This document shows positions 1 through 64,000 of a stretch of DNA of 64,000 nt, piece after piece. Numbering within the stretch: position 1 is the first letter of the stretch; each line of letters starts with the position of its first letter. The DNA comes from Thermofilum sp. NZ13 (lineage in GTDB: Archaea; Thermoproteota; Thermoprotei; Thermofilales; Thermofilaceae). A program made the translations under genes and the position numbers. The notes under the pieces are model-generated. The model was not told the origin of the DNA, did not search any database, and worked only from the letters and a program-made list of their open reading frames with translations. Where the stretch lies: contig NDWX01000008.1 of the NCBI GenBank assembly GCA_002855745.1, positions 1 through 64,000 on the forward strand, written 5' to 3'.

Positions 1-1
1 A

Positions 2-51
2 CCCAGCCCAGTCCCACCACGTCCCAGAGGAGCGTGGAATGGTGGGCTGGG
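2..51. repeat. imperfect inverted repeat (hairpin) at window edge
   Basis: Nine bases at 2-10 pair perfectly with 43-51, and CCACG at 17-21 pairs with CGTGG at 33-37. A run of A follows on the plus strand (T6 on the minus strand, 57-62). It could be the end of an RNA gene or transcript continuing outside the window. Confidence 0.4.
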
Positions 52-62
52 CGGGTAAAAAA

Positions 63-330
63 GGGTGTTTTAAAGGGGCTTGCTCTCGGGCTCCCAGGCC
101 CCGGCCGCCACTCCCCCCTAAACACTAGTACATAGGGGGTCGGCGTAGCCTAGGTGCCCGGGGCCGGCGTCTGCATGCTAGCCGCTTAACCCCCTCCCGC
201 CCACTATCTTTTCCCCGAGAGTGCAGGCGCCCCCTGTGCGGCGCCAGTTTTCTCGGGGAAGCACCCTGGCCCGCGCCTTTGAAGCCGGATCACCCTTCAC
301 CGGCCTAACGCGTGCGGCGGCGGGCCTCGT
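63..330. ncRNA. candidate structured non-coding RNA, strand unresolved
   Basis: No credible protein is encoded here, but perfect nested helices are visible: 98-105 with 158-165, enclosing 114-120 with 133-139; 213-220 with 251-258, enclosing 226-231 with 240-245; 268-274 with 320-326, enclosing 284-288 with 300-304. Read on the plus strand, a TTTTAAA box at 68-75 would place a transcript start at about 98, exactly at the first helix. Read on the minus strand, an AAATATTAAC box at 350-359 would place the start near 326, at the last helix, and a T6 run at 57-62 could end it. I could not match SRP RNA or RNase P RNA signatures (no GGAAG S-domain motif, no GAGGAAAGTCC). GC-rich DNA produces chance stems, so this is a candidate only. 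Confidence 0.3.
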
Positions 331-388
331 GTTTCCCTGTGCGGAGGGGGTTAATATTTGCTCCGATGAATACGCCGAAAGTATAACA

Positions 389-514
389 ATGTTACACTTT
401 GTTGGAGCTTACTGCTTTTCCAGGGCTTACGGCTGCGTGCGCAGGGCGAGGATATGCTCGCACATAGCGACAGTCATGCTGCACCGGAGGCAGCTCCGGC
501 TCCGCGCCGGATGA
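389..514 (+). CDS. SWIM-like zinc-finger minigene, copy 1 (41 aa)
   Basis: A 41-residue reading frame whose second half (AYGCVRRARICSHIATVML) is nearly identical to the small gene at 15184-15339. The C-S-H-I-A pattern preceded by an upstream Cys resembles the second half of a SWIM zinc finger (CxC...CxH), a fold that often binds DNA or protein. Only one Cys of the usual CxC half is seen, so it is degenerate or a C-terminal fragment. ATG at 389 is chosen because a TTAATATTTG box lies at 351-360. The 3' end overlaps the convergent winged-helix gene by 41 bases. It may be a live microprotein or a remnant; the shared protein sequence favours past selection. Confidence 0.45.
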   Translation: MLHFVGAYCFSRAYGCVRRARICSHIATVMLHRRQLRLRAG

Positions 515-809
515 GCCTCAGGGCAGCATCGCCGCACGCCAGCTCCTCTGGGCTGTAGCCGAGCGGCACGAGCAGGCTGCAGGCGCGCTCGGTGAGGTGG
601 AGGTAGCGCACGTCGCCGACGACCGCCTCCCTGACGAGGCCGGCTGAGCGGAGCCTCTCCAGCGCAACGGCGATGTGCCTCGTGTTCCTCGTGGCGAAGG
701 CCTTGCTGATCGGCTTCGGCTCCCGCAGGCGCCACAGCGTCCTTGCGAGGCCGGTCAGCTTGAGCCACCTCGCGACGCAGTCCCACACCTCGGCGCCGAC
801 CTCGACCAT
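474..809 (-). CDS. small winged-helix DNA-binding protein, copy A
   Basis: A 111-aa protein with a helix-turn-helix/winged-helix arrangement: the recognition region around TRNTRHIAVALERL is followed by a wing-like EAVVGDVRYLHLTERA. A paralogue lies at 58179-58523, with the shared core DCVARWLKLTGLA and TERACSLL. The ATG at 809 is preferred over the longer frame starting at 842 because the TATA-like GCTTATAAC lies about 26 bases upstream (833-841), giving a leaderless mRNA. The 37 bases around that promoter are almost the same as those upstream of the paralogue, including a CACA-N3-TGTG inverted repeat, which suggests autoregulation or a shared regulator. The target is unknown. It overlaps the SWIM-like minigene tail to tail. 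Confidence 0.75.
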   Translation of the reverse strand: MVEVGAEVWDCVARWLKLTGLARTLWRLREPKPISKAFATRNTRHIAVALERLRSAGLVREAVVGDVRYLHLTERACSLLVPLGYSPEELACGDAALRLIRRGAGAASGAA

Positions 810-832
810 CACGGCTAAATGCGAGAGGGGGG

Positions 833-864
833 TTATAAGCATTCACACATGCTGTGCTAAGAGC
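833..864 (-). promoter_or_regulatory. winged-helix gene promoter with conserved operator-like repeat
   Basis: On the minus strand the TATA box GCTTATAAC is preceded by a block containing CACA-GCA-TGTG (plus-strand positions 846-856). The whole block matches 58116-58150, upstream of the paralogous gene, with only a few mismatches. Such conservation of non-coding DNA suggests a functional binding site. Confidence 0.6.
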
Positions 865-877
865 CTGACCCGCCGAG

Positions 878-941
878 CCCGCGCTCGAACACCCACCAGC
901 AACCCCCCAACCAAACCCTCGGGGGCGAGGGAAAGCGCGGG
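878..941. other. nested hairpin, possible terminator or structured leader
   Basis: CCCGCGCT (878-885) pairs with AGCGCGGG (934-941), and inside it CCCTCG (916-921) pairs with CGAGGG (926-931) around a GGGG loop. It lies between the 3' end of the broken radical SAM gene and the promoter of the winged-helix gene, both on the minus strand, so it could end the upstream transcript. No T tract follows directly. Confidence 0.35.
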
Positions 942-984
942 TCGAACACGGGAGGGATCCAGGGAAAAACTAAGAATAGCATTG

Positions 985-1842
985 CTACTCGAACTTAAGC
1001 ACCCCGCCCGAAACGTATGAAATCTCCGCCGCCCGCAGGAGGAGCCTCCTGTTCCACAGCCCGTTGGTTTCCCAGCAGACCCTGAAGACCTGGCCCTCTC
1101 GGGCTTTGAGAGCCTCCTCCGCGGCCTTCAGGGCGTGGTACGCTAGGGGTCCGGGGTCTCCGCCGAAGAAGCACACGCATGTCACCCTAGGGTCCCTAGC
1201 GCGCTCGACGAGCCTCATGAGAGGGAGCCTTAAGCCCAGGTTCGCGCGCCTGCTATCCTAGTTCTGGCAGAACAGGCAGTTCAGGTTGCAAGCACCGTAG
1301 GCCACGGCGCGGTTGTAGTACCCTCTCTCGGGACCCCCAGGCGACACAGAGTACCTCGGGTAGCCAGCGCCCGTAGCTCCAGGGCAGAACCACGCGGCAA
1401 CGCAGTTAGTCGGGTGGGGGTCGAGGTAAGCGAAGCCAGGCTCGTCCAGTGGGTGGGGGCGGACAAGCCTGCCCTGAGAGTTCCTGACGAGCCCGCAGAA
1501 GCCGACCTCACCATCTCTCATGCGGCAACGCCTGCCGCACGCCACGCACTCGACGCCGTCCCCGCTCGGGGGGCTTGGCAGGCCCAGGAGCCTCCGGGCC
1601 CTAATGTGCGCCTCCTCGGCGACCCTGAGGGCCTTGTCTGGGTTAGCCCTCAGGCATTCCAGGCACACACCAAGCGTCTCGGAGATAAGGTGGGAGCTCC
1701 GCCCGCAAAGCCTGCATGTGCCCAACAGAGCTCCAGCGAGAGAGACCGTAGCTTGCCTAAAAACCCTTCGTTCACTTTCACCGAACACTGCGGAAACGTT
1801 ATATTCGTCGGTGCGTCCCCTATCACAGGTAAATGTCCACAC
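985..1842 (-). pseudogene. radical SAM protein (PflA-like), interrupted by an in-frame TAG
   Basis: The N-terminal part has a zinc-binding CRLCGRSS...CLEC motif, a second CVACGRRC cluster and the radical SAM cysteines in ACNLNCLFCQN. The codon right after FCQN is TAG (1258-1260), where relatives usually carry Trp, so a TGG-to-TAG change is the simplest explanation. The same frame continues past it into recognisable radical SAM sequence (VCFFGGDPGPL, VCWETNGLWN) to 985, where it stops after SGGVLKFE, well before the usual barrel end. A premature stop plus a missing C-terminus make a pseudogene likely. Read-through as pyrrolysine is less likely, because ordinary genes in this window end in TAG and no Pyl machinery is visible. 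The true start is uncertain (GTG 1842 or TTG 1725); a TATA-like ATATAAC lies near 1800. Confidence 0.75.
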
Positions 1843-3062
1843 GACTCACAGGGCTGTGCTTGAAGTGCCGAGGCGCAAAGCTACTCTGCGGCCTCCCGCG
1901 CTGCCCCTTCCTCTCCCTCTGGTCAAAGATGGGGGAGGTGAAGCCCCCGCCCTCAGCGGAGCTTCAGGCCCCATCACCCCCCTCAGTCTTTGTCGGCCGC
2001 GTGGGTTACCCCAACGTTAGGGTGGCCCCTGCTGTCGTCACCGCCGACGGGGACGTCTCGGTCTACGACCTCCCCGAGAGGTGGCTAAGCTACGGGGTTG
2101 AGGACGTCCTGAAGTTCAGGCTGAGCCTGGTTCTCGGTAGCCTTCGCGTCGACGCTCGTCATCCCGACGCCCTCGGGGAGGTCGCCCTGCTCTCGAGCTC
2201 CTCGAGGCCCGTCGACGTGGAGGTAAGGTTCCGCAAGCCTCCAAGGGGGGTTCAGCTAGACCCCCACGCCCCGCCCTTCGGACCCTCGGGGGTCGCCGAG
2301 AAGGTCAGGCTAGTGGATAACCCCAGCATCCCTAGGCCCCTTGAGAGGATACTGGGCGGCGACAGGGTGAGGGCCGACGAGGACGTGTGGAGGCTCTACG
2401 AGAGCGGGATACCGGTGTCGATGATACAGAGGGTGTTCTCGGTCGGCCTGCTAGGCAGGAGCGCCGGCAGGAGGCTTGTGCCGACGAGGTGGTCGATAAC
2501 CGCCGTCGACGACATCATCTCGAAGAGGATCCTCGAGGAGGTGAAGCGCAACCCCTCCATCGACAGCTACCTCTTCTTCCAGCGCAGGTACTCGGACAAC
2601 AACTTCGTGGCGATCCTAGCTCCGGGTGCGTGGAGCTTCGAGTGGATTGAGGCGTGGTTCCCGAACACAACCTGGAACCCTGGAACGACCGTGGAGGTGG
2701 AGGGCGACTGGGAGGGCTTCAAGGGGAGGAGCGAGTACGCGACGCTGGGCGGTTGCTACTACGCGTCAAGGCTCGCCGTCGCAGAGTACCTCAGGAGGCT
2801 GGGTAGGCAGGCGACCGTGCTCCTCATCAGGGAGATATACGAGGGCTTCTTCCTCCCGATAGGCGTCTGGTTCGTGCGCGAGAACGTCAGGGCGCTCTTC
2901 GCCTCGAAGCCCGAGAGGTACGACGACATCAAGGACGTGCTAGCGAGGCTCGGCTCGTCGACGAGGCTACCGCTGAGCGTCTGGCTCTCCAAGTCCAAGA
3001 TCCTCAGGGACTTCACTAAGCAGACTAGGCTCGAGGTGGGATCCCTTGGAGGTGAGGTATGA
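1833..3062 (+). CDS. nreA: NreA-family DNA repair protein
   Basis: A 409-aa member of the archaeal Nre family, implicated in DNA repair together with PCNA. Visible family marks are an N-terminal zinc site (Cys9, Cys12, Cys19, Cys24), the block VPTRWSITAVDD, the block ILAPGAWSFEWIEAW, GGCYYASRLAVAEYL and IGVWFVRENVRA. NreA proteins often end in a PCNA-interacting motif; here the C-terminus (KQTRLEVGSLGGEV) shows no clear QxxLxxFF box, so PCNA binding is not supported. ATG 1833 follows a GTTATATTC box at 1798-1807, shared head to head with the broken radical SAM gene. Its last 17 bases overlap the next gene, a spore-photoproduct-lyase-type radical SAM protein, suggesting a co-translated repair pair. 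Confidence 0.88.
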   Translation: MSTRLTGLCLKCRGAKLLCGLPRCPFLSLWSKMGEVKPPPSAELQAPSPPSVFVGRVGYPNVRVAPAVVTADGDVSVYDLPERWLSYGVEDVLKFRLSLVLGSLRVDARHPDALGEVALLSSSSRPVDVEVRFRKPPRGVQLDPHAPPFGPSGVAEKVRLVDNPSIPRPLERILGGDRVRADEDVWRLYESGIPVSMIQRVFSVGLLGRSAGRRLVPTRWSITAVDDIISKRILEEVKRNPSIDSYLFFQRRYSDNNFVAILAPGAWSFEWIEAWFPNTTWNPGTTVEVEGDWEGFKGRSEYATLGGCYYASRLAVAEYLRRLGRQATVLLIREIYEGFFLPIGVWFVRENVRALFASKPERYDDIKDVLARLGSSTRLPLSVWLSKSKILRDFTKQTRLEVGSLGGEV

Positions 3063-3879
3063 GCGGGTCAGGGTGAGCCACGCGCTGTCCAAGTCGGGTC
3101 TCCCCGACCTAGACTACGCCTTCAACCCCTACGCGGGCTGCAACCACGGATGCCTGTACTGCTACGCTAGGGCTTTCACGAGATACCCGGAGGTTGCGAG
3201 GAACTGGGGGCGCGTGGTATACATCAAGGAGAACGTCGTCGAGGTCCTCGAAGCCGAGGTAAAGAGGGTTAGGCGGGGCTTAGTCGGAGTGTCCACCGTG
3301 ACCGACCCCTACCAGCCCGTGGAGGCAAGGGAGAAGCTGACCCGCAGGGGCCTGGAAGTCCTCCTCCGCAACGGCTTCCGGGTGAGCATACAGACCAAGT
3401 CGCCGCTCGTGCTGAGGGACCTTGACGTCATAGCCCCCCGCAGAGGCCAGGTCGACGTCGGCTTCACGATCACCACGCTCGACCCAGCCCTCGCGAGGCT
3501 GATCGAGCCCAACGCTCCCCCTCCCGGAGCGCGCGTTGAAGCCCTGCGTAAGCTGGCATCCGAGGGGCTGGAAACCTGGGTGTTCCTGGGACCCATACTG
3601 AGGGGGGTAAACGACTCCGAGGACTCGATCGCGAGCGTAGTCGAGGTCGCCTTCGAGACGGGCTCAAAGCTGTACTACGACTACTACCACCACAGGCCCG
3701 AGCTGGTTGAGAGCATGCGGCCACTGCTGAACCGCTTCCCGCAGGCCATCGCTACTGAGGCGAGGTGGAGGGAGAGGGTGCGCAACGCCGTCGAGAAGGC
3801 TTGCCGGGAGATCGGCGCAGAGTGCGCGCCGGCATTCCCTGAGGCCAAAAGAGCTAGGAGCGTGCTCGAGTACTTTTAA
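3046..3879 (+). CDS. SPL-family radical SAM protein
   Basis: A 277-aa radical SAM enzyme with the CX3CX2C cluster motif GCNHGCLYCYAR (Cys32, Cys36, Cys39). The order of motifs after it (STVTDPYQPVE, VSIQTKSPLV, GFTITTLDPA) fits the spore-photoproduct-lyase-like (SPL) group, which includes the DNA photolesion lyase but also many archaeal and bacterial proteins of unknown substrate. It would reductively cleave S-adenosylmethionine using a 4Fe-4S cluster. The start is TTG 3046 or GTG 3052, both inside the end of nreA. The tight overlap with nreA hints at a DNA repair role; that is inference. The gene ends in a TTTAAATAG stretch that also serves as the promoter of the next gene. Confidence 0.85.
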   Translation: MEVRYERVRVSHALSKSGLPDLDYAFNPYAGCNHGCLYCYARAFTRYPEVARNWGRVVYIKENVVEVLEAEVKRVRRGLVGVSTVTDPYQPVEAREKLTRRGLEVLLRNGFRVSIQTKSPLVLRDLDVIAPRRGQVDVGFTITTLDPALARLIEPNAPPPGARVEALRKLASEGLETWVFLGPILRGVNDSEDSIASVVEVAFETGSKLYYDYYHHRPELVESMRPLLNRFPQAIATEARWRERVRNAVEKACREIGAECAPAFPEAKRARSVLEYF

Positions 3880-3919
3880 ATAGGGAGCGAGCGTTAGAAG
3901 CATCAGCGGGGCCCCTATC

Positions 3920-4960
3920 GTGCCTGGCGACGAGATCCTCAGGATATTCAGCCTACTCAACGGCTTGCGCGCGGAGCTCACCCCAACATTCCACATCAAC
4001 GGCCACACAGTCACAGCCGAGGAGCTGCGAGTGCTGGAGGCTGTTGAGAGGGCTGGCTCCATAAAGAGGGCCGCGGAGCTGCTGGGCCTCGACTACAGGA
4101 CGGTTTGGAACACAATCGCCAGGCTCGAGGAGGCTACCGGTGCGAAAGTCGTCGAAAGGGGGGCTGGAGGGCCCGGCGGCGGTGGCGCGCACCTGACTCC
4201 GGTAGGCGAGGCAATCCTCGCGAAGGCCAGGCTAGTGCGCGCGAAGCTCACCGGCATGCTAAGGGGCTTCGACCTCGCGAGGCCTGATGTGGTCATAGCG
4301 GGGAGCGACTGCGCGGTGATGGAGCGGCTCATCTCGGAGCTCGCCGAGAAGGGGGTCTACGGGCTCTACCTGAAGGTGGGCTCCACGCTGGGCGTGGAGG
4401 CGCTCAAGATGGGTTTGAGCCACGTCGCGGGGGTCCATATCCTCGACCCGGCTACCGGGAGGTATAACGAGCACCTGCTCAACCACCCCCAGCTGAGGGG
4501 CAGGGTGGTTTTAGTGAAGGGGTGGAAGAGAGTGATGGGGCTCGCATTCAACCCTAGGGTAAAGGATCCCCCCGATAGCCTCACCGGTGTTGTCGAGCGG
4601 GGCTTGAGGATCGCTAACAGGATCAAGGGCAGCGGGACCAGGATCCTCCTCGAGCACCTTCTCGAGCAAGCGGCCCGCGAGCTGGGGGTGCCGGTTTCGG
4701 CCCTCAAGAGGAGGCTCAAGGGCTACGGAGTTGAGTACACCACCCACCGGGAGGCGGCAAACGCTGTGGCGACAGGCAAGGCCGACGTCACCCTGACTGT
4801 GGACTGGGTCGCTAGGGAGCACGGCTTGGTCTTCAAGCCGCTGCTAAGCGAGGACTACGACCTGCTCATGATCAAGGACGTTCTCCCCAAGCTACCGCTA
4901 GCCGAGACATCTGTCTTCAAGGGCAGAGAGGGGTTAACCGTAATCGAGCAGCCTCCATGA
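3920..4960 (+). CDS. ModE-type regulator: LysR-like HTH plus substrate-binding domain
   Basis: A 346-aa protein. The N-terminal ~95 residues form a ModE/LysR-like winged helix (ERAGSIKRAAELLGLDY, then LEEATGAKVVERG and a glycine-rich wing before HLTPVGEAIL). The remaining ~230 residues look like a periplasmic-binding-protein fold (VVIAGSDCAVMERL, KVGSTLGVEAL, GSGTRILLEHLL, EYTTHREAANAVATGKADV), as in archaeal one-component molybdate/tungstate regulators. It would sense a metal oxyanion or cofactor and control transport genes. The tungstate transporter genes lie 5 kb downstream and carry a perfect palindrome at their promoter, a possible target (inference). GTG 3920 follows a TTTAAATAG box at 3875-3883. 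It is not in an operon with tupABC. Confidence 0.82.
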   Translation: MPGDEILRIFSLLNGLRAELTPTFHINGHTVTAEELRVLEAVERAGSIKRAAELLGLDYRTVWNTIARLEEATGAKVVERGAGGPGGGGAHLTPVGEAILAKARLVRAKLTGMLRGFDLARPDVVIAGSDCAVMERLISELAEKGVYGLYLKVGSTLGVEALKMGLSHVAGVHILDPATGRYNEHLLNHPQLRGRVVLVKGWKRVMGLAFNPRVKDPPDSLTGVVERGLRIANRIKGSGTRILLEHLLEQAARELGVPVSALKRRLKGYGVEYTTHREAANAVATGKADVTLTVDWVAREHGLVFKPLLSEDYDLLMIKDVLPKLPLAETSVFKGREGLTVIEQPP

Positions 4961-5069
4961 ACTTTTCGGGACTCAAGGACGCAGGCTAAACATTATTTAA
5001 GATCTTCTTTACTTTTAACTGAAGCGTAAAGCGCAAAAAATTAATTTTCATCAATATAAACTTTACACG

Positions 5070-6059
5070 ATGTCTATAAAATTTGCACCCTGTAAGTCCA
5101 CGGGGCCGAGAACTGGGAAGAGAGTAGCCATCGTCGGTGCGGGCCCGGCGGGCCTGGCTGCGGCGGGCGTCCTCTGCTGCCTAGGTCACCGAGTCGACGT
5201 GTTCGACAAACTCCCTGAGCCCGGGGGCATGCTGATATTCGCCATACCGGAGTTCAGGATACCGAAGTCCTCCGTCAGGGAAAGCGTCCGCGAGCTAGCG
5301 GGCCTGGGGGTGGGCTTCCACACGAACACCGAGGTTGGCAGGGATGTCCAGCTGCGCGAGCTCCTGGAGGATTTCGACGCGGTGCTCCTGGCTACTGGGA
5401 CGTGGCAGGGGAGGAGGCTGGAGGTGCCGGGGGAGGACAAGGAGGGTGTTTACAACGCACTCGACTGGATCACGCAGTACATGATGGCTAAGAACGGGTA
5501 CCAGGTCGTCGAGCCTCCCCCGCTCACCGGCAAGGTAGCGGTCGTCGGTGCAGGCCTGACGGCCGTCGACATAGCGGAGGTAGCCGTCAAGGAGTACGGG
5601 GCAGACGTCGTGATGCTCTACAGGAGGCCCATGAGCGTCGCCCCAGCGAAGCACATGCTCAGACACCTCGAGAGCCTCGGAGTCGAGTTCCTTGAGAACG
5701 TGGTTCCAGTGGAGATCCTCGGCGATTGGAAGGCCGAGAAAGTGAGGCTCGCGAGGGTGAAGCCGACAACCGACAGGAAGGCCGCGACTGAGATCATCCC
5801 GGGAAGCGAGTTCGAGCTGAACTTCAACGCGTTGGTTGTCGCGGTGGGTCTTAGGCCGACGCCCCCTGAAAGCGTGAAGAGCCTAGGCGTCGAGCTTAAC
5901 AAAGACGGGAGCATCAAGGTCAAGGAGAATTTTGCGACGAGCGTTAAGCGCCTCTTCGCCGCGGGAGACGTGGCCCACGGGCCGTCTAACATAGGCTTAG
6001 CCATGCGGAGCGGCAAGCAGGCCGCAAAAAGCGTAGACGAGTACCTAAAGGCCAAGTAG
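5070..6059 (+). CDS. GltD-like FAD/NAD(P)-dependent oxidoreductase
   Basis: A 329-aa flavoprotein with two dinucleotide-binding sites: VGAGPAGLAAAG near residue 22 (FAD) and VGAGLTAVDIAE near residue 155 (NAD(P)H), plus LFAAGDVAHG near the C-terminus that contacts FAD. It matches the C-terminal part of the glutamate synthase small subunit (GltD/NfnB-like) but lacks the N-terminal iron-sulfur domain (about 120-150 residues). In archaea such stand-alone proteins act as NAD(P)H:acceptor subunits, with glutamate synthase, ferredoxin or sulfide as possible partners. No partner subunit is adjacent, so the acceptor is unknown. It is preceded by an A+T-rich promoter region (AATATAAAC at 5053-5061) and is monocistronic. 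Confidence 0.85.
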   Translation: MSIKFAPCKSTGPRTGKRVAIVGAGPAGLAAAGVLCCLGHRVDVFDKLPEPGGMLIFAIPEFRIPKSSVRESVRELAGLGVGFHTNTEVGRDVQLRELLEDFDAVLLATGTWQGRRLEVPGEDKEGVYNALDWITQYMMAKNGYQVVEPPPLTGKVAVVGAGLTAVDIAEVAVKEYGADVVMLYRRPMSVAPAKHMLRHLESLGVEFLENVVPVEILGDWKAEKVRLARVKPTTDRKAATEIIPGSEFELNFNALVVAVGLRPTPPESVKSLGVELNKDGSIKVKENFATSVKRLFAAGDVAHGPSNIGLAMRSGKQAAKSVDEYLKAK

Positions 6060-6298
6060 CGGGCTAAGAACTCCGGTGACCTCGGACCAGGAGTACGCGA
6101 CGCTCTGGGAAAAAGGAAACTGCTTTACTTTTCGTCTCAATCGGTTCGGCTCCGAATCTCTCGCTTTTGCCTACTCTTGGGTTAGTACCTCGAAGAAACG
6201 GTAAAAGGGCCTCTTCAACCATCTAAACAGCCCGACGATTCGCTCTAATAAACACAAACATTTATACAAGTGAAACAGCTATTTAGCGTCGCGGCTTA

Positions 6299-7174
6299 AT
6301 GAGCGAGTGGCTGTCCATCGCCGAAACCATAGCCGTCGTCGCAAGCGTAGTGGGCACCGTCTCTGGGGCCACCTACTGGCTCGGGAGGAAGCTCGCCAGC
6401 CTCGAGAACCGGGTCGCTGGCTTAGAGCGCAAATTCGGCGGGCTCGAATCCCACATCGATCAGCTAGAGAGTAGGGTAGCCGGACTCGAGCTCGCGGTCG
6501 GGAAACTAGAAGCCCGCATCACCCAGCTGGAGAAGAAGATTGGAGACCTTGAAGAGAGGGTATCGGCCCTGGAAGGCAGAATGGGAGACCTTGAAGAGAA
6601 GCTCGCAGCACTAGAGCTCCGCGTCACCAAGCTGGAAGAGAGGCTATCTGCTCTTGAGTTACGGGTTGGGAGGGTAGAGGAGAGGCTGTCGGCTCTGGAG
6701 GGCAAGGTGGGAGACCTTGGAGAGAGGCTGTCAGCCCTGGAGTTACGCGTCACCCAGCTTGAGGAGAGGCTGGAGCAGCGCATTGGAAGGGTAGAGGAGA
6801 AGGTCAGCAGGCTGGGCAGGGGGGTTAGGAGCGTCAACGAGCTGTTCCTAGACATCTTCGGCTACGAGGGTGTTCTCAGAGCCGAGGCCGTGACGTTCGC
6901 GAAGTCTGAGCTGGCGCGCGTCCTCGAGCTCGCCGAGAACCCTCTGACGAAGGAGGAGTGGAGCCGCCTAAAGCAGCTCCTCGAAAAGGACGACCTCAAC
7001 CTCGAGGAAGCCCAGGAGCTCTACAGGATAGCGGACAAGCTCGTCGAGGAGCACGGAGACAGGATCGAGGTCTGGAAGCTCCTATGGTACTCAAGGCTGT
7101 GGATCGGAATCAACTGGCGCAGGATGGCCGAGCAGCGGAAGAAAGCCCAGCAGCAGGCCGCACAGCAAGCCTAG
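6299..7174 (+). CDS. membrane-anchored long coiled-coil protein
   Basis: A 291-aa protein. Residues ~8-28 form a single hydrophobic segment (IAVVASVVGTVSGATYWLG), residues ~32-185 are near-perfect heptads (units such as LEERLSALELRV repeated about every 14 residues), and ~185-291 is a helical tail ending in a Gln/Ala-rich stretch. The repeat is also visible in the DNA (GAGAGGCTGTCNGC-type blocks between 6555 and 6780), so the rod can grow or shrink by recombination. No enzymatic motif is seen; a spacer, tether or scaffold role is likely (inference). ATG 6299 follows an ACATTTATAC box at 6258-6267. Similar proteins are common in Thermofilum-like archaea but of unknown function. Confidence 0.7.
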   Translation: MSEWLSIAETIAVVASVVGTVSGATYWLGRKLASLENRVAGLERKFGGLESHIDQLESRVAGLELAVGKLEARITQLEKKIGDLEERVSALEGRMGDLEEKLAALELRVTKLEERLSALELRVGRVEERLSALEGKVGDLGERLSALELRVTQLEERLEQRIGRVEEKVSRLGRGVRSVNELFLDIFGYEGVLRAEAVTFAKSELARVLELAENPLTKEEWSRLKQLLEKDDLNLEEAQELYRIADKLVEEHGDRIEVWKLLWYSRLWIGINWRRMAEQRKKAQQQAAQQA

Positions 7175-7240
7175 ACACCACTTGTAGTGCCCCGCACTGC
7201 CTGCAGAAAAGCAGATCTACCTCTGATCCTACCTAGAAGC

Positions 7241-7513
7241 ATGGTCTCCCCCCTTGAGCTGCCTGGTGCGAGGCTTAGGCTCCTAGAAGCGCTGAGGAGG
7301 CGTGGGCTCTACGCGCACATGCACGCTTACGAGTACATCCTGGGCTACCGGGGCAGGATCGTGGGCGTTCTGCTGGTCGAGCCCAGAAGGCTCTCAGCCA
7401 CCCTTTACTCCGCCGACAAACCCCCCGAGGAGCTTCCCGCCTTGGTTCGGGAGGCACTCGCGGAGGTAGACCCGTCCGTGAGGTTGGAGCTCAAGCCCAC
7501 GTGGGAGGCATAA
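7241..7513 (+). CDS. small protein of unknown function (90 aa)
   Basis: A 90-residue protein whose sequence looks like a compact alpha/beta domain: an N-terminal helix (ARLRLLEALRRRGLY), beta strands around YILGYRGRIVGVLLV and LSATLYS, then a helix (PALVREALAEVD). No family is recognised. ATG 7241 is chosen over 7187 because the region upstream of it (ACRKADLPLIL) is not protein-like. It ends three bases before the convergent flippase gene. It follows the coiled-coil gene by 66 bases and may be co-transcribed with it. Confidence 0.55.
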   Translation: MVSPLELPGARLRLLEALRRRGLYAHMHAYEYILGYRGRIVGVLLVEPRRLSATLYSADKPPEELPALVREALAEVDPSVRLELKPTWEA

Positions 7514-7516
7514 GCG

Positions 7517-8959
7517 CTAGCGGCGAGCAAGGACCCCGAGAGCGGTCTTCGCGAGTCTCCTGAACCAGCCGTCTATGAGGTAGAGGACGGTGAAGTAGAC
7601 CGCGCCCCCCGCTACAACGGCGAGGAAAGCCTCCCTGATCCTCCACGGGTTGATGTACACGGCGGTCAGGCACATCGGGACGGATGCGGCAGCGTATCTT
7701 GTCGCTGAGCCGGCGACGCGGCGGAGGCTGACCTTACCCCTGGCGAGAGAGTAGAGCATGAGGAACGCCGCGGCCTCGGCGGCGAGCCACGACGCGCGAG
7801 CCCAAGCAGCAACCTCAACCTCCCCCCTCGTGAGGAAAAGCGCCACCAGGACACCCGAGACGCCGAGAACCGACCTGACAAGCCCAACCACGACCGTCCT
7901 GAAGATGTAGGTCCCGCGGAGCGCAGCCGGGTCCAGTACCTCGATGTCACGCCTCTCCATTCCTTGAAGCACATCCGCCAAAAGGCCGTTGACGACGCCG
8001 ACGAGCGAGGCCAGGGACGCCGCCACGAGAGCCGGGCCGGCGACAGCGTAGTCCGGGTTAAGCAGGTAGAGGAGGTTCGGCGCCAGCGCGATGGCCCCGA
8101 AAGCCGTCGGGACTCCCAGCAGCAGGGTGAACCTGAGGACCTCCTCCACCCTCTCCCCCGCGTTCTCGTGCGACTGGAGAAGGCTGGGGTACAGCCCGCG
8201 GCCAAGAGTAGAGGAGTAGCTGACGAGGTTCGAGAACGTCAGGACAACGGTGTAGTAGGCCACAGCCCTGTTAGAAGCGAAGTGGGAGATCAGGGGCACG
8301 TCCGCCATCGCCACGATCGATGCCGGCAGCCCCAGGGCGTTCACCCACGAGTAAGCCAGGATCCTCCTGGCGAGCTCGAGGCTCGGCCTCCGCGCGAGGT
8401 CTCTCCTTGTGAAGGCGACCAGTAAAGCCGTCTGGCCAGCGTGCCCGGCTAGGACGGAGAGCATCGCCGTGATCAGCGTTACCCTGGCTGTGGTGGCGAA
8501 GAAGAGGGCTGCCAGGAGCTTCACCGTCTCGAACACGAACTCCGACACAGCAGCCAGAGGGGGGTTTACGGCGTAGAGCGCAGAGTACATCGCGCCGTTG
8601 AGGTAGAGGAAGGGGAGGTACGCGATAGACAGCAGCACGGCCTCGTAGGGGACGCCGAATGAGCTGCTGATCGCCCCCGAGAGAGCCCACAGCAGGGCCA
8701 TAGAGAGGAGCGAGAACGCCGACGAGAGGGTGAGCCCTGTTGTGAGGCTCTCAAGCACCCCCCTGGCCCTGAACCTCGTAACCCAGTAGTTGACTACCGT
8801 AGCCATGCTGGCGTAGGAGAGCACTGACGAAACCACGCTCCAGGCCCCGAACTCGCTCGGCCTGAGGTTACGCGTGATGACGAGTACGAAGCCCGCGCCC
8901 ACCAGGACGCTGTACAGCTTCTCGAGGTAGAACAGCAGCCCGGTCCTCTTCAGCCCCAC
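7517..8959 (-). CDS. polysaccharide flippase-like membrane protein (MOP superfamily)
   Basis: A 480-aa protein with about 12-14 hydrophobic segments spread evenly from residue 10 to 470, the size and pattern of Wzx/RfbX-type flippases of the MATE/MOP superfamily. These flip lipid-linked sugars across the membrane for glycan or S-layer glycoprotein assembly. The opening (FYLEKLYSVLVGAGFVLVITRNLRPSEFGAW, residues ~10-40) matches the usual polysaccharide-synthase start pattern, with the RxLxPxEFG turn. The start overlaps the end of the Nudix gene by 10 bases, so the two are probably co-translated. No glycosyltransferases are adjacent, so the substrate is unknown. Confidence 0.75.
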   Translation of the reverse strand: MGLKRTGLLFYLEKLYSVLVGAGFVLVITRNLRPSEFGAWSVVSSVLSYASMATVVNYWVTRFRARGVLESLTTGLTLSSAFSLLSMALLWALSGAISSSFGVPYEAVLLSIAYLPFLYLNGAMYSALYAVNPPLAAVSEFVFETVKLLAALFFATTARVTLITAMLSVLAGHAGQTALLVAFTRRDLARRPSLELARRILAYSWVNALGLPASIVAMADVPLISHFASNRAVAYYTVVLTFSNLVSYSSTLGRGLYPSLLQSHENAGERVEEVLRFTLLLGVPTAFGAIALAPNLLYLLNPDYAVAGPALVAASLASLVGVVNGLLADVLQGMERRDIEVLDPAALRGTYIFRTVVVGLVRSVLGVSGVLVALFLTRGEVEVAAWARASWLAAEAAAFLMLYSLARGKVSLRRVAGSATRYAAASVPMCLTAVYINPWRIREAFLAVVAGGAVYFTVLYLIDGWFRRLAKTALGVLARR

Positions 8960-9495
8960 AGCCCCCCACGCTCCCTAGCAGAAAGATAGAGGAGCACGCC
9001 TGCAACCGTCTTGAGGTCCCCGAAGCCGCCGCCCACCCGCCACAGGTACTCCTGGGGGCTCATCTCCACCACCCTGAGAACCTCCCCGGGCTCCGGGTGG
9101 GCCTCCGCGTGCTCGAGCCTGCCTGCGAGGAAGAAGTGCAGCACCTCGTCGCTGTAGCCCGGAGCCACGCTGAAGCCACCAAGGTACCTCCACTCCCCAG
9201 CCCTGTAGCCCGTCTCCTCCTCCAGCTCCCTCTTAGCCGCCTCAAGAGGGCTCTCACCGGCCTCCAGCCTCCCAGCAGGGAGCTCCACGATCCACCTCTG
9301 GAGCGGGGCCCGCCACTGCTCGACGAACACGAGCCTATCCTCGCCCCTAACCGGTATGATCACCACCGCCTGGCCGAACTCCACCACGTCCCTCACGTAC
9401 GTCCTACCGCCGACCCTGACCTCGCGGCGGAAAAGCCTCACCCTCCTGCCCTCGCAGAGCAGCGTGTCGCTGACTGTTTCAGGCGTGTTGGACAC
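8950..9495 (-). CDS. Nudix hydrolase, ADP-ribose pyrophosphatase-like
   Basis: A 181-aa Nudix protein. The Nudix box is complete: the GRLEAGE start and RELEEETGY catalytic end are separated as required (residues ~95-117), with the Glu residues that bind Mg2+. Sequence before the box (VVIIPVRGEDRLVFVEQWR, ending WIVELPAG) fits the ADP-ribose/ADP-sugar pyrophosphatase group, which cleaves ADP-ribose to AMP and ribose phosphate. GTG 9495 lies about 25 bases after an ATATTTTATAGG box (9512-9524 on the minus strand), consistent with a leaderless mRNA. It is first in an operon with the flippase. Confidence 0.88.
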   Translation of the reverse strand: MSNTPETVSDTLLCEGRRVRLFRREVRVGGRTYVRDVVEFGQAVVIIPVRGEDRLVFVEQWRAPLQRWIVELPAGRLEAGESPLEAAKRELEEETGYRAGEWRYLGGFSVAPGYSDEVLHFFLAGRLEHAEAHPEPGEVLRVVEMSPQEYLWRVGGGFGDLKTVAGVLLYLSARERGGLWG

Positions 9496-9551
9496 GAAGG
9501 CTCATATCCACCGACCTATAAAATATTTTCATCGAGATGGTTACAATGAAA

Positions 9552-9583
9552 AAGCATATATACGCTATGATAAAAATCATAGC
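9552..9583 (+). promoter_or_regulatory. tup promoter with perfect palindromic operator
   Basis: TATA-like GCATATATAC at 9554-9563 is followed immediately by the perfect palindrome GCTATGAT-AAAA-ATCATAGC at 9564-9583, which covers the expected transcription start. A protein bound there would block transcription. The ModE-type regulator at 3920 is a candidate (inference). Confidence 0.65.
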
Positions 9584-9723
9584 GGTAAGATTATGAAGCA
9601 GACTGGAGCAAAGAGGTTCAATATAGTCGCCTTCTTGCTGGTGGCTATGATAAAAATCATAGCGGTAAGATTATGAAGCAGACTGGAGCAAAGAGGTTCA
9701 ATATAGTCGCCTTCTTGCTGGTG
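9564..9723 (+). repeat. exact 80-bp tandem duplication at the start of tupA
   Basis: Bases 9564-9643 and 9644-9723 are identical. Each unit contains the palindrome, an ATG and the first 17 codons of the TupA signal peptide. The unit is not a multiple of three, so the first copy runs out of frame and ends at TGA 9674-9676, overlapping the start codon of the full gene. The TATA box lies only upstream of unit 1. Confidence 0.97.
9593..9676 (+). pseudogene. truncated duplicate of the tupA start, acting as an upstream ORF (27 aa)
   Basis: It starts MKQTGAKRFNIVAFLLVA, exactly like TupA, then reads the second repeat unit in another frame and stops at TGA, which overlaps the tupA ATG as ATGA at 9673-9676. 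Because the promoter lies before this copy, ribosomes would translate this peptide first and could then re-initiate on tupA. It is either a coupling leader peptide or just a by-product of the duplication. Confidence 0.7.
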
Positions 9724-10623
9724 GCTCTCGCTTTAGTCGGGGCCGCGTACTTCTACTTCACTAACCAGCCTCAGGCAAAGCAGAAGACGGTGCTCCGGAT
9801 CGCAACCACCACGAGCGTTGACGCGACAGGTCTCCTCGACGCTTTGAAGAAGGAGTTCGAGTCCACTTATCCTGACATCAACGTCACCTGGGTCGCAGTC
9901 GGGACCGGCCAAGCGCTGCAGATAGCGATGAGGGGGGATGCTGACATGGTCATAACGCACGACAGGCCGTCCGAGGAGCAGTTCATAAAGCAGGGTTACG
10001 GCGTCCACGGTATCTCCTTCGCCTACAACGACTTCGTGATCCTAGGCCCCCCTAACGACCCAGCCGGGATCAAGGATGCCAAGAGCGCCGCGGAGGCCTT
10101 CAGGCTGATAGCGCTGGCGGGGGAGCAGGGCAGGGCAGTTTTCGTGTCGAGGGGTGACAAGTCCGGGACGAACCTCAGGGAGCTGAGGCTCTGGGAACAG
10201 GCGGGGGTGAACGCCACTGGCCGCCCCTGGTACAAGGAGACCGGGCAGGGCATGGCGCAGACGCTCATGGTCACCGACCAGCTGAGGAACGCCTACACGC
10301 TCAGCGACAGGAGCACCTACTTGGCATTCAAGGACAAGCTCTCACTCGCGGTGCTCTTCCAAGGCGACCCTGCTCTCCTAAACATATACAGGGCAACCCT
10401 CGTCAACAGCACCCGCTTCCCGTGGGTTCACTACGACGCGGCCTACAAGTTCGTGAAGTTCCTTATCTCCCCCAGAGGGCAAGCCTTAATAGGTAGCTAC
10501 ACTAAGGGCGGCGCTAAGCTGTTTAACACATGCTTCGGCAACGTCTCCAAGCTCGGCATCGTTGACCCATACGAGGAAGAGCAGATCGCCTGGTGGAGGG
10601 AGCAGTTGCAAAAGGACCCGTGA
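9673..10623 (+). CDS. tupA: tungstate ABC transporter, substrate-binding protein
   Basis: A 316-aa extracytoplasmic binding protein. Residues ~9-28 form the signal/anchor (FNIVAFLLVALALVGAAYF), with no lipobox Cys, so it is either cleaved or stays membrane-anchored. The mature part begins with the TupA signature IATTTSVDATGLLDAL; TTTS is the oxyanion-binding loop of TupA proteins rather than ModA or WtpA. Further family blocks are DADMVITHDRPSEEQF, NDFVILGPP, FVSRGDKSGTNLRE and PWYKETGQGMAQTL. It binds tungstate (possibly molybdate) and delivers it to TupB. Its start lies in the second unit of an 80-bp tandem repeat. TupB and TupC follow on the same strand. Confidence 0.92.
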   Translation: MKQTGAKRFNIVAFLLVALALVGAAYFYFTNQPQAKQKTVLRIATTTSVDATGLLDALKKEFESTYPDINVTWVAVGTGQALQIAMRGDADMVITHDRPSEEQFIKQGYGVHGISFAYNDFVILGPPNDPAGIKDAKSAAEAFRLIALAGEQGRAVFVSRGDKSGTNLRELRLWEQAGVNATGRPWYKETGQGMAQTLMVTDQLRNAYTLSDRSTYLAFKDKLSLAVLFQGDPALLNIYRATLVNSTRFPWVHYDAAYKFVKFLISPRGQALIGSYTKGGAKLFNTCFGNVSKLGIVDPYEEEQIAWWREQLQKDP

Positions 10624-10695
10624 ACCCTCTCACGGAGCCTACCCCCCAAAGCTTTTTTCCGTGCCCCCCCTACGATACCAGGAGGGCGGTTCGTA

Positions 10696-11361
10696 GTGAT
10701 CGACGCGACGCTGAGCGAGGTAGTCTCGATAACCCTTCTATCTTTACGTGTCTCGGCGACGGCCGTAGCCCTATCCTCAGCCTTCGGGCTCCCGCTGGGG
10801 GCGTTCATCGCCAGTAAGGAGTTTAGGGGCAAGCACGTCACAGTCACCGTGATAAACACGCTGATGGGCACGCCCCCCGTTCTCCTGGGCCTCCTCCTCT
10901 ACCTCCTCCTCTCCCGCCAAGGCCCCCTCGGCTGGACAGGCCTCCTCTTCACCCCCGAGGCCATGATCGTCGCCCAGTTCCTCCTGACCCTCCCGATAAC
11001 CACGGGCCTCACCATCACAGCGGTCGAGTCGTTGCCCAGGGACCTCAGGGAGCTCGTGCGCTCGCTGAGGGCCAGCGCCCTTTACGAGGCGCTACTCCTC
11101 CTGAACGAGTCCCGCGTCAACCTCCTGGGCGCGGTCCTCGCTGCGCTGGGCCGGGCGATATCGGAGGTGGGGGCTGTTATCATCGTCGGGGGAAACATAA
11201 GGTACCAGACACGGGTCCTCACAACAGCCATCGTCTACTACACGAACGCCGGCGAGTTCGACACCGCGATCGCTCTCGGCGCGGTCCTCGCCCTCGTCTA
11301 CCTCGCCGTCAACACCGCCGTGATCATCCTGAAGCTCAGGGTGGGGAAGAGTGCCGCTTGA
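10696..11361 (+). CDS. tupB: tungstate ABC transporter permease
   Basis: A 221-aa permease with about five or six hydrophobic segments and the cytoplasmic EAA-type loop (SLPRDLRELVRSL, around residues 112-125, continuing to ALGRAISEVGA) that docks on the ATPase. GTG 10696 is supported by a GGAGGG Shine-Dalgarno-like sequence at 10681-10686. The gap of 72 bases from tupA and an 11-base overlap with tupC indicate one operon. Family knowledge: TupB forms a homodimeric channel. Nothing unusual is seen in its sequence. Confidence 0.9.
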   Translation: MIDATLSEVVSITLLSLRVSATAVALSSAFGLPLGAFIASKEFRGKHVTVTVINTLMGTPPVLLGLLLYLLLSRQGPLGWTGLLFTPEAMIVAQFLLTLPITTGLTITAVESLPRDLRELVRSLRASALYEALLLLNESRVNLLGAVLAALGRAISEVGAVIIVGGNIRYQTRVLTTAIVYYTNAGEFDTAIALGAVLALVYLAVNTAVIILKLRVGKSAA

Positions 11362-12046
11362 AGCACAAGAGGTGTCGAAGAGCTACGATGGAAGACCCGT
11401 GCTCAAGAGCGTGAGCCTGATCGCCGAGAGGGGGCAGGTGACGTGCCTCATAGGCCCCAACGGCTCCGGAAAGACCACCCTCCTCCGCATACTCGCCCTC
11501 CTCGAGAAGCCTGACTCCGGGAGGATCCTCCTCGACGGGGCGGACCTCTCGATCAAAGTCAGGGAGCGCGCTGCCAGGATAGCCTACATGCCCCAGAGGC
11601 CAGTCGCCCTGACCGCAAGCGTCTACGGAAACGTATTCCTACCCCTGAGGGCAAGCGGCGTCCCTGGCCCCGAGGCCTCGAAGAGGGCGAAGAGGTACCT
11701 AGACCTCCTAGGCCTCACTGAGCTCGAGGACAAGCCCGCCCAGAGGCTCTCCGGGGGGCAGCGGCAGCTCCTCGCCATAGCGAGGGCGCTGGCGCTGGAA
11801 CCAGACCTGCTCCTGCTCGACGAGCCGACGAGCCACCTAGACCCCTCAAACGCCTCCAAGGTGAGAGCGCTGATAAGGGAGTACGTTAAATCGCGTGGCA
11901 TCGTAGCGGTCATCGTCTCCCACTCCCCCCAGGAGGTCGCGGAGCTCTCCGACAAGACCGTGCTGCTCTTCGATGGGGCCGTGAAGGGAGTCTACGCGCG
12001 GCAAGCCGTGAGCGAGGAGCTACTAAAACTCTTTTACTCCTACTGA
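11351..12046 (+). CDS. tupC: tungstate ABC transporter ATP-binding protein
   Basis: A 231-aa ABC ATPase with Walker A GPNGSGKTT, the signature LSGGQRQLLAIARALA, Walker B LLLLDEPTS and the H-loop IVSHSPQE. It lacks the C-terminal regulatory domain of long ModC/WtpC proteins, as is usual for TupC. GTG 11351 lies inside the end of tupB, so translation is coupled. The gene is the last of the operon; the next gene has its own TATA box. Confidence 0.92.
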   Translation: MPLEAQEVSKSYDGRPVLKSVSLIAERGQVTCLIGPNGSGKTTLLRILALLEKPDSGRILLDGADLSIKVRERAARIAYMPQRPVALTASVYGNVFLPLRASGVPGPEASKRAKRYLDLLGLTELEDKPAQRLSGGQRQLLAIARALALEPDLLLLDEPTSHLDPSNASKVRALIREYVKSRGIVAVIVSHSPQEVAELSDKTVLLFDGAVKGVYARQAVSEELLKLFYSY

Positions 12047-12097
12047 AAAACCCTCAAGCAGCAAAAAGCATATAAAGAACGAATGTGAAAATATATC

Positions 12098-12475
12098 ATG
12101 GCACCGACCAGGCTCGGGCTGGACGAGAAGGCTGAAGCCGCCCTCAGCTACCTCCTCGGCGTGATAACTAGCTGGATCTTCCCCTTCCCCATAAACATTA
12201 TCCTCGTCCCAGTAGCCGGCATAATCTTCCTTATCCTCGAGCCCGAGAACTACTTCGTCAGGTTCCACGCAGCCCAGTGGACGCTGGCGGCGATCACGTT
12301 TATCATCCTCACCTTAGCATTACCCTCCCTCTGGATCCTGTGGAGCCTCCTCCGCCTCATAGTCGTCATAATCGGAATCATCAAGTCGCTACAAGGGGAG
12401 CTCTACAAGTTCCCATTCATCGGAGACCTAGCAGAACAGTTCATAAAGCCACCACCCCCACCTCCCCCACCCTGA
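12098..12475 (+). CDS. small membrane protein, DUF4870/Tic20-like
   Basis: A 125-aa protein with three hydrophobic segments (about residues 15-45, 58-78 and 82-100) and the motif YFVRFHAAQW between the first two, typical of the DUF4870/Tic20-like family of small membrane proteins of unknown function. It ends in eight consecutive prolines, which is unusual and could bind a partner. ATG 12098 lies about 25 bases after a GCATATAAAG box (12067-12076), so the mRNA is probably leaderless. Confidence 0.7.
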   Translation: MAPTRLGLDEKAEAALSYLLGVITSWIFPFPINIILVPVAGIIFLILEPENYFVRFHAAQWTLAAITFIILTLALPSLWILWSLLRLIVVIIGIIKSLQGELYKFPFIGDLAEQFIKPPPPPPPP

Positions 12476-12507
12476 AAAACCGAGATTTTTCTCGTACGAA
12501 AGCCAGC

Positions 12508-12592
12508 TTAAGGCAAGGGTAGCGGGTCCTCCAGGAGCCAGACGTGCTCGCGTCCTGAGGTCGATCCACGCAGAGGCCTCCAGCAACGCTTA
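12508..12592 (-). pseudogene. 3' relic of a paralogue of the gene at 15997
   Basis: Read on the minus strand, these 85 bases match the last ~85 bases of the gene at 15997-16635 along their whole length, up to a stop codon at the same place (CTACCC...CC.TAA). The homologous codons carry a one-base insertion just after the GACCTC codons, so the frame is broken. No further upstream homology is evident. It is a degraded duplicate, next to the ankyrin gene. Confidence 0.65.
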
Positions 12593-12642
12593 ACTCCAAC
12601 CGCAAAACTCCGTAGCCGCTCTATCAGTGTTTCACGGGCCCC

Positions 12643-13383
12643 TCACCTCCAGCAGTACTTCGCCCAGGGCTCTACTGGGGCGCCGCAGCTCGGGCAGGCG
12701 CGTAGCGTCGCGCGCTCCCGGGCCGGAGAGCGCTCCGCCCGCTCAGCCGCCTCGAGCCAGACTACCCTCCTCTCCTCCACGCCCCCGCTCCTCGCGACAA
12801 CGGCTACGGGCAGCCTGCCAGCCGTCTTCGGCTTAACGGGGACCTCGACGGGGCCCTCAGCCTCGCCAGGGTCGATCCACTCCACATCCCCCTCGAGAAG
12901 AAGCCTCGCCCTGCCGCCCAGCCTAACCCTCAAAACACCCCACTCACCAGCAGCCAGTTGAGGGGCCTCGACCGACACGAGGAGCTGCTCCACACGCTGG
13001 CTTTCCACGGGCCTCTGCTTAGCTGGCTGAACCAACCGCCCCCGCCTCGCCGACTTGAGGAGCTTCATGACTTCCCTGTGCCCTCCCTTCCTCGCGAGGT
13101 CCAAGGGAGTCCTCCCCTTCTTATCCCTCGCGTCGACGTCCGCCCCGCTCTCGACGAGCAGCCTAGCAACATCCAAGTAGCCTTCCATAGCGGCCACGTG
13201 CAGCGGCGTATAGCCGAATTCGCTCCTGGCGTCGACGTCTGCGCCGCTCTCTACGAGTAGCCTAGCAACATCCAGGTGGCCCCGAGAAGCGGCCAAGTGT
13301 AGCGGCGTCCGGCCAGACTGCTTGAGGAGCTTTCTAACCTTTTTCAAGTCCCCCTTAGCCGCCGCGAGGTGGAGCTCGCTCAT
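12643..13383 (-). CDS. ankyrin-repeat protein with C-terminal zinc ribbon
   Basis: A 246-aa protein. Residues ~2-110 hold about four ankyrin repeats (GRTPLHLAASRGHLDVARLL, then GYTPLHVAAMEGYLDVARLL, then GRTPLDLARKGGHREVMKLL; the first repeat is shortened). Residues ~125-215 look like an immunoglobulin-type beta domain (APQLAAGEWGVLRVRLGG...VEVPVKPKTAGRLPV), and the end holds a zinc ribbon half-site CPSCGAPVEPWAKYC. Two of the repeats are nearly identical in DNA (13150-13190 and 13225-13275), a sign of recent duplication. Ankyrin proteins are adaptors; no partner can be named. The start ATG 13383 is preceded by an AGTTTTTAGG box near 13410. Confidence 0.8.
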   Translation of the reverse strand: MSELHLAAAKGDLKKVRKLLKQSGRTPLHLAASRGHLDVARLLVESGADVDARSEFGYTPLHVAAMEGYLDVARLLVESGADVDARDKKGRTPLDLARKGGHREVMKLLKSARRGRLVQPAKQRPVESQRVEQLLVSVEAPQLAAGEWGVLRVRLGGRARLLLEGDVEWIDPGEAEGPVEVPVKPKTAGRLPVAVVARSGGVEERRVVWLEAAERAERSPARERATLRACPSCGAPVEPWAKYCWR

Positions 13384-14323
13384 CGATTGGGAGTGCTTGT
13401 ATCTTCCTAAAAACTTGATGGTCGTGGTGTCGGCTTGAGAGCTTCAAGGTTTTCGGTAATTAGACCAGGGCATGGGCTTCAAAGTTCCTCCGGTGGCGTG
13501 CTTTGGAGGCTCACGCAGCTTCCCAGCGCTTCACGGGAAAAGTTGTGCGGCACAGACCGCGCCAACCAGGGTGCAAGCAAACGCGCTTGTAGCTGGCAGT
13601 TGCACCAGCGGGAATTAGTCGTGGGGCTAAAGCACACCGCTCAGCGCTTTTGAGCGGGCTTTGAGCTACAACGGTGGTGTCGCTTTGAGCCTGGAGCGGC
13701 GCGACAGAAGCTACTCGGAACAAACGGCACGTCTTTTCGCGGTGTTGGGGCAGCTGTCGCCCAGACCCCTGATCCTCCTCTGGAGCTTCGATGTAACCCG
13801 TGGTTGGCGCTTCACTCCCTCGTGCTGGAGCACCGAGTGTGTTGCCTCGGATCATACGTACCTGGGGCTACCGCCTCCACGTTCCTGCTAGCTTCCACCT
13901 CGTGCTGCCTACTTGAGGCTCTAACACGCTGTAACTAGGACGAGGGAACGCTAGGGGTCAGTTCTCGCTCTTTAGACCTCCACTAACCTCATGTGCTAAT
14001 GCTCCGGAGGCCATAGCGCTCGAAGCATAATAACTCGTGCGTGCACCCCTTGGCGAATAGTGCTCTTAGGTGGCGTTGATCCGTTCTCTTCGGCTAGTAA
14101 GCTGGTAGCCTCCGTGCATTTGCTGTGTACGCAACGAATCTATGAGAGTCTAAGGTGTTGCCAAAGCGGGGGTTGAGGCGCCTCGCGTAATACTTCGCCG
14201 ATGCCCTGGGGCATTAGCCCGTTTTTCGGCTTCTCCTGAAGTGCGACTGCTCGAGCGGGGCTTGCGTGTGTTGTTGAGTCGCTCGCTACCCTGTGCTGAG
14301 CCCCGATTATCACGGGGGTATTT
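13384..14323. other. 940 bases without a recognisable gene
   Basis: Frames here (for example 13511-13855 minus and 13661-13891 plus) do not look like protein: no hydrophobic core pattern, mixed codon use, no homologue recognised. A clear hairpin CCGCTCA/TGAGCGG is at 13637-13657; its loop resembles that of a hairpin at 24663-24679. The stretch probably holds decayed genes. The end (14314-14326) is the promoter of the next gene. Confidence 0.5.
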
Positions 14324-14356
14324 ATGCCAGCGGGCTTCTTTTCAGAGGGGTGTGTC

Positions 14357-14794
14357 GTGGCAGTTCGTGCAGGAGGCGCTGAATACGAGCGAGTCTGGGT
14401 GTGTGAGCATGTCGAGTTCGCGGAGGCCTACATGAGCAGGGCGCTTGAGCTACTTGGGAAAGGCAACCCCTACGACGCCGCCGAGAAGCTCTGGGCCTCG
14501 GTGCGGCGTGTCACCCTCGCGCTTACCGAGCTCGCCCTGGGCCGCGTGGCGCCCGAGAGGGGTGAGACGTGGAGGGCGTTCATCGCGAGAGCGCTCCGGG
14601 TAGCCGGCCTCGAAAGCGGCCGGGCCGAGGAGCTGGCGTTAGTGTTCGTCGAGGTCCGGGACAGGCTGCACGGGGCTGTCTTCTACGGCGCGGTGTACGA
14701 GGAGCAGGAGCACAAGCCGGTGTTCGAGAAGGGCTTCGAGTACGTGAGGGTCGTTGCCGGCCTCGTCTCCAGGCTCGCGGGCGCCACGACCTGA
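14357..14794 (+). CDS. PaREP1/HEPN-like helical protein
   Basis: A 145-aa all-helical protein resembling the PaREP1/PaREP8 group common in Thermoproteales: EAYMSRALELLGKGNPYDAA, KLWASVRRVTLAL, and RDRLHGAVFY near the end, where the HEPN-like Rx4-6H pattern (RDRLHG) can be read. HEPN proteins are often RNases paired with an MNT nucleotidyltransferase; one such gene lies 630 bases downstream (15424). GTG 14357 is preferred because the ATG at 14324 lies inside the GGTATTTATGCC promoter box (14315-14326), and a GAGGGG sequence precedes GTG 14357. The function is unproven. Confidence 0.6.
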   Translation: MAVRAGGAEYERVWVCEHVEFAEAYMSRALELLGKGNPYDAAEKLWASVRRVTLALTELALGRVAPERGETWRAFIARALRVAGLESGRAEELALVFVEVRDRLHGAVFYGAVYEEQEHKPVFEKGFEYVRVVAGLVSRLAGATT

Positions 14795-15183
14795 TGCCTC
14801 GCCTGCGCTGGGGCAGGCTTTCAGCTTTCCCCGCGGGTTCGCTTCGGGGTTTTTATAGCTCGTCCGCGGGTTAGTGGGTGGGTGTGTGCTCCTCCTTTTC
14901 TGCCCCCACTGGCCCCCTTAAATTTTTCGTCATCTTTCTTCGGCCTCGGGGTCGCCACACGGGGGCGACGCATCGCCCTCTTCGGGCCTGCCCCTCTCGG
15001 GGCCTCCGGGGAGGAGCACCCGGCGGCCGCCACGCCTCAGCGGCAGCAGCGGCCAACTGCCCTACACCTCAATCGTGGCGGTGCTGCAGGGGTTTATCTC
15101 CCTTTCGCTGTGAACGCTGAAAGTGAAACCACTCGCCGCACCTCCCAGGAAGGTGCAGAGGGCTTAAAAGCGGGCACCGGCTG
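14795..15183. other. 389-base gap, possible short transcript
   Basis: A TTTTTATAGC box at 14849-14858 could start a transcript near 14878, but the frames that follow (14878-15120 and 14882-15187) are Pro/Arg/Ala-rich and look non-coding. GC-rich hairpins such as CCCCTCTCGGGG (14991-15002) are present. A GGCTTAAAAG box at 15161-15170 probably serves the next small gene. Confidence 0.35.
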
Positions 15184-15339
15184 GTGAAGGCGTTGCCGGG
15201 GGTGGGAGACACCTACCACTGGTACAACGTGTGGATAAGCGAAGGGAAATATGGGTGCGACTTCTTCCGCGCTTATGGCTACGTGCGCAGGGCGAGGGTC
15301 TGCAGCCACATCGCCACCGTCATGCTTTATAGGAGGTAG
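15184..15339 (+). CDS. SWIM-like zinc-finger minigene, copy 2 (51 aa)
   Basis: A 51-residue protein containing YHWYNVWISEGKYGCDFF followed by AYGYVRRARVCSHIATVML, homologous to the minigene at 389-514. The pattern (hydrophobic strand, Cys, then CSHIATVML) fits a SWIM zinc finger, although the first half lacks the second Cys of CxC. The TAG stop corresponds to a CAG codon in copy 1, and the following codons (LRLGA) still resemble copy 1, so the protein was once slightly longer. GTG 15184 follows the GGCTTAAAAG box by about 20 bases. It lies between the HEPN-like and nucleotidyltransferase genes. Confidence 0.5.
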   Translation: MKALPGVGDTYHWYNVWISEGKYGCDFFRAYGYVRRARVCSHIATVMLYRR

Positions 15340-15423
15340 CTGAGGCTCGGAGCCTAGCTCACAAAGACAATATTTTTCATAGTGTTCCAGGGGGGTTATA
15401 TTCTCAGAGAGGTTTTGAGTACC

Positions 15424-15831
15424 ATGCACAGCAGTGAGAAGCTGAAGGATAGCGCCGAGGTCCTAAGGAGGCTTAGCCGGGTCGTTGAGGACCCGGAGCT
15501 CCTCGAGGGCCTCTGCGCCATCATAGCCGATCTGGTGGAGGCCTTCAGGCCGCTCTCCGTCGTGGTCGCGGGCTCCCTGGCGAGGGGGAGGTTCGTGAAG
15601 GGGGTTAGCGACGTCGACCTGCTAGTGGTGGTCGAGCGCGTCAGGGACGAGGACAGGTTCCACCTGAGGGCTGTGGGCTCCACAGACGTGGAGATCACCG
15701 TGGTGGGACTCGACGAGCTCGTGGAGGCGGTGGGGCGCGGGAACCAGTTCTACAGGGAGTGCCTCGACGGCGTGGAGGTGTACGGCGAGCTTCTCCCGGA
15801 GCTGAGGCGCCGAGCCGGCCTGCACAGCTAA
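15424..15831 (+). CDS. MNT-type nucleotidyltransferase
   Basis: A 135-aa nucleotidyltransferase-fold protein: VVVAGSLARGRFVKGVSDVD carries the GSxARG and DxD metal-binding motifs (residues ~47-66), with a third acidic strand at DVEITVVGLDE. It is the size and type of minimal nucleotidyltransferases (MNT), which in several toxin-antitoxin systems AMPylate a HEPN toxin. A HEPN-like gene lies upstream at 14357, with only a minigene between. ATG 15424 is used; a GGTTATATTC box at 15395-15404 precedes it by about 25 bases. Confidence 0.8.
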   Translation: MHSSEKLKDSAEVLRRLSRVVEDPELLEGLCAIIADLVEAFRPLSVVVAGSLARGRFVKGVSDVDLLVVVERVRDEDRFHLRAVGSTDVEITVVGLDELVEAVGRGNQFYRECLDGVEVYGELLPELRRRAGLHS

Positions 15832-15996
15832 AAGCGCTCAAGGCCTGTCGCAGGGGATTCCCTTTTGCCCCGCAGTTGAGCGTCGGTTGTTAGTGGAGGC
15901 TCTTCAGCTACAAGCCCCTCAGGGGGTCCGGCGTCTAAGCTTGTGAGACTTCTAACCTGGAGGCTTCGAGAAAAAAATTAACGGGTGAAGGCTGGC

Positions 15997-16635
15997 TTAG
16001 GGCGGGGGTAGCGAGTTCTTCAGGAGGTGGACGTGCTCGTCTGTGAGGTCGGCCTGCGCGAAGGTCTCCAGCGATGCCTGCCCGCCCCTTACCGCGACCC
16101 TGTGGAAGAGGAACTTCTTCGCCGCGAGGTCGGCTGTGAAGACCCTCAATTCGGGTAGCGACTCGAGGTAGCTGGACAGCTCCCTGTCGGCCAGGACTGC
16201 CTGAAGCCTGTTGGTCGCGAGCCACGTCCTTACGTGGATCACGAGCCTGCCCCTGAAGCCGCTCCCCGACAGGGCCCTCAGGAAGTCGACGGTGTGCCTG
16301 TTCACGTCGGACATCCTGCTCTCGCCGCCGAAGAGGATCATGACGGTGTCTGGGCCCCAGGAAGCCACGCGGGAAGCGGTCTCGCGCGGGTTCGCGGGGT
16401 TGTACTCGAAGACGGACACCAGCTTCTCCCTCCTCCCGTTCAGCGCCCAGTAGGTGGCCGCGGTGGCCGATGCTATCGAGAGGCATATCCTGTCGTTCAA
16501 AGGCACCAGCGCAACCCTGCCAGCGCCCTTGAGCAGCTCAGAGCCGATGAAGTACCCGGTCAATGCGCGCAGGTAGACTTCTTCGCCGATTGTAAGCAGC
16601 CCAGCTGTAGCACCCTTATCCGACAACTTCCTCAC
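15997..16635 (-). CDS. protein of unknown function with a degraded paralogue nearby
   Basis: About 212 residues, not recognised. It looks like an alpha/beta (Rossmann-like) protein: GRVALVPLNDRICLSIAS, then DTVMILFGGESRMSD, then GRLVIHVRTWLATNRL. The C-terminal part (DEHVHLLKNSLPPP) has a frameshifted copy at 12508-12592. GTG 16635 is preferred: a TTTATAAAT box at 16658-16666 is 26 bases upstream of it and lies inside the longer frame that would start at ATG 16689. The function is unknown. Confidence 0.65.
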   Translation of the reverse strand: MRKLSDKGATAGLLTIGEEVYLRALTGYFIGSELLKGAGRVALVPLNDRICLSIASATAATYWALNGRREKLVSVFEYNPANPRETASRVASWGPDTVMILFGGESRMSDVNRHTVDFLRALSGSGFRGRLVIHVRTWLATNRLQAVLADRELSSYLESLPELRVFTADLAAKKFLFHRVAVRGGQASLETFAQADLTDEHVHLLKNSLPPP

Positions 16636-16972
16636 CGCTCGGACCAATTCGTTTAAATTTATAAATATTTGGTTGGTATATCTAACCATGAAACGCGTAT
16701 ATCAGTTAGGAAAGAAAAATCATCATCTACCCGTCTAATTCTATCGAGGGTAAACGCGCGATAATGAGGGCTGTGACACGCTACCTGAGAAATCCAGCGC
16801 AGCTACCTCTGCTGAGAGGGAACAGGGGTGCATTTTAGCGGCGGAGGGCTCAAACGCTGCTACACCCATCCTTCAGTAGAGGAAAATCGAGTTTACATCA
16901 AGGCCCGCACCTTTGATGGTTTGCGCGGGCACCTCCTCGAGGTCCCGGATCATTTTTGTGCGAGGCGGGAGC

Positions 16973-19300
16973 TTAGGGTGGCTTGATGGTGAGGTCTATG
17001 CTCACGTGTACGTCCACGCCTGTGAGCGCGCGTATGGCCTCTTCGATCATCGCCTCCAGCCCGCTGACCCGCGATAGCTCTTCGAGCCTGTTCACGTCGA
17101 GCCGGACGACTGCCCTCACGGCGTTCGCCCCCTCAACGCTGAGCTCCACGTCCTCCGGGAGCACGCCCAGGTGCGAGGCGACGACCTCCCTGGCGAGGAG
17201 CGTGAAGCCCCCTGCTAGCCTGCGCCGGGCTTCCAGCTGCGTGAAGGCTGAGGCGCTGTTAACCAGCACTAGGGTCAGGGTGAGCACCACCAGGAGCTTC
17301 GCCAGTAGGGTTGCTTCCCTCCCCCTTATCGGCTTGTAAAGTGCCACCCCGATGGCGGTCGCGAGGGCCACGGTGAAAAGCGCTGCGATGGAGCTCAGCA
17401 GGTGGATCCCGAGGATGTAGCCGAGGCTAAGCCACAGGAGGAACGAGGAGACAGCAACCCACGCCAGGCTCCCGGGGCTGCCTCTCCTCCTGTACTCCCT
17501 CACTTGGGAGGCTACGACTGCCGAAGCGGCGATTGCGAGCGCTGTGCTGGCGAGAAGCGCGGCCCACCTCGGCATAGCTGTCGGGAGGAGGGCTGTAAGG
17601 CTGTCCGCTACTGCCGCGATGACTGAGGCGTGCGCGCTGGAGAGGAGGTTGGATATGGTGCTCGTCGCCAGCGCGGCTAGGCCGAGGGAGGCTAGGGGGA
17701 GGAGGGCCGTCGAGTAGATCCTCCTGCCTATTTTCGCTAGAGCGTCGCCCAGGGAAGCCCCCCTCGCGACCCCTAGCACCGCGTCTGCCCACGCCTCGAC
17801 AAGGGCTAGGGACCCGAGGAGGGGGTTCCGGCCCCCGCCGTGCCTTTCCCACACGTGGCGGAAGACAGGTGCGAGTATGTAGATCTTCGCCACCAGGTAG
17901 CCGGTGATCATGAGGGCTAGCACGTTGATAGTGAGCAGGGAGGCTGCCCCGGTGAAGAGGCGGGGGTTGAGCATCGCTAACGAAACGCCCACCGCCGCGG
18001 CGGGCGGGACGAGAGCTATGGCTATCGCGGCCCCCACGAGGGGTCCCACCTCTCTCCTGTAGATCATTGAGAGGGACGCTACAGCGCCTGCGCACATCGC
18101 CACGGCCGCGTCGGCTAGGTTCGGCGAGCCCCTGGCCTCCAGCTCGGGGGTCGGCTGGAGGGGCACGAAGAGGCTGGCTGCCAGGGAGATGGCGAGCGAG
18201 GATAGAACTATCACCACTATCCCCACGGCGGTGTCCCTCAGCCCCCTGTAGAAGTAGCGCAGCGCCTCGCTGTTGCCCGGTGTGCGGGTTGCTAGGCTTG
18301 CGGCCCCCGCTACGGCGACGCCCATCAGGCTTGAGAGGAGCATCGAGCCTATTATGGCGGTCACGTTGTTGGTCATCAGGCCGATCGAGGCGAGGAAGGT
18401 GGCGAGGATGAGCCTCAGGTAGCCTCCTGGCTTCTCGAAGGAAGTGATCTCGCCTCCCGCGGCCTCGAGGATCTCGGATGCGTGCGCTGAGACCGCGTCG
18501 AGCACTTCTCCGTCTGGCTTACGGTCGGAGACGAGGCTGACCAGCTCGCGGTAGTCAGCCGCGTAGAGCGGGTAGAGTGCGACGAGGAGGAGCACAAGGA
18601 GCAGGAAGGCTGCGGCGAGCTTTGCCCAGAGGTAAGTTGCGTCGGCGGGGAACTTGAGCGAAGAGTCCAGGGGGACGAGGGCCGACCACACGAAGAGCTC
18701 GTAGCCTCCGGCAGACGAGGCGAGCCCGTATACTCGCTCTATGGACCTGTAGAGGTCTCCGTAGAGCAGGGCAGCTTCCTTAAGGTTCTCCCGAGCTGCC
18801 ACTAGCGCCGCTAGGCGGCTTAGACCCGTGTAGATCCTACTCCTCTCGCTGTCGATCTCGCCCAGGAGGGTGGAGTTCCTGACGACCGGCCTAACCCTGG
18901 AGAGCTCGCCCTCAACCTCGGACAGCCTGGAGACCAGCCGTAGCAGGCTCGCACGCGAGGGGGCAACGTACACCTCAGTGCTCGAGGCTGCGCTCGCGCT
19001 CGCCGCGGATACGGTGACCGCGGCGGTGTAGACGCCAGGCTGGAGCCTGACGACGGGCACCGCGACGTAATCGGAGCCGCTGAGGTTAACCCGTAGCGTC
19101 TTCTCGAAGGCCAAGCCACCACCCTTGAGGCTCAGGCTCACCTGGGTAGGCCCGGCGACGCCGGTCACTCTAACGGTGATGTCGAAGCCTGCTGAATCGT
19201 CAACCCACCTTGGTACTTCGAGGAGCACCTGAAGCGGTTGCGCAAGCAGAAGGGGCGGGAAGAGCAGTGTGAGTAGCAGAACGCCCGCTGTCCTAAGCAC
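16973..19300 (-). CDS. DUF389 membrane protein with an extracellular Ig-like domain
   Basis: A 775-aa protein. Residues 1-20 are a signal peptide (TAGVLLLTLLFPPLLLAQP); ~25-110 is an immunoglobulin-like beta domain; ~115-200 is helical; a membrane segment lies at ~225-245. The DUF389 core follows at ~275-475 (LILATFLASIGLMTNNVTAI, continuing IIGSMLLSSLMG), then further membrane helices to ~660 and a soluble C-terminal domain ending VDVHVSIDLTIKPP. DUF389 proteins have unknown transport-like functions; a fused secreted N-terminal domain is not typical. GTG 19300 follows a GCTTATTAAG box at 19323-19332, so the mRNA is likely leaderless. It is divergent from the C25-type protease gene. Confidence 0.8.
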   Translation of the reverse strand: MLRTAGVLLLTLLFPPLLLAQPLQVLLEVPRWVDDSAGFDITVRVTGVAGPTQVSLSLKGGGLAFEKTLRVNLSGSDYVAVPVVRLQPGVYTAAVTVSAASASAASSTEVYVAPSRASLLRLVSRLSEVEGELSRVRPVVRNSTLLGEIDSERSRIYTGLSRLAALVAARENLKEAALLYGDLYRSIERVYGLASSAGGYELFVWSALVPLDSSLKFPADATYLWAKLAAAFLLLVLLLVALYPLYAADYRELVSLVSDRKPDGEVLDAVSAHASEILEAAGGEITSFEKPGGYLRLILATFLASIGLMTNNVTAIIGSMLLSSLMGVAVAGAASLATRTPGNSEALRYFYRGLRDTAVGIVVIVLSSLAISLAASLFVPLQPTPELEARGSPNLADAAVAMCAGAVASLSMIYRREVGPLVGAAIAIALVPPAAAVGVSLAMLNPRLFTGAASLLTINVLALMITGYLVAKIYILAPVFRHVWERHGGGRNPLLGSLALVEAWADAVLGVARGASLGDALAKIGRRIYSTALLPLASLGLAALATSTISNLLSSAHASVIAAVADSLTALLPTAMPRWAALLASTALAIAASAVVASQVREYRRRGSPGSLAWVAVSSFLLWLSLGYILGIHLLSSIAALFTVALATAIGVALYKPIRGREATLLAKLLVVLTLTLVLVNSASAFTQLEARRRLAGGFTLLAREVVASHLGVLPEDVELSVEGANAVRAVVRLDVNRLEELSRVSGLEAMIEEAIRALTGVDVHVSIDLTIKPP

Positions 19301-19395
19301 AGCAAAGCAGATGAGGGCCCGCTTAATAAGCTTGCCTCACCGAACATAACATAAGATAAAAAATAAATACAAGTGTTAAAAAATAAATTTCCTGT

Positions 19396-22300
19396 ATGAG
19401 GAGTTACACAAGAACTCTGATATCTTTAGTGCTTCTAGCAGTCCTTCTAACCGCCTTTGCGGCTCGCACCCCCCGCTTCTCCGCCGCCCCCAACGGCCCT
19501 AAAACCCTTACCTCCAGCCTCGCTTTCAAGGCGCCCTCCTTAGTGAAGGCACCCGTAGAGGGCTACGAGGTGGTCAGCGTAGTGGACACCCAGCCCTATC
19601 TGAGGCCGGGAGCACCAATAGTGCCTGTGAAGGTCATTAAGTTCGAGCTCCCCTACCACGCCGAAGTTCTCTCAGTGAAGGTGAGCTACCGGGAGGCCCA
19701 GCTCCCTGGAAAGCACAGGCTACTCCCCTCACCGCAACCCGTTAGGCTTGACAAGGCGAAGAACGCCACCGCGCGGGAGGTCTACGTAGAGGACCCGAAG
19801 ATTTACAGCTCAAAGGCCCCGTACCCGGGCAAGGTCTACGAGTACGAGGTCCACCGCGGCTTGAACGCTCGCGGCGAGAGAGCGACAATCGTAGTTGTCA
19901 GGATATTCCCCGTCCAGTACGTGCCCGCGGAGGGGCGGATCAGCTACATCAGCTCCGCCGAGGTGACGGTCGAGTACACTTCCAGCGAGGAGCCCAAGCC
20001 CCTACTGGACTTGAACCTAGTCATCATATCTCCCCCCGAGCTCAGCCCCTACGCCAACCAGCTGGCCGAGATCAAGAACCAGACTGGCCTGAAGTCGATC
20101 GTCGTGACAACCGACTGGATATACAGCAACTACCAGGGCGTCGACAAGCCGGAGAAGATCAGGAACTACCTGAAGGACCTCGCCTCCCAGACGGGAAGCC
20201 TTTACGTGATCCTCTTCGGCGACACAAACCTCATCCCAACCCGCAGGGTGCACTGGAGCGGGATCGAGGACTACGCTTGGATCAACCCCTACGTTGAGAC
20301 CGACCTCTACTACGCCGACCTTGACGGCTCCTGGAACGCGGACGGCGACAGCGACTGGGGTGAGCCCGGGGAGGACGGCGTTGATGGCTACCCGGACATC
20401 GTAGTCGGCAGGCTCCCTGTGAGGGACGAGGCCACCGCTATGGCCGTCGTGAGCAAGATCGCCGGGTACCAGCCCGAAAACAGCTGGTTCAGGAGGATCC
20501 TGTTGCTCGGCACCGTGACCTTCTGGGATCCGCTGCGGCCTGAGGGCGAGATAACCAAGGACTACATCGAGCAGTACGCCCTGCCTGAGGACTTCTCGTG
20601 GACCAAGCTCTACGAGGGGCTGGGCAACCTCACCCGCAGCAACGTGATCCGGGAGATCAGCAACGGCTACGGGTTCGTCAACTTCGCGGGGCACGGCAAC
20701 ACATGGCTCTGGTGGTTTGGGAGCTGGTCTGATGAAGGGTACTTTACATCAGGTGACGTCTTCTTCTTCCTCGGAAACGGGAACAAGACAGCTGTTGTCT
20801 TCGCGTCAGCCTGCTTGACGAACGACTTCGCGGACACCGACGTGGCGATCTCGGAGGCATTCATCCTCCACAGGGGAGGGGCGATAGCCTACGTTGGAGC
20901 AGCCGAGTTAGCCTATGCTTACATCGGGTACTGGACCACCTACGGGTTAAGCAATGCTTTAGACGTGATGTTCATTAGATCGTTCAAGGTCCTCGAGAAC
21001 GCTACAGCGCTATTGCCGGGCCCCAGCCCCGGGCTCATGCACGCCCTCGCCCTAGAGGAGTACCTGAGCACCTTCGGGACGGGCTGGGACCTCGACTGGT
21101 ACACCGTAGTGGAGTACGGCTCGCTCATCGGCGACCCCTCTGCAATCCTAAAGGGCGCAGGTAGCCCTCCGCCGCCCCCGCCCGAGCCGGTGCTCAGGGG
21201 CTGGGTGCTCGACCCTAACCAGCAGCCCGTCGCCGGCGCTGTGGTCAGGCTGTACGACTACTTCAGCGGCCAGTTGCTCTACGAGACGGTCGCTACGGAC
21301 GGGTACTACGAGTTCCGGGGCATCAGCTCGGGCACCTACCGCCTGAACGCGAGCAAAGGCGATGCCTGGGGCACCAGGACCTTCTACTACCCGCGAGTCC
21401 CCATGACCGTCAACGTCACGGTCCAGGAGATAAAGCTCGTGCCCAACACCGTCCTCATCGTGGTGGACGACGACGCAAGGTTTAAGCCAGACGAGGGCTT
21501 CTGGCCCGAGGAGTTCGAGGCCGTAGCGTCCTCCCTCGGGTTCAGCGTCTTCGTGTGGAGGGAGAGTGAGCTCGGGGAGCCGCCCCTGGACATGCTCCTC
21601 AACGCGAACGTCCCTCTGGTGGTCTGGCACTCGGGAACAGGCTATTGGTGGGCGGTCAGCCCCACGGAGGCGGGCACGCTCATACAGTTCGTCGAGGCCG
21701 GAGGCAGGCTCCTCTTGGAGGGCGAGGACATCGGACTCGACCACGGGTGCGACGAGTTCATGGTGAGGGTCGCCCACGCCTGCTACCTCGTTGACAATGC
21801 TGGGGCAGGTCCCGTCGAGGCTACGCTGCTCCACCCGGTGACGAGCGGCATATCTGTCCTTGCTTTCTCCGCGCAACCCCCATGGCCTGATGGCGTCTAC
21901 CCCGTCAACGGGGGGGTTGAGGTAATGCGCTACACCGGCACAGACTACTCTGCCGTAGTGGTCTACGACGGCCTGCCGCTGGGCTCCAACGCGAGGGTCG
22001 TCTACGTGGCCTTCCCCGTCCACTACCTCAACGCCTCAGACCGCGACGCGCTCCTGAGGAACGCCCTGAGGTGGCTCTCGACGTCCGTCTACCTCGTGCC
22101 GAGGACTGACAAGGCAGTGTACCAGGCTGGCTCCCAGGTGCTGCTCTCGGCAACGGTGTACAACGCCTCCACCCCGCTCCCGGGCTTAAACGTAACCGCG
22201 GAGGTCTACCGCCCCGACGGGAGCCTGCTAGCAAGGGTGGCAATGCAGGACGAGGGCAACGGGACGTACTCCGGGATTGTGCAGATACCTTCAGCCGCGC

Positions 22301-22965
22301 CCATTGGAGACTACCTGGTTAGGGTGTACGCCATGCGCGCAGGCGAGGTTGCGGCCTACGGTCAAGCGGCGTTTAAGGTGGTGCTAAATTACTGGGGCCT
22401 CGGCCCTAAGTTCGACGTTGTCTCCGTCCTCTACTCGGCTGGGAGCTCAGTTCTGGTCGTGAACGCCTCGAGTGAAGCTGGGCTGCCGGTGCTCGCGGTC
22501 TACTATGTGCTCTGCTCGCAGGGCTCCTGCACCGGCTTCGCAGCGCAGCCAGCCGACGGCAGCTTCGGCGGTGCGTGGGAGGTGGTGCTCCTCAACATCA
22601 GCTCCAGCCAGCTGGCCGTGGGCGAGTACAGCGTCTACGTCTACACCGACTTCCTCGGCACGGGTCTCGGCAACGAGAGCGAGTGGTTGCTCCTCGCAAG
22701 GGCGCACGTCCGGGAGCTCGCCGCCCGTTACAACCTGATAGCGCTGAGCGGGGAACAGTTGTTGCCGATGCGCGCCTCAGACCTCGCCGCGGCCGTCGGT
22801 GGGAGCCTGCAGGCGGTCTGGAAGTGGGACGTTTCTGCGCAGAGGTTCTCCGGCTTCATCCCCGGGGTCAGCACCCCGGACAAGGACTTCCAGCTTGAGA
22901 GGGGTTATGGCTACTTCGTGTACCTCACTTTGCCTGCTCGGTGGGTTGAAGTAAACAAGGGGTGA
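19396..22965 (+). CDS. secreted C25 (gingipain-like) peptidase, multi-domain
   Basis: A 1189-aa protein with a signal peptide (residues ~5-25) and a long propeptide-like region. The catalytic domain of peptidase family C25 spans about residues 210-600: Asp-rich strand DLYYADLDGSW, DIVVGRLPVRD, catalytic His in FVNFAGHGNTW (near 432) and catalytic Cys in VFASACLTNDF (near 473). After a proline-rich linker (~595-603) come a carboxypeptidase-regulatory-like beta sandwich (RGWVLDPNQQPVAGAVVRLY), a class I glutamine-amidotransferase-like region (~690-890) and an Ig/macroglobulin-type domain (~895-1000). There is no C-terminal membrane anchor. The stop overlaps the start of the next gene, whose product is membrane-anchored, so the two likely form a surface complex. 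It is A+T-poor apart from the promoter region before ATG 19396. Confidence 0.85.
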   Translation: MRSYTRTLISLVLLAVLLTAFAARTPRFSAAPNGPKTLTSSLAFKAPSLVKAPVEGYEVVSVVDTQPYLRPGAPIVPVKVIKFELPYHAEVLSVKVSYREAQLPGKHRLLPSPQPVRLDKAKNATAREVYVEDPKIYSSKAPYPGKVYEYEVHRGLNARGERATIVVVRIFPVQYVPAEGRISYISSAEVTVEYTSSEEPKPLLDLNLVIISPPELSPYANQLAEIKNQTGLKSIVVTTDWIYSNYQGVDKPEKIRNYLKDLASQTGSLYVILFGDTNLIPTRRVHWSGIEDYAWINPYVETDLYYADLDGSWNADGDSDWGEPGEDGVDGYPDIVVGRLPVRDEATAMAVVSKIAGYQPENSWFRRILLLGTVTFWDPLRPEGEITKDYIEQYALPEDFSWTKLYEGLGNLTRSNVIREISNGYGFVNFAGHGNTWLWWFGSWSDEGYFTSGDVFFFLGNGNKTAVVFASACLTNDFADTDVAISEAFILHRGGAIAYVGAAELAYAYIGYWTTYGLSNALDVMFIRSFKVLENATALLPGPSPGLMHALALEEYLSTFGTGWDLDWYTVVEYGSLIGDPSAILKGAGSPPPPPPEPVLRGWVLDPNQQPVAGAVVRLYDYFSGQLLYETVATDGYYEFRGISSGTYRLNASKGDAWGTRTFYYPRVPMTVNVTVQEIKLVPNTVLIVVDDDARFKPDEGFWPEEFEAVASSLGFSVFVWRESELGEPPLDMLLNANVPLVVWHSGTGYWWAVSPTEAGTLIQFVEAGGRLLLEGEDIGLDHGCDEFMVRVAHACYLVDNAGAGPVEATLLHPVTSGISVLAFSAQPPWPDGVYPVNGGVEVMRYTGTDYSAVVVYDGLPLGSNARVVYVAFPVHYLNASDRDALLRNALRWLSTSVYLVPRTDKAVYQAGSQVLLSATVYNASTPLPGLNVTAEVYRPDGSLLARVAMQDEGNGTYSGIVQIPSAAPIGDYLVRVYAMRAGEVAAYGQAAFKVVLNYWGLGPKFDVVSVLYSAGSSVLVVNASSEAGLPVLAVYYVLCSQGSCTGFAAQPADGSFGGAWEVVLLNISSSQLAVGEYSVYVYTDFLGTGLGNESEWLLLARAHVRELAARYNLIALSGEQLLPMRASDLAAAVGGSLQAVWKWDVSAQRFSGFIPGVSTPDKDFQLERGYGYFVYLTLPARWVEVNKG

Positions 22966-24263
22966 CCGTCGTGTCGGCGAGGAAGGCTCTTACCCTGCTC
23001 GTCGTCGCGGCGCTGGTGCTCTCGCTACTGCTTAAGCACGTGAGCGCGCAGGTTCCGGTGACCGTCTGGGGTTACATCAAGATGCCTGATGGATCTCCGG
23101 CCGCCGGAGCCTCTGTGACTGTTAAGGCTGGCTCAGTTACCGCTTCCACGACGGCAGGCTCGGATGGAAAGTATCAGGTTGACCTGACGGTCCCCTCAGT
23201 CCCCGTCACGGTTACTGTCACTGCGGTGAAGGGCGAGTACAGCGGCTCGGCCTCAAAGACCGGTGAGGGCGTGATAAGGATCGACGTAGTGCTCCAGAAG
23301 GCCGCCCCGCCTCCACCTCCGCCTCCATCGAAAAAATTGACCAGACTATCTATCACCGCCTACCCGGTGTCCTGCGTTCGCGGCGAAGCCGTCACGATCA
23401 TCGGCAACATCACACCAGCTATGAAGGTCAGCGTCACTCTGAGCATTAAGGCTCCCAATGGCTCTAGAATTAACGTCGAGCTACAGACCGACGACAAGGG
23501 TTCGTTCAGCTACACCTTTACCCCTGATTCGGTGGGGGTTTGGGAAGCCTTCGCTAGCTTCCCGGGAAACAGCGAGTATCAGGGCTCAACTAGCCCGACT
23601 GTTCAGATCGCGGTTAAGAACCCGACGCGCCTCACCCTCAGCGCTCTTGCGACTCAGCCGAAGAGCGTTACCCTTGTCGGGGAACTAACACCCAGCGTGG
23701 AGGGCGCCGCGGTCTTGATCTACGTGAGCATCGATAACGGAAAGACGTGGCTCAACTATACGAGAGCTTTGACGGGTAGCGATGGGAGGTTCAGGATCAT
23801 CTTAAACATCACCGTTAGCGGTAGCCTTCTCTTCAAGGCCGTGTTCCCGGGATCCGAGCTTCTCGCACCAGCTGAGGCAACGGCGCTTCCTGCCATGGTG
23901 CTTTCCGAAGCTGAGGTGAGGCTGGGAGAGCAGCTGGCCAACCTGCAGAAGCAGAACCAGGAGCTCAACCGCACCCTGGCCGCACTCACCGCCGAGAAGG
24001 CGAGCCTGGAGGAAAAGGTTCAAAGCATTACAAGGGAGAAGGCAGACCTGGAGAACCAGCTGCAGAGCGCGAAAAGAGACCTCGAACAGCTCAGGGGCGA
24101 GGCTGAAGGGCTCAGAAGGGAGGTTGATGCTCTGAGGACAATGACCTACGTGGGCATCCCCCTTGCCGGCGTAGCAGGTGCGGCCCTCGGCTTGATCATC
24201 GGTACGAGGCGCCGCTCTCAGGTGCAACGCCCCGTTGAACCGAAGCCAGCGCGGGGTCAATAG
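22962..24263 (+). CDS. surface protein: beta domains, coiled coil and C-terminal membrane anchor
   Basis: A 433-aa protein: signal peptide (KALTLLVVAALVLSLLLK), a carboxypeptidase-regulatory-like beta domain (~30-112), a seven-proline linker, two Ig-like domains (~125-218 and ~220-310), a coiled coil (~315-395; ENQLQSAKRDLEQLRGEAEG), a membrane segment (YVGIPLAGVAGAALGLIIG) and a short positively charged cytoplasmic tail. It overlaps the C25-type peptidase by four bases (GTGA), so production is coupled; it may tether the peptidase or present its substrate (inference). A T-rich stretch at 24278-24299 may end the transcript. S-layer-stalk-like proteins of this build are known in archaea. Confidence 0.8.
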   Translation: MTVVSARKALTLLVVAALVLSLLLKHVSAQVPVTVWGYIKMPDGSPAAGASVTVKAGSVTASTTAGSDGKYQVDLTVPSVPVTVTVTAVKGEYSGSASKTGEGVIRIDVVLQKAAPPPPPPPSKKLTRLSITAYPVSCVRGEAVTIIGNITPAMKVSVTLSIKAPNGSRINVELQTDDKGSFSYTFTPDSVGVWEAFASFPGNSEYQGSTSPTVQIAVKNPTRLTLSALATQPKSVTLVGELTPSVEGAAVLIYVSIDNGKTWLNYTRALTGSDGRFRIILNITVSGSLLFKAVFPGSELLAPAEATALPAMVLSEAEVRLGEQLANLQKQNQELNRTLAALTAEKASLEEKVQSITREKADLENQLQSAKRDLEQLRGEAEGLRREVDALRTMTYVGIPLAGVAGAALGLIIGTRRRSQVQRPVEPKPARGQ

Positions 24264-24664
24264 GTAAACCTAAAAACCTTCTTCTTTACTACTTATTTTC
24301 GAAATCATTACTTTTGAGTGACTCTCTTCTCGCTAGGTGGTGGGGTGCGAGCTTCTCGGCGCTCAAATGAAATTCACCGGGGTATAGTTTAAGGAAGCTG
24401 AAAGTAGGAATAGGGGAAAATCTGCTTCATTCGAAGAGAAGTTGCCCTAGGATTTTCAAATTGTTCTTACGAAAGTGGGATGGTCGTTTTACTCATGATA
24501 GCTGGTTTGGCGCTATCAGGGGGAGATGTACACCAAGTGACAAGTCTAGGCGAAGCGTTGCTCGGGGGCAGCGGTTTACGAGTTTTACCGTTCACCGCTG
24601 TAAGGGCGTTAGGGTTGACTCAATATGATTAAAACCCGCTTGGCTCAGCAACTCTAGGTGTCGC
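24264..24664. other. 401-base intergenic region, possible 50-aa ORF at 24480-24632
   Basis: A T-rich run (24278-24299) follows the surface-protein gene and may be a terminator. A short frame from ATG 24480 to TAA 24632 (MVVLLMIAGLALSGGDVHQV...) has reasonable codon use but no match I recognise. A hairpin GCTCAA/TTGAGC at 24663-24679 overlaps the 3' end of the next (minus-strand) gene. Nothing else is evident. Confidence 0.3.
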
Positions 24665-25093
24665 TCAACGCTTTTGAGCCGCCGGGGGAGCCTCGAGCCT
24701 CACGACCCCTCTGGGCGCGTCAAGCAGCGCGGTGAACCTGTCTAGGAGCCCTCTGCCCAGCAGGCTCCTCCTCGCGAAGACTGTGGTGTACACTTCGCAG
24801 GCCTCCCTGAACCCTCCCAGCTCGACAATGCAGCGGGAAACCCTGAGCTCCACGCGGTAGCCCCCCGCGACGAGCCCCTCGATTTTCTCGGCGTCCTCGT
24901 AGAGGTGCAGGCCCAGCCTCAGGTACTCCTCGATCGACAACAGGAGGGTCCCCGAGAACCCTGTGTCCACCCTCGCCTCTACAGTGGTTCCCCTCCTCCC
25001 AGATGGCGTGTAGACGTTCAGCCTTACGACTGGAACGGGCGGCCTCTCGCTGCTGCTGTAGTAGCCCTCAGCTACAGCTCGACCAGGCTCCAA
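24665..25093 (-). CDS. retropepsin-like aspartyl protease family protein
   Basis: A 142-aa single-domain protein of the clan AA (retropepsin-like) type. The catalytic loop reads VDTGFSGTLLLS (Asp-Thr-Gly present), and the second family strand RSLLGRGLLDRFTALLDAPRG is complete. Such proteins dimerise, each subunit giving one Asp. In archaea they are often encoded beside a small DUF5678 or ribbon-helix-helix protein, as here. TTG 25093 lies inside the end of the upstream gene (22-base overlap), so they form one operon. The substrate is unknown. Compare the homologue at 57727, whose loop is altered. Confidence 0.78.
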   Translation of the reverse strand: MEPGRAVAEGYYSSSERPPVPVVRLNVYTPSGRRGTTVEARVDTGFSGTLLLSIEEYLRLGLHLYEDAEKIEGLVAGGYRVELRVSRCIVELGGFREACEVYTTVFARRSLLGRGLLDRFTALLDAPRGVVRLEAPPAAQKR

Positions 25094-25470
25094 CCCAGTT
25101 CCACCTCCCTCTTCCCCACTTTGCGGATCAGTCGCTCGATGACCCCGTGCCTGGCTCCTGATGCCTCCACCGCCTTGGCCGCCTCCTCAAGGTTGTCGAA
25201 CACTCCGAGTAGCCTCCCGCCGGCGAAGGCCGCGTAGCGCCCCTCGTGCTCCGCGAGTAACCTTTCGCGCGCTTCCTCGAAGGCCCTCCTGTTCAGCTCG
25301 GCCTCCCTCTCGATGTCCTCCAGCTCCCGGAGGACTTCGGGCTTTATGCTCAGCCAAAGCCTGAGGGCTTCCTCGAAGGCGTCCCTCACCCTTATCCCCC
25401 TCAGTGTCGCGACAGCCTTGACTCTCCTGTATAGCTCCTCGTCTAAGCCCCTAACGGCTACTACACCCAC
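25072..25470 (-). CDS. ribbon-helix-helix-like plus DUF5678 protein
   Basis: A 132-aa protein. The N-terminal ~45 residues (VAVRGLDEELYRRVKAVATLRGIRV) look like a ribbon-helix-helix DNA-binding domain of the antitoxin type; a helical linker follows (~45-78), then a DUF5678 domain (EHEGRYAAFAGGRLLGVFDN, ending EEAAKAVE). GTG 25470 is chosen from the TATA box TTTATAAA at 25492-25499 and the resulting leaderless start. Two tandem copies of ATGTAAAC directly upstream of the TATA box are a probable operator. It is first in an operon with a retropepsin-like protease, a pairing often seen in archaea; the protease could act on this protein (inference). Confidence 0.72.
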   Translation of the reverse strand: MGVVAVRGLDEELYRRVKAVATLRGIRVRDAFEEALRLWLSIKPEVLRELEDIEREAELNRRAFEEARERLLAEHEGRYAAFAGGRLLGVFDNLEEAAKAVEASGARHGVIERLIRKVGKREVELGWSLVEL

Positions 25471-25491
25471 AATAGCTGTGTAACTGCTCAA

Positions 25492-25516
25492 GTTTATAAA
25501 GTTTACATGTTTACAT
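25492..25516 (-). promoter_or_regulatory. protease operon promoter with two tandem ATGTAAAC octamers
   Basis: Plus-strand 25501-25516 is GTTTACAT repeated exactly twice (ATGTAAAC on the minus strand), adjoining the TATA box TTTATAAA at 25492-25499. It overlaps the usual BRE region, so a bound protein would affect TFB recruitment. The ribbon-helix-helix protein encoded by the first gene is the obvious candidate. Confidence 0.5.
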
Positions 25517-25782
25517 CTTCCTTTCACGGCAGGGCAGGGTCTCGAGTATTTGCATAGGTTGAGTCCAGCCGCGTGCCTCAAATTGACCGGTGACTTTTCT
25601 TTGAAAAACTATAGCGTGCCTTTAATGTTCGGGCGCGTGAGCCTTCAGCACGTAACGCCCCCATTACTATTTCAGTATGCGTATCGCACTGTCCAATAGG
25701 TGAGGTCTCAGTATTGGCGCGGACCTATCCCCTATTCGTACTGCTCAACCTCTCCGAGCTTAACCTTGTGTCGGAGGCTTTT

Positions 25783-26037
25783 TTATGCTCTCGATATATG
25801 GCTAATATACAGGATCACAACATTGTTTTCTTCAAAGAGAACTGTGAAGAAGATCCCGTAGTCTCCGACTCTTCTTCTGAACACTCCTTTTAAGCCTTTA
25901 ACAGGTCTGATGTCTCCTGTGAAGGGGTTTGTTTCCATCTCTTTTAGAGCTTCTGTTATTCTTTTCTTAGTTTCTGGACTTAGACCACTTAGCTCCTTGA
26001 AGACTTTTCTATGGACAATCACTTTAAATAATCTCAT
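25783..26037 (-). CDS. RelE/ParE-type toxin
   Basis: An 84-aa protein with the RelE/ParE fold pattern: VHRKVFKELSGLSPETKKRI, MKEMETNPF-type turn, VKGLKGVFRRRVGDYGIFFT, ending VVILYISHISRA. RelE members cleave mRNA on the ribosome. ATG 26037 is used rather than the in-frame upstream start because it overlaps the last codons of the upstream antitoxin gene by 14 bases, the usual arrangement. The pair has lower G+C than its surroundings, suggesting transfer. Confidence 0.82.
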   Translation of the reverse strand: MRLFKVIVHRKVFKELSGLSPETKKRITEALKEMETNPFTGDIRPVKGLKGVFRRRVGDYGIFFTVLFEENNVVILYISHISRA

Positions 26038-26212
26038 CGAGATCCATGAAGGCCCCTTTTTGTCCTTTGAGAAAGTCATCCAACCTAGACTTTATCTCCT
26101 CGACTTCCTCCTCAGATAGCTCCTCACCCTCTATCATCATAACGCTAACTGCTTTCGCAAGTATCGCTAATTTTCTCTCAAGCTCTGTTACTCGGGCTTC
26201 GATGCTGGACAT
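26024..26212 (-). CDS. RelB-like antitoxin
   Basis: A 62-aa acidic, helical protein (VTELERKLAILAKAVSVMMI, then EELSEEEVEEIKSRLDDFLKG) preceding and overlapping a RelE-type toxin gene. It is probably the cognate antitoxin, with an N-terminal coiled region and a C-terminal toxin-binding helix. ATG 26212 lies about 25 bases after a GTTTAAATT box at 26239-26247. No classical ribbon-helix-helix is obvious. Confidence 0.75.
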   Translation of the reverse strand: MSSIEARVTELERKLAILAKAVSVMMIEGEELSEEEVEEIKSRLDDFLKGQKGAFMDLDEII

Positions 26213-26786
26213 TAATGTGTCCGAGAGATATTGCTTCCAGTAAAATTTAAACCTTTCCCTAAGACCAATGCAGAGTAAGACTGTTCAGGCTTGCATGGGC
26301 CTTCCACACCCGCTGTGTGGAAAAGCTTGCTCTGAGTAGCAGAGCACCTCCAAGCTTGGAACGATGAGAAAATGCAGGGGGCCGGAGGTATTTCCTCCCC
26401 GAACACTGCTACCTCGCTTCTTGCAAGAAAACGGCCGATGAGCATTCGAGAAGCCGATTAAACAACGCGCTGTACTGAGTTCTCGCGGTGTTTCGAGCTT
26501 GACTCAGATGTTTTCGGCGTAGGTTTATGTCTACGTGTAGCGACAGTCTTAGGTTTCACCCAAACGGCGCATCCGGGTAAAGCTAGGCACATGTGCTTGG
26601 GGCTCAGGGGAGCATCATCGCCGGAATCCTCCTTTTCCCGTTTTAAAAATGAGAGGGCCAGTAGAACAGCACGCGTCCCGAACTTCACCGGTGCGCTCCG
26701 CACCACAACCCCTTCCCACTCAACGTGCAGTTTCACGAGGGTGAGAGGCCGAAATCCGAGAGGCATAGGGCATAAATCAAATAAGT
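26213..26786. other. 574-base intergenic region with tandem hairpins
   Basis: Stem TTCCACAC/GTGTGGAA lies at 26302-26309/26315-26322. Directly after it AAGCTTG (26323-26329) pairs with CAAGCTT (26351-26357) around an inner CTCTG/CAGAG stem (26330-26344). The TTTAAA box at 26241-26249 works in both directions and could start a plus-strand RNA near 26275. The frames at 26212-26445 and 26458-26766 are unconvincing as proteins. Confidence 0.4.
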
Positions 26787-27950
26787 ATGGCTCCTAATCT
26801 ACGGCAGGGGTCCTGCTTGGACGCTGACCTCTTGGTTGAGATGGCCTTGAGGGAGCCGACGGAGGAGCTCCTCACGCCCGAGAGGCTCCGCGAGCTGGCT
26901 GAGCGGGGTGAGAGGCTTGTCCACTACATCGGCTTCGAGGTCTCGGGCTTCGTCCACCTGGGGACGGGCCTGATCTCGATGCAGAAGGTCGCCGACCTTC
27001 AGCGGGCTGGCGTGGAGACGCAGGTCTTCCTGGCGGACTACCACAGCTGGATCAACAAGAAGCTGGGAGGCGACCTGTCGACGATCAGGCGCGTCGCCGG
27101 CGGCTACTTCAAGGAGGCCCTCAGGGTTTCCCTGAGGATCGCCGGGGGCGACCCGGATAGGACGCGCTTCCTGATGGGCAGCGAGGTTTACGAGAAGCTC
27201 GGCCTCGACTACTTTACGAGCGTCGTGAAGGTGTCCATGGAGACGACGCTGTCAAGGGTCAGGAGGTCGATAACCATCCTGGGGCGGAAGGAGGCTGAGG
27301 CCCTCAGCTTCGCCCAGCTGCTCTATGTGCCGATGCAGGTCGCCGACATCTTCTCCCTTGGGGTGAACGTGGCGCACGGGGGGATGGATCAGAGGAAGGC
27401 CCACGTGATAGCGATAGACATCGGTGAGAAGGCTTTCGGGTACAAGCCCGTGGCGCTCCACCACCACCTCCTCCCGGGGCTCAGCCTGGATCAGGAGGCC
27501 TGGAAGAGGCTCGTGGAGGCGAAGAGCTCGGGCAACAAGGAGGAGTTCACCGGCATCCTAGCTGATGTGAAGATGTCCAAGTCCAAGCCGGAGACGGCGA
27601 TCTTCATACACGAATCAGAGGAGGAGGTTAGGAGGAAGATCATGCAAGCCTTCTGCCCCGCGGGCGAGGTCGAGCTCAACCCCATCCTGGAGATCGCGCG
27701 CTACATAATCTTCAGGGACAGGAGCGAGCCCTTCGAGGTCATCAACAAGAAGACAGGCGAGAGGCTCGTGTTCAGCAGTTACCGTGAACTCGAGGAGAAG
27801 TTCAGGGAGCGGAAGGTCCACCCGCTCGATTTCAAGGCGGCCGTCGCGGAGGAGCTCGCCAGGATCCTGGAGCCCGCCCGGAAGCACTTCACAGAGGGGC
27901 CGGGCAGGAGCTTCCTCGAGGACCTCCGGGAGATAAGGATCACCAGGTGA
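26787..27950 (+). CDS. tyrS: tyrosyl-tRNA synthetase
   Basis: A 387-aa class I synthetase of the archaeal type that charges tRNA-Tyr. Signature motifs are the HIGH-like HLGTG (in GFEVSGFVHLGTG), ADYHSWINKKLGGD, MDQRKAHVIAIDIG and the KMSKS loop (KMSKSKPETAIF). TrpRS has different N-terminal motifs, so TyrRS is preferred. ATG 26787 follows a CATAAATCAAATAA stretch; the TATA box is unclear. A YbaK-type editing protein gene follows six bases after the stop codon, so both are likely co-transcribed. Confidence 0.9.
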   Translation: MAPNLRQGSCLDADLLVEMALREPTEELLTPERLRELAERGERLVHYIGFEVSGFVHLGTGLISMQKVADLQRAGVETQVFLADYHSWINKKLGGDLSTIRRVAGGYFKEALRVSLRIAGGDPDRTRFLMGSEVYEKLGLDYFTSVVKVSMETTLSRVRRSITILGRKEAEALSFAQLLYVPMQVADIFSLGVNVAHGGMDQRKAHVIAIDIGEKAFGYKPVALHHHLLPGLSLDQEAWKRLVEAKSSGNKEEFTGILADVKMSKSKPETAIFIHESEEEVRRKIMQAFCPAGEVELNPILEIARYIIFRDRSEPFEVINKKTGERLVFSSYRELEEKFRERKVHPLDFKAAVAEELARILEPARKHFTEGPGRSFLEDLREIRITR

Positions 27951-27956
27951 ACCCCC

Positions 27957-28421
27957 TTGCTCGGCCCCAGCCACCTGGAGGAGTTCCTCAGGTCCCGGGG
28001 GATCCCCTACAGGCTCGTTGAGGTAGGCGCGGCGGCGACCTCGGACGACGCGTCGATGAGTCTCGGCGTCGAGAAGTCCCAGATAGCCAAAACGGTCGTC
28101 TTCGTCTCGGACGGCGGCGAAACCGTCTTGGTTGTCGTGCGGGCAGACCGCAGGGTGGATCAGGCTAGGCTCGCTAAGCTACTAGGCTACAGGAGGCTGA
28201 GGCTCGCAAGGCCCGAGGAGGTTGCGGAGAGCACCGGCTACCCTCCGGGAGGCGTCCCTCCCCTCGGGCACCTCAGGGAGCTTCCAGTGATCCTGGACTC
28301 GGAGATCGCTGGAGGCGAGTACTGGTGCGGGGGCGGGGACGAGAGGCACCTCCTGCTCCTGGACTTCAGGATGATAACAGGGCCAGGCTTTAAAGTGATG
28401 GATGTCCCCAAGAAGCGGTGA
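27957..28421 (+). CDS. YbaK/ProX-type trans-editing protein
   Basis: A 154-aa protein of the YbaK/EbsC family that hydrolyses mischarged aminoacyl-tRNAs in trans. Visible marks are LEEFLRSRGIPYRLVEV, the conserved Lys in SQIAKTVVFVSDGG, VVVRADRRVD, VAESTGYPPGGVPPLGH and VILDSEI. The start is TTG 27957, close behind tyrS. Its likely substrate is Cys-tRNA-Pro or Ala-tRNA-Pro by family knowledge, not by tyrS linkage. The last bases run into an A+T-rich promoter for the nikR gene. Confidence 0.85.
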   Translation: MLGPSHLEEFLRSRGIPYRLVEVGAAATSDDASMSLGVEKSQIAKTVVFVSDGGETVLVVVRADRRVDQARLAKLLGYRRLRLARPEEVAESTGYPPGGVPPLGHLRELPVILDSEIAGGEYWCGGGDERHLLLLDFRMITGPGFKVMDVPKKR

Positions 28422-28467
28422 GCATTATAACCAATATTGTAGTATAGTGTTGTGGAGGCGTGTCCGT

Positions 28468-28857
28468 ATGAGAAGGGTGTCTGTCACTCTCCCCGATGAG
28501 ATCTACAAGGCCCTCGAGGAGCTCGAGGCTAAGACGCGGATCGCGAACAGGTCCAGGCTCGTGGGAGACGCGGTCATGCTTCTCTACAACCAGACCCTTG
28601 AGGACGACGCGGTTTACGCTGGAGGCCTTGTGGTCGTCTACGACCACTCGAGGGGCGAGACGGTCTACGGGGTAGTGGACGCTCAGCACGACTACACGGA
28701 CCTAGTTAGGGGGAGCATCCACGTCCACTTAACGGAGGAGAAGTGCGTCGAGGTCATCGCGGTCCAGGGTAAGGGGGCTGAGATCAAGGAGCTGGCTTCC
28801 AGGCTGAGAAGGGTGAGCGGCGTCATCACAGTCCAGCACAGCCTGGTGAGGCTCTAG
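28468..28857 (+). CDS. nikR: NikR-like metal-responsive regulator
   Basis: A 129-aa protein with an N-terminal ribbon-helix-helix (MRRVSVTLPDEIYKALEELE) and a C-terminal ACT-like domain. The nickel-site residues align with E. coli NikR: His74 (AQHDY), His85 and His87 (SIHVHL) and Cys93 (EKCVEV). So metal binding, probably Ni2+, is well supported. No nickel transporter or hydrogenase gene is adjacent. ATG 28468 is chosen because the domain begins exactly there; the ORF is longer upstream. The 3' end overlaps the convergent radical SAM gene by four bases. Confidence 0.85.
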   Translation: MRRVSVTLPDEIYKALEELEAKTRIANRSRLVGDAVMLLYNQTLEDDAVYAGGLVVVYDHSRGETVYGVVDAQHDYTDLVRGSIHVHLTEEKCVEVIAVQGKGAEIKELASRLRRVSGVITVQHSLVRL

Positions 28858-30131
28858 ATTATGCAGTGGGCTAGGCCGGCGCTGTAAACGCACTCGCTGC
28901 ACCCCACCTCGTTGCCGTAGCAGTCGTACTCGTTGCTGTCGATGAACCAGCACTTCCTCGTCGCGAACGGGCAGTCCGCGCACCAGGGCACCCCCGCGGG
29001 GAGGTTCTTCCTCACCTTGCGGAAGTGCACGTACCTGGGGCTGTTCCACACCTCCTCGATGCTCTGGGACGCGACGCTACCGAAGCGCACAGTTCTCACG
29101 TTCTTCTCGTGAAGGTTTGTGTAGAGGGGGTGCTCGTAGGCGAGGTCCATGCAAGGCGCGACGCTGCCGTCCCAGAGTATCATCATCGCGTTCTCGTCGA
29201 TGTAGGGGCAGCTCCGCCTGAGCGAGTCCGCGTAGACGCTGGGCAGCTTTGCCTCCAGGCCATAGGTCCTAGCGACCTCTCTGGCCTCCTCTATGTACTC
29301 CTCGACCTCCCGGAGCAGCCGCTCGCGCTGTAGCGCGTCCCGCGCGATGTCCGCGTTCACGCTGTAGCCCTTGGCCGCGATCTTCTCGACGAGCTGGAGG
29401 TACAGCCTCTGCTTCCCGGAGCTTGAGTACGTGTAGTGGGCCAGCAGGCTGTCGTATATCGCCTCCCTCGCGAGGCTGTCCAGCCTCCCGCCCGTCTCCT
29501 TGAAGAACTCTACCGCCTCCCTGCTCGCGGTGCTGTAGACAGCCTCACCGGCGAGGGCCGGGTGGTACGGCACCATGTGGGATACGACGATGAAGTCCAG
29601 GTTTAGCTCCCCAGCGCGCCTCACGATCTCTGGGAGCATCCTGTAGTTGCGCCTCATCAGCACCACGGCCACTCCGGCCCTGGCCGAGTACTCCTCCTTG
29701 GCCTTCGCCGCCTCCCTGAGGTTGCCCAGGACGTCGTAGCGCTGGGCGCCGACTCGTATCTCGCTCAGCGGCTTAAGGTCGGGAGCGTCCACGCTGAACG
29801 CGACCTGGTCGGCCCCGGCCTCGAAGACCCGCCTGGCTGTGGAGCGGTCCATCAGCGTGCCGTTCGTGACGAAGTGGATGAACACGCCGTCCCCCATTTT
29901 CTCCCTGGCGTAGGCCAGGAGGTCGATGAACCTGGGGTGGTTTAGGGGCTCGCCGAAGCCGTAGAGGGCCAGCCTCCTGACCCGCCCGGCGGCCTCGTCC
30001 ACAACCTTGCGGAATAGCTCGAAGCTCATGTGCCCGAACGACGCCTGGCGCCAGGTCCTCCTGACGCACATGACGCAGGAAAGGTTACAGGTGTTCGTGG
30101 GCTCGACCTGCAGGACTTCCGGAAAGCTCAT
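28854..30131 (-). CDS. radical SAM/SPASM protein, tungsten-oxidoreductase maturase type
   Basis: A 425-aa radical SAM enzyme with the CX3CX2C motif TCNLSCVMCVR (Cys15, Cys19, Cys22) and a C-terminal SPASM-like region rich in Cys (CMDL, CADCPFATRKC, CYGNEVGCSEC). The overall pattern (LYGFGEPLNHPRF, FVTNGTLMD, VAFSVDAP) fits the proteins encoded beside tungsten aldehyde:ferredoxin oxidoreductases, thought to modify the cofactor or enzyme. No AOR gene lies in this window, but tupABC does. ATG 30131 is preferred to GTG 30140 because it is about 26 bases after a GCATATATTC box (30153-30162). Confidence 0.75.
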   Translation of the reverse strand: MSFPEVLQVEPTNTCNLSCVMCVRRTWRQASFGHMSFELFRKVVDEAAGRVRRLALYGFGEPLNHPRFIDLLAYAREKMGDGVFIHFVTNGTLMDRSTARRVFEAGADQVAFSVDAPDLKPLSEIRVGAQRYDVLGNLREAAKAKEEYSARAGVAVVLMRRNYRMLPEIVRRAGELNLDFIVVSHMVPYHPALAGEAVYSTASREAVEFFKETGGRLDSLAREAIYDSLLAHYTYSSSGKQRLYLQLVEKIAAKGYSVNADIARDALQRERLLREVEEYIEEAREVARTYGLEAKLPSVYADSLRRSCPYIDENAMMILWDGSVAPCMDLAYEHPLYTNLHEKNVRTVRFGSVASQSIEEVWNSPRYVHFRKVRKNLPAGVPWCADCPFATRKCWFIDSNEYDCYGNEVGCSECVYSAGLAHCII

Positions 30132-30291
30132 TGCTACCACTCCCCCGAAGCCGAATATATGCGTATCCCCTCCGTATGCGGGGAATCCGCGGCTCGGGCT
30201 CCTAGGTCACCTCATACCCGTCTCTGCTCGTCTGCGTCTGGTGCGGCCTAGCCCCCTCTAAGCTTTTAAACCGCGGGGCGTTTCGTGGACA

Positions 30292-30828
30292 ATGCCTGTA
30301 AGGCTGCTCCGGGACGAGCTGCGTGAGCTGTACTCCACGTACATCGAGGAGCTTAAACCAGCCGTCGTAGTCGACGTGGGCACAGGCCTGGGGGAGAGCC
30401 TGCGAGCGCTGGTCGAAGCCTCGGGGAGTAAAGCCAGCGTCTTGACGATCGACGTGGACTGCTCCACGCTCCAGAGGGCGAGGGCCGTCACCCATCACGC
30501 GTACGAGCGGGGAGCGGTAGACCTGATGTGCGCCGACGCCCACAAGCTCCCCCTTCGCGGCGAATCCGTTAAGCTCCTGGCGACGGTCGCCATGCTGCAC
30601 CACCTCGCCGACGCGGAGGCGTTCGTGGAGGGCTGTGCTCGCGTCCTAGCCCGAGGCGGAGTAGCCGTGATCGTGGACTGGACACCCGGCTCAAGGCTCT
30701 CCCCGCACCCGCCTTCGGAGCACAGGGAGGCTCTCGCCAAGCTCAAGCGGCTTCTGCCGGAGTACCTCAAGCTCGAGGACCTCAGGGTCTACAAGGACTA
30801 CTTCATAGCCGTCGGCGCGAAGCCCTAG
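30292..30828 (+). CDS. class I SAM-dependent methyltransferase
   Basis: A 178-aa Rossmann-type methyltransferase: motif I VVDVGTGLGES, motif II VLTIDVDCSTL, an acidic loop LMCADAHKLPL, and motif IV VAMLHHLADAEAFVEGCARV. The substrate is unknown; the group includes small-molecule and UbiE-like enzymes. ATG 30292 lies about 25 bases after a GCTTTTAAA box (30262-30270), giving a leaderless mRNA. Divergent from the radical SAM gene. Confidence 0.8.
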   Translation: MPVRLLRDELRELYSTYIEELKPAVVVDVGTGLGESLRALVEASGSKASVLTIDVDCSTLQRARAVTHHAYERGAVDLMCADAHKLPLRGESVKLLATVAMLHHLADAEAFVEGCARVLARGGVAVIVDWTPGSRLSPHPPSEHREALAKLKRLLPEYLKLEDLRVYKDYFIAVGAKP

Positions 30829-31659
30829 CCTTCACCAGGGCTCGGTAAGCGAGGTACACGGCCGCGGCGAGCACCGCTAGGGGAAGTAGCCCTATCAGCC
30901 CGGCGATGATAAGGGATACCACTAGCACAGCGAAAGCCACACCGCTCCGCACAGCCCCCACTACGTCCAGCGCGGGCCACTCCACAGGCTTCGAGGAGGG
31001 CTTAAACGTGACCGTTACGGTCGCGTAAACCACGCTGCGCTCCAGGTTCCGCAACTGCGCGTCATAGAACTCGATCTGGTACCGCACGTACGAGAGCCTG
31101 TCCTCAACCTGGAGTACATCGGATACGCTTGACGCCTTGTCGAGAAGCTGGAGCAGCCCCTCCCCCTCGGCCCTAAGGTTCCTCAGCCTGGCGGAGAGGT
31201 CTACCCACTGGTCCGTCACGTCCAAGGCCCTCTCCACCACCCTGTCGACCCTACCTAGCCCTGAGAGCGCGTCGAGCGCCCTCCCGTAGTTCGAGGCCGG
31301 CACCTTAAGGGTCACAGTGGCGCTTCCACCGCCGCTAGCCTCGAGCTGCACCGAGGCGACGTACCCTCCTATCTCCCCGGCCAGCGATTTGGCCCTGGTG
31401 ACAGCCAGCGACACGTTCTCCACCGAGACCTCGACCTCCGCCGAGTAGGTTATGTTCCTCTGCGAAACCGACGGGGTTGAAGCCGCGGCGCTGGGAGCCG
31501 CAGGTTTAACGGTTGTTTGCTGCGCCGCCTCTTTAAGAGGTAGCGTTGAGGCCTGCTGGGAAACGTAGTCGCCGGGTTAGGGGCTAGGAGGAGGTATAGC
31601 GTTGCCGCAAGGAGAAAAGCGGCCAACAAGGCTGAAGCGACCAGTACTCGGCGTCTCAC
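30803..31659 (-). pseudogene. DUF4349 membrane protein, frameshifted
   Basis: Two pieces in different frames form one recognisable gene. Piece 1 (GTG 31659) encodes a membrane anchor (RVLVASALLAAFLLAATLYL). Piece 2 (open from 31576 down to 30803) gives a Ser/Thr/Pro/Ala-rich linker, the DUF4349 domain (ENVSLAVTRAKSLAGEIGG, VPASNYGRALDALSGLG, coiled part with VEDRLSYVRYQIE) and a final membrane helix. One base appears missing around 31571-31577 (CCGGG run), where piece 2 opens. DUF4349 proteins have unknown functions. It could be a true mutation, a programmed shift, or a sequencing error. Its 3' end overlaps the convergent methyltransferase gene by 26 bases. Confidence 0.7.
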
Positions 31660-31765
31660 GCGGTTTAGAGCCGGATCGCCGTTAATAACGATTCGGTAGC
31701 TCGGCTACGTACCTATGCTACGTTAGTAATTCAAAGTTAAATCCAGGAAACACCATTCTAGATGC

Positions 31766-32473
31766 GTGAAGGCCGTAAGCTTCGACGTCTGGTCCACCCT
31801 GATGAGCATCGACGTGTTCTACAGGGCCGTCGCAGAGGCCCTCGCCGAGGCGACAGGCCGCGACCCAGGCGAGGTCTTCAACCGCGTAAAGAGGGCCTAC
31901 TCCGCCGTGAAGTCCGCCAGGCGGGCCGGCCTGGTCAACGAGTCTAGGGTGGTCCAGAGCTCCACCGAAATCTTCCTCGAGGCTCTGGGCATCGCCTCGA
32001 AGTACGAGCTCTACTGGGCCGTCGCCCGGGCCGTCAACGCGGTCGACGCCCGCGCGCTACCCCTCGACGGCGCCGCCGAGGCCCTCCAGGAGCTGTCGTC
32101 GCAAGGCTACGCGCTAGCCGTCACGAGCAACGTGATCTTCTGGCCAGGCTACCTCACCAGGGTCCTACTGGACAAGGCGGGGCTAGGCAGGTTCTTCAGA
32201 GTCCAGGTCTACGCCGACGAGGTGGGGGCGCTGAAGCCCAGCGTGAAGCCCTTCCAGGAGGTGCTCCAGGCCCTGGGGGCAAGCCCTTCAGAGGCCGTCC
32301 ACGTGGGCGACAGCCCCCAGGAGGACTTAGCGGGAGCACTCAACGCCGGGATGGGCGCAGTGCTGCTCGACTGGGGGCGCGAGAAAGCGCTGTTGGACGC
32401 GAGGCTCAGGGTCGCGGTTGTGGGCTCTCTCGGTGAAGTCCCCAGTGCTGTGGCCGCGTTGCTTCAAGCGTGA
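31766..32473 (+). CDS. HAD-superfamily hydrolase
   Basis: A 235-aa haloacid dehalogenase-like phosphatase. Motif I is SFDVWSTLMS (nucleophile Asp; the second Asp of DxD is a Trp, as in some dehalogenase-type members), motif II AVTSNVIFW, motif III GALKPSVKPF and motif IV VHVGDSPQEDL. The cap domain lies between residues ~15 and 105. The substrate is unknown. GTG 31766 follows a GTTAAATCC box at 31737-31745, consistent with a leaderless mRNA. Confidence 0.82.
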   Translation: MKAVSFDVWSTLMSIDVFYRAVAEALAEATGRDPGEVFNRVKRAYSAVKSARRAGLVNESRVVQSSTEIFLEALGIASKYELYWAVARAVNAVDARALPLDGAAEALQELSSQGYALAVTSNVIFWPGYLTRVLLDKAGLGRFFRVQVYADEVGALKPSVKPFQEVLQALGASPSEAVHVGDSPQEDLAGALNAGMGAVLLDWGREKALLDARLRVAVVGSLGEVPSAVAALLQA

Positions 32474-32589
32474 TCAAGCCCCCGAATCCCAGCTCTCCGC
32501 AACGAACCTGTAGGGGTACGGAGTCCCGCCCCTGCCTCGAGGGCGTGGCCTCGTGTCATGAAGGTGCGTGGGTGTGGAGTCCTTGCCGC

Positions 32590-32763
32590 TCACCCTAGAA
32601 TCTCTCCTATGGCTTCGCTGGTTTTCAACACTCTGATGGGCTTGGCCCGACCTATTGCCTCGAAGTGCCTGTCGTTGGATATTAGGGTCGCCCCTATTTT
32701 TATGCATGCTGCTGTGAACACGTTAGTGTCCGCTAAGAATCTCTTTGATTTTCTCCGTTGCAA
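32590..32763 (-). pseudogene. VapC (PIN-domain) toxin with an internal deletion
   Basis: The frame joins the start of a PIN domain (RFLADTNVF, with the first catalytic Asp) directly to its end (TAACIKIGATLISNDRHFEAI). The ~80 residues between, including the central acidic residues, are missing, so it cannot form an active nuclease site. It overlaps the end of the AbrB-type antitoxin gene at 32723, as an intact vapBC would. Confidence 0.75.
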
Positions 32764-33001
32764 GCCTGTCTGCCTCCTTCTCCACTTCAAGGTCGATCTT
32801 CTCCAAGGGGACCCCCTTTTCGCTAACCTCCCTAGCGATTGTTGCCAGGAGTTTCCTGACGTCGAGCTTCCTGAGAACGATGGTGTCGTCGCTGACCGCG
32901 ACTAGCAACAGCTGCTCGCCCCTGCGGAGGCCAAGCCGCTTGCGAAGCTCCTTTGGGATTACAACCCTACCCTTGTCGTCAACAGCTACAACTCTGATCA
33001 T
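32723..33001 (-). CDS. AbrB-type VapB antitoxin
   Basis: A 92-aa protein with a SpoVT/AbrB DNA-binding domain (VVAVDDKGRVVIPKELRKRL) and an acidic helical tail (LEKIDLEVEKEADRLATEK) that would bind the toxin. The partner toxin gene is internally deleted, so the antitoxin may be an orphan. ATG 33001; an AATATAGC box lies at about 33030-33037. Confidence 0.85.
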   Translation of the reverse strand: MIRVVAVDDKGRVVIPKELRKRLGLRRGEQLLLVAVSDDTIVLRKLDVRKLLATIAREVSEKGVPLEKIDLEVEKEADRLATEKIKEILSGH

Positions 33002-33080
33002 TACACCACAGCTCTCACATAGACAGCTATATTACTTTAGCCCTAAGTTGGGAGCAATAGCTCTTAGAAAAGCTCGAATT

Positions 33081-33920
33081 TCACCCAGCGCCGGGTCCGT
33101 TGACTAAGGGATGCGAGGAGCGTTTAGCTCCGCTGTCCCCGTACCACCTGACGTAGAGGTCGCGCCTCAGCAGCTGGAGGACGGGGATAAGCCTCCTGGC
33201 CTCCTCGACCTCACCCCTGTTGATCTCCACGACTATGACCCCCTCGCGCTCCCCGAGGTCCACGAGCCTATGCCCGAGCGGGGTGACGATAGTGCTGTGG
33301 CCCGCGAAAAGGCTCCCAGTCTGGTCGACCGCGATGAGGTAGGCGGTGTTCTCGTGGGCCCTCGCGGCCGTGAGCGCGAGCCACTGCTCCACCTTGTACG
33401 GCCCCCGGTACCAGGCCGAGGGCACTATGAATAGCTCGGCGCCGCGGAGCGCCATGGCCCTGAAGAGCTCTGGGAAGCGCAGGTCAAAGCACACAGCTAA
33501 GCCCACCGTGAAGTCGCCCAGCCTCGCCACGGCTAGGGAGTCGCCTGGAGCGAAGACGCTGGACTCCCTGTACCCGAACGCGTCGAAGAGGTGCACCTTC
33601 CTGTAAACAGCCACCACCCTGCCCCTGTCCGCCAGGACGGCGGCGTTGTAGACCCCGTCGCCCTCTCTCAGGAACGCGGAGAACGCTACAGCGGTGCCCA
33701 GCTCCCAGCTCTTTTCCACCACGCTGGCGGCGAAGGGTCCCCCGAGCGGCTCGGCCAGAGCGTGGACGTGCTCGCACGAAACGCCGCCCTCACCAACCCC
33801 CATGAGGTACTCCGGGAAGACGTGGAGGTCCGCGTCAGCCCTGCTCAACTCCTCCAGGACCCTGCGGAGGTTCTCCTCCTTGTTGGGCCCAGCAACCATC
33901 TGGTGGAGCGCGACCTTCAC
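33081..33920 (-). CDS. nitrilase-superfamily amidohydrolase
   Basis: A 279-aa carbon-nitrogen hydrolase with the complete Glu-Lys-Cys triad: Glu in HVFPEYLMG, Lys in YRKVHLFD, Cys in GLAVCFDLRFPE. The family cleaves amides, N-carbamoyl groups or nitriles; the N-terminal MKVALHQM and the RGAELFIVPSAW block are typical of the omega-amidase/Nit-like branch, but the substrate cannot be told from sequence. GTG 33920 follows a GTTTATTAGC box at 33944-33953. Monocistronic. Confidence 0.85.
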   Translation of the reverse strand: MKVALHQMVAGPNKEENLRRVLEELSRADADLHVFPEYLMGVGEGGVSCEHVHALAEPLGGPFAASVVEKSWELGTAVAFSAFLREGDGVYNAAVLADRGRVVAVYRKVHLFDAFGYRESSVFAPGDSLAVARLGDFTVGLAVCFDLRFPELFRAMALRGAELFIVPSAWYRGPYKVEQWLALTAARAHENTAYLIAVDQTGSLFAGHSTIVTPLGHRLVDLGEREGVIVVEINRGEVEEARRLIPVLQLLRRDLYVRWYGDSGAKRSSHPLVNGPGAG

Positions 33921-34159
33921 GGAAAGAGTAAGACGCGGCCGCCGCTAATAAACTGTGTGCAAACCCTGACTACGCGAAAGGCTATATTGAGCACCCTGCA
34001 TCAATGCAACTAGCAGGTCACGCTTCACCGCTACTGTGAGCTCGTCCTCGCTGAGCACCTGCCTCTAATTACTCGCGAGCATCCACGTCATTAAGCAGTA
34101 TATTGGCTTAGGTGATCGACCGTCTTGTTGAGTTTCGTCTACTGGTATGGAAAAGAAAT

Positions 34160-34203
34160 AAATAGTTCAGGGGGTGAACTATTTTTCAGGGGGTGAACTA
34201 TGC
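34160..34203 (+). promoter_or_regulatory. leader with duplicated CAGGGGGTGAACTAT element
   Basis: The element TTCAGGGGGTGAACTAT occurs twice (34166-34182 and 34185-34201), the second running into the ATG. GGGGGTGA is a strong Shine-Dalgarno-like sequence, and TAGTTCA/TGAACTA (34163-34169/34175-34181) forms a perfect inverted repeat. The duplicate could sequester or add a ribosome site for the AAA ATPase gene. Confidence 0.5.
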
Positions 34204-35252
34204 TGTTTGATCCCAGGCCCAAGTCCACTAGGAGCGAGCTCTTCGATAGAGACGCGGAGCTCAGTGAGCTACACAGGTTAATCGATGAGGAGAGGCCCCT
34301 AGTAGCTTTAACTGGCGTTAGGAGGATTGGGAAGACGAGTGTGCTCCGGGTTTTACTCAGCGAGGTAAATATACCCTTCATACTCATGGATGCACGAGGG
34401 TTGCCAGCGAACTACGGCTTAAGGGATCTCTACGCACTCCTCTCGAGCGGCATGTCAAACAAGGGCTTTATCGAGTCCATGAGGAGTATCCTGGAGTCCA
34501 TTAGGGGCTTAAGGATAATGGGCTTCGAGGTTGAGCTGGCTTGGAAGGGCAGGAGCGCGCTGCCCCTGCCCGTTCTCCTAGACTACCTGAATAAGAGGAG
34601 GGTTATAATAGCTGTCGACGAGGCACAGTGCTTGAGGGGGCCGCGTGGCGGGGTGTTCCTCGAGGCGCTCGCCCACGCATACGACTACGATGACAACATC
34701 ACCTTTATACTAACGGGCTCCGAGGTGGGCCTCCTCTTCGAGTACCTGGGGGTAGATGATCCGTCGTCACCCCTATATGGCAGGAGAGTGGACACTATTA
34801 CCCTGGGTAGGTTTTCTAGGGATGATTCCGCGGAGTTCCTTAGGCAGGGCTTCAGGGAGGCCGGGGTAGAGGTGCCTTCCCACTACATTGAGGCAATAGT
34901 CGGCTTCTTCGACGGGATACCGGGCTGGCTGGCCTTGGCCGGGAGCACAGTCGTCTCGGCGCGCGGGAGGATTGGGCTTGAGGAGTTGAGGAGGCAGGCG
35001 GTTGAGGTCGCAAAGAGGGAGCTGATGGAGATAGTTGAGGCTAGGGGGAGGAGGTATGCCCTTGTGTTAAAGCTGATTGCTCAGGGTGTGAAGAGGTGGA
35101 GTGAGCTCAAGTCGAGGCTGGAGGAGGCAGAGGGCAGGATAGTGCCTAGCAGCGTGCTCCACAATATCCTCGAATCGCTCAGGAAGCTGAGCATAGTGGA
35201 GGACTACGAGTTCCTAGACCCAGTTTACAAGGAGGCTGCCAGGACGCTCTAG
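34200..35252 (+). CDS. archaeal AAA ATPase (Arch_ATPase/SWACOS type)
   Basis: A 350-aa STAND-like ATPase: Walker A GVRRIGKTS, Walker B VIIAVDEAQ, sensor-like FILTGSEVG and a C-terminal winged-helix part (SELKSRLEEAEGRIVPSS). This group is abundant in Thermoproteota; its members are thought to be linked to mobile elements or DNA transactions. Codon use is A+T-richer at third positions than in neighbouring genes and it stands alone, suggesting transfer. The start is fixed by the GGGGGTGA ribosome site just upstream. Confidence 0.82.
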   Translation: MLFDPRPKSTRSELFDRDAELSELHRLIDEERPLVALTGVRRIGKTSVLRVLLSEVNIPFILMDARGLPANYGLRDLYALLSSGMSNKGFIESMRSILESIRGLRIMGFEVELAWKGRSALPLPVLLDYLNKRRVIIAVDEAQCLRGPRGGVFLEALAHAYDYDDNITFILTGSEVGLLFEYLGVDDPSSPLYGRRVDTITLGRFSRDDSAEFLRQGFREAGVEVPSHYIEAIVGFFDGIPGWLALAGSTVVSARGRIGLEELRRQAVEVAKRELMEIVEARGRRYALVLKLIAQGVKRWSELKSRLEEAEGRIVPSSVLHNILESLRKLSIVEDYEFLDPVYKEAARTL

Positions 35253-35512
35253 CACCTGCTCATCGCGCTCGTATACTCCCAAGCGTCCTGCTCGGTCTCC
35301 GGGTTTACGCGTCCAGCTGTTCCCATCTATCGGTGTCCGTGTTGAACCTGCATCTTAGTCAAAATAAAAGCCGTGGATATTCCTAACAACACATGTGTTT
35401 GACCCGTCCTCTTGCTCTGGTCGTTCGGTCTCCCATTTCCGCGGCGCGCTGAAGCACTCATATAAAAGAAAAAACTTATATATAAGGCTCAGTGCATTTA
35501 TTGTGACTCGAA

Positions 35513-36382
35513 ATGACTGTGGAGGCTGAAGGCTTAGGCAAGAGGTTCGGCGAAGTGTGGGGCGTCAGGGAGGCCACTCTCTCCGTGGAGAGGGGAACGG
35601 TGGCCGTCCTCGCCGGGCCGAACGGCGCCGGCAAGACGACGACCACGAGGATACTGACCACGTACTACAGGCCAGATAAGGGCTGGGCGAGGGTCTGCGG
35701 CTTCGACGTCGTCAAGGAGTACAGGGAGGTGAGGAGGAGGATCGCGTACCTGCCTCAAGGCTACAACGTGGCCAACGACCTCACGCCCGAGGAGCTGGTC
35801 ACCGCAGCCCTCATGATGAGGGGCTACAGCTACTTCAGCGCGAGGAGGGAGGCCAGGAGGTGGCTCGAGGAGCTGGGCCTCTGGGAGATAAGGAACAGGA
35901 GGCTCTGGCAGCTGAGCGGCGGCGAGAAGAGGAGGGCCGTCGTCGCCTCGGTCCTCGCCGAACCCGCGGAGGTTTACTTCCTCGACGAGCCCACCACGGG
36001 GATCGACGTCGAGGGCCGCTACGAGGTCCTTAAGGCAGTCAGGAAGGCGGCCAGCGGTGGGGCAACTGTCTTCATGACCACCCACAACCTCAGCGAGGCC
36101 CAGCTCGCGGCTGATAGGGTGATCTTCATCAACTCGGGGAGGACGGTGCTCACCGGGAGCCCCGCAGAGCTGCTCGAGAAGTTCCCCTGGAAGTACAAGG
36201 CCGTGATCGACAGCCCCTCCCAGGAGCTGCGCGGATTCCCCCACCTCAGCCTAGGCGACAAGGTCGTGGTGTACTCCAGTAGCCGCGCCGAGCTCTACAG
36301 CATCTTGGAGGAGCTGAAGGTTCCGGTGCACGCTGTGAGGGAGGTGGACCTTGAGGACGTCTACCTGCACGCGGTGAGGTAA
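35513..36382 (+). CDS. ABC exporter ATP-binding protein
   Basis: A 289-aa ABC ATPase of the ABC-2 (drug/lipid/polysaccharide export) type: Walker A GPNGAGKTT, signature LSGGEKRRAVVASVLA, Walker B VYFLDEPTT, H-loop MTTHNLSEA, and an extra C-terminal ~70-residue domain typical of this group. The permease gene begins two bases downstream. ATG 35513 follows an AACTTATATATAAGG box at about 35472-35487. Exported substrate unknown. Confidence 0.9.
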   Translation: MTVEAEGLGKRFGEVWGVREATLSVERGTVAVLAGPNGAGKTTTTRILTTYYRPDKGWARVCGFDVVKEYREVRRRIAYLPQGYNVANDLTPEELVTAALMMRGYSYFSARREARRWLEELGLWEIRNRRLWQLSGGEKRRAVVASVLAEPAEVYFLDEPTTGIDVEGRYEVLKAVRKAASGGATVFMTTHNLSEAQLAADRVIFINSGRTVLTGSPAELLEKFPWKYKAVIDSPSQELRGFPHLSLGDKVVVYSSSRAELYSILEELKVPVHAVREVDLEDVYLHAVR

Positions 36383-36383
36383 A

Positions 36384-37112
36384 GTGGAGGCGCTCTGGAG
36401 AGTGCTGGGGGTGGCTTACGCTCAGCTCGTCGTATTCAGGAGGCAGTGGATGTGGATAGCCCAGTCCTACGTCGTGACGCTGGGCATGGTGTTCATGCTG
36501 ACCTTTTGGGGAGGCATGCAAGCGCTGAAGCACCTTGTGGTCGCCCTCCTCGTGGTGAGCGGCTGGGGGATCGGACTGAACATCGCGGCCCAGGACATCG
36601 GCTGGGATAGAGTGTCCAACGAGTACGAGAGGCGGGTGGCCTCACCCCTCACCCTCCCCGAGTACGTGCTCGGAATGGTCCTCGGCTCCTTCCTAGCATT
36701 CTTCACCAGCGACCTGCCCCTGATCGTAGTCCTCGCGTACATAACTGGGATCAGCCTCTGGGGCCTGTTCCTGGTGGCCCTGCTGTCGGTGGTGGGCATG
36801 TTCCTCGGCCTGTTCCTGTCCCTCTCCGTCGTGCTGAGGATACGCAACCCGATGAACATCTCAGCCGTCACGAACCCCCTCTACACGCTCACAACGACAC
36901 TGCCGCCGGTCTACTACACGCCTCTAATGCTCCCCGAGCCCATCAGGACAGCCTGCGCGGCGATCCCGACGACGGCACTGGTCGAGCTGGGTAGGGTCCT
37001 TACAGGGCAGGCCTCCGCCTACCCCGTGGTTTTACCCGCGGCCAGCGTTGCCGCTTGGCTCATCGTCACCGCCCTGCTGACGGCTTTCAAGATGAAGTGG
37101 GGGCTCGAGTAA
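36384..37112 (+). CDS. ABC-2 type permease
   Basis: A 242-aa integral membrane protein with six hydrophobic segments and the ABC-2 pattern (YERRVASPLTLPEYVLGMVLG cytoplasmic coupling region, then the ALVELGRVLTGQ end). It pairs with the ATPase directly upstream. GTG 36384. Its last 26 bases overlap the convergent gene at 37087. Confidence 0.85.
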   Translation: MEALWRVLGVAYAQLVVFRRQWMWIAQSYVVTLGMVFMLTFWGGMQALKHLVVALLVVSGWGIGLNIAAQDIGWDRVSNEYERRVASPLTLPEYVLGMVLGSFLAFFTSDLPLIVVLAYITGISLWGLFLVALLSVVGMFLGLFLSLSVVLRIRNPMNISAVTNPLYTLTTTLPPVYYTPLMLPEPIRTACAAIPTTALVELGRVLTGQASAYPVVLPAASVAAWLIVTALLTAFKMKWGLE

Positions 37113-37857
37113 CTGCCTCTGTGATCCTGACCTTCAGCCTCCTCAGGGCCTCCAGCGCGACTTTAAGCCGCGAGGGGCTGTAGCCGTACCTGTGCCTGCT
37201 GGCATCGTAGGCGTAGAGGGTTGCCCCGATGAGGGTTATGATGGCGCTCCTCAGGTACTGGATCGGCGTGGGCTCAAGCTTGGCGACGAGCATGAGGCCG
37301 AACTCGACTAAGCGGGGTAGCGGGATTTGGGTGCAGTTGCTCGCCACGCACTTCACGGTGACGACCCGGTAGACCCCAGGCTTGACGGGTAGTCGCACTT
37401 GACTAACGGGGGGCGTGAACACGATGACTGGAGTGGTGTTCACGAGGGCTCTAGGTGTGCTCACAGGCACCTTCGCTAGGGCTTTCCGCGACAAAACCGA
37501 GAGTGTGTCCGCGAGCCTAACGCCAGAGGCGCTGAGCACAGCCATAACCTGCGGGTAGTCTCTCTCGTCGAGGAGGAAGACCGTCGTGTTGCCTGAAGTG
37601 TATACACAAGTGGCGTTGGGCACCTGCACGTAGGCTGTGATGTAGGGGTGGATGAGGGAGATGTTGTAGGAGAAGCCCTCAGTCTCCGGGACCTGGATGG
37701 GGCCCAGCACCTGCACGGTGCAGTTCTCCACGTCAAGGAAATAGGGCCAGTAACTCACGTGGGTCGTGGTGGTGTACCCCCACGCAGACGCCAGCAGCAG
37801 CGCGAGAGCGGTGAAAGCTCCCGCGATCACCAGCGTGAGCCCAAGCACCCTCAGCAC
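37087..37857 (-). CDS. membrane-anchored extracytoplasmic protein of unknown function
   Basis: A 256-aa protein with an N-terminal membrane segment (LGLTLVIAGAFTALALLLA), an extracytoplasmic region with several N-glycosylation sequons (NCT, NIS, NAT, NTT) and a second membrane helix near residue 200 (SAIITLIGATLYAYDA), followed by a cytoplasmic basic tail. Not recognised. GTG 37857 directly follows the stop codon of the ABC permease gene, so it is the third gene of that operon and likely an accessory subunit. Confidence 0.6.
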   Translation of the reverse strand: MLRVLGLTLVIAGAFTALALLLASAWGYTTTTHVSYWPYFLDVENCTVQVLGPIQVPETEGFSYNISLIHPYITAYVQVPNATCVYTSGNTTVFLLDERDYPQVMAVLSASGVRLADTLSVLSRKALAKVPVSTPRALVNTTPVIVFTPPVSQVRLPVKPGVYRVVTVKCVASNCTQIPLPRLVEFGLMLVAKLEPTPIQYLRSAIITLIGATLYAYDASRHRYGYSPSRLKVALEALRRLKVRITEAVTRAPTSS

Positions 37858-38649
37858 CTACCTCACCTCGAACCTCCTCTCCGCGTAAGCGACCGTCAGC
37901 GTAAGCGAGGCCAAGAGGACGGCTAGAGGCGCTAGACCTAGTAACGCCTCGTACCCCTGGAAAACCGCCTGGAGGTACTTGCCGAGCGCCAAGCTCAGGG
38001 TGAAAGGTCTCAGCGCGAAGGCCGCTACTAGTAGGGCGAGGATTGCGGGTGGGACTCGGATGGTCTGAGGGGCCATAGGAGATGTGAGAGCCATGGTCAG
38101 GAAGCTGGCGAACAGGGGCGCTATGTACAGGAGGAAGCCCACGCCCAGCGAGAGCAGCGCGCTCCTCGTGAGCGTCGCCAACGTGAACACTAGCAGGCCT
38201 AGCTCGAGGCTTTCAACCAGGAGCGTCGCGAAGTCCTCGAGCCTCACCCAGCCCAGGAGCCTGACGTCTATCACCGCGATGGGGGCAGCGAGGCTCAGCA
38301 GGTACGAGGCCACGGGCACGACGACGGAGCTGAGGGCCCACGCCGAGACGTAGGCCACCCGGGAGATCGGCTGGCTGAGGAACAGCGCGTAGCTACCAGA
38401 GTTCATGTCCCCTACGTACTGGCTGATGGCAACGAACATGACTATGAGAAGCGCCACGCCGGTGATACTGTACAGCACGGCGAGGAACTCCGGTCCCGGG
38501 GACTGGAAGGCCGCGGCGCTCAGAGCGAGCAGGACGTTCAGCGGCGCGACCACCCCGGGGATCACCGCTATTACCTTCGCTTGGTTGTCTAGGACGAACC
38601 TGAAGTACTCGGAGAACGCGCCGAGTTTACGCCCCCACAACCCTTTCAT
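37858..38649 (-). CDS. ABC-2 type permease
   Basis: A 263-aa membrane protein with six hydrophobic segments (VIAVIPGVVAPLNVLLALSA; GVALLIVMFVAISQYV and so on) and SGSYALFLSQPISRVAYVSA, the ABC-2 membrane subunit pattern. ATG 38649 is preferred over upstream in-frame starts, since it overlaps the end of the ATPase gene by 23 bases, as expected for a coupled pair. Works with the ATPase at 38627. Confidence 0.82.
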   Translation of the reverse strand: MKGLWGRKLGAFSEYFRFVLDNQAKVIAVIPGVVAPLNVLLALSAAAFQSPGPEFLAVLYSITGVALLIVMFVAISQYVGDMNSGSYALFLSQPISRVAYVSAWALSSVVVPVASYLLSLAAPIAVIDVRLLGWVRLEDFATLLVESLELGLLVFTLATLTRSALLSLGVGFLLYIAPLFASFLTMALTSPMAPQTIRVPPAILALLVAAFALRPFTLSLALGKYLQAVFQGYEALLGLAPLAVLLASLTLTVAYAERRFEVR

Positions 38650-39541
38650 AGAGCTCACCAAGGCTCGCCGTGTAGGGTCTGTACTCCTCAACCATGCCCA
38701 CTTCAGCGAGCTGCCTGAGGAAGAGCTCTGCCTCCCCGAGCTTCTCGCCTTCAACTGCGACCAGAACCTCGCTGCCGCGGACCTCAACGCTCCTCGCGAA
38801 GCTCTCCCGGATTATCTCCGCGGCCGCCTCCCGGGGGCTCCTGGAGCGTACCAGGAAGCTCGTAGCCACCCCGCGCCTCCTGCCGAGCTCGTGCAGCCTC
38901 CCGTGCTCGAGGACGACGCCCTGGCTAATGAAGACCGCGTAGTCGCAGACCTGCTGGAGCTCCGGTATTATGTGGCTGGAGATAAGGATCGTTGTGCTCA
39001 GCTCCTCCTTCAGGCTCCTGATCAGGCCCAGGATCTCCCCCCTCGCCCCGGGGTCGAGGTTCGCGGTTGGCTCGTCGAGCAGGAGCAGAGGCGGCTCCCC
39101 GAGAACCGCGATCGCAAGGCCCAGCCTCTGGAGGTAACCCCTGCTGAGCGCCCTGACGGGGGTGAAGGCGTACTGCTCAAGGCCCATGAACCTCAGCACG
39201 CGGGACACCTCCCCATCTCCGAGCCCCCTCATCCTGGCCACGTGGGTGAGCAGCCTTCCGACGGTGACGCCTGGTGGGTAGTAGGGCTTCTCGTGAAGCA
39301 CCCCTGCCAGCCTCCTTACCTCAACCTCCTCTCGCGCCGGGTCGTGCCCTAGGACCTCCACGTCCCCGCCACTCGGCCTGAGGAGGCCCAGCAGGACCTT
39401 TATGGTCGTGGTCTTGCCGGCCCCGTTGGGCCCGAGGAGCGCGGCCGCGGCCCCTTCAGGCACCTCGAACGTGGCCTCGCGGATCGCGTAGTTTTTGCCG
39501 AACCGCTTGCTGAGCCCTTTGACCCGGATGGCCGCGCCCAT
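38627..39541 (-). CDS. ABC exporter ATP-binding protein
   Basis: A 304-aa ABC ATPase: Walker A GPNGAGKTT, signature region ALSRGYLQRLGLA (LSRGY in place of LSGGQ, a variant seen in exporters of this group), Walker B LLLLDEPTA and H-loop SSHIIPEL, then a ~90-residue C-terminal domain. ATG 39541 is 26 bases after the AAATATTAATG box at 39567-39577, so the upstream in-frame start at 39568 is unlikely. It heads an operon with the permease and the membrane protein at 37087. Confidence 0.88.
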   Translation of the reverse strand: MGAAIRVKGLSKRFGKNYAIREATFEVPEGAAAALLGPNGAGKTTTIKVLLGLLRPSGGDVEVLGHDPAREEVEVRRLAGVLHEKPYYPPGVTVGRLLTHVARMRGLGDGEVSRVLRFMGLEQYAFTPVRALSRGYLQRLGLAIAVLGEPPLLLLDEPTANLDPGARGEILGLIRSLKEELSTTILISSHIIPELQQVCDYAVFISQGVVLEHGRLHELGRRRGVATSFLVRSRSPREAAAEIIRESFARSVEVRGSEVLVAVEGEKLGEAELFLRQLAEVGMVEEYRPYTASLGELYERVVGA

Positions 39542-39565
39542 ATCAGCCTCACTTACGAGGCGCGG

Positions 39566-39577
39566 CATTAATATTTC
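39566..39577. promoter_or_regulatory. shared bidirectional TATA box
   Basis: The near-palindromic GCATTAATATTT (39566-39577) serves as TATA box in both directions: minus-strand ABC operon (start ATG 39541) and plus-strand VWA operon (start ATG 39602), each about 25 bases away. Confidence 0.55.
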
Positions 39578-39601
39578 CGTTTTGTTGAGTTAGTGGAGTG
39601 C

Positions 39602-40474
39602 ATGGGCTGGAGAAGGGAAGCCTTGCTTGCTGCCGTACTACTGCTGCTGACCGCGGCTCTCGCCATTACCTACTTGAGGCCCCGCGGTACTAGGGCCGCC
39701 GTCGCGATCAGCGAACTACCCAGAACTTTCACAGAGGTTGCCTCTGGGGTGAACCTCTCGACCTTCAACCTCCTCCGGTCGCTAAGGAGCGGCGCCCCCG
39801 GCTCTCCGGAGAACAGGGCCCGCCTCGAGCAGCTCGCCCAGCTTCTCGCAAACCTCACCGAGTCTGGTGAGTGGCAGCTTAGCGAGCTGGGCCTGCAGCT
39901 CAGGGCTTCCTCCGGCAACTACTCGCTACTCGCCTCGGCTGGAGCCGATATGGAGCTCGCCGCTGACGCCATGAGCGGGCTACACCCGGCGCTGGAGTCG
40001 TTCCTGGAGGGGCTGGCGCGCTGCAACGGGACTCAGGCGGAGCTGGCCGCGAGGGCACTGCTTCCATCCATCCCCAAGGCTAGGGGCGAGCTCCAAGACG
40101 CCCTAGGGAAGCTGGCCCTCGTCGACGAGGAGTCTCTGCCGCTGGAATCCCACAGGAGGGTTTTTGAAAGTGCCGTAGGCAACGCCACGAGAGCCCTGAA
40201 GGCCCTCGCTGAGCTCGAGAAGGCGGCGCGGCTGGTCAGCGCTCTGGGCGGATCCTACCTCGAAGCCCGCTGCCGGGGCGAGGGTGCGGGGTTGCCGTCG
40301 CAGGACGCGGTAGCCTTGGCGAGGTCGATCGACCCTAAGGCCTACCCTGAAGCCTCTTACGAGCTGGCGCTGCTGAAGTCCCTCGTGCTCCAGGGCGAGG
40401 GCTCGAGCGGAGGCAGTGGTACGGGCGGCGCGGGTAGCGGAGCTGGGTGGGGGTCCCCGCCGGGTGACGACTAG
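39602..40474 (+). CDS. membrane-anchored protein of a VWA/MoxR cluster, unknown function
   Basis: A 290-aa protein with an N-terminal anchor (REALLAAVLLLLTAALAITYL), a helical extracytoplasmic region with N-glycosylation sequons (NLS, NLT, NYS, NGT, NAT) and a Gly/Ser-rich end (GSSGGSGTGGAGSGAGWGS). Not recognised. ATG 39602 is preferred, because GTG 39593 would be upstream of the expected transcription start. Its stop overlaps the next VWA gene by one base, so it belongs to that operon and perhaps to the same complex. Confidence 0.6.
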   Translation: MGWRREALLAAVLLLLTAALAITYLRPRGTRAAVAISELPRTFTEVASGVNLSTFNLLRSLRSGAPGSPENRARLEQLAQLLANLTESGEWQLSELGLQLRASSGNYSLLASAGADMELAADAMSGLHPALESFLEGLARCNGTQAELAARALLPSIPKARGELQDALGKLALVDEESLPLESHRRVFESAVGNATRALKALAELEKAARLVSALGGSYLEARCRGEGAGLPSQDAVALARSIDPKAYPEASYELALLKSLVLQGEGSSGGSGTGGAGSGAGWGSPPGDD

Positions 40475-41388
40475 TGCTCGCGGGCTTCGGCTTCGAGAAC
40501 CCAGAGCTGCTCCTCGCGGCCCCGCTGGCCGCGGCTCCGCTACTCCTCTACCGCAGAGCTGCGAGGTTCAGGGCGTTGCTCGAGAGGTGCGCGGACGTCA
40601 GGGTCACGCGCCTATTCGGGGTCACCGCCGCTCTAAAGCTGGCCCTGCCGCTCCTCCTGCTCTTGGCGTCGGCGTCGCCCTACGTGGTGTTGACGAGGAG
40701 GGTCGAGGTGGGCCTCGGCGAGGCCGCGCTCCTGGGCTCTAAGCCTGTGCAGCACGTGCTGGTGGTGGACGTATCGAGGAGCATGTCATACGCGCTCGGA
40801 ATCGGGACCAGGCTGGACGCGGTGAAGGGGATGCTGAGGGAGTACCTGCTGAGCCTCAGTAGCAACGACACCGTCGTCGTGGCGACGTTCTCCGCAAGGG
40901 TCAGGGTGGTCTGCTCCGGGAAGCCGGCCGAGTGCCTGCCGGTCGTGGAGGGCCTGAGGGCCAACGAGAGCTACACCGCTGTGGGCGACGCCCTGGCCTT
41001 CTCCCTCTCACTCGCCGACGCGTCCTATGCGTCTGCAGCAATCCTACTCTTCACCGACGGCGCCAGCAACTACGGGGTGGAACCGCTCTCACTCGCCTCG
41101 AGGGTCCCGCCGGGGAAGTACACTGGCGCGGTGATCTCGGTCCCGCACAACCCATCCATGCTCGAGCTGGCCAGGAGGCTCGGCTGGAGGTACTACACGC
41201 TCGACGATTTCACAGCGTCAAGTGCCGGGGAGCTCGCTAGCAGGGTGCAGAGCGAGGCGAGGTACGACGCCTTGAAGGCGAGGGGGCAGGCCTTCGTGGA
41301 GGAGAGCTTCAGGGACTACACACCCACCTACGCGCTGATCCTCCTAGCCGTAGCGGTCGCCCTGGCGGTGCTGTTCGAGGGTGCCTGA
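40474..41388 (+). CDS. BatA-like membrane protein with VWA domain (first)
   Basis: A 304-aa protein: two N-terminal membrane segments (~8-27 and ~48-68), a von Willebrand factor A domain (~90-265) with the MIDAS motif DVSRSMS, Thr in NESYTAVGDA and Asp in LLFTDGASN, and a C-terminal membrane helix (ALILLAVAVALAVLF). This is the BatA/BatB layout found with MoxR ATPases. The MIDAS binds a divalent metal and a protein ligand outside the cell. GTG 40474 overlaps the previous stop. Confidence 0.85.
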   Translation: MLAGFGFENPELLLAAPLAAAPLLLYRRAARFRALLERCADVRVTRLFGVTAALKLALPLLLLLASASPYVVLTRRVEVGLGEAALLGSKPVQHVLVVDVSRSMSYALGIGTRLDAVKGMLREYLLSLSSNDTVVVATFSARVRVVCSGKPAECLPVVEGLRANESYTAVGDALAFSLSLADASYASAAILLFTDGASNYGVEPLSLASRVPPGKYTGAVISVPHNPSMLELARRLGWRYYTLDDFTASSAGELASRVQSEARYDALKARGQAFVEESFRDYTPTYALILLAVAVALAVLFEGA

Positions 41389-42373
41389 AGTGCTCGAGCT
41401 AGAGAACCCCCTCGCCCTCCTCCTCATCCCCGCGCTGCTCGCTTACGTCACCTACACGCACCGCGGATACTGGCGTAGAGCCCACAGGTTCTACTCCGTC
41501 TCCAACCCCCTCTTCAGGGTGCTTGAAGTGAAGCCCCGAAGTAGCTCTAGGCGCCTATCGCTTGCGCTAAAGCTGGCCTCGGTGACGCTCCTCGCTCTGG
41601 CCCTCGCGTCTCCCGCGCTCGTCGAGAACGTTAAGGTCGCCAGGACAGTCGACATCACGGGGACGGAAGTCTACAGGCTGGCGAAGCCAGCGGTGGTCAT
41701 CCTGCTCGACGTCTCGGGCAGCATGGGGGAGCAGATACCAGGCGGCGTCAAGATCGAGGTCGCGAAAGCCGCCATAGCCCGCTTCATAGACTCGCTCCCG
41801 CAGAACCTCAGCGTGGGGCTCGTGGCGTTCGACCACGCCGTCGAGCTAGCGGTCCCGGTCACCTCGAACAGGACAGCCGTCAAGGCCGAGCTTTCTAAGC
41901 TGAGCCCCATGGGCGGAACGATGTTCACCTACCCTCTTTACACAGCCCTAAACGCCCTGCAACCCTACAGGGTTTTCAACGCCTCATGCGCCGCGGTGCT
42001 CGTGACGGACGGGCTCCCGGCCGACAGGGGGCTGTACGACGACCTCCTCCGGCAGTTCGCGAGCCTCAGGATACCCGTCTACACCGTCTACGTGGGGCCG
42101 GGCGGCGACGAGGGCGAGGCGGAGCTGAGGAGGATATCTGGCCTCACGGGGGGCAAGAGCTACACCGCGTGGGAGTCCGAGGCGCTGAGCCAAGTCTTGG
42201 CGAAGCTGGCTGGGGAGATCTCGCGGCTCAGCGTGCAGTACACTGGAAAGGCTGTGGTGGAGGAGGACGTCGTAGTGCGAACACCCCTGCGCGGCTACCT
42301 CCTCGCCGCGGCGCTCGTCCTCTACGTGGCCCACAGCTACTTGAGGCACAGGCTCGTGAAGCTCTCCTTCTAG
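41381..42373 (+). CDS. BatA-like membrane protein with VWA domain (second)
   Basis: A 330-aa paralogue of the preceding gene with N-terminal membrane segments (LALLLIPALLAYVTY; LALKLASVTLLALALASPALV), a VWA domain (~105-280; MIDAS DVSGSMGE, Thr in SPMGGTMF, Asp in LVTDGLPADR) and a last membrane helix near residue 305. Two VWA proteins in tandem suggest a heterodimer, as BatA/BatB. GTG 41381 lies inside the end of the first. The gene ends four bases into the convergent DUF58 gene. Confidence 0.87.
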   Translation: MPEVLELENPLALLLIPALLAYVTYTHRGYWRRAHRFYSVSNPLFRVLEVKPRSSSRRLSLALKLASVTLLALALASPALVENVKVARTVDITGTEVYRLAKPAVVILLDVSGSMGEQIPGGVKIEVAKAAIARFIDSLPQNLSVGLVAFDHAVELAVPVTSNRTAVKAELSKLSPMGGTMFTYPLYTALNALQPYRVFNASCAAVLVTDGLPADRGLYDDLLRQFASLRIPVYTVYVGPGGDEGEAELRRISGLTGGKSYTAWESEALSQVLAKLAGEISRLSVQYTGKAVVEEDVVVRTPLRGYLLAAALVLYVAHSYLRHRLVKLSF

Positions 42374-43224
42374 AGCCCCTGCCTGAGCCTGAGGTACGCT
42401 TCGACCACGTAGGGTGCCCGCTCGACGGCGTGCTCGTAGGAGCCCAGCTCGACCGCTCTCCTCCCGACTGCCGCCCTCACCCTGGCGATGTGCCTCCTGG
42501 CCTGGCGGGCCGCCTCCGCGAGCTCCACCATGCCCGTGGATCCGGACTCCCTGTCGGCCGCTGCGACGAGCGCGGTTTCCGCGATCCTCGAGACATCGGC
42601 CTCCCTAGTGAACAGGAAGTAGAGCGCGCCGCGGCCTAGCGCCTTTGACGCCTCGAGGAGCCTAGCGTACTCCTCGGGCTTGTTCGAGAGGTCTGTGTAC
42701 ACCGCCCAGTAGGCCCCCCTCCCGAACGACGACGCAGCCCTCAGCGCTTCCCCAAGGCTCAGCCCGCCCCTAGCCCCCCTGCAGGCCTGCCTCAGGAGCC
42801 GCTCGAGCAAAAGCCTGCTGGACGTGTACTCGTACGTCTCCACCCTGTCGCTGACCACGACCGCCGACACCCTGTCGCGGAGCCTGGCCGAAGCCTCGGC
42901 GTGCAGCGTTAGTACGAGCACTAGGCTCTCAAGCTTGTCCTTGAAGCCCATCGAGGCCGTCAAGTCGACGAGCCAGAGCAGCCTAGACTCCCTCTCAGCG
43001 CGGAACTCCTTCACGTACAGCCTCTCAAGCCCTGTCCTCGCTGAAGCCCTCCAGTCAATGTACCTCGAGTCGTCCCCATAGACGTACTGCCGCAGGTCCT
43101 CGTACTCCAGCCCAAGCCCCTTCACCCTCATCGGGCTGTCCTCGGCCAGGACGCCGCTGGCAATAACCCTGCCCTGAGCCCTGGCCCTCCTCAGCTTTGT
43201 GCAGACTGGAACCGCGGGGTTCAC
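42370..43224 (-). CDS. DUF58 protein of the MoxR/VWA system
   Basis: A 284-aa DUF58 protein: the signature GLEYEDLRQYVYGDDSRYID followed by WRASARTGLERLYVKEF, and a VWA-like domain with an incomplete metal site (LVDLTASMGFKDK). DUF58 proteins accompany MoxR ATPases and are thought to be remodelling substrates or adaptors. It overlaps the preceding minus-strand gene (43221) by four bases (GTGA). It is convergent with the two VWA genes rather than co-oriented, an unusual order. Confidence 0.86.
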   Translation of the reverse strand: MNPAVPVCTKLRRARAQGRVIASGVLAEDSPMRVKGLGLEYEDLRQYVYGDDSRYIDWRASARTGLERLYVKEFRAERESRLLWLVDLTASMGFKDKLESLVLVLTLHAEASARLRDRVSAVVVSDRVETYEYTSSRLLLERLLRQACRGARGGLSLGEALRAASSFGRGAYWAVYTDLSNKPEEYARLLEASKALGRGALYFLFTREADVSRIAETALVAAADRESGSTGMVELAEAARQARRHIARVRAAVGRRAVELGSYEHAVERAPYVVEAYLRLRQGL

Positions 43225-44042
43225 GCGACCACCAGGGCGTCCCCGAGCTTCCTGACAGAGCTCCAGGGCACGTCCACGTACCCCGACCTGCTCACCTCCA
43301 GGTACGACTCGAGCTCTCTGACGCCTGCGGGGCCCAGCACCCTCGCCACAGCCTCTCTGGCCCTCTCAACCAGAGCGCCGCTGAGCCTCGGGTTCGCGTA
43401 GGGGTCGATCTCGCCGGCTAGCGCGTCGGCCTCACGCCCAGCCCCCCTCCTCTTGAGCCCGTGGACGAACTGCATCCACTTGAGCTCAACCGATCCCCCT
43501 CCCCTGGCAACGCGCACGCCCAGCTCCCCGGGGCCGACGACGATCTCCGATGCGAACCCGAGGAACCCGTTCGAAACGCTCAAGACAGGCTTGCCGTCCA
43601 CCTCTCCCGGCCTCGGGAAAGCCGGGGGCTCCAGCGGGGGCTGCCCGCGGAAGCTCGCCTCGCGGGGAGTCCTCAGGAGGATCACCCTGAACTCGGGGAT
43701 CGATGCGTCGACCCAGGCGATCTCGCTCACGGGGCAGTACGCCTTCAGCAGGCTCACCTCCCTCTCCGCCCTCCTCCTCGGGATCTCGATGCCCTCGCTC
43801 CTCGCCACCTCCACCGCGGCCTCCAGCGTGAGGCCTGAAGTCGACAGCCCCCTCCTCGCCAGCTCGCCGTACAGAGCCTCGGCGTCTATCACGCTCTCCC
43901 CCACGCTCCTAGTTAGGAACACCTCAATGTAGGCTCCCTCCTCCCGCAGGATCAGGGAGCCCGCGTCGCCGTAGTAGAGCCCCTCGCTGTCGTAGATCCT
44001 GGCGCCCTTAATCTCCCGCTGGGAGTAAAACGCTTTGGGCAA
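43221..44042 (-). CDS. protein with PRC-barrel-like ends, linked to DUF58
   Basis: A 273-aa protein. The N-terminus (REIKGARIYDSEGLYYGDAG) and C-terminus (YVDVPWSSVRKLGDALVV) both resemble parts of a PRC-barrel, a small beta barrel that mediates protein contacts. The middle is unrecognised (SLLKAYCPVSEIAWVDASI, PEFRVILLRTPREAS). TTG 44042 is the first in-frame start. It is first in a two-gene operon with DUF58 and divergent from moxR, so a role in the same system is likely. Confidence 0.6.
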   Translation of the reverse strand: MPKAFYSQREIKGARIYDSEGLYYGDAGSLILREEGAYIEVFLTRSVGESVIDAEALYGELARRGLSTSGLTLEAAVEVARSEGIEIPRRRAEREVSLLKAYCPVSEIAWVDASIPEFRVILLRTPREASFRGQPPLEPPAFPRPGEVDGKPVLSVSNGFLGFASEIVVGPGELGVRVARGGGSVELKWMQFVHGLKRRGAGREADALAGEIDPYANPRLSGALVERAREAVARVLGPAGVRELESYLEVSRSGYVDVPWSSVRKLGDALVVA

Positions 44043-44327
44043 GCACTAACACCGGTTCAGAGATACACGCGCGCGGAAATAGGCTTTACCGTTAACGTTC
44101 ACCTCTCCCTATCTTACCTGCTACATATATCTGCGGTCTCTCGCCTCGCCTACGGGCAGTCTGGCCCCCTGGGTCATGGAAGCTGTGATGTCCGGCGCGC
44201 ACGTAGCTCGCATCCAGGGCTGGTCACATAAACCCTGGGTCGCTGAAGGGGTTGCCTCCAGCGATACCTCACTCGGCTCGAGCTCACCGAGGGTATATTT
44301 ACCGGCGCGAGCATCGGTAGTAGTGGT

Positions 44328-45383
44328 ATGGAGCAGGCCGACTTCATCCGCGACGCTAGGCGGCTTGTAGAGGTGCTCGACAGGGTTGTGGTGGGCTACA
44401 GCGTTGAGAAGAGGGTTGTCCTCGCCAGCCTGCTGGCCAACGGCCACGTCCTCCTCGAGGGCCCTCCCGGCATCGCGAAGACCACGCTCGCGAAGGCGCT
44501 TGCAAGGGCGTTCGGGCTCCTCGACAGCAAGGTCAGCATCGGGGGAGTGGAGTACAAGGGCTTCTCTAGGATACAGTTCACCCCGGACCTCCTCCCGTCG
44601 GACGTCACCGGGAGCCTCGTCTACAACCCGGTTACCCGCGAGTTCGAGCCCCGACTGGGCCCCATATTCGCGTACATAGTGCTGGCGGACGAGGTCAACC
44701 GCGCGACGCCTAGAACCCAGAGCGCGCTCCTGGAGGCGATGCAGGAGAGGCAGGTCACGATCGGCGGCAGAACCTACCCCCTTGAGGACAGGAAAGCGGG
44801 CAAGTTCTTCGCCGTCCTGGCGACCCAGAACCCGGTTGAGCAGGAGGGCACGTACCCCCTGCCGGAGGCCCAGCTCGACAGGTTCATCACCCGCGTGGTC
44901 TTCCCCTACCCGAGGGTGCTCGAGGAGGAGAAGAGCATCCTGAGGCTTCACGCGCAGAGGCTCTCAGAGCCCCTGGAGGACCTCGAGCCGATCCTCGACC
45001 CCAAGTGGCTCCACGCGGCTCAGAGCTTCGTGGCGGAGCAGGTGGCGGTGCAGGACGACGTGCTCGACTACGTCTCGCAGCTGGTCCGCTTCACGAGGCC
45101 GGAGGTCAGCGCCACCGCGAGGGAGTTCTTCGAGCTCGGCGCGAGCCCCAGGGCGGGCATAGCGCTGCTGCGCGTGGCTAAGGCGTGGGCTATGCTTGAG
45201 GGGAGGACCGTCGCCACGAGGAGGGACGTCGATGCCGTGGCGTTCCCCGTCCTGAACCACAGGGTCATACCGAAGCTCGACAGGGTTATCGAGGCCGAAG
45301 AGGCCGTGGGCCGCTACAGCGCGAGGTACGAGGCCACACGGCGGGGGCTGGAGGAGATCATGAAGAGCATCCGCGCGCTGTGA
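44328..45383 (+). CDS. MoxR-family AAA+ ATPase
   Basis: A 351-aa AAA+ ATPase of the MoxR class: Walker A GPPGIAKTTLAKALARAF, Walker B VLADEVNRATP, sensor 1 ATQNPVEQEGTYPLPEAQLD and the characteristic arginine LDRFITRVVFPYP. MoxR proteins act as chaperone-like machines on VWA-domain proteins and metal-binding targets. ATG 44328 follows a GTATATTTAC box at 44292-44301. It completes the cluster of DUF58, two VWA proteins and the PRC-barrel protein. Confidence 0.92.
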   Translation: MEQADFIRDARRLVEVLDRVVVGYSVEKRVVLASLLANGHVLLEGPPGIAKTTLAKALARAFGLLDSKVSIGGVEYKGFSRIQFTPDLLPSDVTGSLVYNPVTREFEPRLGPIFAYIVLADEVNRATPRTQSALLEAMQERQVTIGGRTYPLEDRKAGKFFAVLATQNPVEQEGTYPLPEAQLDRFITRVVFPYPRVLEEEKSILRLHAQRLSEPLEDLEPILDPKWLHAAQSFVAEQVAVQDDVLDYVSQLVRFTRPEVSATAREFFELGASPRAGIALLRVAKAWAMLEGRTVATRRDVDAVAFPVLNHRVIPKLDRVIEAEEAVGRYSARYEATRRGLEEIMKSIRAL

Positions 45384-45497
45384 CTCTCGTTCTTCTTATA
45401 AGACTGGCGAATAGGAGCCTCAGTCTCGTCGAATCTTCTCGAGGTCTTTAGCTCGCTGATTCGCTGGTGCCTTGCCGCTTCGAAAAGGCACAGGAAA

Positions 45498-45521
45498 AAG
45501 TTTATACGTGCATGCATGCAC
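45498..45521 (+). promoter_or_regulatory. vapBC promoter with 14-bp palindrome
   Basis: TATA box AGTTTATACG (45499-45509) is followed by the perfect palindrome GTGCATGCATGCAC (45508-45521), ten bases before the GTG start of vapB. A VapB/VapBC complex is the likely ligand. Confidence 0.55.
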
Positions 45522-45530
45522 TTTTAACAT

Positions 45531-45752
45531 GTGACGGTGAAGACCATAACGATATCGCTGGAGGCTTACGAAGCCCTGCTGCGGGAGAAGAAACCGGGGG
45601 AGAGCTTTTCGGATGTGATACTCAGGCTTGTGAAGAGTAGCGGCGATATAATGGAGCTTGCAGGCCGCTGGAGTGATATCAGCGATGAGGCCCTTGAAGC
45701 CTTCCTTAGGAACGTTAGGGAAAGGTGGAGAGAGTGGAGAAGTACGCGCTAG
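45531..45752 (+). CDS. VapB antitoxin
   Basis: A 73-aa antitoxin of the DUF217/VapB family: KTITISLEAYEALLREKKPG for the DNA-binding part, then EALEAFLRNVRERWREWRS for toxin binding. It is followed by and overlaps vapC by 28 bases. GTG 45531 lies about 25 bases after the TATA box. Lower G+C than flanking genes. Confidence 0.85.
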   Translation: MTVKTITISLEAYEALLREKKPGESFSDVILRLVKSSGDIMELAGRWSDISDEALEAFLRNVRERWREWRSTR

Positions 45753-46153
45753 ACACTGATTTCTTAGTGGAGTTCCTGAGGGGTCGTAGCCCCGCAGTCA
45801 CGCTGATGGCCAAGCTGAGGGAATCAGGCTACCTGGCTACCACCGTGATCAACGCTTTTGAGCTCTACTGGGGTGCTTATAAGTTCAATGGTAAACGGGC
45901 GGAAGACGTCAGAAAACTCCTTAGACGGATGGTGGTACTAAACATGGATGAGAGAATAGCTGAGAAAGCTGGGGAGGAAATAGCATACCTGGAGCAAATG
46001 GGTCTGCCTGTAGACGTAAGGGATCTTTTCACTGGCGTGATCTCAAGGGAGCACGGCTACGCGATCATTACGGGCAATGAGGAACACTTCAAAAGGATAC
46101 GAGGGTTGAGTGTTATAAACTGGAGGAGCCTCGAGCCCGATGCGCGCCCATAG
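45725..46153 (+). CDS. VapC toxin, PIN-domain ribonuclease
   Basis: A 142-aa PIN-domain protein: first acidic residue in YALDTDFLVEFLRG, Glu in INAFELYWGAY, Asp in DVRDLFTGV; the last position reads TGNEEHF with Asn where most PIN proteins have Asp. It would cut tRNA or rRNA. GTG 45725 lies within vapB, so translation is coupled. Confidence 0.87.
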   Translation: MERVEKYALDTDFLVEFLRGRSPAVTLMAKLRESGYLATTVINAFELYWGAYKFNGKRAEDVRKLLRRMVVLNMDERIAEKAGEEIAYLEQMGLPVDVRDLFTGVISREHGYAIITGNEEHFKRIRGLSVINWRSLEPDARP

Positions 46154-46515
46154 CAATTTCAACGGAGAATCTTCTCTCTGAGCCAATGTTGGAGACCTGA
46201 CAGTCGCCGGTTGCAACCTCGTAGACCAGAGCCTTTTTCTACGACTATGCTGGGCTGTGACGTGAGAAGGCAGTGGTCACGACGCGCGGGCATAAGCGTG
46301 CTTGAGCTATAAGCTAAACCGGAGTACTCCGGCCAGTAAGGGGTAAGATAGGACAAGTGTAGCCCAATGATAGTGGTGTGGTAAGGCTTATAGCGGTTCT
46401 GCGCCTTACTTTGTTCGGGGATGAGGAAGAGACGATCTGAAGTGTGATGACATCATCTAACACTGATGCTCTTCTGCGCGTCAAGTATTTAGCGCCTCCC
46501 CACCCAACTCACTGC
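46154..46515. other. 362-base gap without a gene
   Basis: No convincing coding frame. A GGCTTATAGC box at 46386-46395 and a TATTTAGC box at 46486-46493 are visible, the second fitting the downstream gene. A sequence GTGATGACATC (46446-46456) resembles a C box but no matching D box follows, so an sRNA is not supported. Confidence 0.4.
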
Positions 46516-46992
46516 GTGAAAGTCCTCATACTCGACCTCGACAGGACGCTTTGGAGCCACCACGACGTGACCACAACCGTTCCCCCGTACAGGAGGGTCT
46601 CGGAGGACGCGGTCGTCGACTCCCGGGGCGACGTGATCAGGCTCAACCCCTGCGCCAAGGACCTACTCGAGCTCGCCAAGTCGATGGGGGTGAAGCTGGC
46701 GGTCGCCAGCTGGAACAGCCCCGACAAAGCGCTCCAGGCTCTAGAGACGCTCGGCTTGAGCGGGTGGTTCGACGTCGTGGTGGTGGAGCCGCACCCCAAC
46801 AAAGACCGGATGATCCGGAAGATACTGAAGGCGCTCAGGCTGGCCCCGCAGGACGCCGTCTTCGTCGACGACAACCCGGCGATCTGCGACCTCGTGAAGA
46901 GGAGCCTCCCCGAGGTGAACGTCCTGAACATCGGCGCCGACGTGGAGAGCCTCTGCGAGGTGAAAACGCTCCTTGAGCGAAACCAACAATAG
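46516..46992 (+). CDS. MDP-1-like HAD phosphatase
   Basis: A 158-aa HAD protein like magnesium-dependent phosphatase-1: motif I LILDLDRTLW, motif II VASWNSPDKAL, Lys in HPNKDRMIRK and motif IV VFVDDNPAICDLVK. MDP-1 acts on phosphotyrosine and sugar phosphates in vitro. GTG 46516 is preferred over ATG 46444, being ~25 bases after a TATTTAGC box and at the family start. It overlaps the threonine synthase gene by 20 bases, so they may be co-transcribed; a direct metabolic link is not known. Confidence 0.75.
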   Translation: MKVLILDLDRTLWSHHDVTTTVPPYRRVSEDAVVDSRGDVIRLNPCAKDLLELAKSMGVKLAVASWNSPDKALQALETLGLSGWFDVVVVEPHPNKDRMIRKILKALRLAPQDAVFVDDNPAICDLVKRSLPEVNVLNIGADVESLCEVKTLLERNQQ

Positions 46993-48139
46993 CCGCCCCG
47001 CGCACCGTTTAGCCGTGGGCTGCGCGCTCAAGTGCCCCAAGTGCGGCCGCGAGTACGAGCTAGGGGCCCGGGTCTGGAGGTGCGAGTGCGCGTCACCGCT
47101 CCAGGTCCTCTGCGATCCCTTCCAGTTCAAGCCCGCGGCGGGCGTGAGGGGCATGTGGAGGTACAGGGCCTCGCTGCCCTTGGTGGAGGGGGCTGAGCCG
47201 GTCACGCTCGGCGAGGGGGGCACGCCTGTCGTGAGGCTGGACGTTTCGGGCGTGAGGCTCCACCTCAAGCTCGAGTACCTCAACCCCACGGGCTCGTTCA
47301 AGGACAGGGGCTCCAGCCTGACCCTGACCAACCTCAAAGCCTCAGGCGTCACCGAGGTAGTCGAGGACAGCTCGGGGAACGCGGGCGCCTCGATCTCCGC
47401 CTACTCCGCGGCAGCGGGTGTTAGGTGCAGGGTCTACACGCCAGCGTCGGCACCCCAAGGCAAGAAGCTCCAGGTGAGGCTCTACGGGGCCAACTTAATA
47501 GAGGTCCCCGGGGACCGCGGTGAGGCCGCGAGGCGCGCGCTGGGCGAGCTCGCTGGGGCGTTCTACGCGAGCCACCTCTGGAGCCCCTTCTTCCCAGAGG
47601 CGAACGCCACGATAGCCTACGAGTTCTACGAGGAGGTAGGCGTACCCGACGCGGTCGTCGCCCCCGTGGGCAGCGGCGGGCTCATCCTGGGGATACACCT
47701 CGGCTTCAGGCGGCTGAGCGAGAACGGCTACGCTGACGCGGCGCCTAGGCTCTACGGCGTGCAGTCGGCCGCGAACCCCGTGCTCTACGAGGCCCTGTAC
47801 GGCAGGAGGTACGAGAAAGCGGAGCTCGAGGTCGTGGCCGAGGGGGTGATGGTCCGGGAGCCCCCCCGGCTAGAGGAGGTCGTCGAGAGCATAAGGGGGA
47901 GCGGTGGGGGAGTCGTCGTGGTCGGCAAGGAGGAGGTGGCTGAGGGCCTCAGATTCTTAGCTAAGCGCGGCTTGCTCGTGGAGCCGACGAGCGCGACCGT
48001 CATCCCAGCAGTGGTGAGGCTCAAAGAGGAAGGCCTAGTAGACAGGGGGGAGAGCATCCTAGCCCCGCTCACGGGCTCCGGCCTCAAGGCCCTCGACAAG
48101 GTTGAGAGCCTCCTGAGGGAAGCGGTGGGGAAGCCGTAG
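46973..48139 (+). CDS. thrC: threonine synthase
   Basis: A 388-aa PLP enzyme converting O-phosphohomoserine to threonine. An N-terminal zinc-ribbon-like part (CPKCGREYE, then CECAS) precedes the fold-type II domain; the PLP Lys is in PTGSFKDRGS, the phosphate loop is VGSGGLILG and the SSGNAG motif is present. TTG 46973 gives the full zinc-ribbon; GTG 47011 (VGCALKCPKCG) is an alternative start. Overlaps the upstream phosphatase gene. Confidence 0.9.
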   Translation: MSETNNSRPAHRLAVGCALKCPKCGREYELGARVWRCECASPLQVLCDPFQFKPAAGVRGMWRYRASLPLVEGAEPVTLGEGGTPVVRLDVSGVRLHLKLEYLNPTGSFKDRGSSLTLTNLKASGVTEVVEDSSGNAGASISAYSAAAGVRCRVYTPASAPQGKKLQVRLYGANLIEVPGDRGEAARRALGELAGAFYASHLWSPFFPEANATIAYEFYEEVGVPDAVVAPVGSGGLILGIHLGFRRLSENGYADAAPRLYGVQSAANPVLYEALYGRRYEKAELEVVAEGVMVREPPRLEEVVESIRGSGGGVVVVGKEEVAEGLRFLAKRGLLVEPTSATVIPAVVRLKEEGLVDRGESILAPLTGSGLKALDKVESLLREAVGKP

Positions 48140-48212
48140 CCTACAGGGAGCGGTGCGGAGAGGTTAAGTTTAAGTCCCGGGAAAGGCTTAAGCTGATCGA
48201 AAGAAGAGCGGT

Positions 48213-48891
48213 ATGCCCGTGGCCCTCCTAGCCCCAAGGCTCAGGCTAGCTAGGCTCAAGCTGGCCAGCGTGCTCAGCGGCGAGCTGGCGGGAGAGAAGC
48301 CCCTCGTCGCGCTACCCTACCCGCGCGAGGCTGAGAAGCCGCTGAACCTCTACGCGAAGGGGCTGATCGACTGGCCCAGGCTCAAGCTCGCGCTACGAGA
48401 CATCTACGGCGACTTCTACAGGAGCTGGCTCTGGACCGAGGAGCCGCTCATCAGGGCCCTCCCCCTCGCGGAGGCGAGGGTAAAGTGCTACGGGGCCAGC
48501 CACTCGGAGCAGGTGAAGAGGGGGGGGCGACCTCGCCGTCCTGGCCTTCAGGGCCCGGGTCAGGGGTGAGGTGGACCTCGAGGAGTGGAGGAGGCTCCTG
48601 GAGGGCAGGCCGAGCCTCGACCCAGGCCTCTACGACGCCGTAATCTCATCAACGCCGATAGAGGGGTTTGAGAGCGTGGAGGTCTGGGGCCTCCCATACC
48701 CTCCAAGCGAGACCCTTGGCTTAGAGCCCCTGACGCGGGAGGCGGTGCAGGAGTACGTCGACTACCTCTTCAACTACGTCGTGAGGTCCAGGAATCTGGA
48801 CGAAGCGTACCTGAGGTGGCTGGAGGAGCGCAAAGGTGTCAAGGCTTGGGACCTGTGGGAGCTACTCGAGCGGAGCAAAGCCGACCTCTAG
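48213..48891 (+). pseudogene. unknown protein split by a G8 run (frameshift)
   Basis: Two frames, 48213-48569 and 48571-48891, join into one 225-aa protein if one G is removed from the eight-G run at 48520-48527 (…SEQVKRGG | DLAVLAFRARVRGEV…). Codon use and protein character are coherent on both sides. The protein is not recognised: N-terminal hydrophobic/basic part (LAPRLRLARLKLASVLSG), then LRDIYGDFYRSWLW, and a C-terminal acidic helical part (EAYLRWLEERKGVKAW). G-run slippage could switch the gene on and off, or the extra G may be a sequencing error. Confidence 0.65.
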
Positions 48892-49244
48892 CCCGAAATT
48901 GCACGCCTCAAGGCATAGCCTGCTGATTTCGCGTTCAGAGATGCTTTACGTATTTTGGCAACATTGCATCGTTAGCAAAAAGCTAAAATAAACCTAAAGC
49001 CATTAAGCACTGGGAGCTGGATAAGGATAGCTCGTTTCAAAGACCGCCTAAGTATCCAATCTTCCGCCTTAGTTTAATTAAATTAACTCCATTCATTTGA
49101 GGAACATTATCTCCTTCACGGCTTCTCCGGTAAAAGTACAACTCCAAGCGGGAGTTGATTAAAGAATGGAAATAAAATTCGGCATTGAATGATACAAAGT
49201 AAAAAAGATTATCTTGAGAGCCCCGTATCTAGGGCTCGATAACC
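48892..49244. other. 353-base A+T-rich intergenic region
   Basis: Base composition drops sharply here (runs such as TTTAATTAAATTAA). A hairpin CAACTCC/GGAGTTG is at 49139-49157, and GAGCCC/GGGCTC at about 49219-49236 sits just before the next small gene. No frame of useful length. Confidence 0.5.
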
Positions 49245-49379
49245 ATGAAGGCATGGCTGAGAGTGTTCCTCGAGCAGCTGAAGACCCCCGCAGTACTTGC
49301 CCTGCTCATCTCGCTCGCGCTCGCAGCCACTTTGGGTGTCGCCGACCCTAAGAATGACCCGTTTCCGACTCCGAAGTGA
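49245..49379 (+). CDS. small single-span membrane protein (44 aa)
   Basis: A 44-residue protein: basic amphipathic start (MKAWLRVFLEQLKTP), one hydrophobic stretch (AVLALLISLALAATLGV) and a polar end (ADPKNDPFPTPK). ATG 49245 is preceded by a hairpin and an A-rich TAAAAAAGATT stretch. It could be a microprotein or a signal-peptide-only secreted peptide. It stands 46 bases before the next gene. No homologue recognised. Confidence 0.45.
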   Translation: MKAWLRVFLEQLKTPAVLALLISLALAATLGVADPKNDPFPTPK

Positions 49380-49424
49380 AGGTTTAAATACTGGTTTTTT
49401 TCTGTTGTTTTTTGGCTGAGGGGA

Positions 49425-50423
49425 ATGGTTGTTAGGGTTGACGTTAAGAGGCTACTTTACGCGCTCCCCTATTCGAGGACTCTGCGCGAGCTAGCCAGGA
49501 ACGCAAAGGTCTCGCACACGGCTGTGAGGCGCGTTGTAAAAGAGCTCTCGAAGGAGGGCTCCTTCAGGGTGATCACGGACGACAGCTTCTACAACCTCAC
49601 AAGGCTCATAGCCTTCGTAGACAAAATCCCGGAGAAGCTTCCATTCGGCACGACGGGCGTAAGGACGCTAACCTCCCTCGAAGGCAGGAAGACGCTCATA
49701 ATGGCCTACCTTCCCAAACCGCTGGTGGAGGACTACATCAAGAGCCTTTCCGAGGAGGTGCATGTGCTCGAGTGGTTCGCCTCAACAGACTACGTAGCCT
49801 GGCTACCCCACCCAGAGCTAGAATCCATAGCACCTAGGGAATTCGACTCCCTGGTGGACAGGGCCCACGAGCTCATACCACCCAGGACCAACCTCAGGCC
49901 ACTCCCAGTCCTCGACCAGGTCGACCTCGTCCTGCTGTGGGGGAAGCTCCTCTTGGGACCCTTCGCGAGGCCCACCGAGATATTCAACAGGCTGCTCGCG
50001 GAGGGGGAGAAGGTTGAGGCTCCGTCGAAGCAGGTGCTCAGCTACCACTACCGCGTCCACATCCAGCCAGGCTGGAGGTACAACACATACTTCAAGTACA
50101 CCAGCCAAGAAGAGCTCCCATTCACCGCATACTACATGAAAGGCAAAGAAGCAGAGAAGGTAGCCAGAGCGCTGGCGCTACTACCCAGGCTAGGGATGTC
50201 CATCATCGGCCAAGGCAAAGCACTCTACCTCGGCCAGCCGCTATGCGCATACCACCCACTCCTCGTCGAAATTCCACAAACCTACGTAGTCGAGCCCCTA
50301 ACAATGTACATGAAGCTAGACCTGTACACGGATGTTCCAAGGCTGTGGAAGTTGCTTGAGCCAGAGACCAAGCGCTGGCGCTGGGTCGAGGAGAAGATCC
50401 CGGTCAAAGCGCAGAGCCAGTAG
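49425..50423 (+). CDS. Lrp-like winged-helix transcriptional regulator
   Basis: A 332-aa protein with an N-terminal helix-turn-helix (LRELARNAKVSHTAVRRVVK) of Lrp/AsnC type, followed by two ligand-like domains (~60-150 and ~190-310), the second ending in aromatic-rich stretches (YFKYTSQEELPFTAYY). No precise family recognised; such proteins occur in Thermoproteales. A TTTAAATAC box at 49383-49391 and a GAGGGG ribosome site (49418-49423) support ATG 49425. Confidence 0.65.
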   Translation: MVVRVDVKRLLYALPYSRTLRELARNAKVSHTAVRRVVKELSKEGSFRVITDDSFYNLTRLIAFVDKIPEKLPFGTTGVRTLTSLEGRKTLIMAYLPKPLVEDYIKSLSEEVHVLEWFASTDYVAWLPHPELESIAPREFDSLVDRAHELIPPRTNLRPLPVLDQVDLVLLWGKLLLGPFARPTEIFNRLLAEGEKVEAPSKQVLSYHYRVHIQPGWRYNTYFKYTSQEELPFTAYYMKGKEAEKVARALALLPRLGMSIIGQGKALYLGQPLCAYHPLLVEIPQTYVVEPLTMYMKLDLYTDVPRLWKLLEPETKRWRWVEEKIPVKAQSQ

Positions 50424-50619
50424 CCCTCCCAATTCCCATTTTTTAGCTTTGGTTTCAGGCAACTTCGTTTTGTTTTTGGGCACGCAACGACTCTAGCGTC
50501 CCTGCTTTGAGCCTGTTGTCACCACTGGGGTCAGGAGGGGGCTGGAGCTGGGTTTTTCCCGTCACGGCGTGGATACTAAAGTATAATAGTGGCCTGCGAG
50601 GATGGGTTCACGAGCTTGA

Positions 50620-51981
50620 ATGGGTATCGCTTACCCCAGGTACGAGGAGCTTGAGAGCCGTAGGCCTTTGGCCACGATAGCGCTCGTCGCCCTCAACACG
50701 CTCGTGTACCTCGCGACATCTGTGGGCAACGGGTTCCTCGCCGTGGAGGACCGGTGGGTCCAGTCGCTCGCCTTCGTCCCAGCCTTCATCATGAAGCCCA
50801 GCCAGCTTTACAGGGTTTTCACCAGCATGTTCCTTCACGCGAACCTGGCGCACATATTCTTCAACATGCTGTACCTGTACGCCTTCGGGAGGCAGGTCGA
50901 GGTCGCTCTTGGATCCAAGCGCTACCTGGCGCTCTACCTTCTCAGCGGCGTCTTCGCCACGGTCTTCCACACCGCGTACATACCCATCGAGGGGGCCTCC
51001 TCCGCCTTCGTCCCCGCGCTCGGGGCCAGCGGGGCGATAAGCGGCGTTCTGGGCGCGTACCTGCTCCTCTTCCCAGGCACGAGGCTCACCATGTGCTTCT
51101 TCTACTTCTTCATACCCCTGTGCTTCACCACCCGCGCCGCAGCGTACATAATATTCTGGTTCGCCACCCAGATCCTCGAGGGCTACCTGGGCGCGAGCCT
51201 CGGCGTCGCGGTGTTCGCCCACGCGGGCGGTTTCATAGGGGGCATCGCACTACTCCCGCTCGTCGTGAACCGCGAGAGGCTGGGCTTGCTCAGAGTCTAC
51301 GCGTCCATGAGGCGCTTCTTCTACAACGTCTTCTTCGTCAAGCCAGGGCTCGGCGGAGCCGCTAAGGCCATCATTGTGCTCCTCATCGCCCTCACGGCAG
51401 TCGGAGCCGTTTACTCGGCCTACGCTGGGGCTTCGGCCGGCGGTGTCACCAAGATCCTGGACTTCAGCGTGATGGAGTGCACCCCGGCCTGCACGGGCGT
51501 CTACGACAACGAGAGCGTCATCGTGCAGCTGAACAGCGGGAAGCTGGACTACAGCCCGATCTCAACAGGTAGCGTCAGGGTCGTCTTCAACAGGCTTAAC
51601 GCCACAGGCCTCGTGTACAGCAAAGCGTACCGGGGGCAAAGCGTGACAGTGAAGCTCACCACCAAGGGGATCGTCGAGAAGAAATCCGTCGAGATAAGCA
51701 TCGACGGCTCCCTGACGTTCGACAAGTACGGCTTGCTTGATTCAGGGGCCGGAACCGTGACAACGGAGATCCTGCGCTGCGACCCCTTCACGGGGGCGTG
51801 CACTAAAGGCCAGGTCCTGACCTACAGCTTCCTCGTCACGACCTCTGCGAGCATGGAGGGCTTCGAAGGAATACCTATCTCCCAGCTAGCGCTCCTATCC
51901 CTGCTCACATCCCTAGCATCGATCGCCGTCGTATGGCAGGCGGAGAAGTACGAGATCCTGGGAGAGGCTGCAATTCCTTAA
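50620..51981 (+). CDS. rhomboid protease with an extracytoplasmic C-terminal domain
   Basis: A 453-aa protein. The first ~220 residues are a six-span rhomboid intramembrane serine protease: FLHANLAHIFFNMLYLYAFG, the catalytic GASGAISG (Ser near 141) and the catalytic His in FAHAGGFIGG. It then has a seventh membrane helix (~250-270), an extracytoplasmic beta-rich part (~280-420) with paired cysteines (ECTPAC, RCDPFTGAC), a final membrane helix (~425-445) and a short cytoplasmic tail. A GTATAATAG box at 50581-50589 precedes ATG 50620. The added domain could be a substrate-binding module. Confidence 0.88.
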   Translation: MGIAYPRYEELESRRPLATIALVALNTLVYLATSVGNGFLAVEDRWVQSLAFVPAFIMKPSQLYRVFTSMFLHANLAHIFFNMLYLYAFGRQVEVALGSKRYLALYLLSGVFATVFHTAYIPIEGASSAFVPALGASGAISGVLGAYLLLFPGTRLTMCFFYFFIPLCFTTRAAAYIIFWFATQILEGYLGASLGVAVFAHAGGFIGGIALLPLVVNRERLGLLRVYASMRRFFYNVFFVKPGLGGAAKAIIVLLIALTAVGAVYSAYAGASAGGVTKILDFSVMECTPACTGVYDNESVIVQLNSGKLDYSPISTGSVRVVFNRLNATGLVYSKAYRGQSVTVKLTTKGIVEKKSVEISIDGSLTFDKYGLLDSGAGTVTTEILRCDPFTGACTKGQVLTYSFLVTTSASMEGFEGIPISQLALLSLLTSLASIAVVWQAEKYEILGEAAIP

Positions 51982-52071
51982 TTCAGCTGGGCCGGCGTTT
52001 AAAGCATTTTTAACAAACGCTTTACTTAATTTTCGGGTTCGAGAGTAAAGCACATAAGAACTCCTCGCGTC

Positions 52072-54787
52072 ATGCGGCTGAGGGTACTTCCGGTGGGGGT
52101 CGTTAAAGCCACTGCTACCAGAGCAAGTCCTTGCCACGCTGGGCTCCTCCCCAGCTGGGCTCTCCTGGGAGGAAGCCAAGAGGAGGCTCTCGCAGTACGG
52201 CCCAAACCTGCTCCTCGCGGAGAGGAGGAGGTGGAGGAGCCTTAAAAGGTTCCTTAAGCACTTAACGGACCCTCTCTCCCTGCTCCTCATAATCGCGGCT
52301 ATCTTATCCTTCATAATAGGCTCATCCCAGCTCGGCTTCGCCATCCTCGCGCTAACTCTGCTCAACTCCCTCCTCAACACGCTCCAGGAGTGGCGCGCCG
52401 AGAAGGCCCTCGAGAAGCTCAAAGCCTGGGTGCCCGCCTACGCGAAGGTCCTCAGGGACGGGGAGCCAGCACTAGTGCACGTCAGCGAGATTGTGCCGGG
52501 CGACGTGATACTGGTCGAGGAGGGGGACCGCGTGCCGGCGGACGCGGTCCTGCTGGAGGCCCACGACCTCTGGGTGAGCAACATACCCCTCACGGGCGAG
52601 GCTGCGCCCCAGCCGAAGTACGTCGACGGCCTGGAGGAGGAGTACTCGTCCTACCTCGAGATGCCCAACGTGATACTGGCAGGGACAACCGTGGTCAGGG
52701 GTAGCGGGAAGGCCGTGGTCTTCGCCACGGGACCCAGGACGATGTTCGGCGACATCGTCAAGCTCGCGGAGGAGGTCGAGGAGGAGGAAAGCCCCCTCGA
52801 GCGCGAGATCGCGTCCCTTGCGAGGTACACATTCGCGGTGGCGATGGTTGTCGGCCTTGCCTTCTTCGCGGCGAGCCTCTTGCTCCTGCACCAGCCCGTC
52901 TACGACAGCATGCTCTTCATGATCGGCGTCATGACCTCCCTGGTCCCCGAGGGCCTGCAGATCACGGTGTCGATGGCCCTCGCGCTCGCGGTTCTCGACA
53001 TGGCCCGGAGGAACGTCCTCGTGAAGAGGCTCTCGGCGGTCCAAACCCTGGGCAGCGTGACGGTTATCGGGACGGACAAGACGGGGACGATAACCAAGGG
53101 GGAGATGGTCGTCTCCAGGGTTTGGGTCTACGATAGGGACTACGAGGTCACCGGCAACGGGTACGAGCCCGTAGGGGAGTTCCTCCTGAACGGCTCAAGG
53201 GCCGACAGGAGCGACTCCGCGCTCCATAAGCTCCTCGAGGCAGCCGCCCTCTCCTCCAACTCCCACCTCCAGCCTCCGCAGAGGGAGGGTGAGCCCTGGC
53301 GCGTGATAGGCGACCCGACCGACGGGGCGATAATTGTCGCGGCGCTGAAGTACGGGGTCGACAGGGACATGCTCCTGGAAGAGTACAAGCTGAAGTACCG
53401 GAAGCCGCTGGACCCCGTCAAGAAGACGATGTACAGCGTGTACGAGAAAGGAGGCGCAACATACCTGTTCCTCAAGGGGGCACCCAGGGGGGTCTTGAAC
53501 TCCTCAACGCACATCCTCGTGGACGGAGGGGTCAGGCCCCTCGACGGGCCGCTGAAGGCCAGGGTTGAGGAGAAGATACGCGAGTACGGGGAAGCTGGCT
53601 TGCGCGTTATAGGCGTGGCTTTCGGCTCGAACACGGAGGAGGACTCGAACCTCGTGTTCCTGGGGCTCATAGGCATAGCAGACCCCCTGAGGCCCGAGGT
53701 CCCCGAGTTCGTCGCTAAGGCCAAGAGGGGAGGGATCAAGATAGTGATACTGACCGGCGACTATGGCCCCACGGCTAAGTCCATCGCGGTGAAGGCTGGC
53801 ATCGTGGGGGAGAACGCCCGGGTGATCAGGGGCGTCGACCGGGAGAGCATGAGCGACGAGGAGCTGGCGAGGATACTGCGGGAGGAGGAGGTCGTGTTCT
53901 CGCGCCTCACGCCGGAGCAGAAGCTCAGGGTGCTGAGGGTGTTGAAGAAGAACGGCGAGGTGGTGGCTATGATAGGCGACGGCGTCAACGACGCGCCCTC
54001 GCTCAAGGAGGCCGACGTGGGCGTCGCGATGGGCGTCACAGGTACAGACGTGGCCAGGGAGGTCGCGGACGTCATCCTGCTGGACGACAGCTTCGCCTCG
54101 ATCGTGAAGGGCATCGAGGCCGGGAGAGCGATATTCGACAACATAAAGAAGTTCGTAACCTACGTCTTCGCCCATAACTGGGCAGAGCTCCTCCCATTCC
54201 TGGCCTTCATAACCGCCAGGATACCCCTCCCTCTTACCGTTACCCAGGTGCTCGCCATAGACCTCGGCATCGACGTCCTCCCATCCGTCGCCCTGAGCAG
54301 GGAGCCACCCGAGGAGGGCGTAATGGAGGAGCCGCCGCGGAGCAAGACCGAGAGGCTGTTCGACAAGAGAGTGCTCCTCAGGTCCCTAGCGGTCGGGCTC
54401 GTCGCGGCAACGCTCGCGCTCCACGGCTGCCTCCAGGCCTGGCGGCAGGGAGGCTGGTCGCCGGGCCTCAGCCTGGACCCGGAGAGCCCCGTGTACCTCA
54501 AAGGCGTGACGATGACCTTCGCCGGGATCGTGCTCGCCCAGATGGGCAACCTCGTCGCCTCGAGGAAGAGGAAGGGCTTCCCCCTCGAGCCGGGCCTCCT
54601 CAAGGACAGGTGGATCCTCCTCAGCCTCCTGGCCCAGCTCCTCGTGCTAGTCGCGATTGTCTACGCTCCTCCTCTCCAGCCCGTATTCCAGACCTACCCA
54701 CTGGCGCTACAGGACTGGCTGAGCCTCGCCTACATACCGGCCGCGGTCATCGCGGTAAACTACGCCCTCAGGAAGGCTGGCCTCTAG
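52072..54787 (+). CDS. cation-transporting P-type ATPase (P2 type), 5' end frame-disturbed
   Basis: About 900 aa. Actuator motif PLTGEAAP, M4 motif VPEGLQITVSMALALAV, phosphorylation site DKTGT, hinge GDGVNDAPSLKEADVGVA, M5/M6 VTYVFAHNWAELLPF and IDLGIDVLPSVALS. These fit the P2 (Ca2+/Na+/K+/H+) class, but the ion cannot be assigned. The frame is open from 52082 and encodes the cytoplasmic N-terminus (LLPEQVLATLGSSPAGLSWE), yet has no ATG, GTG or TTG before 52430. Removing one G from 52095-52099 would link it to ATG 52072 or GTG 52093. So either there is a frameshift or an unusual start. Confidence 0.85.
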
Positions 54788-56091
54788 CTGTCCGGCGATA
54801 ACCCGAGGAGATCTCCCAGCCTGTCGTAGTAGAGGAGCAACAGCGGCAGTGGGATGGTCCCCGGCCCCGAGGCCCGCAGCGCAGCGGTGTAGACAGCCAC
54901 TCTCCCCACTCTCCTGAGGCGCTCGGAGTCCCTGGACTTCACCTCGAATCCCACACCCTGCTCGGGGACCACGATGTCGACCTCGAACCCGTCGCGCCAA
55001 TAGCCAACCCTGTACGCCCTGGCGACGTGCTCAGCCACAACAGCCTCGAGAACCGCGCCTTCTTCAGGCTGCCGCACACCGGCCCACCTCGACACCACGC
55101 GGTAGAGGAGGGGGTCGACGAAGTGGACTTTCCGCTCCTTCCTGACGTCCTCGACGAGCCGTGAGACATCCACGTAGAGGAGGCTGCGCGCGAGGAACAG
55201 CTTCTCAAAGAGGTCGATGTACGACAAAACCACCTTGTGCGACCTGAGGCCGTACTCCCTCGCGACACTGTTTAAGCTGAAGGCATTCGGTGCCTTCTCC
55301 ACGATCGCCCTCGCAACCCTCTTCGCGAAGACCTCGCTTCGCCTGAGCCTGCTCAAGTCGAAAACAATGGAGTTCAGCAGGTCCCGCTCGAAACCCGTGT
55401 CGACAACACCCTTGGACAGGCACGAGACGACGCTCCTCGGGAAGCCCCCGCACTCGAGGTACCTCTCAAGCAGCTCCTCCAGGACGCCGAGCCAGCCTAG
55501 AAGGTCGCTGGGGCTAGAGGTCACTGGGACGTCGCTCCTAGCGACCCCGACGAAGTCGCGGAAGCTCAGAGGCGTCAAGAGGAAGTCCCTCCCGAGGCCC
55601 CTTCTCCCCGGGAAGGCCTCAAGCTCCCTCCTCGCGACCATCGAGAGCGAGCCCGTCGCCACAACCACGTCGCTTGAAAGCAACCCGCGGTCGATCAGGC
55701 TCTTGACAGCCCTGAACCACTCCCTCGGGTACGTCACCTCGTCCAGCAGGATGACGGAGCTCCTAAACCCCCAGCTGGACCTGAGCCTCAAGTACCCCCT
55801 GAGCACCTCCTCGAGCTCCCGGTAATCCCCCAGCATGTCGCAGCTGTAGTAGAAGATCGCCCTCGGATCCCACCCCCTCCCGAGGAGCTCCCTTACGAGG
55901 AGCTTCAGGAGCGTCGTCTTCCCGACCTGCCTCGGGCCGAAGAGGAAGTGCAGCGAGAAAGGCTTCAACGCGCCTATAATCTCGTGGAGCAGCGGCGGAA
56001 CCCACCTGACCGGGCTCTCCACCCACCTTCGGATATCGTAGTCCTCGTCCAGCTTGCTAGCCCCCTTCCACCACGGGTTAAACTCCTCCAT
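54784..56091 (-). CDS. AAA ATPase, DUF4143 type
   Basis: A 435-aa ATPase: Walker A FGPRQVGKTTLLKLL, Walker B SVILLDEVTYPREW, an arginine-finger-type RRGLGRDFLLTPLSF, a winged-helix part (NSVAREYGLRSHKVVLSYID) and the C-terminal DUF4143 nuclease-like end (VDIVVPEQGVGFEVKSRD). The EVKS motif (E-x-K) is that of PD-(D/E)XK nucleases. ATG 56091 is chosen from the GTTTATATAGG box (56117-56127). Two matching palindromes flank that box. Its 3' end overlaps the P-type ATPase by four bases (convergent). Confidence 0.85.
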   Translation of the reverse strand: MEEFNPWWKGASKLDEDYDIRRWVESPVRWVPPLLHEIIGALKPFSLHFLFGPRQVGKTTLLKLLVRELLGRGWDPRAIFYYSCDMLGDYRELEEVLRGYLRLRSSWGFRSSVILLDEVTYPREWFRAVKSLIDRGLLSSDVVVATGSLSMVARRELEAFPGRRGLGRDFLLTPLSFRDFVGVARSDVPVTSSPSDLLGWLGVLEELLERYLECGGFPRSVVSCLSKGVVDTGFERDLLNSIVFDLSRLRRSEVFAKRVARAIVEKAPNAFSLNSVAREYGLRSHKVVLSYIDLFEKLFLARSLLYVDVSRLVEDVRKERKVHFVDPLLYRVVSRWAGVRQPEEGAVLEAVVAEHVARAYRVGYWRDGFEVDIVVPEQGVGFEVKSRDSERLRRVGRVAVYTAALRASGPGTIPLPLLLLYYDRLGDLLGLSPDS

Positions 56092-56095
56092 ACTC

Positions 56096-56149
56096 TTGGA
56101 ATTCTCAATTCCAACACCTATATAAACTCTTGGAATCCAGGATTCCAAG
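56096..56149 (-). promoter_or_regulatory. promoter flanked by two TTGGAAT palindromes
   Basis: TTGGAATT-CTC-AATTCCAA (56096-56114) lies between the TATA box (56117-56127) and the start codon; CTTGGAATC-CAG-GATTCCAAG (56129-56149) lies directly upstream of the TATA box. Both are perfect, share TTGGAAT/ATTCCAA half-sites and have 3-base spacers, implying one dimeric regulator binding at both sides of the promoter. Confidence 0.75.
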
Positions 56150-56300
56150 AACATGTGTGGTCGCTGGCCTCGGAGGCTGGGTGGGGCTGAGCCGAGGCCT
56201 TTCCGCTAACGTGCGGGGCCGGAGCGCGTCAAAACATTATTAGTAGCCTGAGCGCTGAAGCCTGTGGGGCTCATGGGGCACACTTTCGCCGACGTCAGGC

Positions 56301-56465
56301 TCAGGCCGCGCCTGGCGTCATCTGCCCCCCCTCAGCCCTTGGGAGCCTGCGTGCCACGTCGAGCAGGAGGGCGAATTTAGGCGTGAGCACGCGAAGCCGC
56401 GCCCTCAGTTCTTCAAGCTGATCCCCGCTTATACCCGGGCCCGCGGAGCCGTCCACCTTAAACAC
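56301..56465 (-). CDS. small protein coupled to the AbiEi-like gene (54 aa)
   Basis: GTG 56465 overlaps the stop codon of the upstream AbiEi-like gene, and the 54-residue frame has good coding character (GDQLEELRARLRVLTPKFAL, then LLDVARRLPRAEGG). It might be the truncated start of a partner nucleotidyltransferase or a stand-alone small protein; I recognise no family. An antisense frame 56273-56380 (MGHTFADVRLRP) weakly resembles retropepsin starts and may be a competing relic. Confidence 0.4.
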   Translation of the reverse strand: MFKVDGSAGPGISGDQLEELRARLRVLTPKFALLLDVARRLPRAEGGQMTPGAA

Positions 56466-57237
56466 GCCTCTCCTCCGCTACCCCGTTGGCGAACACCAGG
56501 CTTGTGTACTCTCCGAGCCTCTTCTCGAGGATGGCGGGGTCCGCGAGCCTGAAGTAGTCGAACCCGGTTGCTATTTGCTTGCCGGTGGCCGTCCTGAGGA
56601 ATGCCAGGAAGGTTGAGAGCCTTCGGAGGCTGCGCGGGTTTGTCCTGCGGGCGATCTCGTCCAGGTTCAGCCAACTCAGGTTGTGGTAGATGTACTGCTC
56701 GGCGGGGTAGGCTGGGTCGTATGCCAGGAGGTCGGCTAGGCTCTGCTCGGGTAGGCTCATGGACACCTTCAGGTCCCAGTCGTACCTCCAGGCCCTGCCC
56801 CTCAGGCTGGTGTAGACCGGCAGGTAGCCTTCAGGCGGGTCTACTCTGCCTTGGAGGAGGCTGTCGACGACGACCAGCGTTTTTTCGGGGAAGCCGAGCC
56901 ACTCGATGCTCGGGGGTTCGGCGATGTAGTAGTAGACCTCGGGCACCGACCTAGCCCAGTACTCGTGCGAACCGCTACCCTCAGCTGTCTCGAGCACGTA
57001 CTCCGCGAGCGCCCTGGCTTTGCCCGTGTCGCGCAGCGCCCACCTCCCGCGGCCCACCTCCCTCGCGATGCCGTCATCCCTGAGCTCTCTAAGGAACTTG
57101 TAGACGAGGCCGGAGTTAAGGCCGAAAACCCTTACGATGCGGGCTACGGGCACGTCAAGGTTCAGCCTCCAGGCTTTCGCAAGCTCTAACAGCACAGCCC
57201 ACCGTAACTTTGACACACGTAAAGCCACGCGATTCAC
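56458..57237 (-). CDS. winged-helix protein, AbiEi-antitoxin-like
   Basis: A 259-aa protein: N-terminal winged helix (PVARIVRVFGLNSGLVYKFL, then GRWALRDTGKARALAEYV) and a C-terminal alpha/beta domain (VVVDSLLQGRVDPPEGYLPV, IYHNLSWLNLDEIARR), similar in layout to AbiEi antitoxins, which repress and neutralise AbiEii nucleotidyltransferase toxins. No full AbiEii is encoded next to it; only a coupled 54-residue frame follows. A perfect palindrome (TAGGCAG-TTA-CTGCCTA) lies at 57265-57281 directly upstream of the TATA region (57247-57264), as expected of an autoregulator. Start ATG 57237. Confidence 0.6.
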   Translation of the reverse strand: MNRVALRVSKLRWAVLLELAKAWRLNLDVPVARIVRVFGLNSGLVYKFLRELRDDGIAREVGRGRWALRDTGKARALAEYVLETAEGSGSHEYWARSVPEVYYYIAEPPSIEWLGFPEKTLVVVDSLLQGRVDPPEGYLPVYTSLRGRAWRYDWDLKVSMSLPEQSLADLLAYDPAYPAEQYIYHNLSWLNLDEIARRTNPRSLRRLSTFLAFLRTATGKQIATGFDYFRLADPAILEKRLGEYTSLVFANGVAEERRV

Positions 57238-57264
57238 AATGCCATAGTTTTTTATAAAGATTTA

Positions 57265-57281
57265 TAGGCAGTTACTGCCTA
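57265..57281 (-). promoter_or_regulatory. palindromic operator upstream of the AbiEi-like gene
   Basis: TAGGCAG and CTGCCTA are perfect inverted repeats with a TTA spacer, adjoining the TATA-like TTTATAAAGATTTATA (57249-57264) on its upstream side. Confidence 0.6.
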
Positions 57282-57393
57282 CAATTAATGGGACATATGT
57301 TGCATTGAGACTGATTTCAGGAGCTGCTGAAGGGTTAGAGTTAATAGCTCTCCGGATTTGTAGAGAGAAAGAGAAGAACATGGCTACCAGAAG

Positions 57394-57549
57394 GTGGACG
57401 GGTTGCGACTCAAGGCGAAGAAAGGTGATAGTCAGAGGCTGAGGGTTAGGCTGTTCAAGCTGAGAGGTGTGGACAGAATGGAGGGGCTGTCAGAGGAAGT
57501 GGATAAGATCAGGGAGGAGTGGGACCGGGAATTCGAGGAGAGAACGTGA
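57394..57549 (+). CDS. possible antitoxin remnant (51 aa)
   Basis: A short charged frame (RLKAKKGDSQRLRVRLFKLR, then EEVDKIREEWDREFEERT) shaped like the C-terminal half of a VapB-type antitoxin. A GTG overlapping its stop (57546-57548) begins a ten-codon frame that stops at once, where a toxin gene would be expected. The lower G+C and lack of a clear start suggest a decayed toxin-antitoxin pair. Confidence 0.35.
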   Translation: MDGLRLKAKKGDSQRLRVRLFKLRGVDRMEGLSEEVDKIREEWDREFEERT

Positions 57550-57726
57550 ACTGGATCCCTACAATGATAAGATAGCAGAAAGAGAGGCGCGAACCTCCAG
57601 TGAAAACTCGAGCCGAGTACGAGCGCGATTGCTCGGTTTTAGGAGGTGCTCCTCGGGACCGGAGCCAGCTTAAACCTCAGAAGTGAACGCATTTATAGGC
57701 AAAGCTCCACCTGAGTGTGAGAGCAG

Positions 57727-58080
57727 ATGGGCCACGTTTCTGTGAGGGTGAGGATATGCTCGCTGGACAAGTCGAAGTGCGCGGACGTTGAAGCGCTCGT
57801 TGACGCTAGGGCGACGCTGACCGCGATCCCGAGGAGCCTAGCTGAGACGCTGGGCATCGAAGCCGTCAGGAGGGACGTCGTCGAGACAGGGGCTGGGCTC
57901 GTGGAGGTTGAGCGTGGCGCCGCCGTGGTCTCGGTGGAGGGCAGGGAAACGGTCACAGAGGTGTGGGTAAGCGATATCATCGGAAGGGTGCTCATCGGGG
58001 TTGCAACGCTGGAGATGCTCGGGCTCCGCGTCGACCCTAGGACGGGGAAGCTTGAGCCTTCGCCCCTGCTGCTCTACTAG
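57727..58080 (+). CDS. retropepsin-like protein with an altered active site
   Basis: A 117-aa protein of the clan AA small-protease type: the loop that normally reads D-T/S-G-A reads EALVDARATLTAIPRSLAE, keeping the Asp but with Ala-Arg in place of Thr-Gly; the later family strand IGRVLIGVATLEMLGLRVDP is intact. Loss of the DTG motif should abolish proteolysis while the fold stays, so it may be a pseudo-enzyme. Compare the intact DTG at 24665. A CATTTATAGG box at 57690-57699 precedes ATG 57727. Confidence 0.7.
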   Translation: MGHVSVRVRICSLDKSKCADVEALVDARATLTAIPRSLAETLGIEAVRRDVVETGAGLVEVERGAAVVSVEGRETVTEVWVSDIIGRVLIGVATLEMLGLRVDPRTGKLEPSPLLLY

Positions 58081-58115
58081 CCCATACGGTTGCTTGACTA
58101 CTCTCAGCGCGTACA

Positions 58116-58150
58116 GCTCAAAGCACAGCATGTGTGAAGGTTTAAATCCC
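58116..58150 (+). promoter_or_regulatory. promoter of winged-helix copy B, conserved with copy A
   Basis: The block contains CACA-GCA-TGTG (58124-58134) and the TATA-like GGTTTAAATC (58139-58148). It is almost identical to the minus strand of 833-864, upstream of the paralogue. Confidence 0.6.
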
Positions 58151-58178
58151 CCGGCATCCGCTTAAGCGCGACAGTCGA

Positions 58179-58523
58179 GTGGACAGAGAGATCTGGGACT
58201 GCGTTGCTAGGTGGCTCAGGCTGACGGGCCTCGCTAAAGCGCTCTGGAGGCTCAGGCAGCCGAAGCCCCTCAGCAGGGCGTTCGGCACGAGGAACACGAG
58301 GTACATAGCTAGCGTTCTCGAGAGGCTGCGCCTCGCGGGCCTTGTCAAAGAGGCTTTGGTCGGCGACGTGAGGTACGTCTACCTGACGGAGAGGGCTTGC
58401 GGCCTGCTTGCGCTGCTCGGCTACAGCCTCGAGGAGCGGGCGTGCGGGGAGCAGGCGTTCAGGCTCATCCGGCGCGGAGCCCATGAGTACCCGAAGAGGG
58501 GCCTCGGATCAGTGAAGGGGTGA
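58179..58523 (+). CDS. small winged-helix DNA-binding protein, copy B
   Basis: A 114-aa paralogue of the protein at 474-809, about two-thirds identical by eye: IWDCVARWLRLTGLAKALWR, RNTRYIASVLERLRLAGLVK, GDVRYVYLTERACGLL. The recognition helix lies around residues 32-50 and the wing around 58-70. GTG 58179 follows the conserved promoter. The C-terminal tail (EYPKRGLGSVKG) differs from that of copy A. It probably binds the CACA-N3-TGTG repeats at both promoters (inference). Confidence 0.78.
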   Translation: MDREIWDCVARWLRLTGLAKALWRLRQPKPLSRAFGTRNTRYIASVLERLRLAGLVKEALVGDVRYVYLTERACGLLALLGYSLEERACGEQAFRLIRRGAHEYPKRGLGSVKG

Positions 58524-58613
58524 ATGTGCTAGGCGCAGCCGGGTACCTCGACGCCTCGTAGTGCCTCTCAAGCACCCGGGCCCGCGGGGCAAGGAAGGCC
58601 AGCGAGGGAAAAC

Positions 58614-58895
58614 TTAAAAAGCTGCAATGCTGCGAGAACTTGATGGAAACTGCTGGTCGGCTTCTTCCACTTCTACCTCCAGTGATCCGAGCGCCAGCGC
58701 TAGGCCCCAGGCTAGCGCGGCGACGCTCATAAGCAATGCCCCCAGCGCGCAGAAGAAAAGCGCCACGAGGCGGCCGGAAGGGTCATTTGAGGAGCGGTAT
58801 CCCTCGAAGCCTGCGACGAAGAACGTAAGCCCCACTAGCGCTGGCAGAAACGCCGCTGGAGAACCCTTCTCGGAGAACCTCAGCCTCCTGGGCAT
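58614..58895 (-). CDS. small membrane protein, two spans
   Basis: A 93-aa protein with two hydrophobic segments (AAFLPALVGLTFFVAGF and ALFFCALGALLMSVAALAW) and an acidic tail (EVEVEEADQQFPSSSRS). ATG 58895 is chosen from a GCTTATTAG box near 58927-58936. Unknown function. Confidence 0.55.
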   Translation of the reverse strand: MPRRLRFSEKGSPAAFLPALVGLTFFVAGFEGYRSSNDPSGRLVALFFCALGALLMSVAALAWGLALALGSLEVEVEEADQQFPSSSRSIAAF

Positions 58896-58916
58896 CCAAC
58901 ACCCACATAATTGCAC

Positions 58917-59265
58917 TATCCTAACTAATAAGCGCTTCGAATCCGAGGAGCCTTAAATAGTCATCACTCACTCTGCGAAGCCCTCACCATCTAGATACAA
59001 ACCCTTGTATCCAAGACGTCGGAGTGGCCGGCCGCTCTAGAGCTAAGCCGAAAACTTGGCGAGCCGCAGGGTAAAGCCACACTGACGCTTTTGCGCTTCC
59101 CGATTTATCTTGACTCTGGAAGCACAGTAAGTCTCTATGTAGTTTCACCTAGATAATAAAAAGCGCTATTAGCATGTTTAACAGAGACGAAAATAGCCTT
59201 TAAGTGCAGACCAAAAACAAGGGCAACAGCAAGGTTTATAAGCAAGCCCTCCGCATAACCATTGT
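58917..59265. other. 349-base region between the membrane protein and the pilin gene
   Basis: It contains the promoter of the membrane protein (58927-58936), a TTTAAATAG-like stretch, and the pilin promoter AAGGTTTATAAGC (59231-59243) about 25 bases before ATG 59266. No coding frame. Confidence 0.5.
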
Positions 59266-59712
59266 ATGGCGAAAAGACAGGCAATAAGCCCCGTAATAGC
59301 AACGGTCATCATAGTCGCCGTCACCATCGCCGTCGCGATCGCAGTGGCCTTCTGGATGACAGGCATTATCGGGCTCTTCACAGGCTTTGAGCAACTTACA
59401 ATTGAGACGATCTATGCGACACCAAATGGTACAGGTTGGAATGTTACGATTCATGTTTCTAACAGGGGTACAAGTCCGACATCCATTACGAACATTTTAA
59501 TCAATGGTGTCGATATTTCGACGTGTTCAAGAAATGTTACAGGCCCCACACTCCCGATTGCCTTTAATCCTGGCGACAACCGGACAATAACGCTTTCAAT
59601 AGCAAAGGGTACAACATGCGGTCCTACAAAGTTTACTGCTGGAGGAAGCATTGAAGTTAAGTTACACAGCTCCGGCGGCAAGGACTACCCGAAGCTTGTG
59701 GTTCTGCCTTAA
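59266..59712 (+). CDS. archaeal type IV pilin-like protein
   Basis: A 148-aa protein with a class III (prepilin/archaellin) N-terminus: MAKRQAISPVIATVI with cleavage expected after Arg4 or nearby, then one hydrophobic helix (~10-35) and an extracellular beta-rich domain with several NXS/T sequons (NGT, NVT, NRT) and two cysteines (STCSRN, GTTCGP). It should be processed by PibD/ArlK peptidase and assemble into a surface filament. No assembly ATPase is nearby. A lower G+C content than the surroundings. The C-terminus (EVKLHSSGGKDYPKLVVLP) matches the next, broken gene. Confidence 0.8.
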   Translation: MAKRQAISPVIATVIIVAVTIAVAIAVAFWMTGIIGLFTGFEQLTIETIYATPNGTGWNVTIHVSNRGTSPTSITNILINGVDISTCSRNVTGPTLPIAFNPGDNRTITLSIAKGTTCGPTKFTAGGSIEVKLHSSGGKDYPKLVVLP

Positions 59713-59790
59713 AGGAAAAATCTTTTTTAGGTCTGTTGGAGCAGTGCTTATAAAGTTATTTTTCTCAATAACTTTCTTGCTTGAAGGTGT

Positions 59791-60270
59791 ATGCGTAAAA
59801 CTGTTGGAATCGGCTTGCTGGTTCTCGCAGTCTTTTAAGTGGTTGTGCTGGAGCCCGGAGTGGTCGCGGTGGTCTACGACCCTTTTACGGGCTCTCTCAG
59901 CGGCCCGCACATAGGGCCCTCTGTGTTTCTGAAGGCTCCGTGGCAGGGCGTGGTTAGGGGCTCCTGCGGGGTGGGGGTCGTGGAGCTTTCAGGTAGGTCT
60001 GGCTCTGCTCCGGGACCGGTGGCGGCGCGCACGCGGGACGGTGTCGAGGTGTGGGTGGACATCAGCGAGTGCAGGGGCTCCGTGCAGGCGACCCCGAATG
60101 TGGCTGTGAACCCTCTCCCGATTCTCCCAGGCGGCTCGGCGACGATACTGCTCTCAGTGTCCAAGTCCGGGAAATGCGGTGCAACGGTGTTCATCCCCGG
60201 CCAGAGCATCGAGGTGAGGCTGCGCACGGCCTCGGGTGCGGAGTACGTGAAGCTCGTCGTCCTGCCCTGA
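59791..60270 (+). pseudogene. second pilin-like gene, interrupted by an in-frame TAA
   Basis: ATG 59791 starts a membrane-type N-terminus (MRKTVGIGLLVLAVF) that stops at TAA 59836-59838; the same frame continues from GTG 59839 (VVLEPGVVAVVYDPFTG) into a 140-residue domain ending EVRLRTASGAEYVKLVVLP, clearly related to the end of the pilin at 59266. Without the N-terminal helix the second part could not be a pilin. A GCTTATAAAG box lies at 59746-59755. The frame is intact apart from the stop, so the loss is recent or a sequencing error. Confidence 0.7.
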
Positions 60271-60290
60271 CCGCCGCGACCGGAGATAGA

Positions 60291-62186
60291 TCAGCCTTCT
60301 TGAGCCGCCTGAGGCTTGCTGCGGCGCTGCTTCTGCTCCTCGAGTGCTCTTAGGGTGAAGGCGACGAGCTCGGCTGTCTCCCTTGCCCTCACCTCGGGTG
60401 TGGCTCCGAGGTGGCCGCTCCTTGTCTCGACGCGCAGGTACGCGGGTGCGCCGAGGTCTAGGAGCCTGGCGGTGAGCTTGAGCGCGTGGGAAGGGTGGAC
60501 GCGGTCGTCGGCGAGGCCCGTGTACGCTAGTACGAAGGGGTAGTCGGCCGGCTTGAGGTTGTGGATGGGGGAGTAGGACTCGAGTACCTTTCTGTCCTCG
60601 GGGTCGTCGGGGTCGCCGTACTCGGTGGTCCAGAGCCTGCCGAGGTGGAGCCTGTGGTAGCGGAGCATGTCGGTGAGCGGGTAGCCGGCGAGGGCCACGT
60701 CGAGGAGCTCGGGCCTCCTAGCCAGTACGGCGGCGACGAGGAGCCCCCCGTTGCTCCTGCCGGTCGCGACGGTCATGTAGCCCCTAGCCCTGTAGTGCTC
60801 CAGGAACGCCTCGAAGTCCTCGAACACCCTCACCTTGTTCCCGCGCATCCCGGCCCTGTGCCACTCCTCCCCGTACTCGAAGCCACCCCTGAGGTTCGTC
60901 GAGACGAAGGCCGCGCCGGCCTCTAGGAGCATAACGGCCTCTGGCTGGAAGCGGGGCTTGACCGGCAGCGCGAACCCCCCGTAGCCGTACACCACCGCCA
61001 CCCTGTCGTCAGGGGCGGCCCTGCTCCTCACCTCGAAGCCGTGCACCCTCGTCCCGTCGCGCGAGGGGACCCACAGCTCCCTGACCTCCAGCCCGAGGGG
61101 AAGCGAGGAGCCCTCGACCAGCCTCGCGCCCCCCTGGTCTACGAGGTAGAGCTTGCTCGGGGTGTCGAAGGACTCGTACCTCGCCAGCGCCGCGCCGAAG
61201 CCCCTGGAGAGGATGGTGACGCTGCCCGGCCCCTCGCCTAGCCCCACCTCCCCTGCATGCTCTCCCTCCGGGCTGTAGAGCTCGAGCCTGTTCGCGCCGT
61301 CGACGAGCCTCACCGCGAGGAGCCTCCCGCCGACGAGTGCGGCGTCCTCGATGGGGTAGGCCTCGGCCCTCAAGATTACCCTGGCCCCCCGGCCAACCTC
61401 GACGACCTGGCCCAGGCTGTGCTCGTAGCTAAGCACGTAGCTGCGGCCCCCGAGCCTGCCCACCGGGTAGGCCTTGGAGCCTCCGGGGTCGTAGAGCAGC
61501 CTGAAGCCGCCGCCTGCGAGCTCGTACACGAGGGACCTCGACCAGCCGTGAAAAGCTACGGCGTACACCGACTCCCCGTCGCCCGCGAGGTGGACTAGCC
61601 AGTTCGTGCCCAGGCCCTCGCCGAAGACCAGCTCCTCCCCGGCCCCGAGCTCCGCCTCGAACACCCTGCTCGCCGGCGCCTCGACGCCGTCCGGAGCTGT
61701 GCCGGACCTGTAAGTGCGGACGTACAGGAACCTCTCCCTCGTGAGCCAGACGGGGGGCGAGACGTAGCCCTCTGGCCCCTCGATACGCTCGCCGGTCTCG
61801 GTGTCGACGATGAGCGTGCGCGCGTAGTCCGAGCCGGCCCTCGTGTGCAGGGCGGCCAGCATCCTCCCGTCCCTGCTCGCGCTGATCGATGCAACGACGG
61901 TGTCGCCGCCGAGCTCCCGCGCGTCCAGCACCGTCTGCGGCTCCGCGTCGCCGGTGCTGTACCTCTTGACGGTAAAGGTGCCACGCTCCCTGGTCAGGGC
62001 GTAGAGGCCCCCCTCGAAGAGCGCCGCGTCGACCACGTAGGGCAGGCTGTGGAGCTCCAGCGCGCGCTGGTAGAGGGCATCAGCGAGGGGCGAGACGAAC
62101 TCCCTGAACCTCCGGTTCTGCTCCTCGATGAAGGCCTTCACGCAGGGGTCCTCGAGGTCCTCGAGCCAGTCGTAGCCGCTAGACAC
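60291..62186 (-). CDS. prolyl oligopeptidase-family serine peptidase (S9)
   Basis: A 631-aa cytoplasmic-type enzyme: an N-terminal helix, a beta-propeller (~60-385) and an alpha/beta-hydrolase domain with the nucleophile motif VATGRSNGGLLVA (usually GGSxGG), Asp in YTGLADDRVHPSHALK and His in RSGHLGATPE. No signal peptide. It cuts short peptides after proline or related residues. GTG 62186 lies about 25 bases after an ACTTTTATATTCG box (62205-62217). It stands alone. Confidence 0.9.
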   Translation of the reverse strand: MSSGYDWLEDLEDPCVKAFIEEQNRRFREFVSPLADALYQRALELHSLPYVVDAALFEGGLYALTRERGTFTVKRYSTGDAEPQTVLDARELGGDTVVASISASRDGRMLAALHTRAGSDYARTLIVDTETGERIEGPEGYVSPPVWLTRERFLYVRTYRSGTAPDGVEAPASRVFEAELGAGEELVFGEGLGTNWLVHLAGDGESVYAVAFHGWSRSLVYELAGGGFRLLYDPGGSKAYPVGRLGGRSYVLSYEHSLGQVVEVGRGARVILRAEAYPIEDAALVGGRLLAVRLVDGANRLELYSPEGEHAGEVGLGEGPGSVTILSRGFGAALARYESFDTPSKLYLVDQGGARLVEGSSLPLGLEVRELWVPSRDGTRVHGFEVRSRAAPDDRVAVVYGYGGFALPVKPRFQPEAVMLLEAGAAFVSTNLRGGFEYGEEWHRAGMRGNKVRVFEDFEAFLEHYRARGYMTVATGRSNGGLLVAAVLARRPELLDVALAGYPLTDMLRYHRLHLGRLWTTEYGDPDDPEDRKVLESYSPIHNLKPADYPFVLAYTGLADDRVHPSHALKLTARLLDLGAPAYLRVETRSGHLGATPEVRARETAELVAFTLRALEEQKQRRSKPQAAQEG

Positions 62187-62389
62187 GGTCCATGCACGCG
62201 GCTTTCGAATATAAAAGTTACGTCGGTGGAATCATCCCTAGCATACGGGTGAGGCGTTTTCCCAAGAGCCTTTGCAATCCAGCCGGGGACTGGGGTGCAA
62301 ACTCCAACCGGCTTCCTCGCACGCGAACGGTCGGATGTGCACGAAACCCTTTTAAGCTGAGATGGAGTGGTTTGCCGCAGGGAGCGGGG

Positions 62390-63193
62390 TTGGAGTTGCT
62401 CAGCAAGGAGGAGAGGCTGAGGATCCTGAGGACGGTCGCGGAGGACGAGGAGTTCAGGCACGCGCTGATGGGCGCGCTTGGCTACTCCGAGCTCCTCTCA
62501 AACCTCGAGAAGATATGGGAGGAGGTCAAGGCGCTCCGCGAGGAGATCAAAGGGCTCAGAGAGGAGCAGGCGAAGATATGGAGGGAAATCGAGGAGATCA
62601 AGCTTGAGCAGGCGAAGATCTGGCAGGAGATACGGGCTATAAGGGAGGAGACCAAGAAGATCTGGCAGGAGATAGAGGGCATCAAGCGCGAGCAGGCCAA
62701 GATATGGGAGGAGATCAAAGCGCTCAGGGAGGAGGCGAACAAGCTCTGGAAGGAGGTCAGAGACCTCAAGGAGGGGCAGAGGAGGCTTGAGGAGGGCCTA
62801 GAGAAGGTATGGGGTGCGCTCTTCCATGGTTTCTCGCAGCTCAGTAAGTTCGCCGGGGTGACGTTCGAGGAGTTCGTGAGGACGCTTCTGACGGACCTCT
62901 TCCGGAGGCACGGCGAGATACCGGAGGGCGCTGAGCTGAAGCGGGCCGTGATTGACGGGGAGGAGGTGGACATTTTCCTCGAGGACCCGCTCATCGTCGG
63001 CGAGGTGACGGCGCGCGCGGAGCCCGACGAGCTGGAGAAGCTCCTCAGGAAGGCGAGGAGGGCGGAGGAGATCTACGGGAGGAGGGCGAGGCGCATCCTC
63101 ATCGTCGAGACCGCGGACGCGGCTGTAGCCAGGGAGCTCAGGAGGAGGGCCAGAGAAGAGGGCGTGGAGCTGGTGATCGGGAGGGAGGTCTGA
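62390..63193 (+). CDS. coiled-coil protein with nuclease-like C-terminus (DUF3782-like)
   Basis: A 267-aa protein: a short N-terminal part (EERLRILRTVAEDEEFRHAL), a coiled coil built of ~14-residue repeats (EEQAKIWREIEEIK, LEQAKIWQEIRAIR, REQAKIWEEIKALR) over residues ~40-135, and a C-terminal domain with GEEVDIFLEDPLIVGEVTAR and ARRILIVETADAA. The pattern resembles the PD-(D/E)XK-like DUF3782 group of Thermoproteota/Sulfolobales, although the expected ExK reads EVT, so catalysis is doubtful. TTG 62390 is favoured by a TTTTAAGC box at 62350-62357; the ORF is longer upstream but the added part is not protein-like. Confidence 0.65.
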   Translation: MELLSKEERLRILRTVAEDEEFRHALMGALGYSELLSNLEKIWEEVKALREEIKGLREEQAKIWREIEEIKLEQAKIWQEIRAIREETKKIWQEIEGIKREQAKIWEEIKALREEANKLWKEVRDLKEGQRRLEEGLEKVWGALFHGFSQLSKFAGVTFEEFVRTLLTDLFRRHGEIPEGAELKRAVIDGEEVDIFLEDPLIVGEVTARAEPDELEKLLRKARRAEEIYGRRARRILIVETADAAVARELRRRAREEGVELVIGREV

Positions 63194-63223
63194 GGCTCGC
63201 CGGCGCGCGCCACCCCTCACCGA

Positions 63224-64000
63224 TCACCCCTGAGCCCCGCTTTGCCGCGTCTTCAGCCTGTACACCTCGAGGCTCAGCGACGGCCTGTTTGCCTCGTAGA
63301 AGCTCGCCGCCCTGAGGTCGCTTGTGGTCCCGCGGGCGCTCCTGAACACCCTCACCACGCTCACACGCTTCGCGCCAAGCTCCCGGGCAAGGCTGAGGAG
63401 CTCCGCGAGGATCCTCGTCCCGACCCTTCTCCTCCAGTAGCGTCTGGCGACGTGCACCCCGTAGTCTATGTTGAAGTTCCGCGCGTTGAGGTATGCTAAT
63501 GCGACGGGCTCGCCGCCCAGGAAGCCGGCGACCACCCGGTGGTCTCCAGGTCTCGGTGGCACGAAGAAGCCCCAGCTCTGCTTCTGCACCCTCTCGAACG
63601 CGGCCATGTCTTCGCTGCTCCACTCGCGGTACACCCTGACCTCGACCTCCCTGTTGGGCTCCAGAACCTCGGCGTTCGGGCCCCAGAAGTAGAGAACCGA
63701 CTTGGCGTCGACCAGGCTTGCGTCAAACGGTGTGCCCTTAGGGACGACCAGGATCACCGCCGATCCGCCCACCCTGCTCAGAAGTGCGGGCAGGTCTGTG
63801 GGCGCGGGCGAGCTACAGACAACTAGGCTTGCATCGACTACTCTCCTCCTCACAAGCCACTTTACGCTAACTACCGCGGCCTCCACGCTCAAGCCCACCA
63901 GCGAGATAGATGCTGCGTTCTTCGCCCAGAATACCCTCAGCTTCCCCAGCTCCCTGTACCACTCCACAAACTCCTCGAAGCTCTCGAAGCCCAGCAGCAT
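63224..64000 (-). CDS. GNAT-family N-acetyltransferase
   Basis: At least 258 aa; the gene may extend beyond the window, since its ATG lies on the last bases. The GNAT fold is visible in the C-terminal half: FGGEPVALAYLNARN-type strand, acetyl-CoA loop RRYWRRRVGTRILAELL and the final strand with FYEANRPSLSLEVYRL. The N-terminal ~110 residues form an additional domain (AVILVVPKGTPFDASLVDAK). The acceptor substrate is unknown. Confidence 0.75.
   Translation of the reverse strand: MLLGFESFEEFVEWYRELGKLRVFWAKNAASISLVGLSVEAAVVSVKWLVRRRVVDASLVVCSSPAPTDLPALLSRVGGSAVILVVPKGTPFDASLVDAKSVLYFWGPNAEVLEPNREVEVRVYREWSSEDMAAFERVQKQSWGFFVPPRPGDHRVVAGFLGGEPVALAYLNARNFNIDYGVHVARRYWRRRVGTRILAELLSLARELGAKRVSVVRVFRSARGTTSDLRAASFYEANRPSLSLEVYRLKTRQSGAQG

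Follow-up and report, generated by a model that had tools for sequence, protein, structure and literature searches.

What happens to an operon when its putative operator and the first codons of its leading gene are copied in place? The tup operon raises this question in the 64-kb stretch of DNA analyzed here (the window), part of an 87-kb contig in a 1.88-Mb genome of 33 contigs (G000) from a heat-loving archaeon. Direct sequence comparison within the window bore out the exact 80-bp tandem duplication described in an earlier note on this DNA: positions 9564-9643 and 9644-9723 are identical at 80 of 80 bases. The period-80 match extends to 9726, making the array 9564-9726, because GCT stands at both breakpoints (9564-9566, 9644-9646, and 9724-9726) as a microhomology. 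This is the sole exact tandem array in the window, and chance cannot account for such a match. The features on which the argument turns are these.

9549-9562, plus strand: predicted BRE-TATA promoter of the tup operon, AAAAAGCATATATA, score 15.4
9563-9584, unstranded: putative operator 1, a perfect 22-bp palindrome, CGCTAT-GATAAAAATC-ATAGCG, matching CGYTAT-N10-ATARCG in full
9564-9643, unstranded: repeat unit 1, the same as unit 2 at 80 of 80 bases
9593-9676, plus strand: 27-codon upstream open reading frame (ORF) from the old tupA start codon, by translation
9644-9663, unstranded: putative operator 2, a 20-bp palindrome, GGCTAT, with one mismatch to the consensus
9644-9723, unstranded: repeat unit 2, run on to 9726 by GCT and missing from G041, a complete conspecific genome
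9673-10623, plus strand: tupA, predicted tungstate-binding protein of the ABC transporter, with a TTTS motif (PBP_like_2)
10696-11361, plus strand: tupB, permease by homology
11351-12046, plus strand: tupC, ATPase by homology
3920-4960, plus strand: likely regulator, with a ModE-like helix-turn-helix (HTH) and a PBP_like ligand domain (PF12727 plus HTH_1)

We favor, with a probability of roughly 0.6, a recent slip duplication that created an upstream ORF and left tupA to be reinitiated, with repression through operator 1 kept and TupA somewhat reduced. A tandem duplication at the 3-bp GCT microhomology would have copied the operator and the first tupA codons, leaving the promoter, the complete operator, and the original start codon in front. 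The mRNA would now open with a 27-codon frame, the start of the old TupA signal peptide, and the true tupA start would lie 80 nt further in, with almost no Shine-Dalgarno sequence. We imagine that ribosomes reach this start mainly by stopping at the overlapping TGA and restarting (ATGA). The tupABC genes would still be repressed via operator 1, TupA output would be somewhat lower, and operator 2, weaker and within the transcribed leader, could add a minor block when repressor is bound. Most likely, operator 1 still mediates tungstate repression, and the duplication is an ordinary mutation of an operon of familiar type rather than a novel switch. Tungsten uptake is probably weakened a little. 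Altered control, by translational coupling or by a roadblock at operator 2, was the outcome suggested in the earlier note and is possible.

How old is the duplication? Comparison of related strains, a check proposed in the earlier note, found one unit in G041, which is about 95.4% identical to the window in the flank; the unit reads ...GCATATATAC-GCTATGATAAAAATCATAGC...CTGGTG-GCTCTC, and its TATA box and palindrome are identical to those of the window. The repeat was also absent from the tupA loci of five other members of the genus, read by eye, and from 57 archaeal tupA loci tested for 20-nt direct repeats, a few of which coincide with the genus or class relatives. Between G000 and G041, 398 of 8,668 alignment columns of the flank differ (4.6%). 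Within the unit they differ at 3 bases, and the window variants are present in both of its copies. Had the duplication dated from the strain split, ~3.7 copy-to-copy differences would be expected; none was seen (Poisson P(0) of ~0.025, presuming no gene conversion between the copies). Gene conversion could conceal an older age. Taken together, the single unit in G041, the absence of the repeat elsewhere, and the lack of mutations between the copies argue that the duplication is derived, recent, and private to G000 among the loci examined so far. A literature search on comparable duplications, or on leaderless transcripts in Thermofilum, found nothing useful.

An exact repeat found in no relative, even the complete genome of the same species, is also what one would see if the genome truly held one unit and the assembler had doubled it. 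We consider this unlikely. The repeat lies inside the contig, away from its ends; microhomology at the breakpoints is typical of genuine duplications; and the assembly produced no other exact tandem array in 64 kb. In general, short tandem repeats are more often collapsed than created by assemblers.

The genes downstream share the TTTS motif and the tupA-tupB-tupC order with the TupABC system known from TupA of Desulfovibrio alaskensis (PMC5517513), whereas the window system is archaeal, falls below the NCBIfam equivalog cutoffs, and has a duplicated 5′ end. The TTTS ligand motif is invariant in 10 aligned TupA sequences, the protein has a PBP-type fold (PBP_like_2), and its best PDB match is 3lr1, annotated as tungstate binding (E value of 1.4e-61). 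Against NF041772, it scored 170 bits, under the equivalog cutoff of 400; TupA thus appears to be a distant homologue, not an equivalog, named by homology and predicted to bind tungstate. The gene is still under constraint, since 17 of its 23 differences from G041 fall at third codon positions.

The two copies of the palindrome are not equivalent. The dyad of unit 1 spans 22 bp (CGCTATGATAAAAATCATAGCG, 9563-9584), while unit 2 has G at 9643 in place of the outer C. The full site is found at unit 1 only because the C at 9563 falls outside the duplicated stretch. A perfect palindrome in each unit, as originally described, therefore holds at its full 22 bp for unit 1 and in a 20-bp version for unit 2, and the idea of two equal operators has to be given up. 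That the palindrome is operator-like was well judged, since it agrees with an archaeal consensus at tupA promoters. A site with N10 spacing lies within one mismatch upstream of tupA in 26 of the 57 archaeal loci and one with N11 spacing in 7, compared to 0 and 1, respectively, in control stretches of similar length inside the gene at the same loci. At the same position, G005 has CGCTATGAAAATATTCATAACG, in which the inner base pair has changed in both halves without loss of dyad symmetry. In G000 and G041, the tup promoter is the one place with the full CGYTAT-N10-ATARCG motif, so that a search of these two genomes for a wider regulon found no second target; G005 has one extra match.

The palindrome resembles the operator of Escherichia coli ModE, ATCGNTATATA-N6-TATATANCGAT (PMC545781, PMC2700814), in its CGNTAT and ATANCG half-sites, its dyad symmetry, and its position at an oxyanion transporter promoter. 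It differs in spacing, with N10 between the half-site cores here (N10 or N11 in archaea) in place of the N12 of E. coli, and in the likely regulator, which pairs a ModE-like HTH with a PBP_like domain. It seems, then, to be an operator with ModE half-sites that precedes tupA in many archaea, often beside a regulator with a ModE-like HTH. The comparison backs a tungstate operator common to many archaea, CGYTAT-N10/11-ATARCG, a pattern useful for annotation. In archaeal loci L077 to L154, tup operators often have three half-sites in 7-base steps, for example CGTTATC-CGATAACG-GATAACG, with spacings of N3, N10, and N17; this suggests overlapping binding registers.

One can envision operator 2 as a second working repressor site, acting as a roadblock or cooperatively with operator 1 and tightening tungstate control. 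It keeps the 20-bp palindrome and lies ~60 to 80 nt past the predicted start of transcription. However, it has lost the conserved outer C, no relative has two operators 80 bp apart, and a literature search on this regulator found no evidence of a roadblock. Moreover, the duplication, strain-private and recent, shows no sign of selection. We find this explanation quite improbable.

The ModE-type protein of the earlier note is encoded at 3920, where PF12727 and HTH_1 are found, and it matches the ModE structure 1b9m across the HTH (residues 34 to 106, E value of 1.1e-7). Its score against TIGR00637 is 67 bits (cutoff, 98.5). Its C terminus has PBP_like PF12727 in place of the Mop/TOBE molybdate domains, which Pfam did not find; by this domain content, it would not be classed as a ModE. 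Relatives of the protein lie near tup at 34 of the 84 loci examined, at many of which the contig ends early, and in many loci their genes diverge from tupA across the operator. We infer that the 3920 protein binds the palindrome. The regulator gene stands close behind the tup genes in G001 to G004 but ~5 to 11 kb upstream of tupA in the window, G041, and G005, so the cluster has been split.

Where does transcription begin? Promoters were scored with a BRE-TATA model built by expectation maximization (EM) from 96 regions of the genus, which include start codons. The strong site at 9549-9562 is second best in the window, in keeping with the promoter said to lie before unit 1 only. A promoter directly before unit 2 was sought and discarded; no site scored there, and AATATA at 9620-9625 received just 1.4. 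The order of TATA box, palindromic site, and ATG is common to G041, G005, G001, and G002. From the promoter position, tup transcription is predicted to start at ~9585, which is 8 nt ahead of the old ATG and upstream of 9644; this start would put operator 2 within the transcript, as first supposed. In G005, G001, and G002, transcription with the equivalent spacing would begin at the ATG itself, suggesting an ancestral tupA with little or no leader. In the window, leaderless-type initiation would now serve the 27-codon ORF.

A weaker promoter-like match, GGTAAGATTATGAA, begins at 9584 in unit 1 (9584-9597) and scores 9.8, with a predicted mRNA start at ~9620. If it were a cryptic promoter, it would give tupA a second, differently controlled mRNA that skips the upstream ORF. 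Only 36 of ~128,000 strand positions reach its score, including some that look like real promoters. Yet the match overlaps the ATG codon, and the regions used to train the model contain start codons; the single-unit G041 has an identical sequence, and a useless truncated mRNA would result there; and the leader it would produce in the window has a poor Shine-Dalgarno sequence. Such a promoter seems to us improbable to a high degree.

The ORF at 9593-9676 translates as MKQTGAKRFNIVAFLLVAMIKIIAVRL*, 27 amino acids, and its TGA overlaps the tupA ATG (9673) in an ATGA at 9673-9676, so the 27-residue leader and its overlap are as previously reported. The tupA frame is open upstream as far as a TAA at 9586-9588, with no ATG, GTG, or TTG between. 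The ATGA overlap arose because a length of 80 (3n+2) was duplicated in a gene starting ATG-A. Such a gene holds TGA in that frame, and ~1/3 of duplication lengths would use it. The overlap carries no evidence of design or selection; any sense that it marks a selected arrangement gives way to a strain-private, unmutated duplication and an ATGA that follows from its length.

Assuming the canonical archaeal 16S tail, the Shine-Dalgarno energy of tupA is −3.1 kcal/mol, a value at least matched by 61% of random 20-mers, while those of tupB and tupC are −10.5 and −7.4 kcal/mol. With almost no Shine-Dalgarno sequence, tupA is probably translated by termination-reinitiation, at a lower output. Termination-reinitiation at ATGA overlaps is an established process in both Haloferax and E. 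coli; of seven Haloferax pairs, two lost ~80% of their reinitiation when the Shine-Dalgarno sequence was removed, and none lost it completely (PMC6728339). The locus shares with those archaeal pairs the 4-nt overlap and a downstream start at which de novo initiation is not strong; it differs in that its upstream ORF is a duplication fragment, not a gene, and in having no recognizable Shine-Dalgarno sequence (PMC6728339). The measurements come from those two organisms, so reinitiation at tupA would be by analogy.

It is very unlikely that the duplication has been retained as a two-operator tungstate operon gated by an upstream ORF, with the repressor acting at initiation and also blocking elongation in the leader. 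Least credible of all, and dropped, is a leader RNA hairpin (attenuator), which should not form at growth temperature: the palindrome folds at 37°C (−8.4 kcal/mol), but the prediction falls to −0.8 kcal/mol at 75°C and to an unfolded state at 85°C. In relatives within the genus, the site stands before the mRNA body, flanked by the TATA box and the start codon, and its conservation follows a DNA operator consensus.

G041, with one unit, and G000, with two, form a clean natural pair in which to ask what follows when the start of a near-leaderless archaeal gene is moved inside its mRNA, and the case illustrates the creation of an upstream ORF by a single slip. Beyond that, the duplication is a routine strain difference.

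Elsewhere in the window, ~8 kb at 17033-25058, with large ORFs (775, 1,189, and 433 amino acids), fails to align with the syntenic G041 region and appears to reflect an insertion, loss, or rearrangement between the strains. An ankyrin-like repeat gene at 12638-13386, with degenerate 99-bp repeats, also matches two other places in the compared G041 region at ~76 to 78% identity. The stretch at 62519-62770 holds degenerate tandem repeats (periods, 21, 42, and 84 bases) that probably encode a coiled coil.
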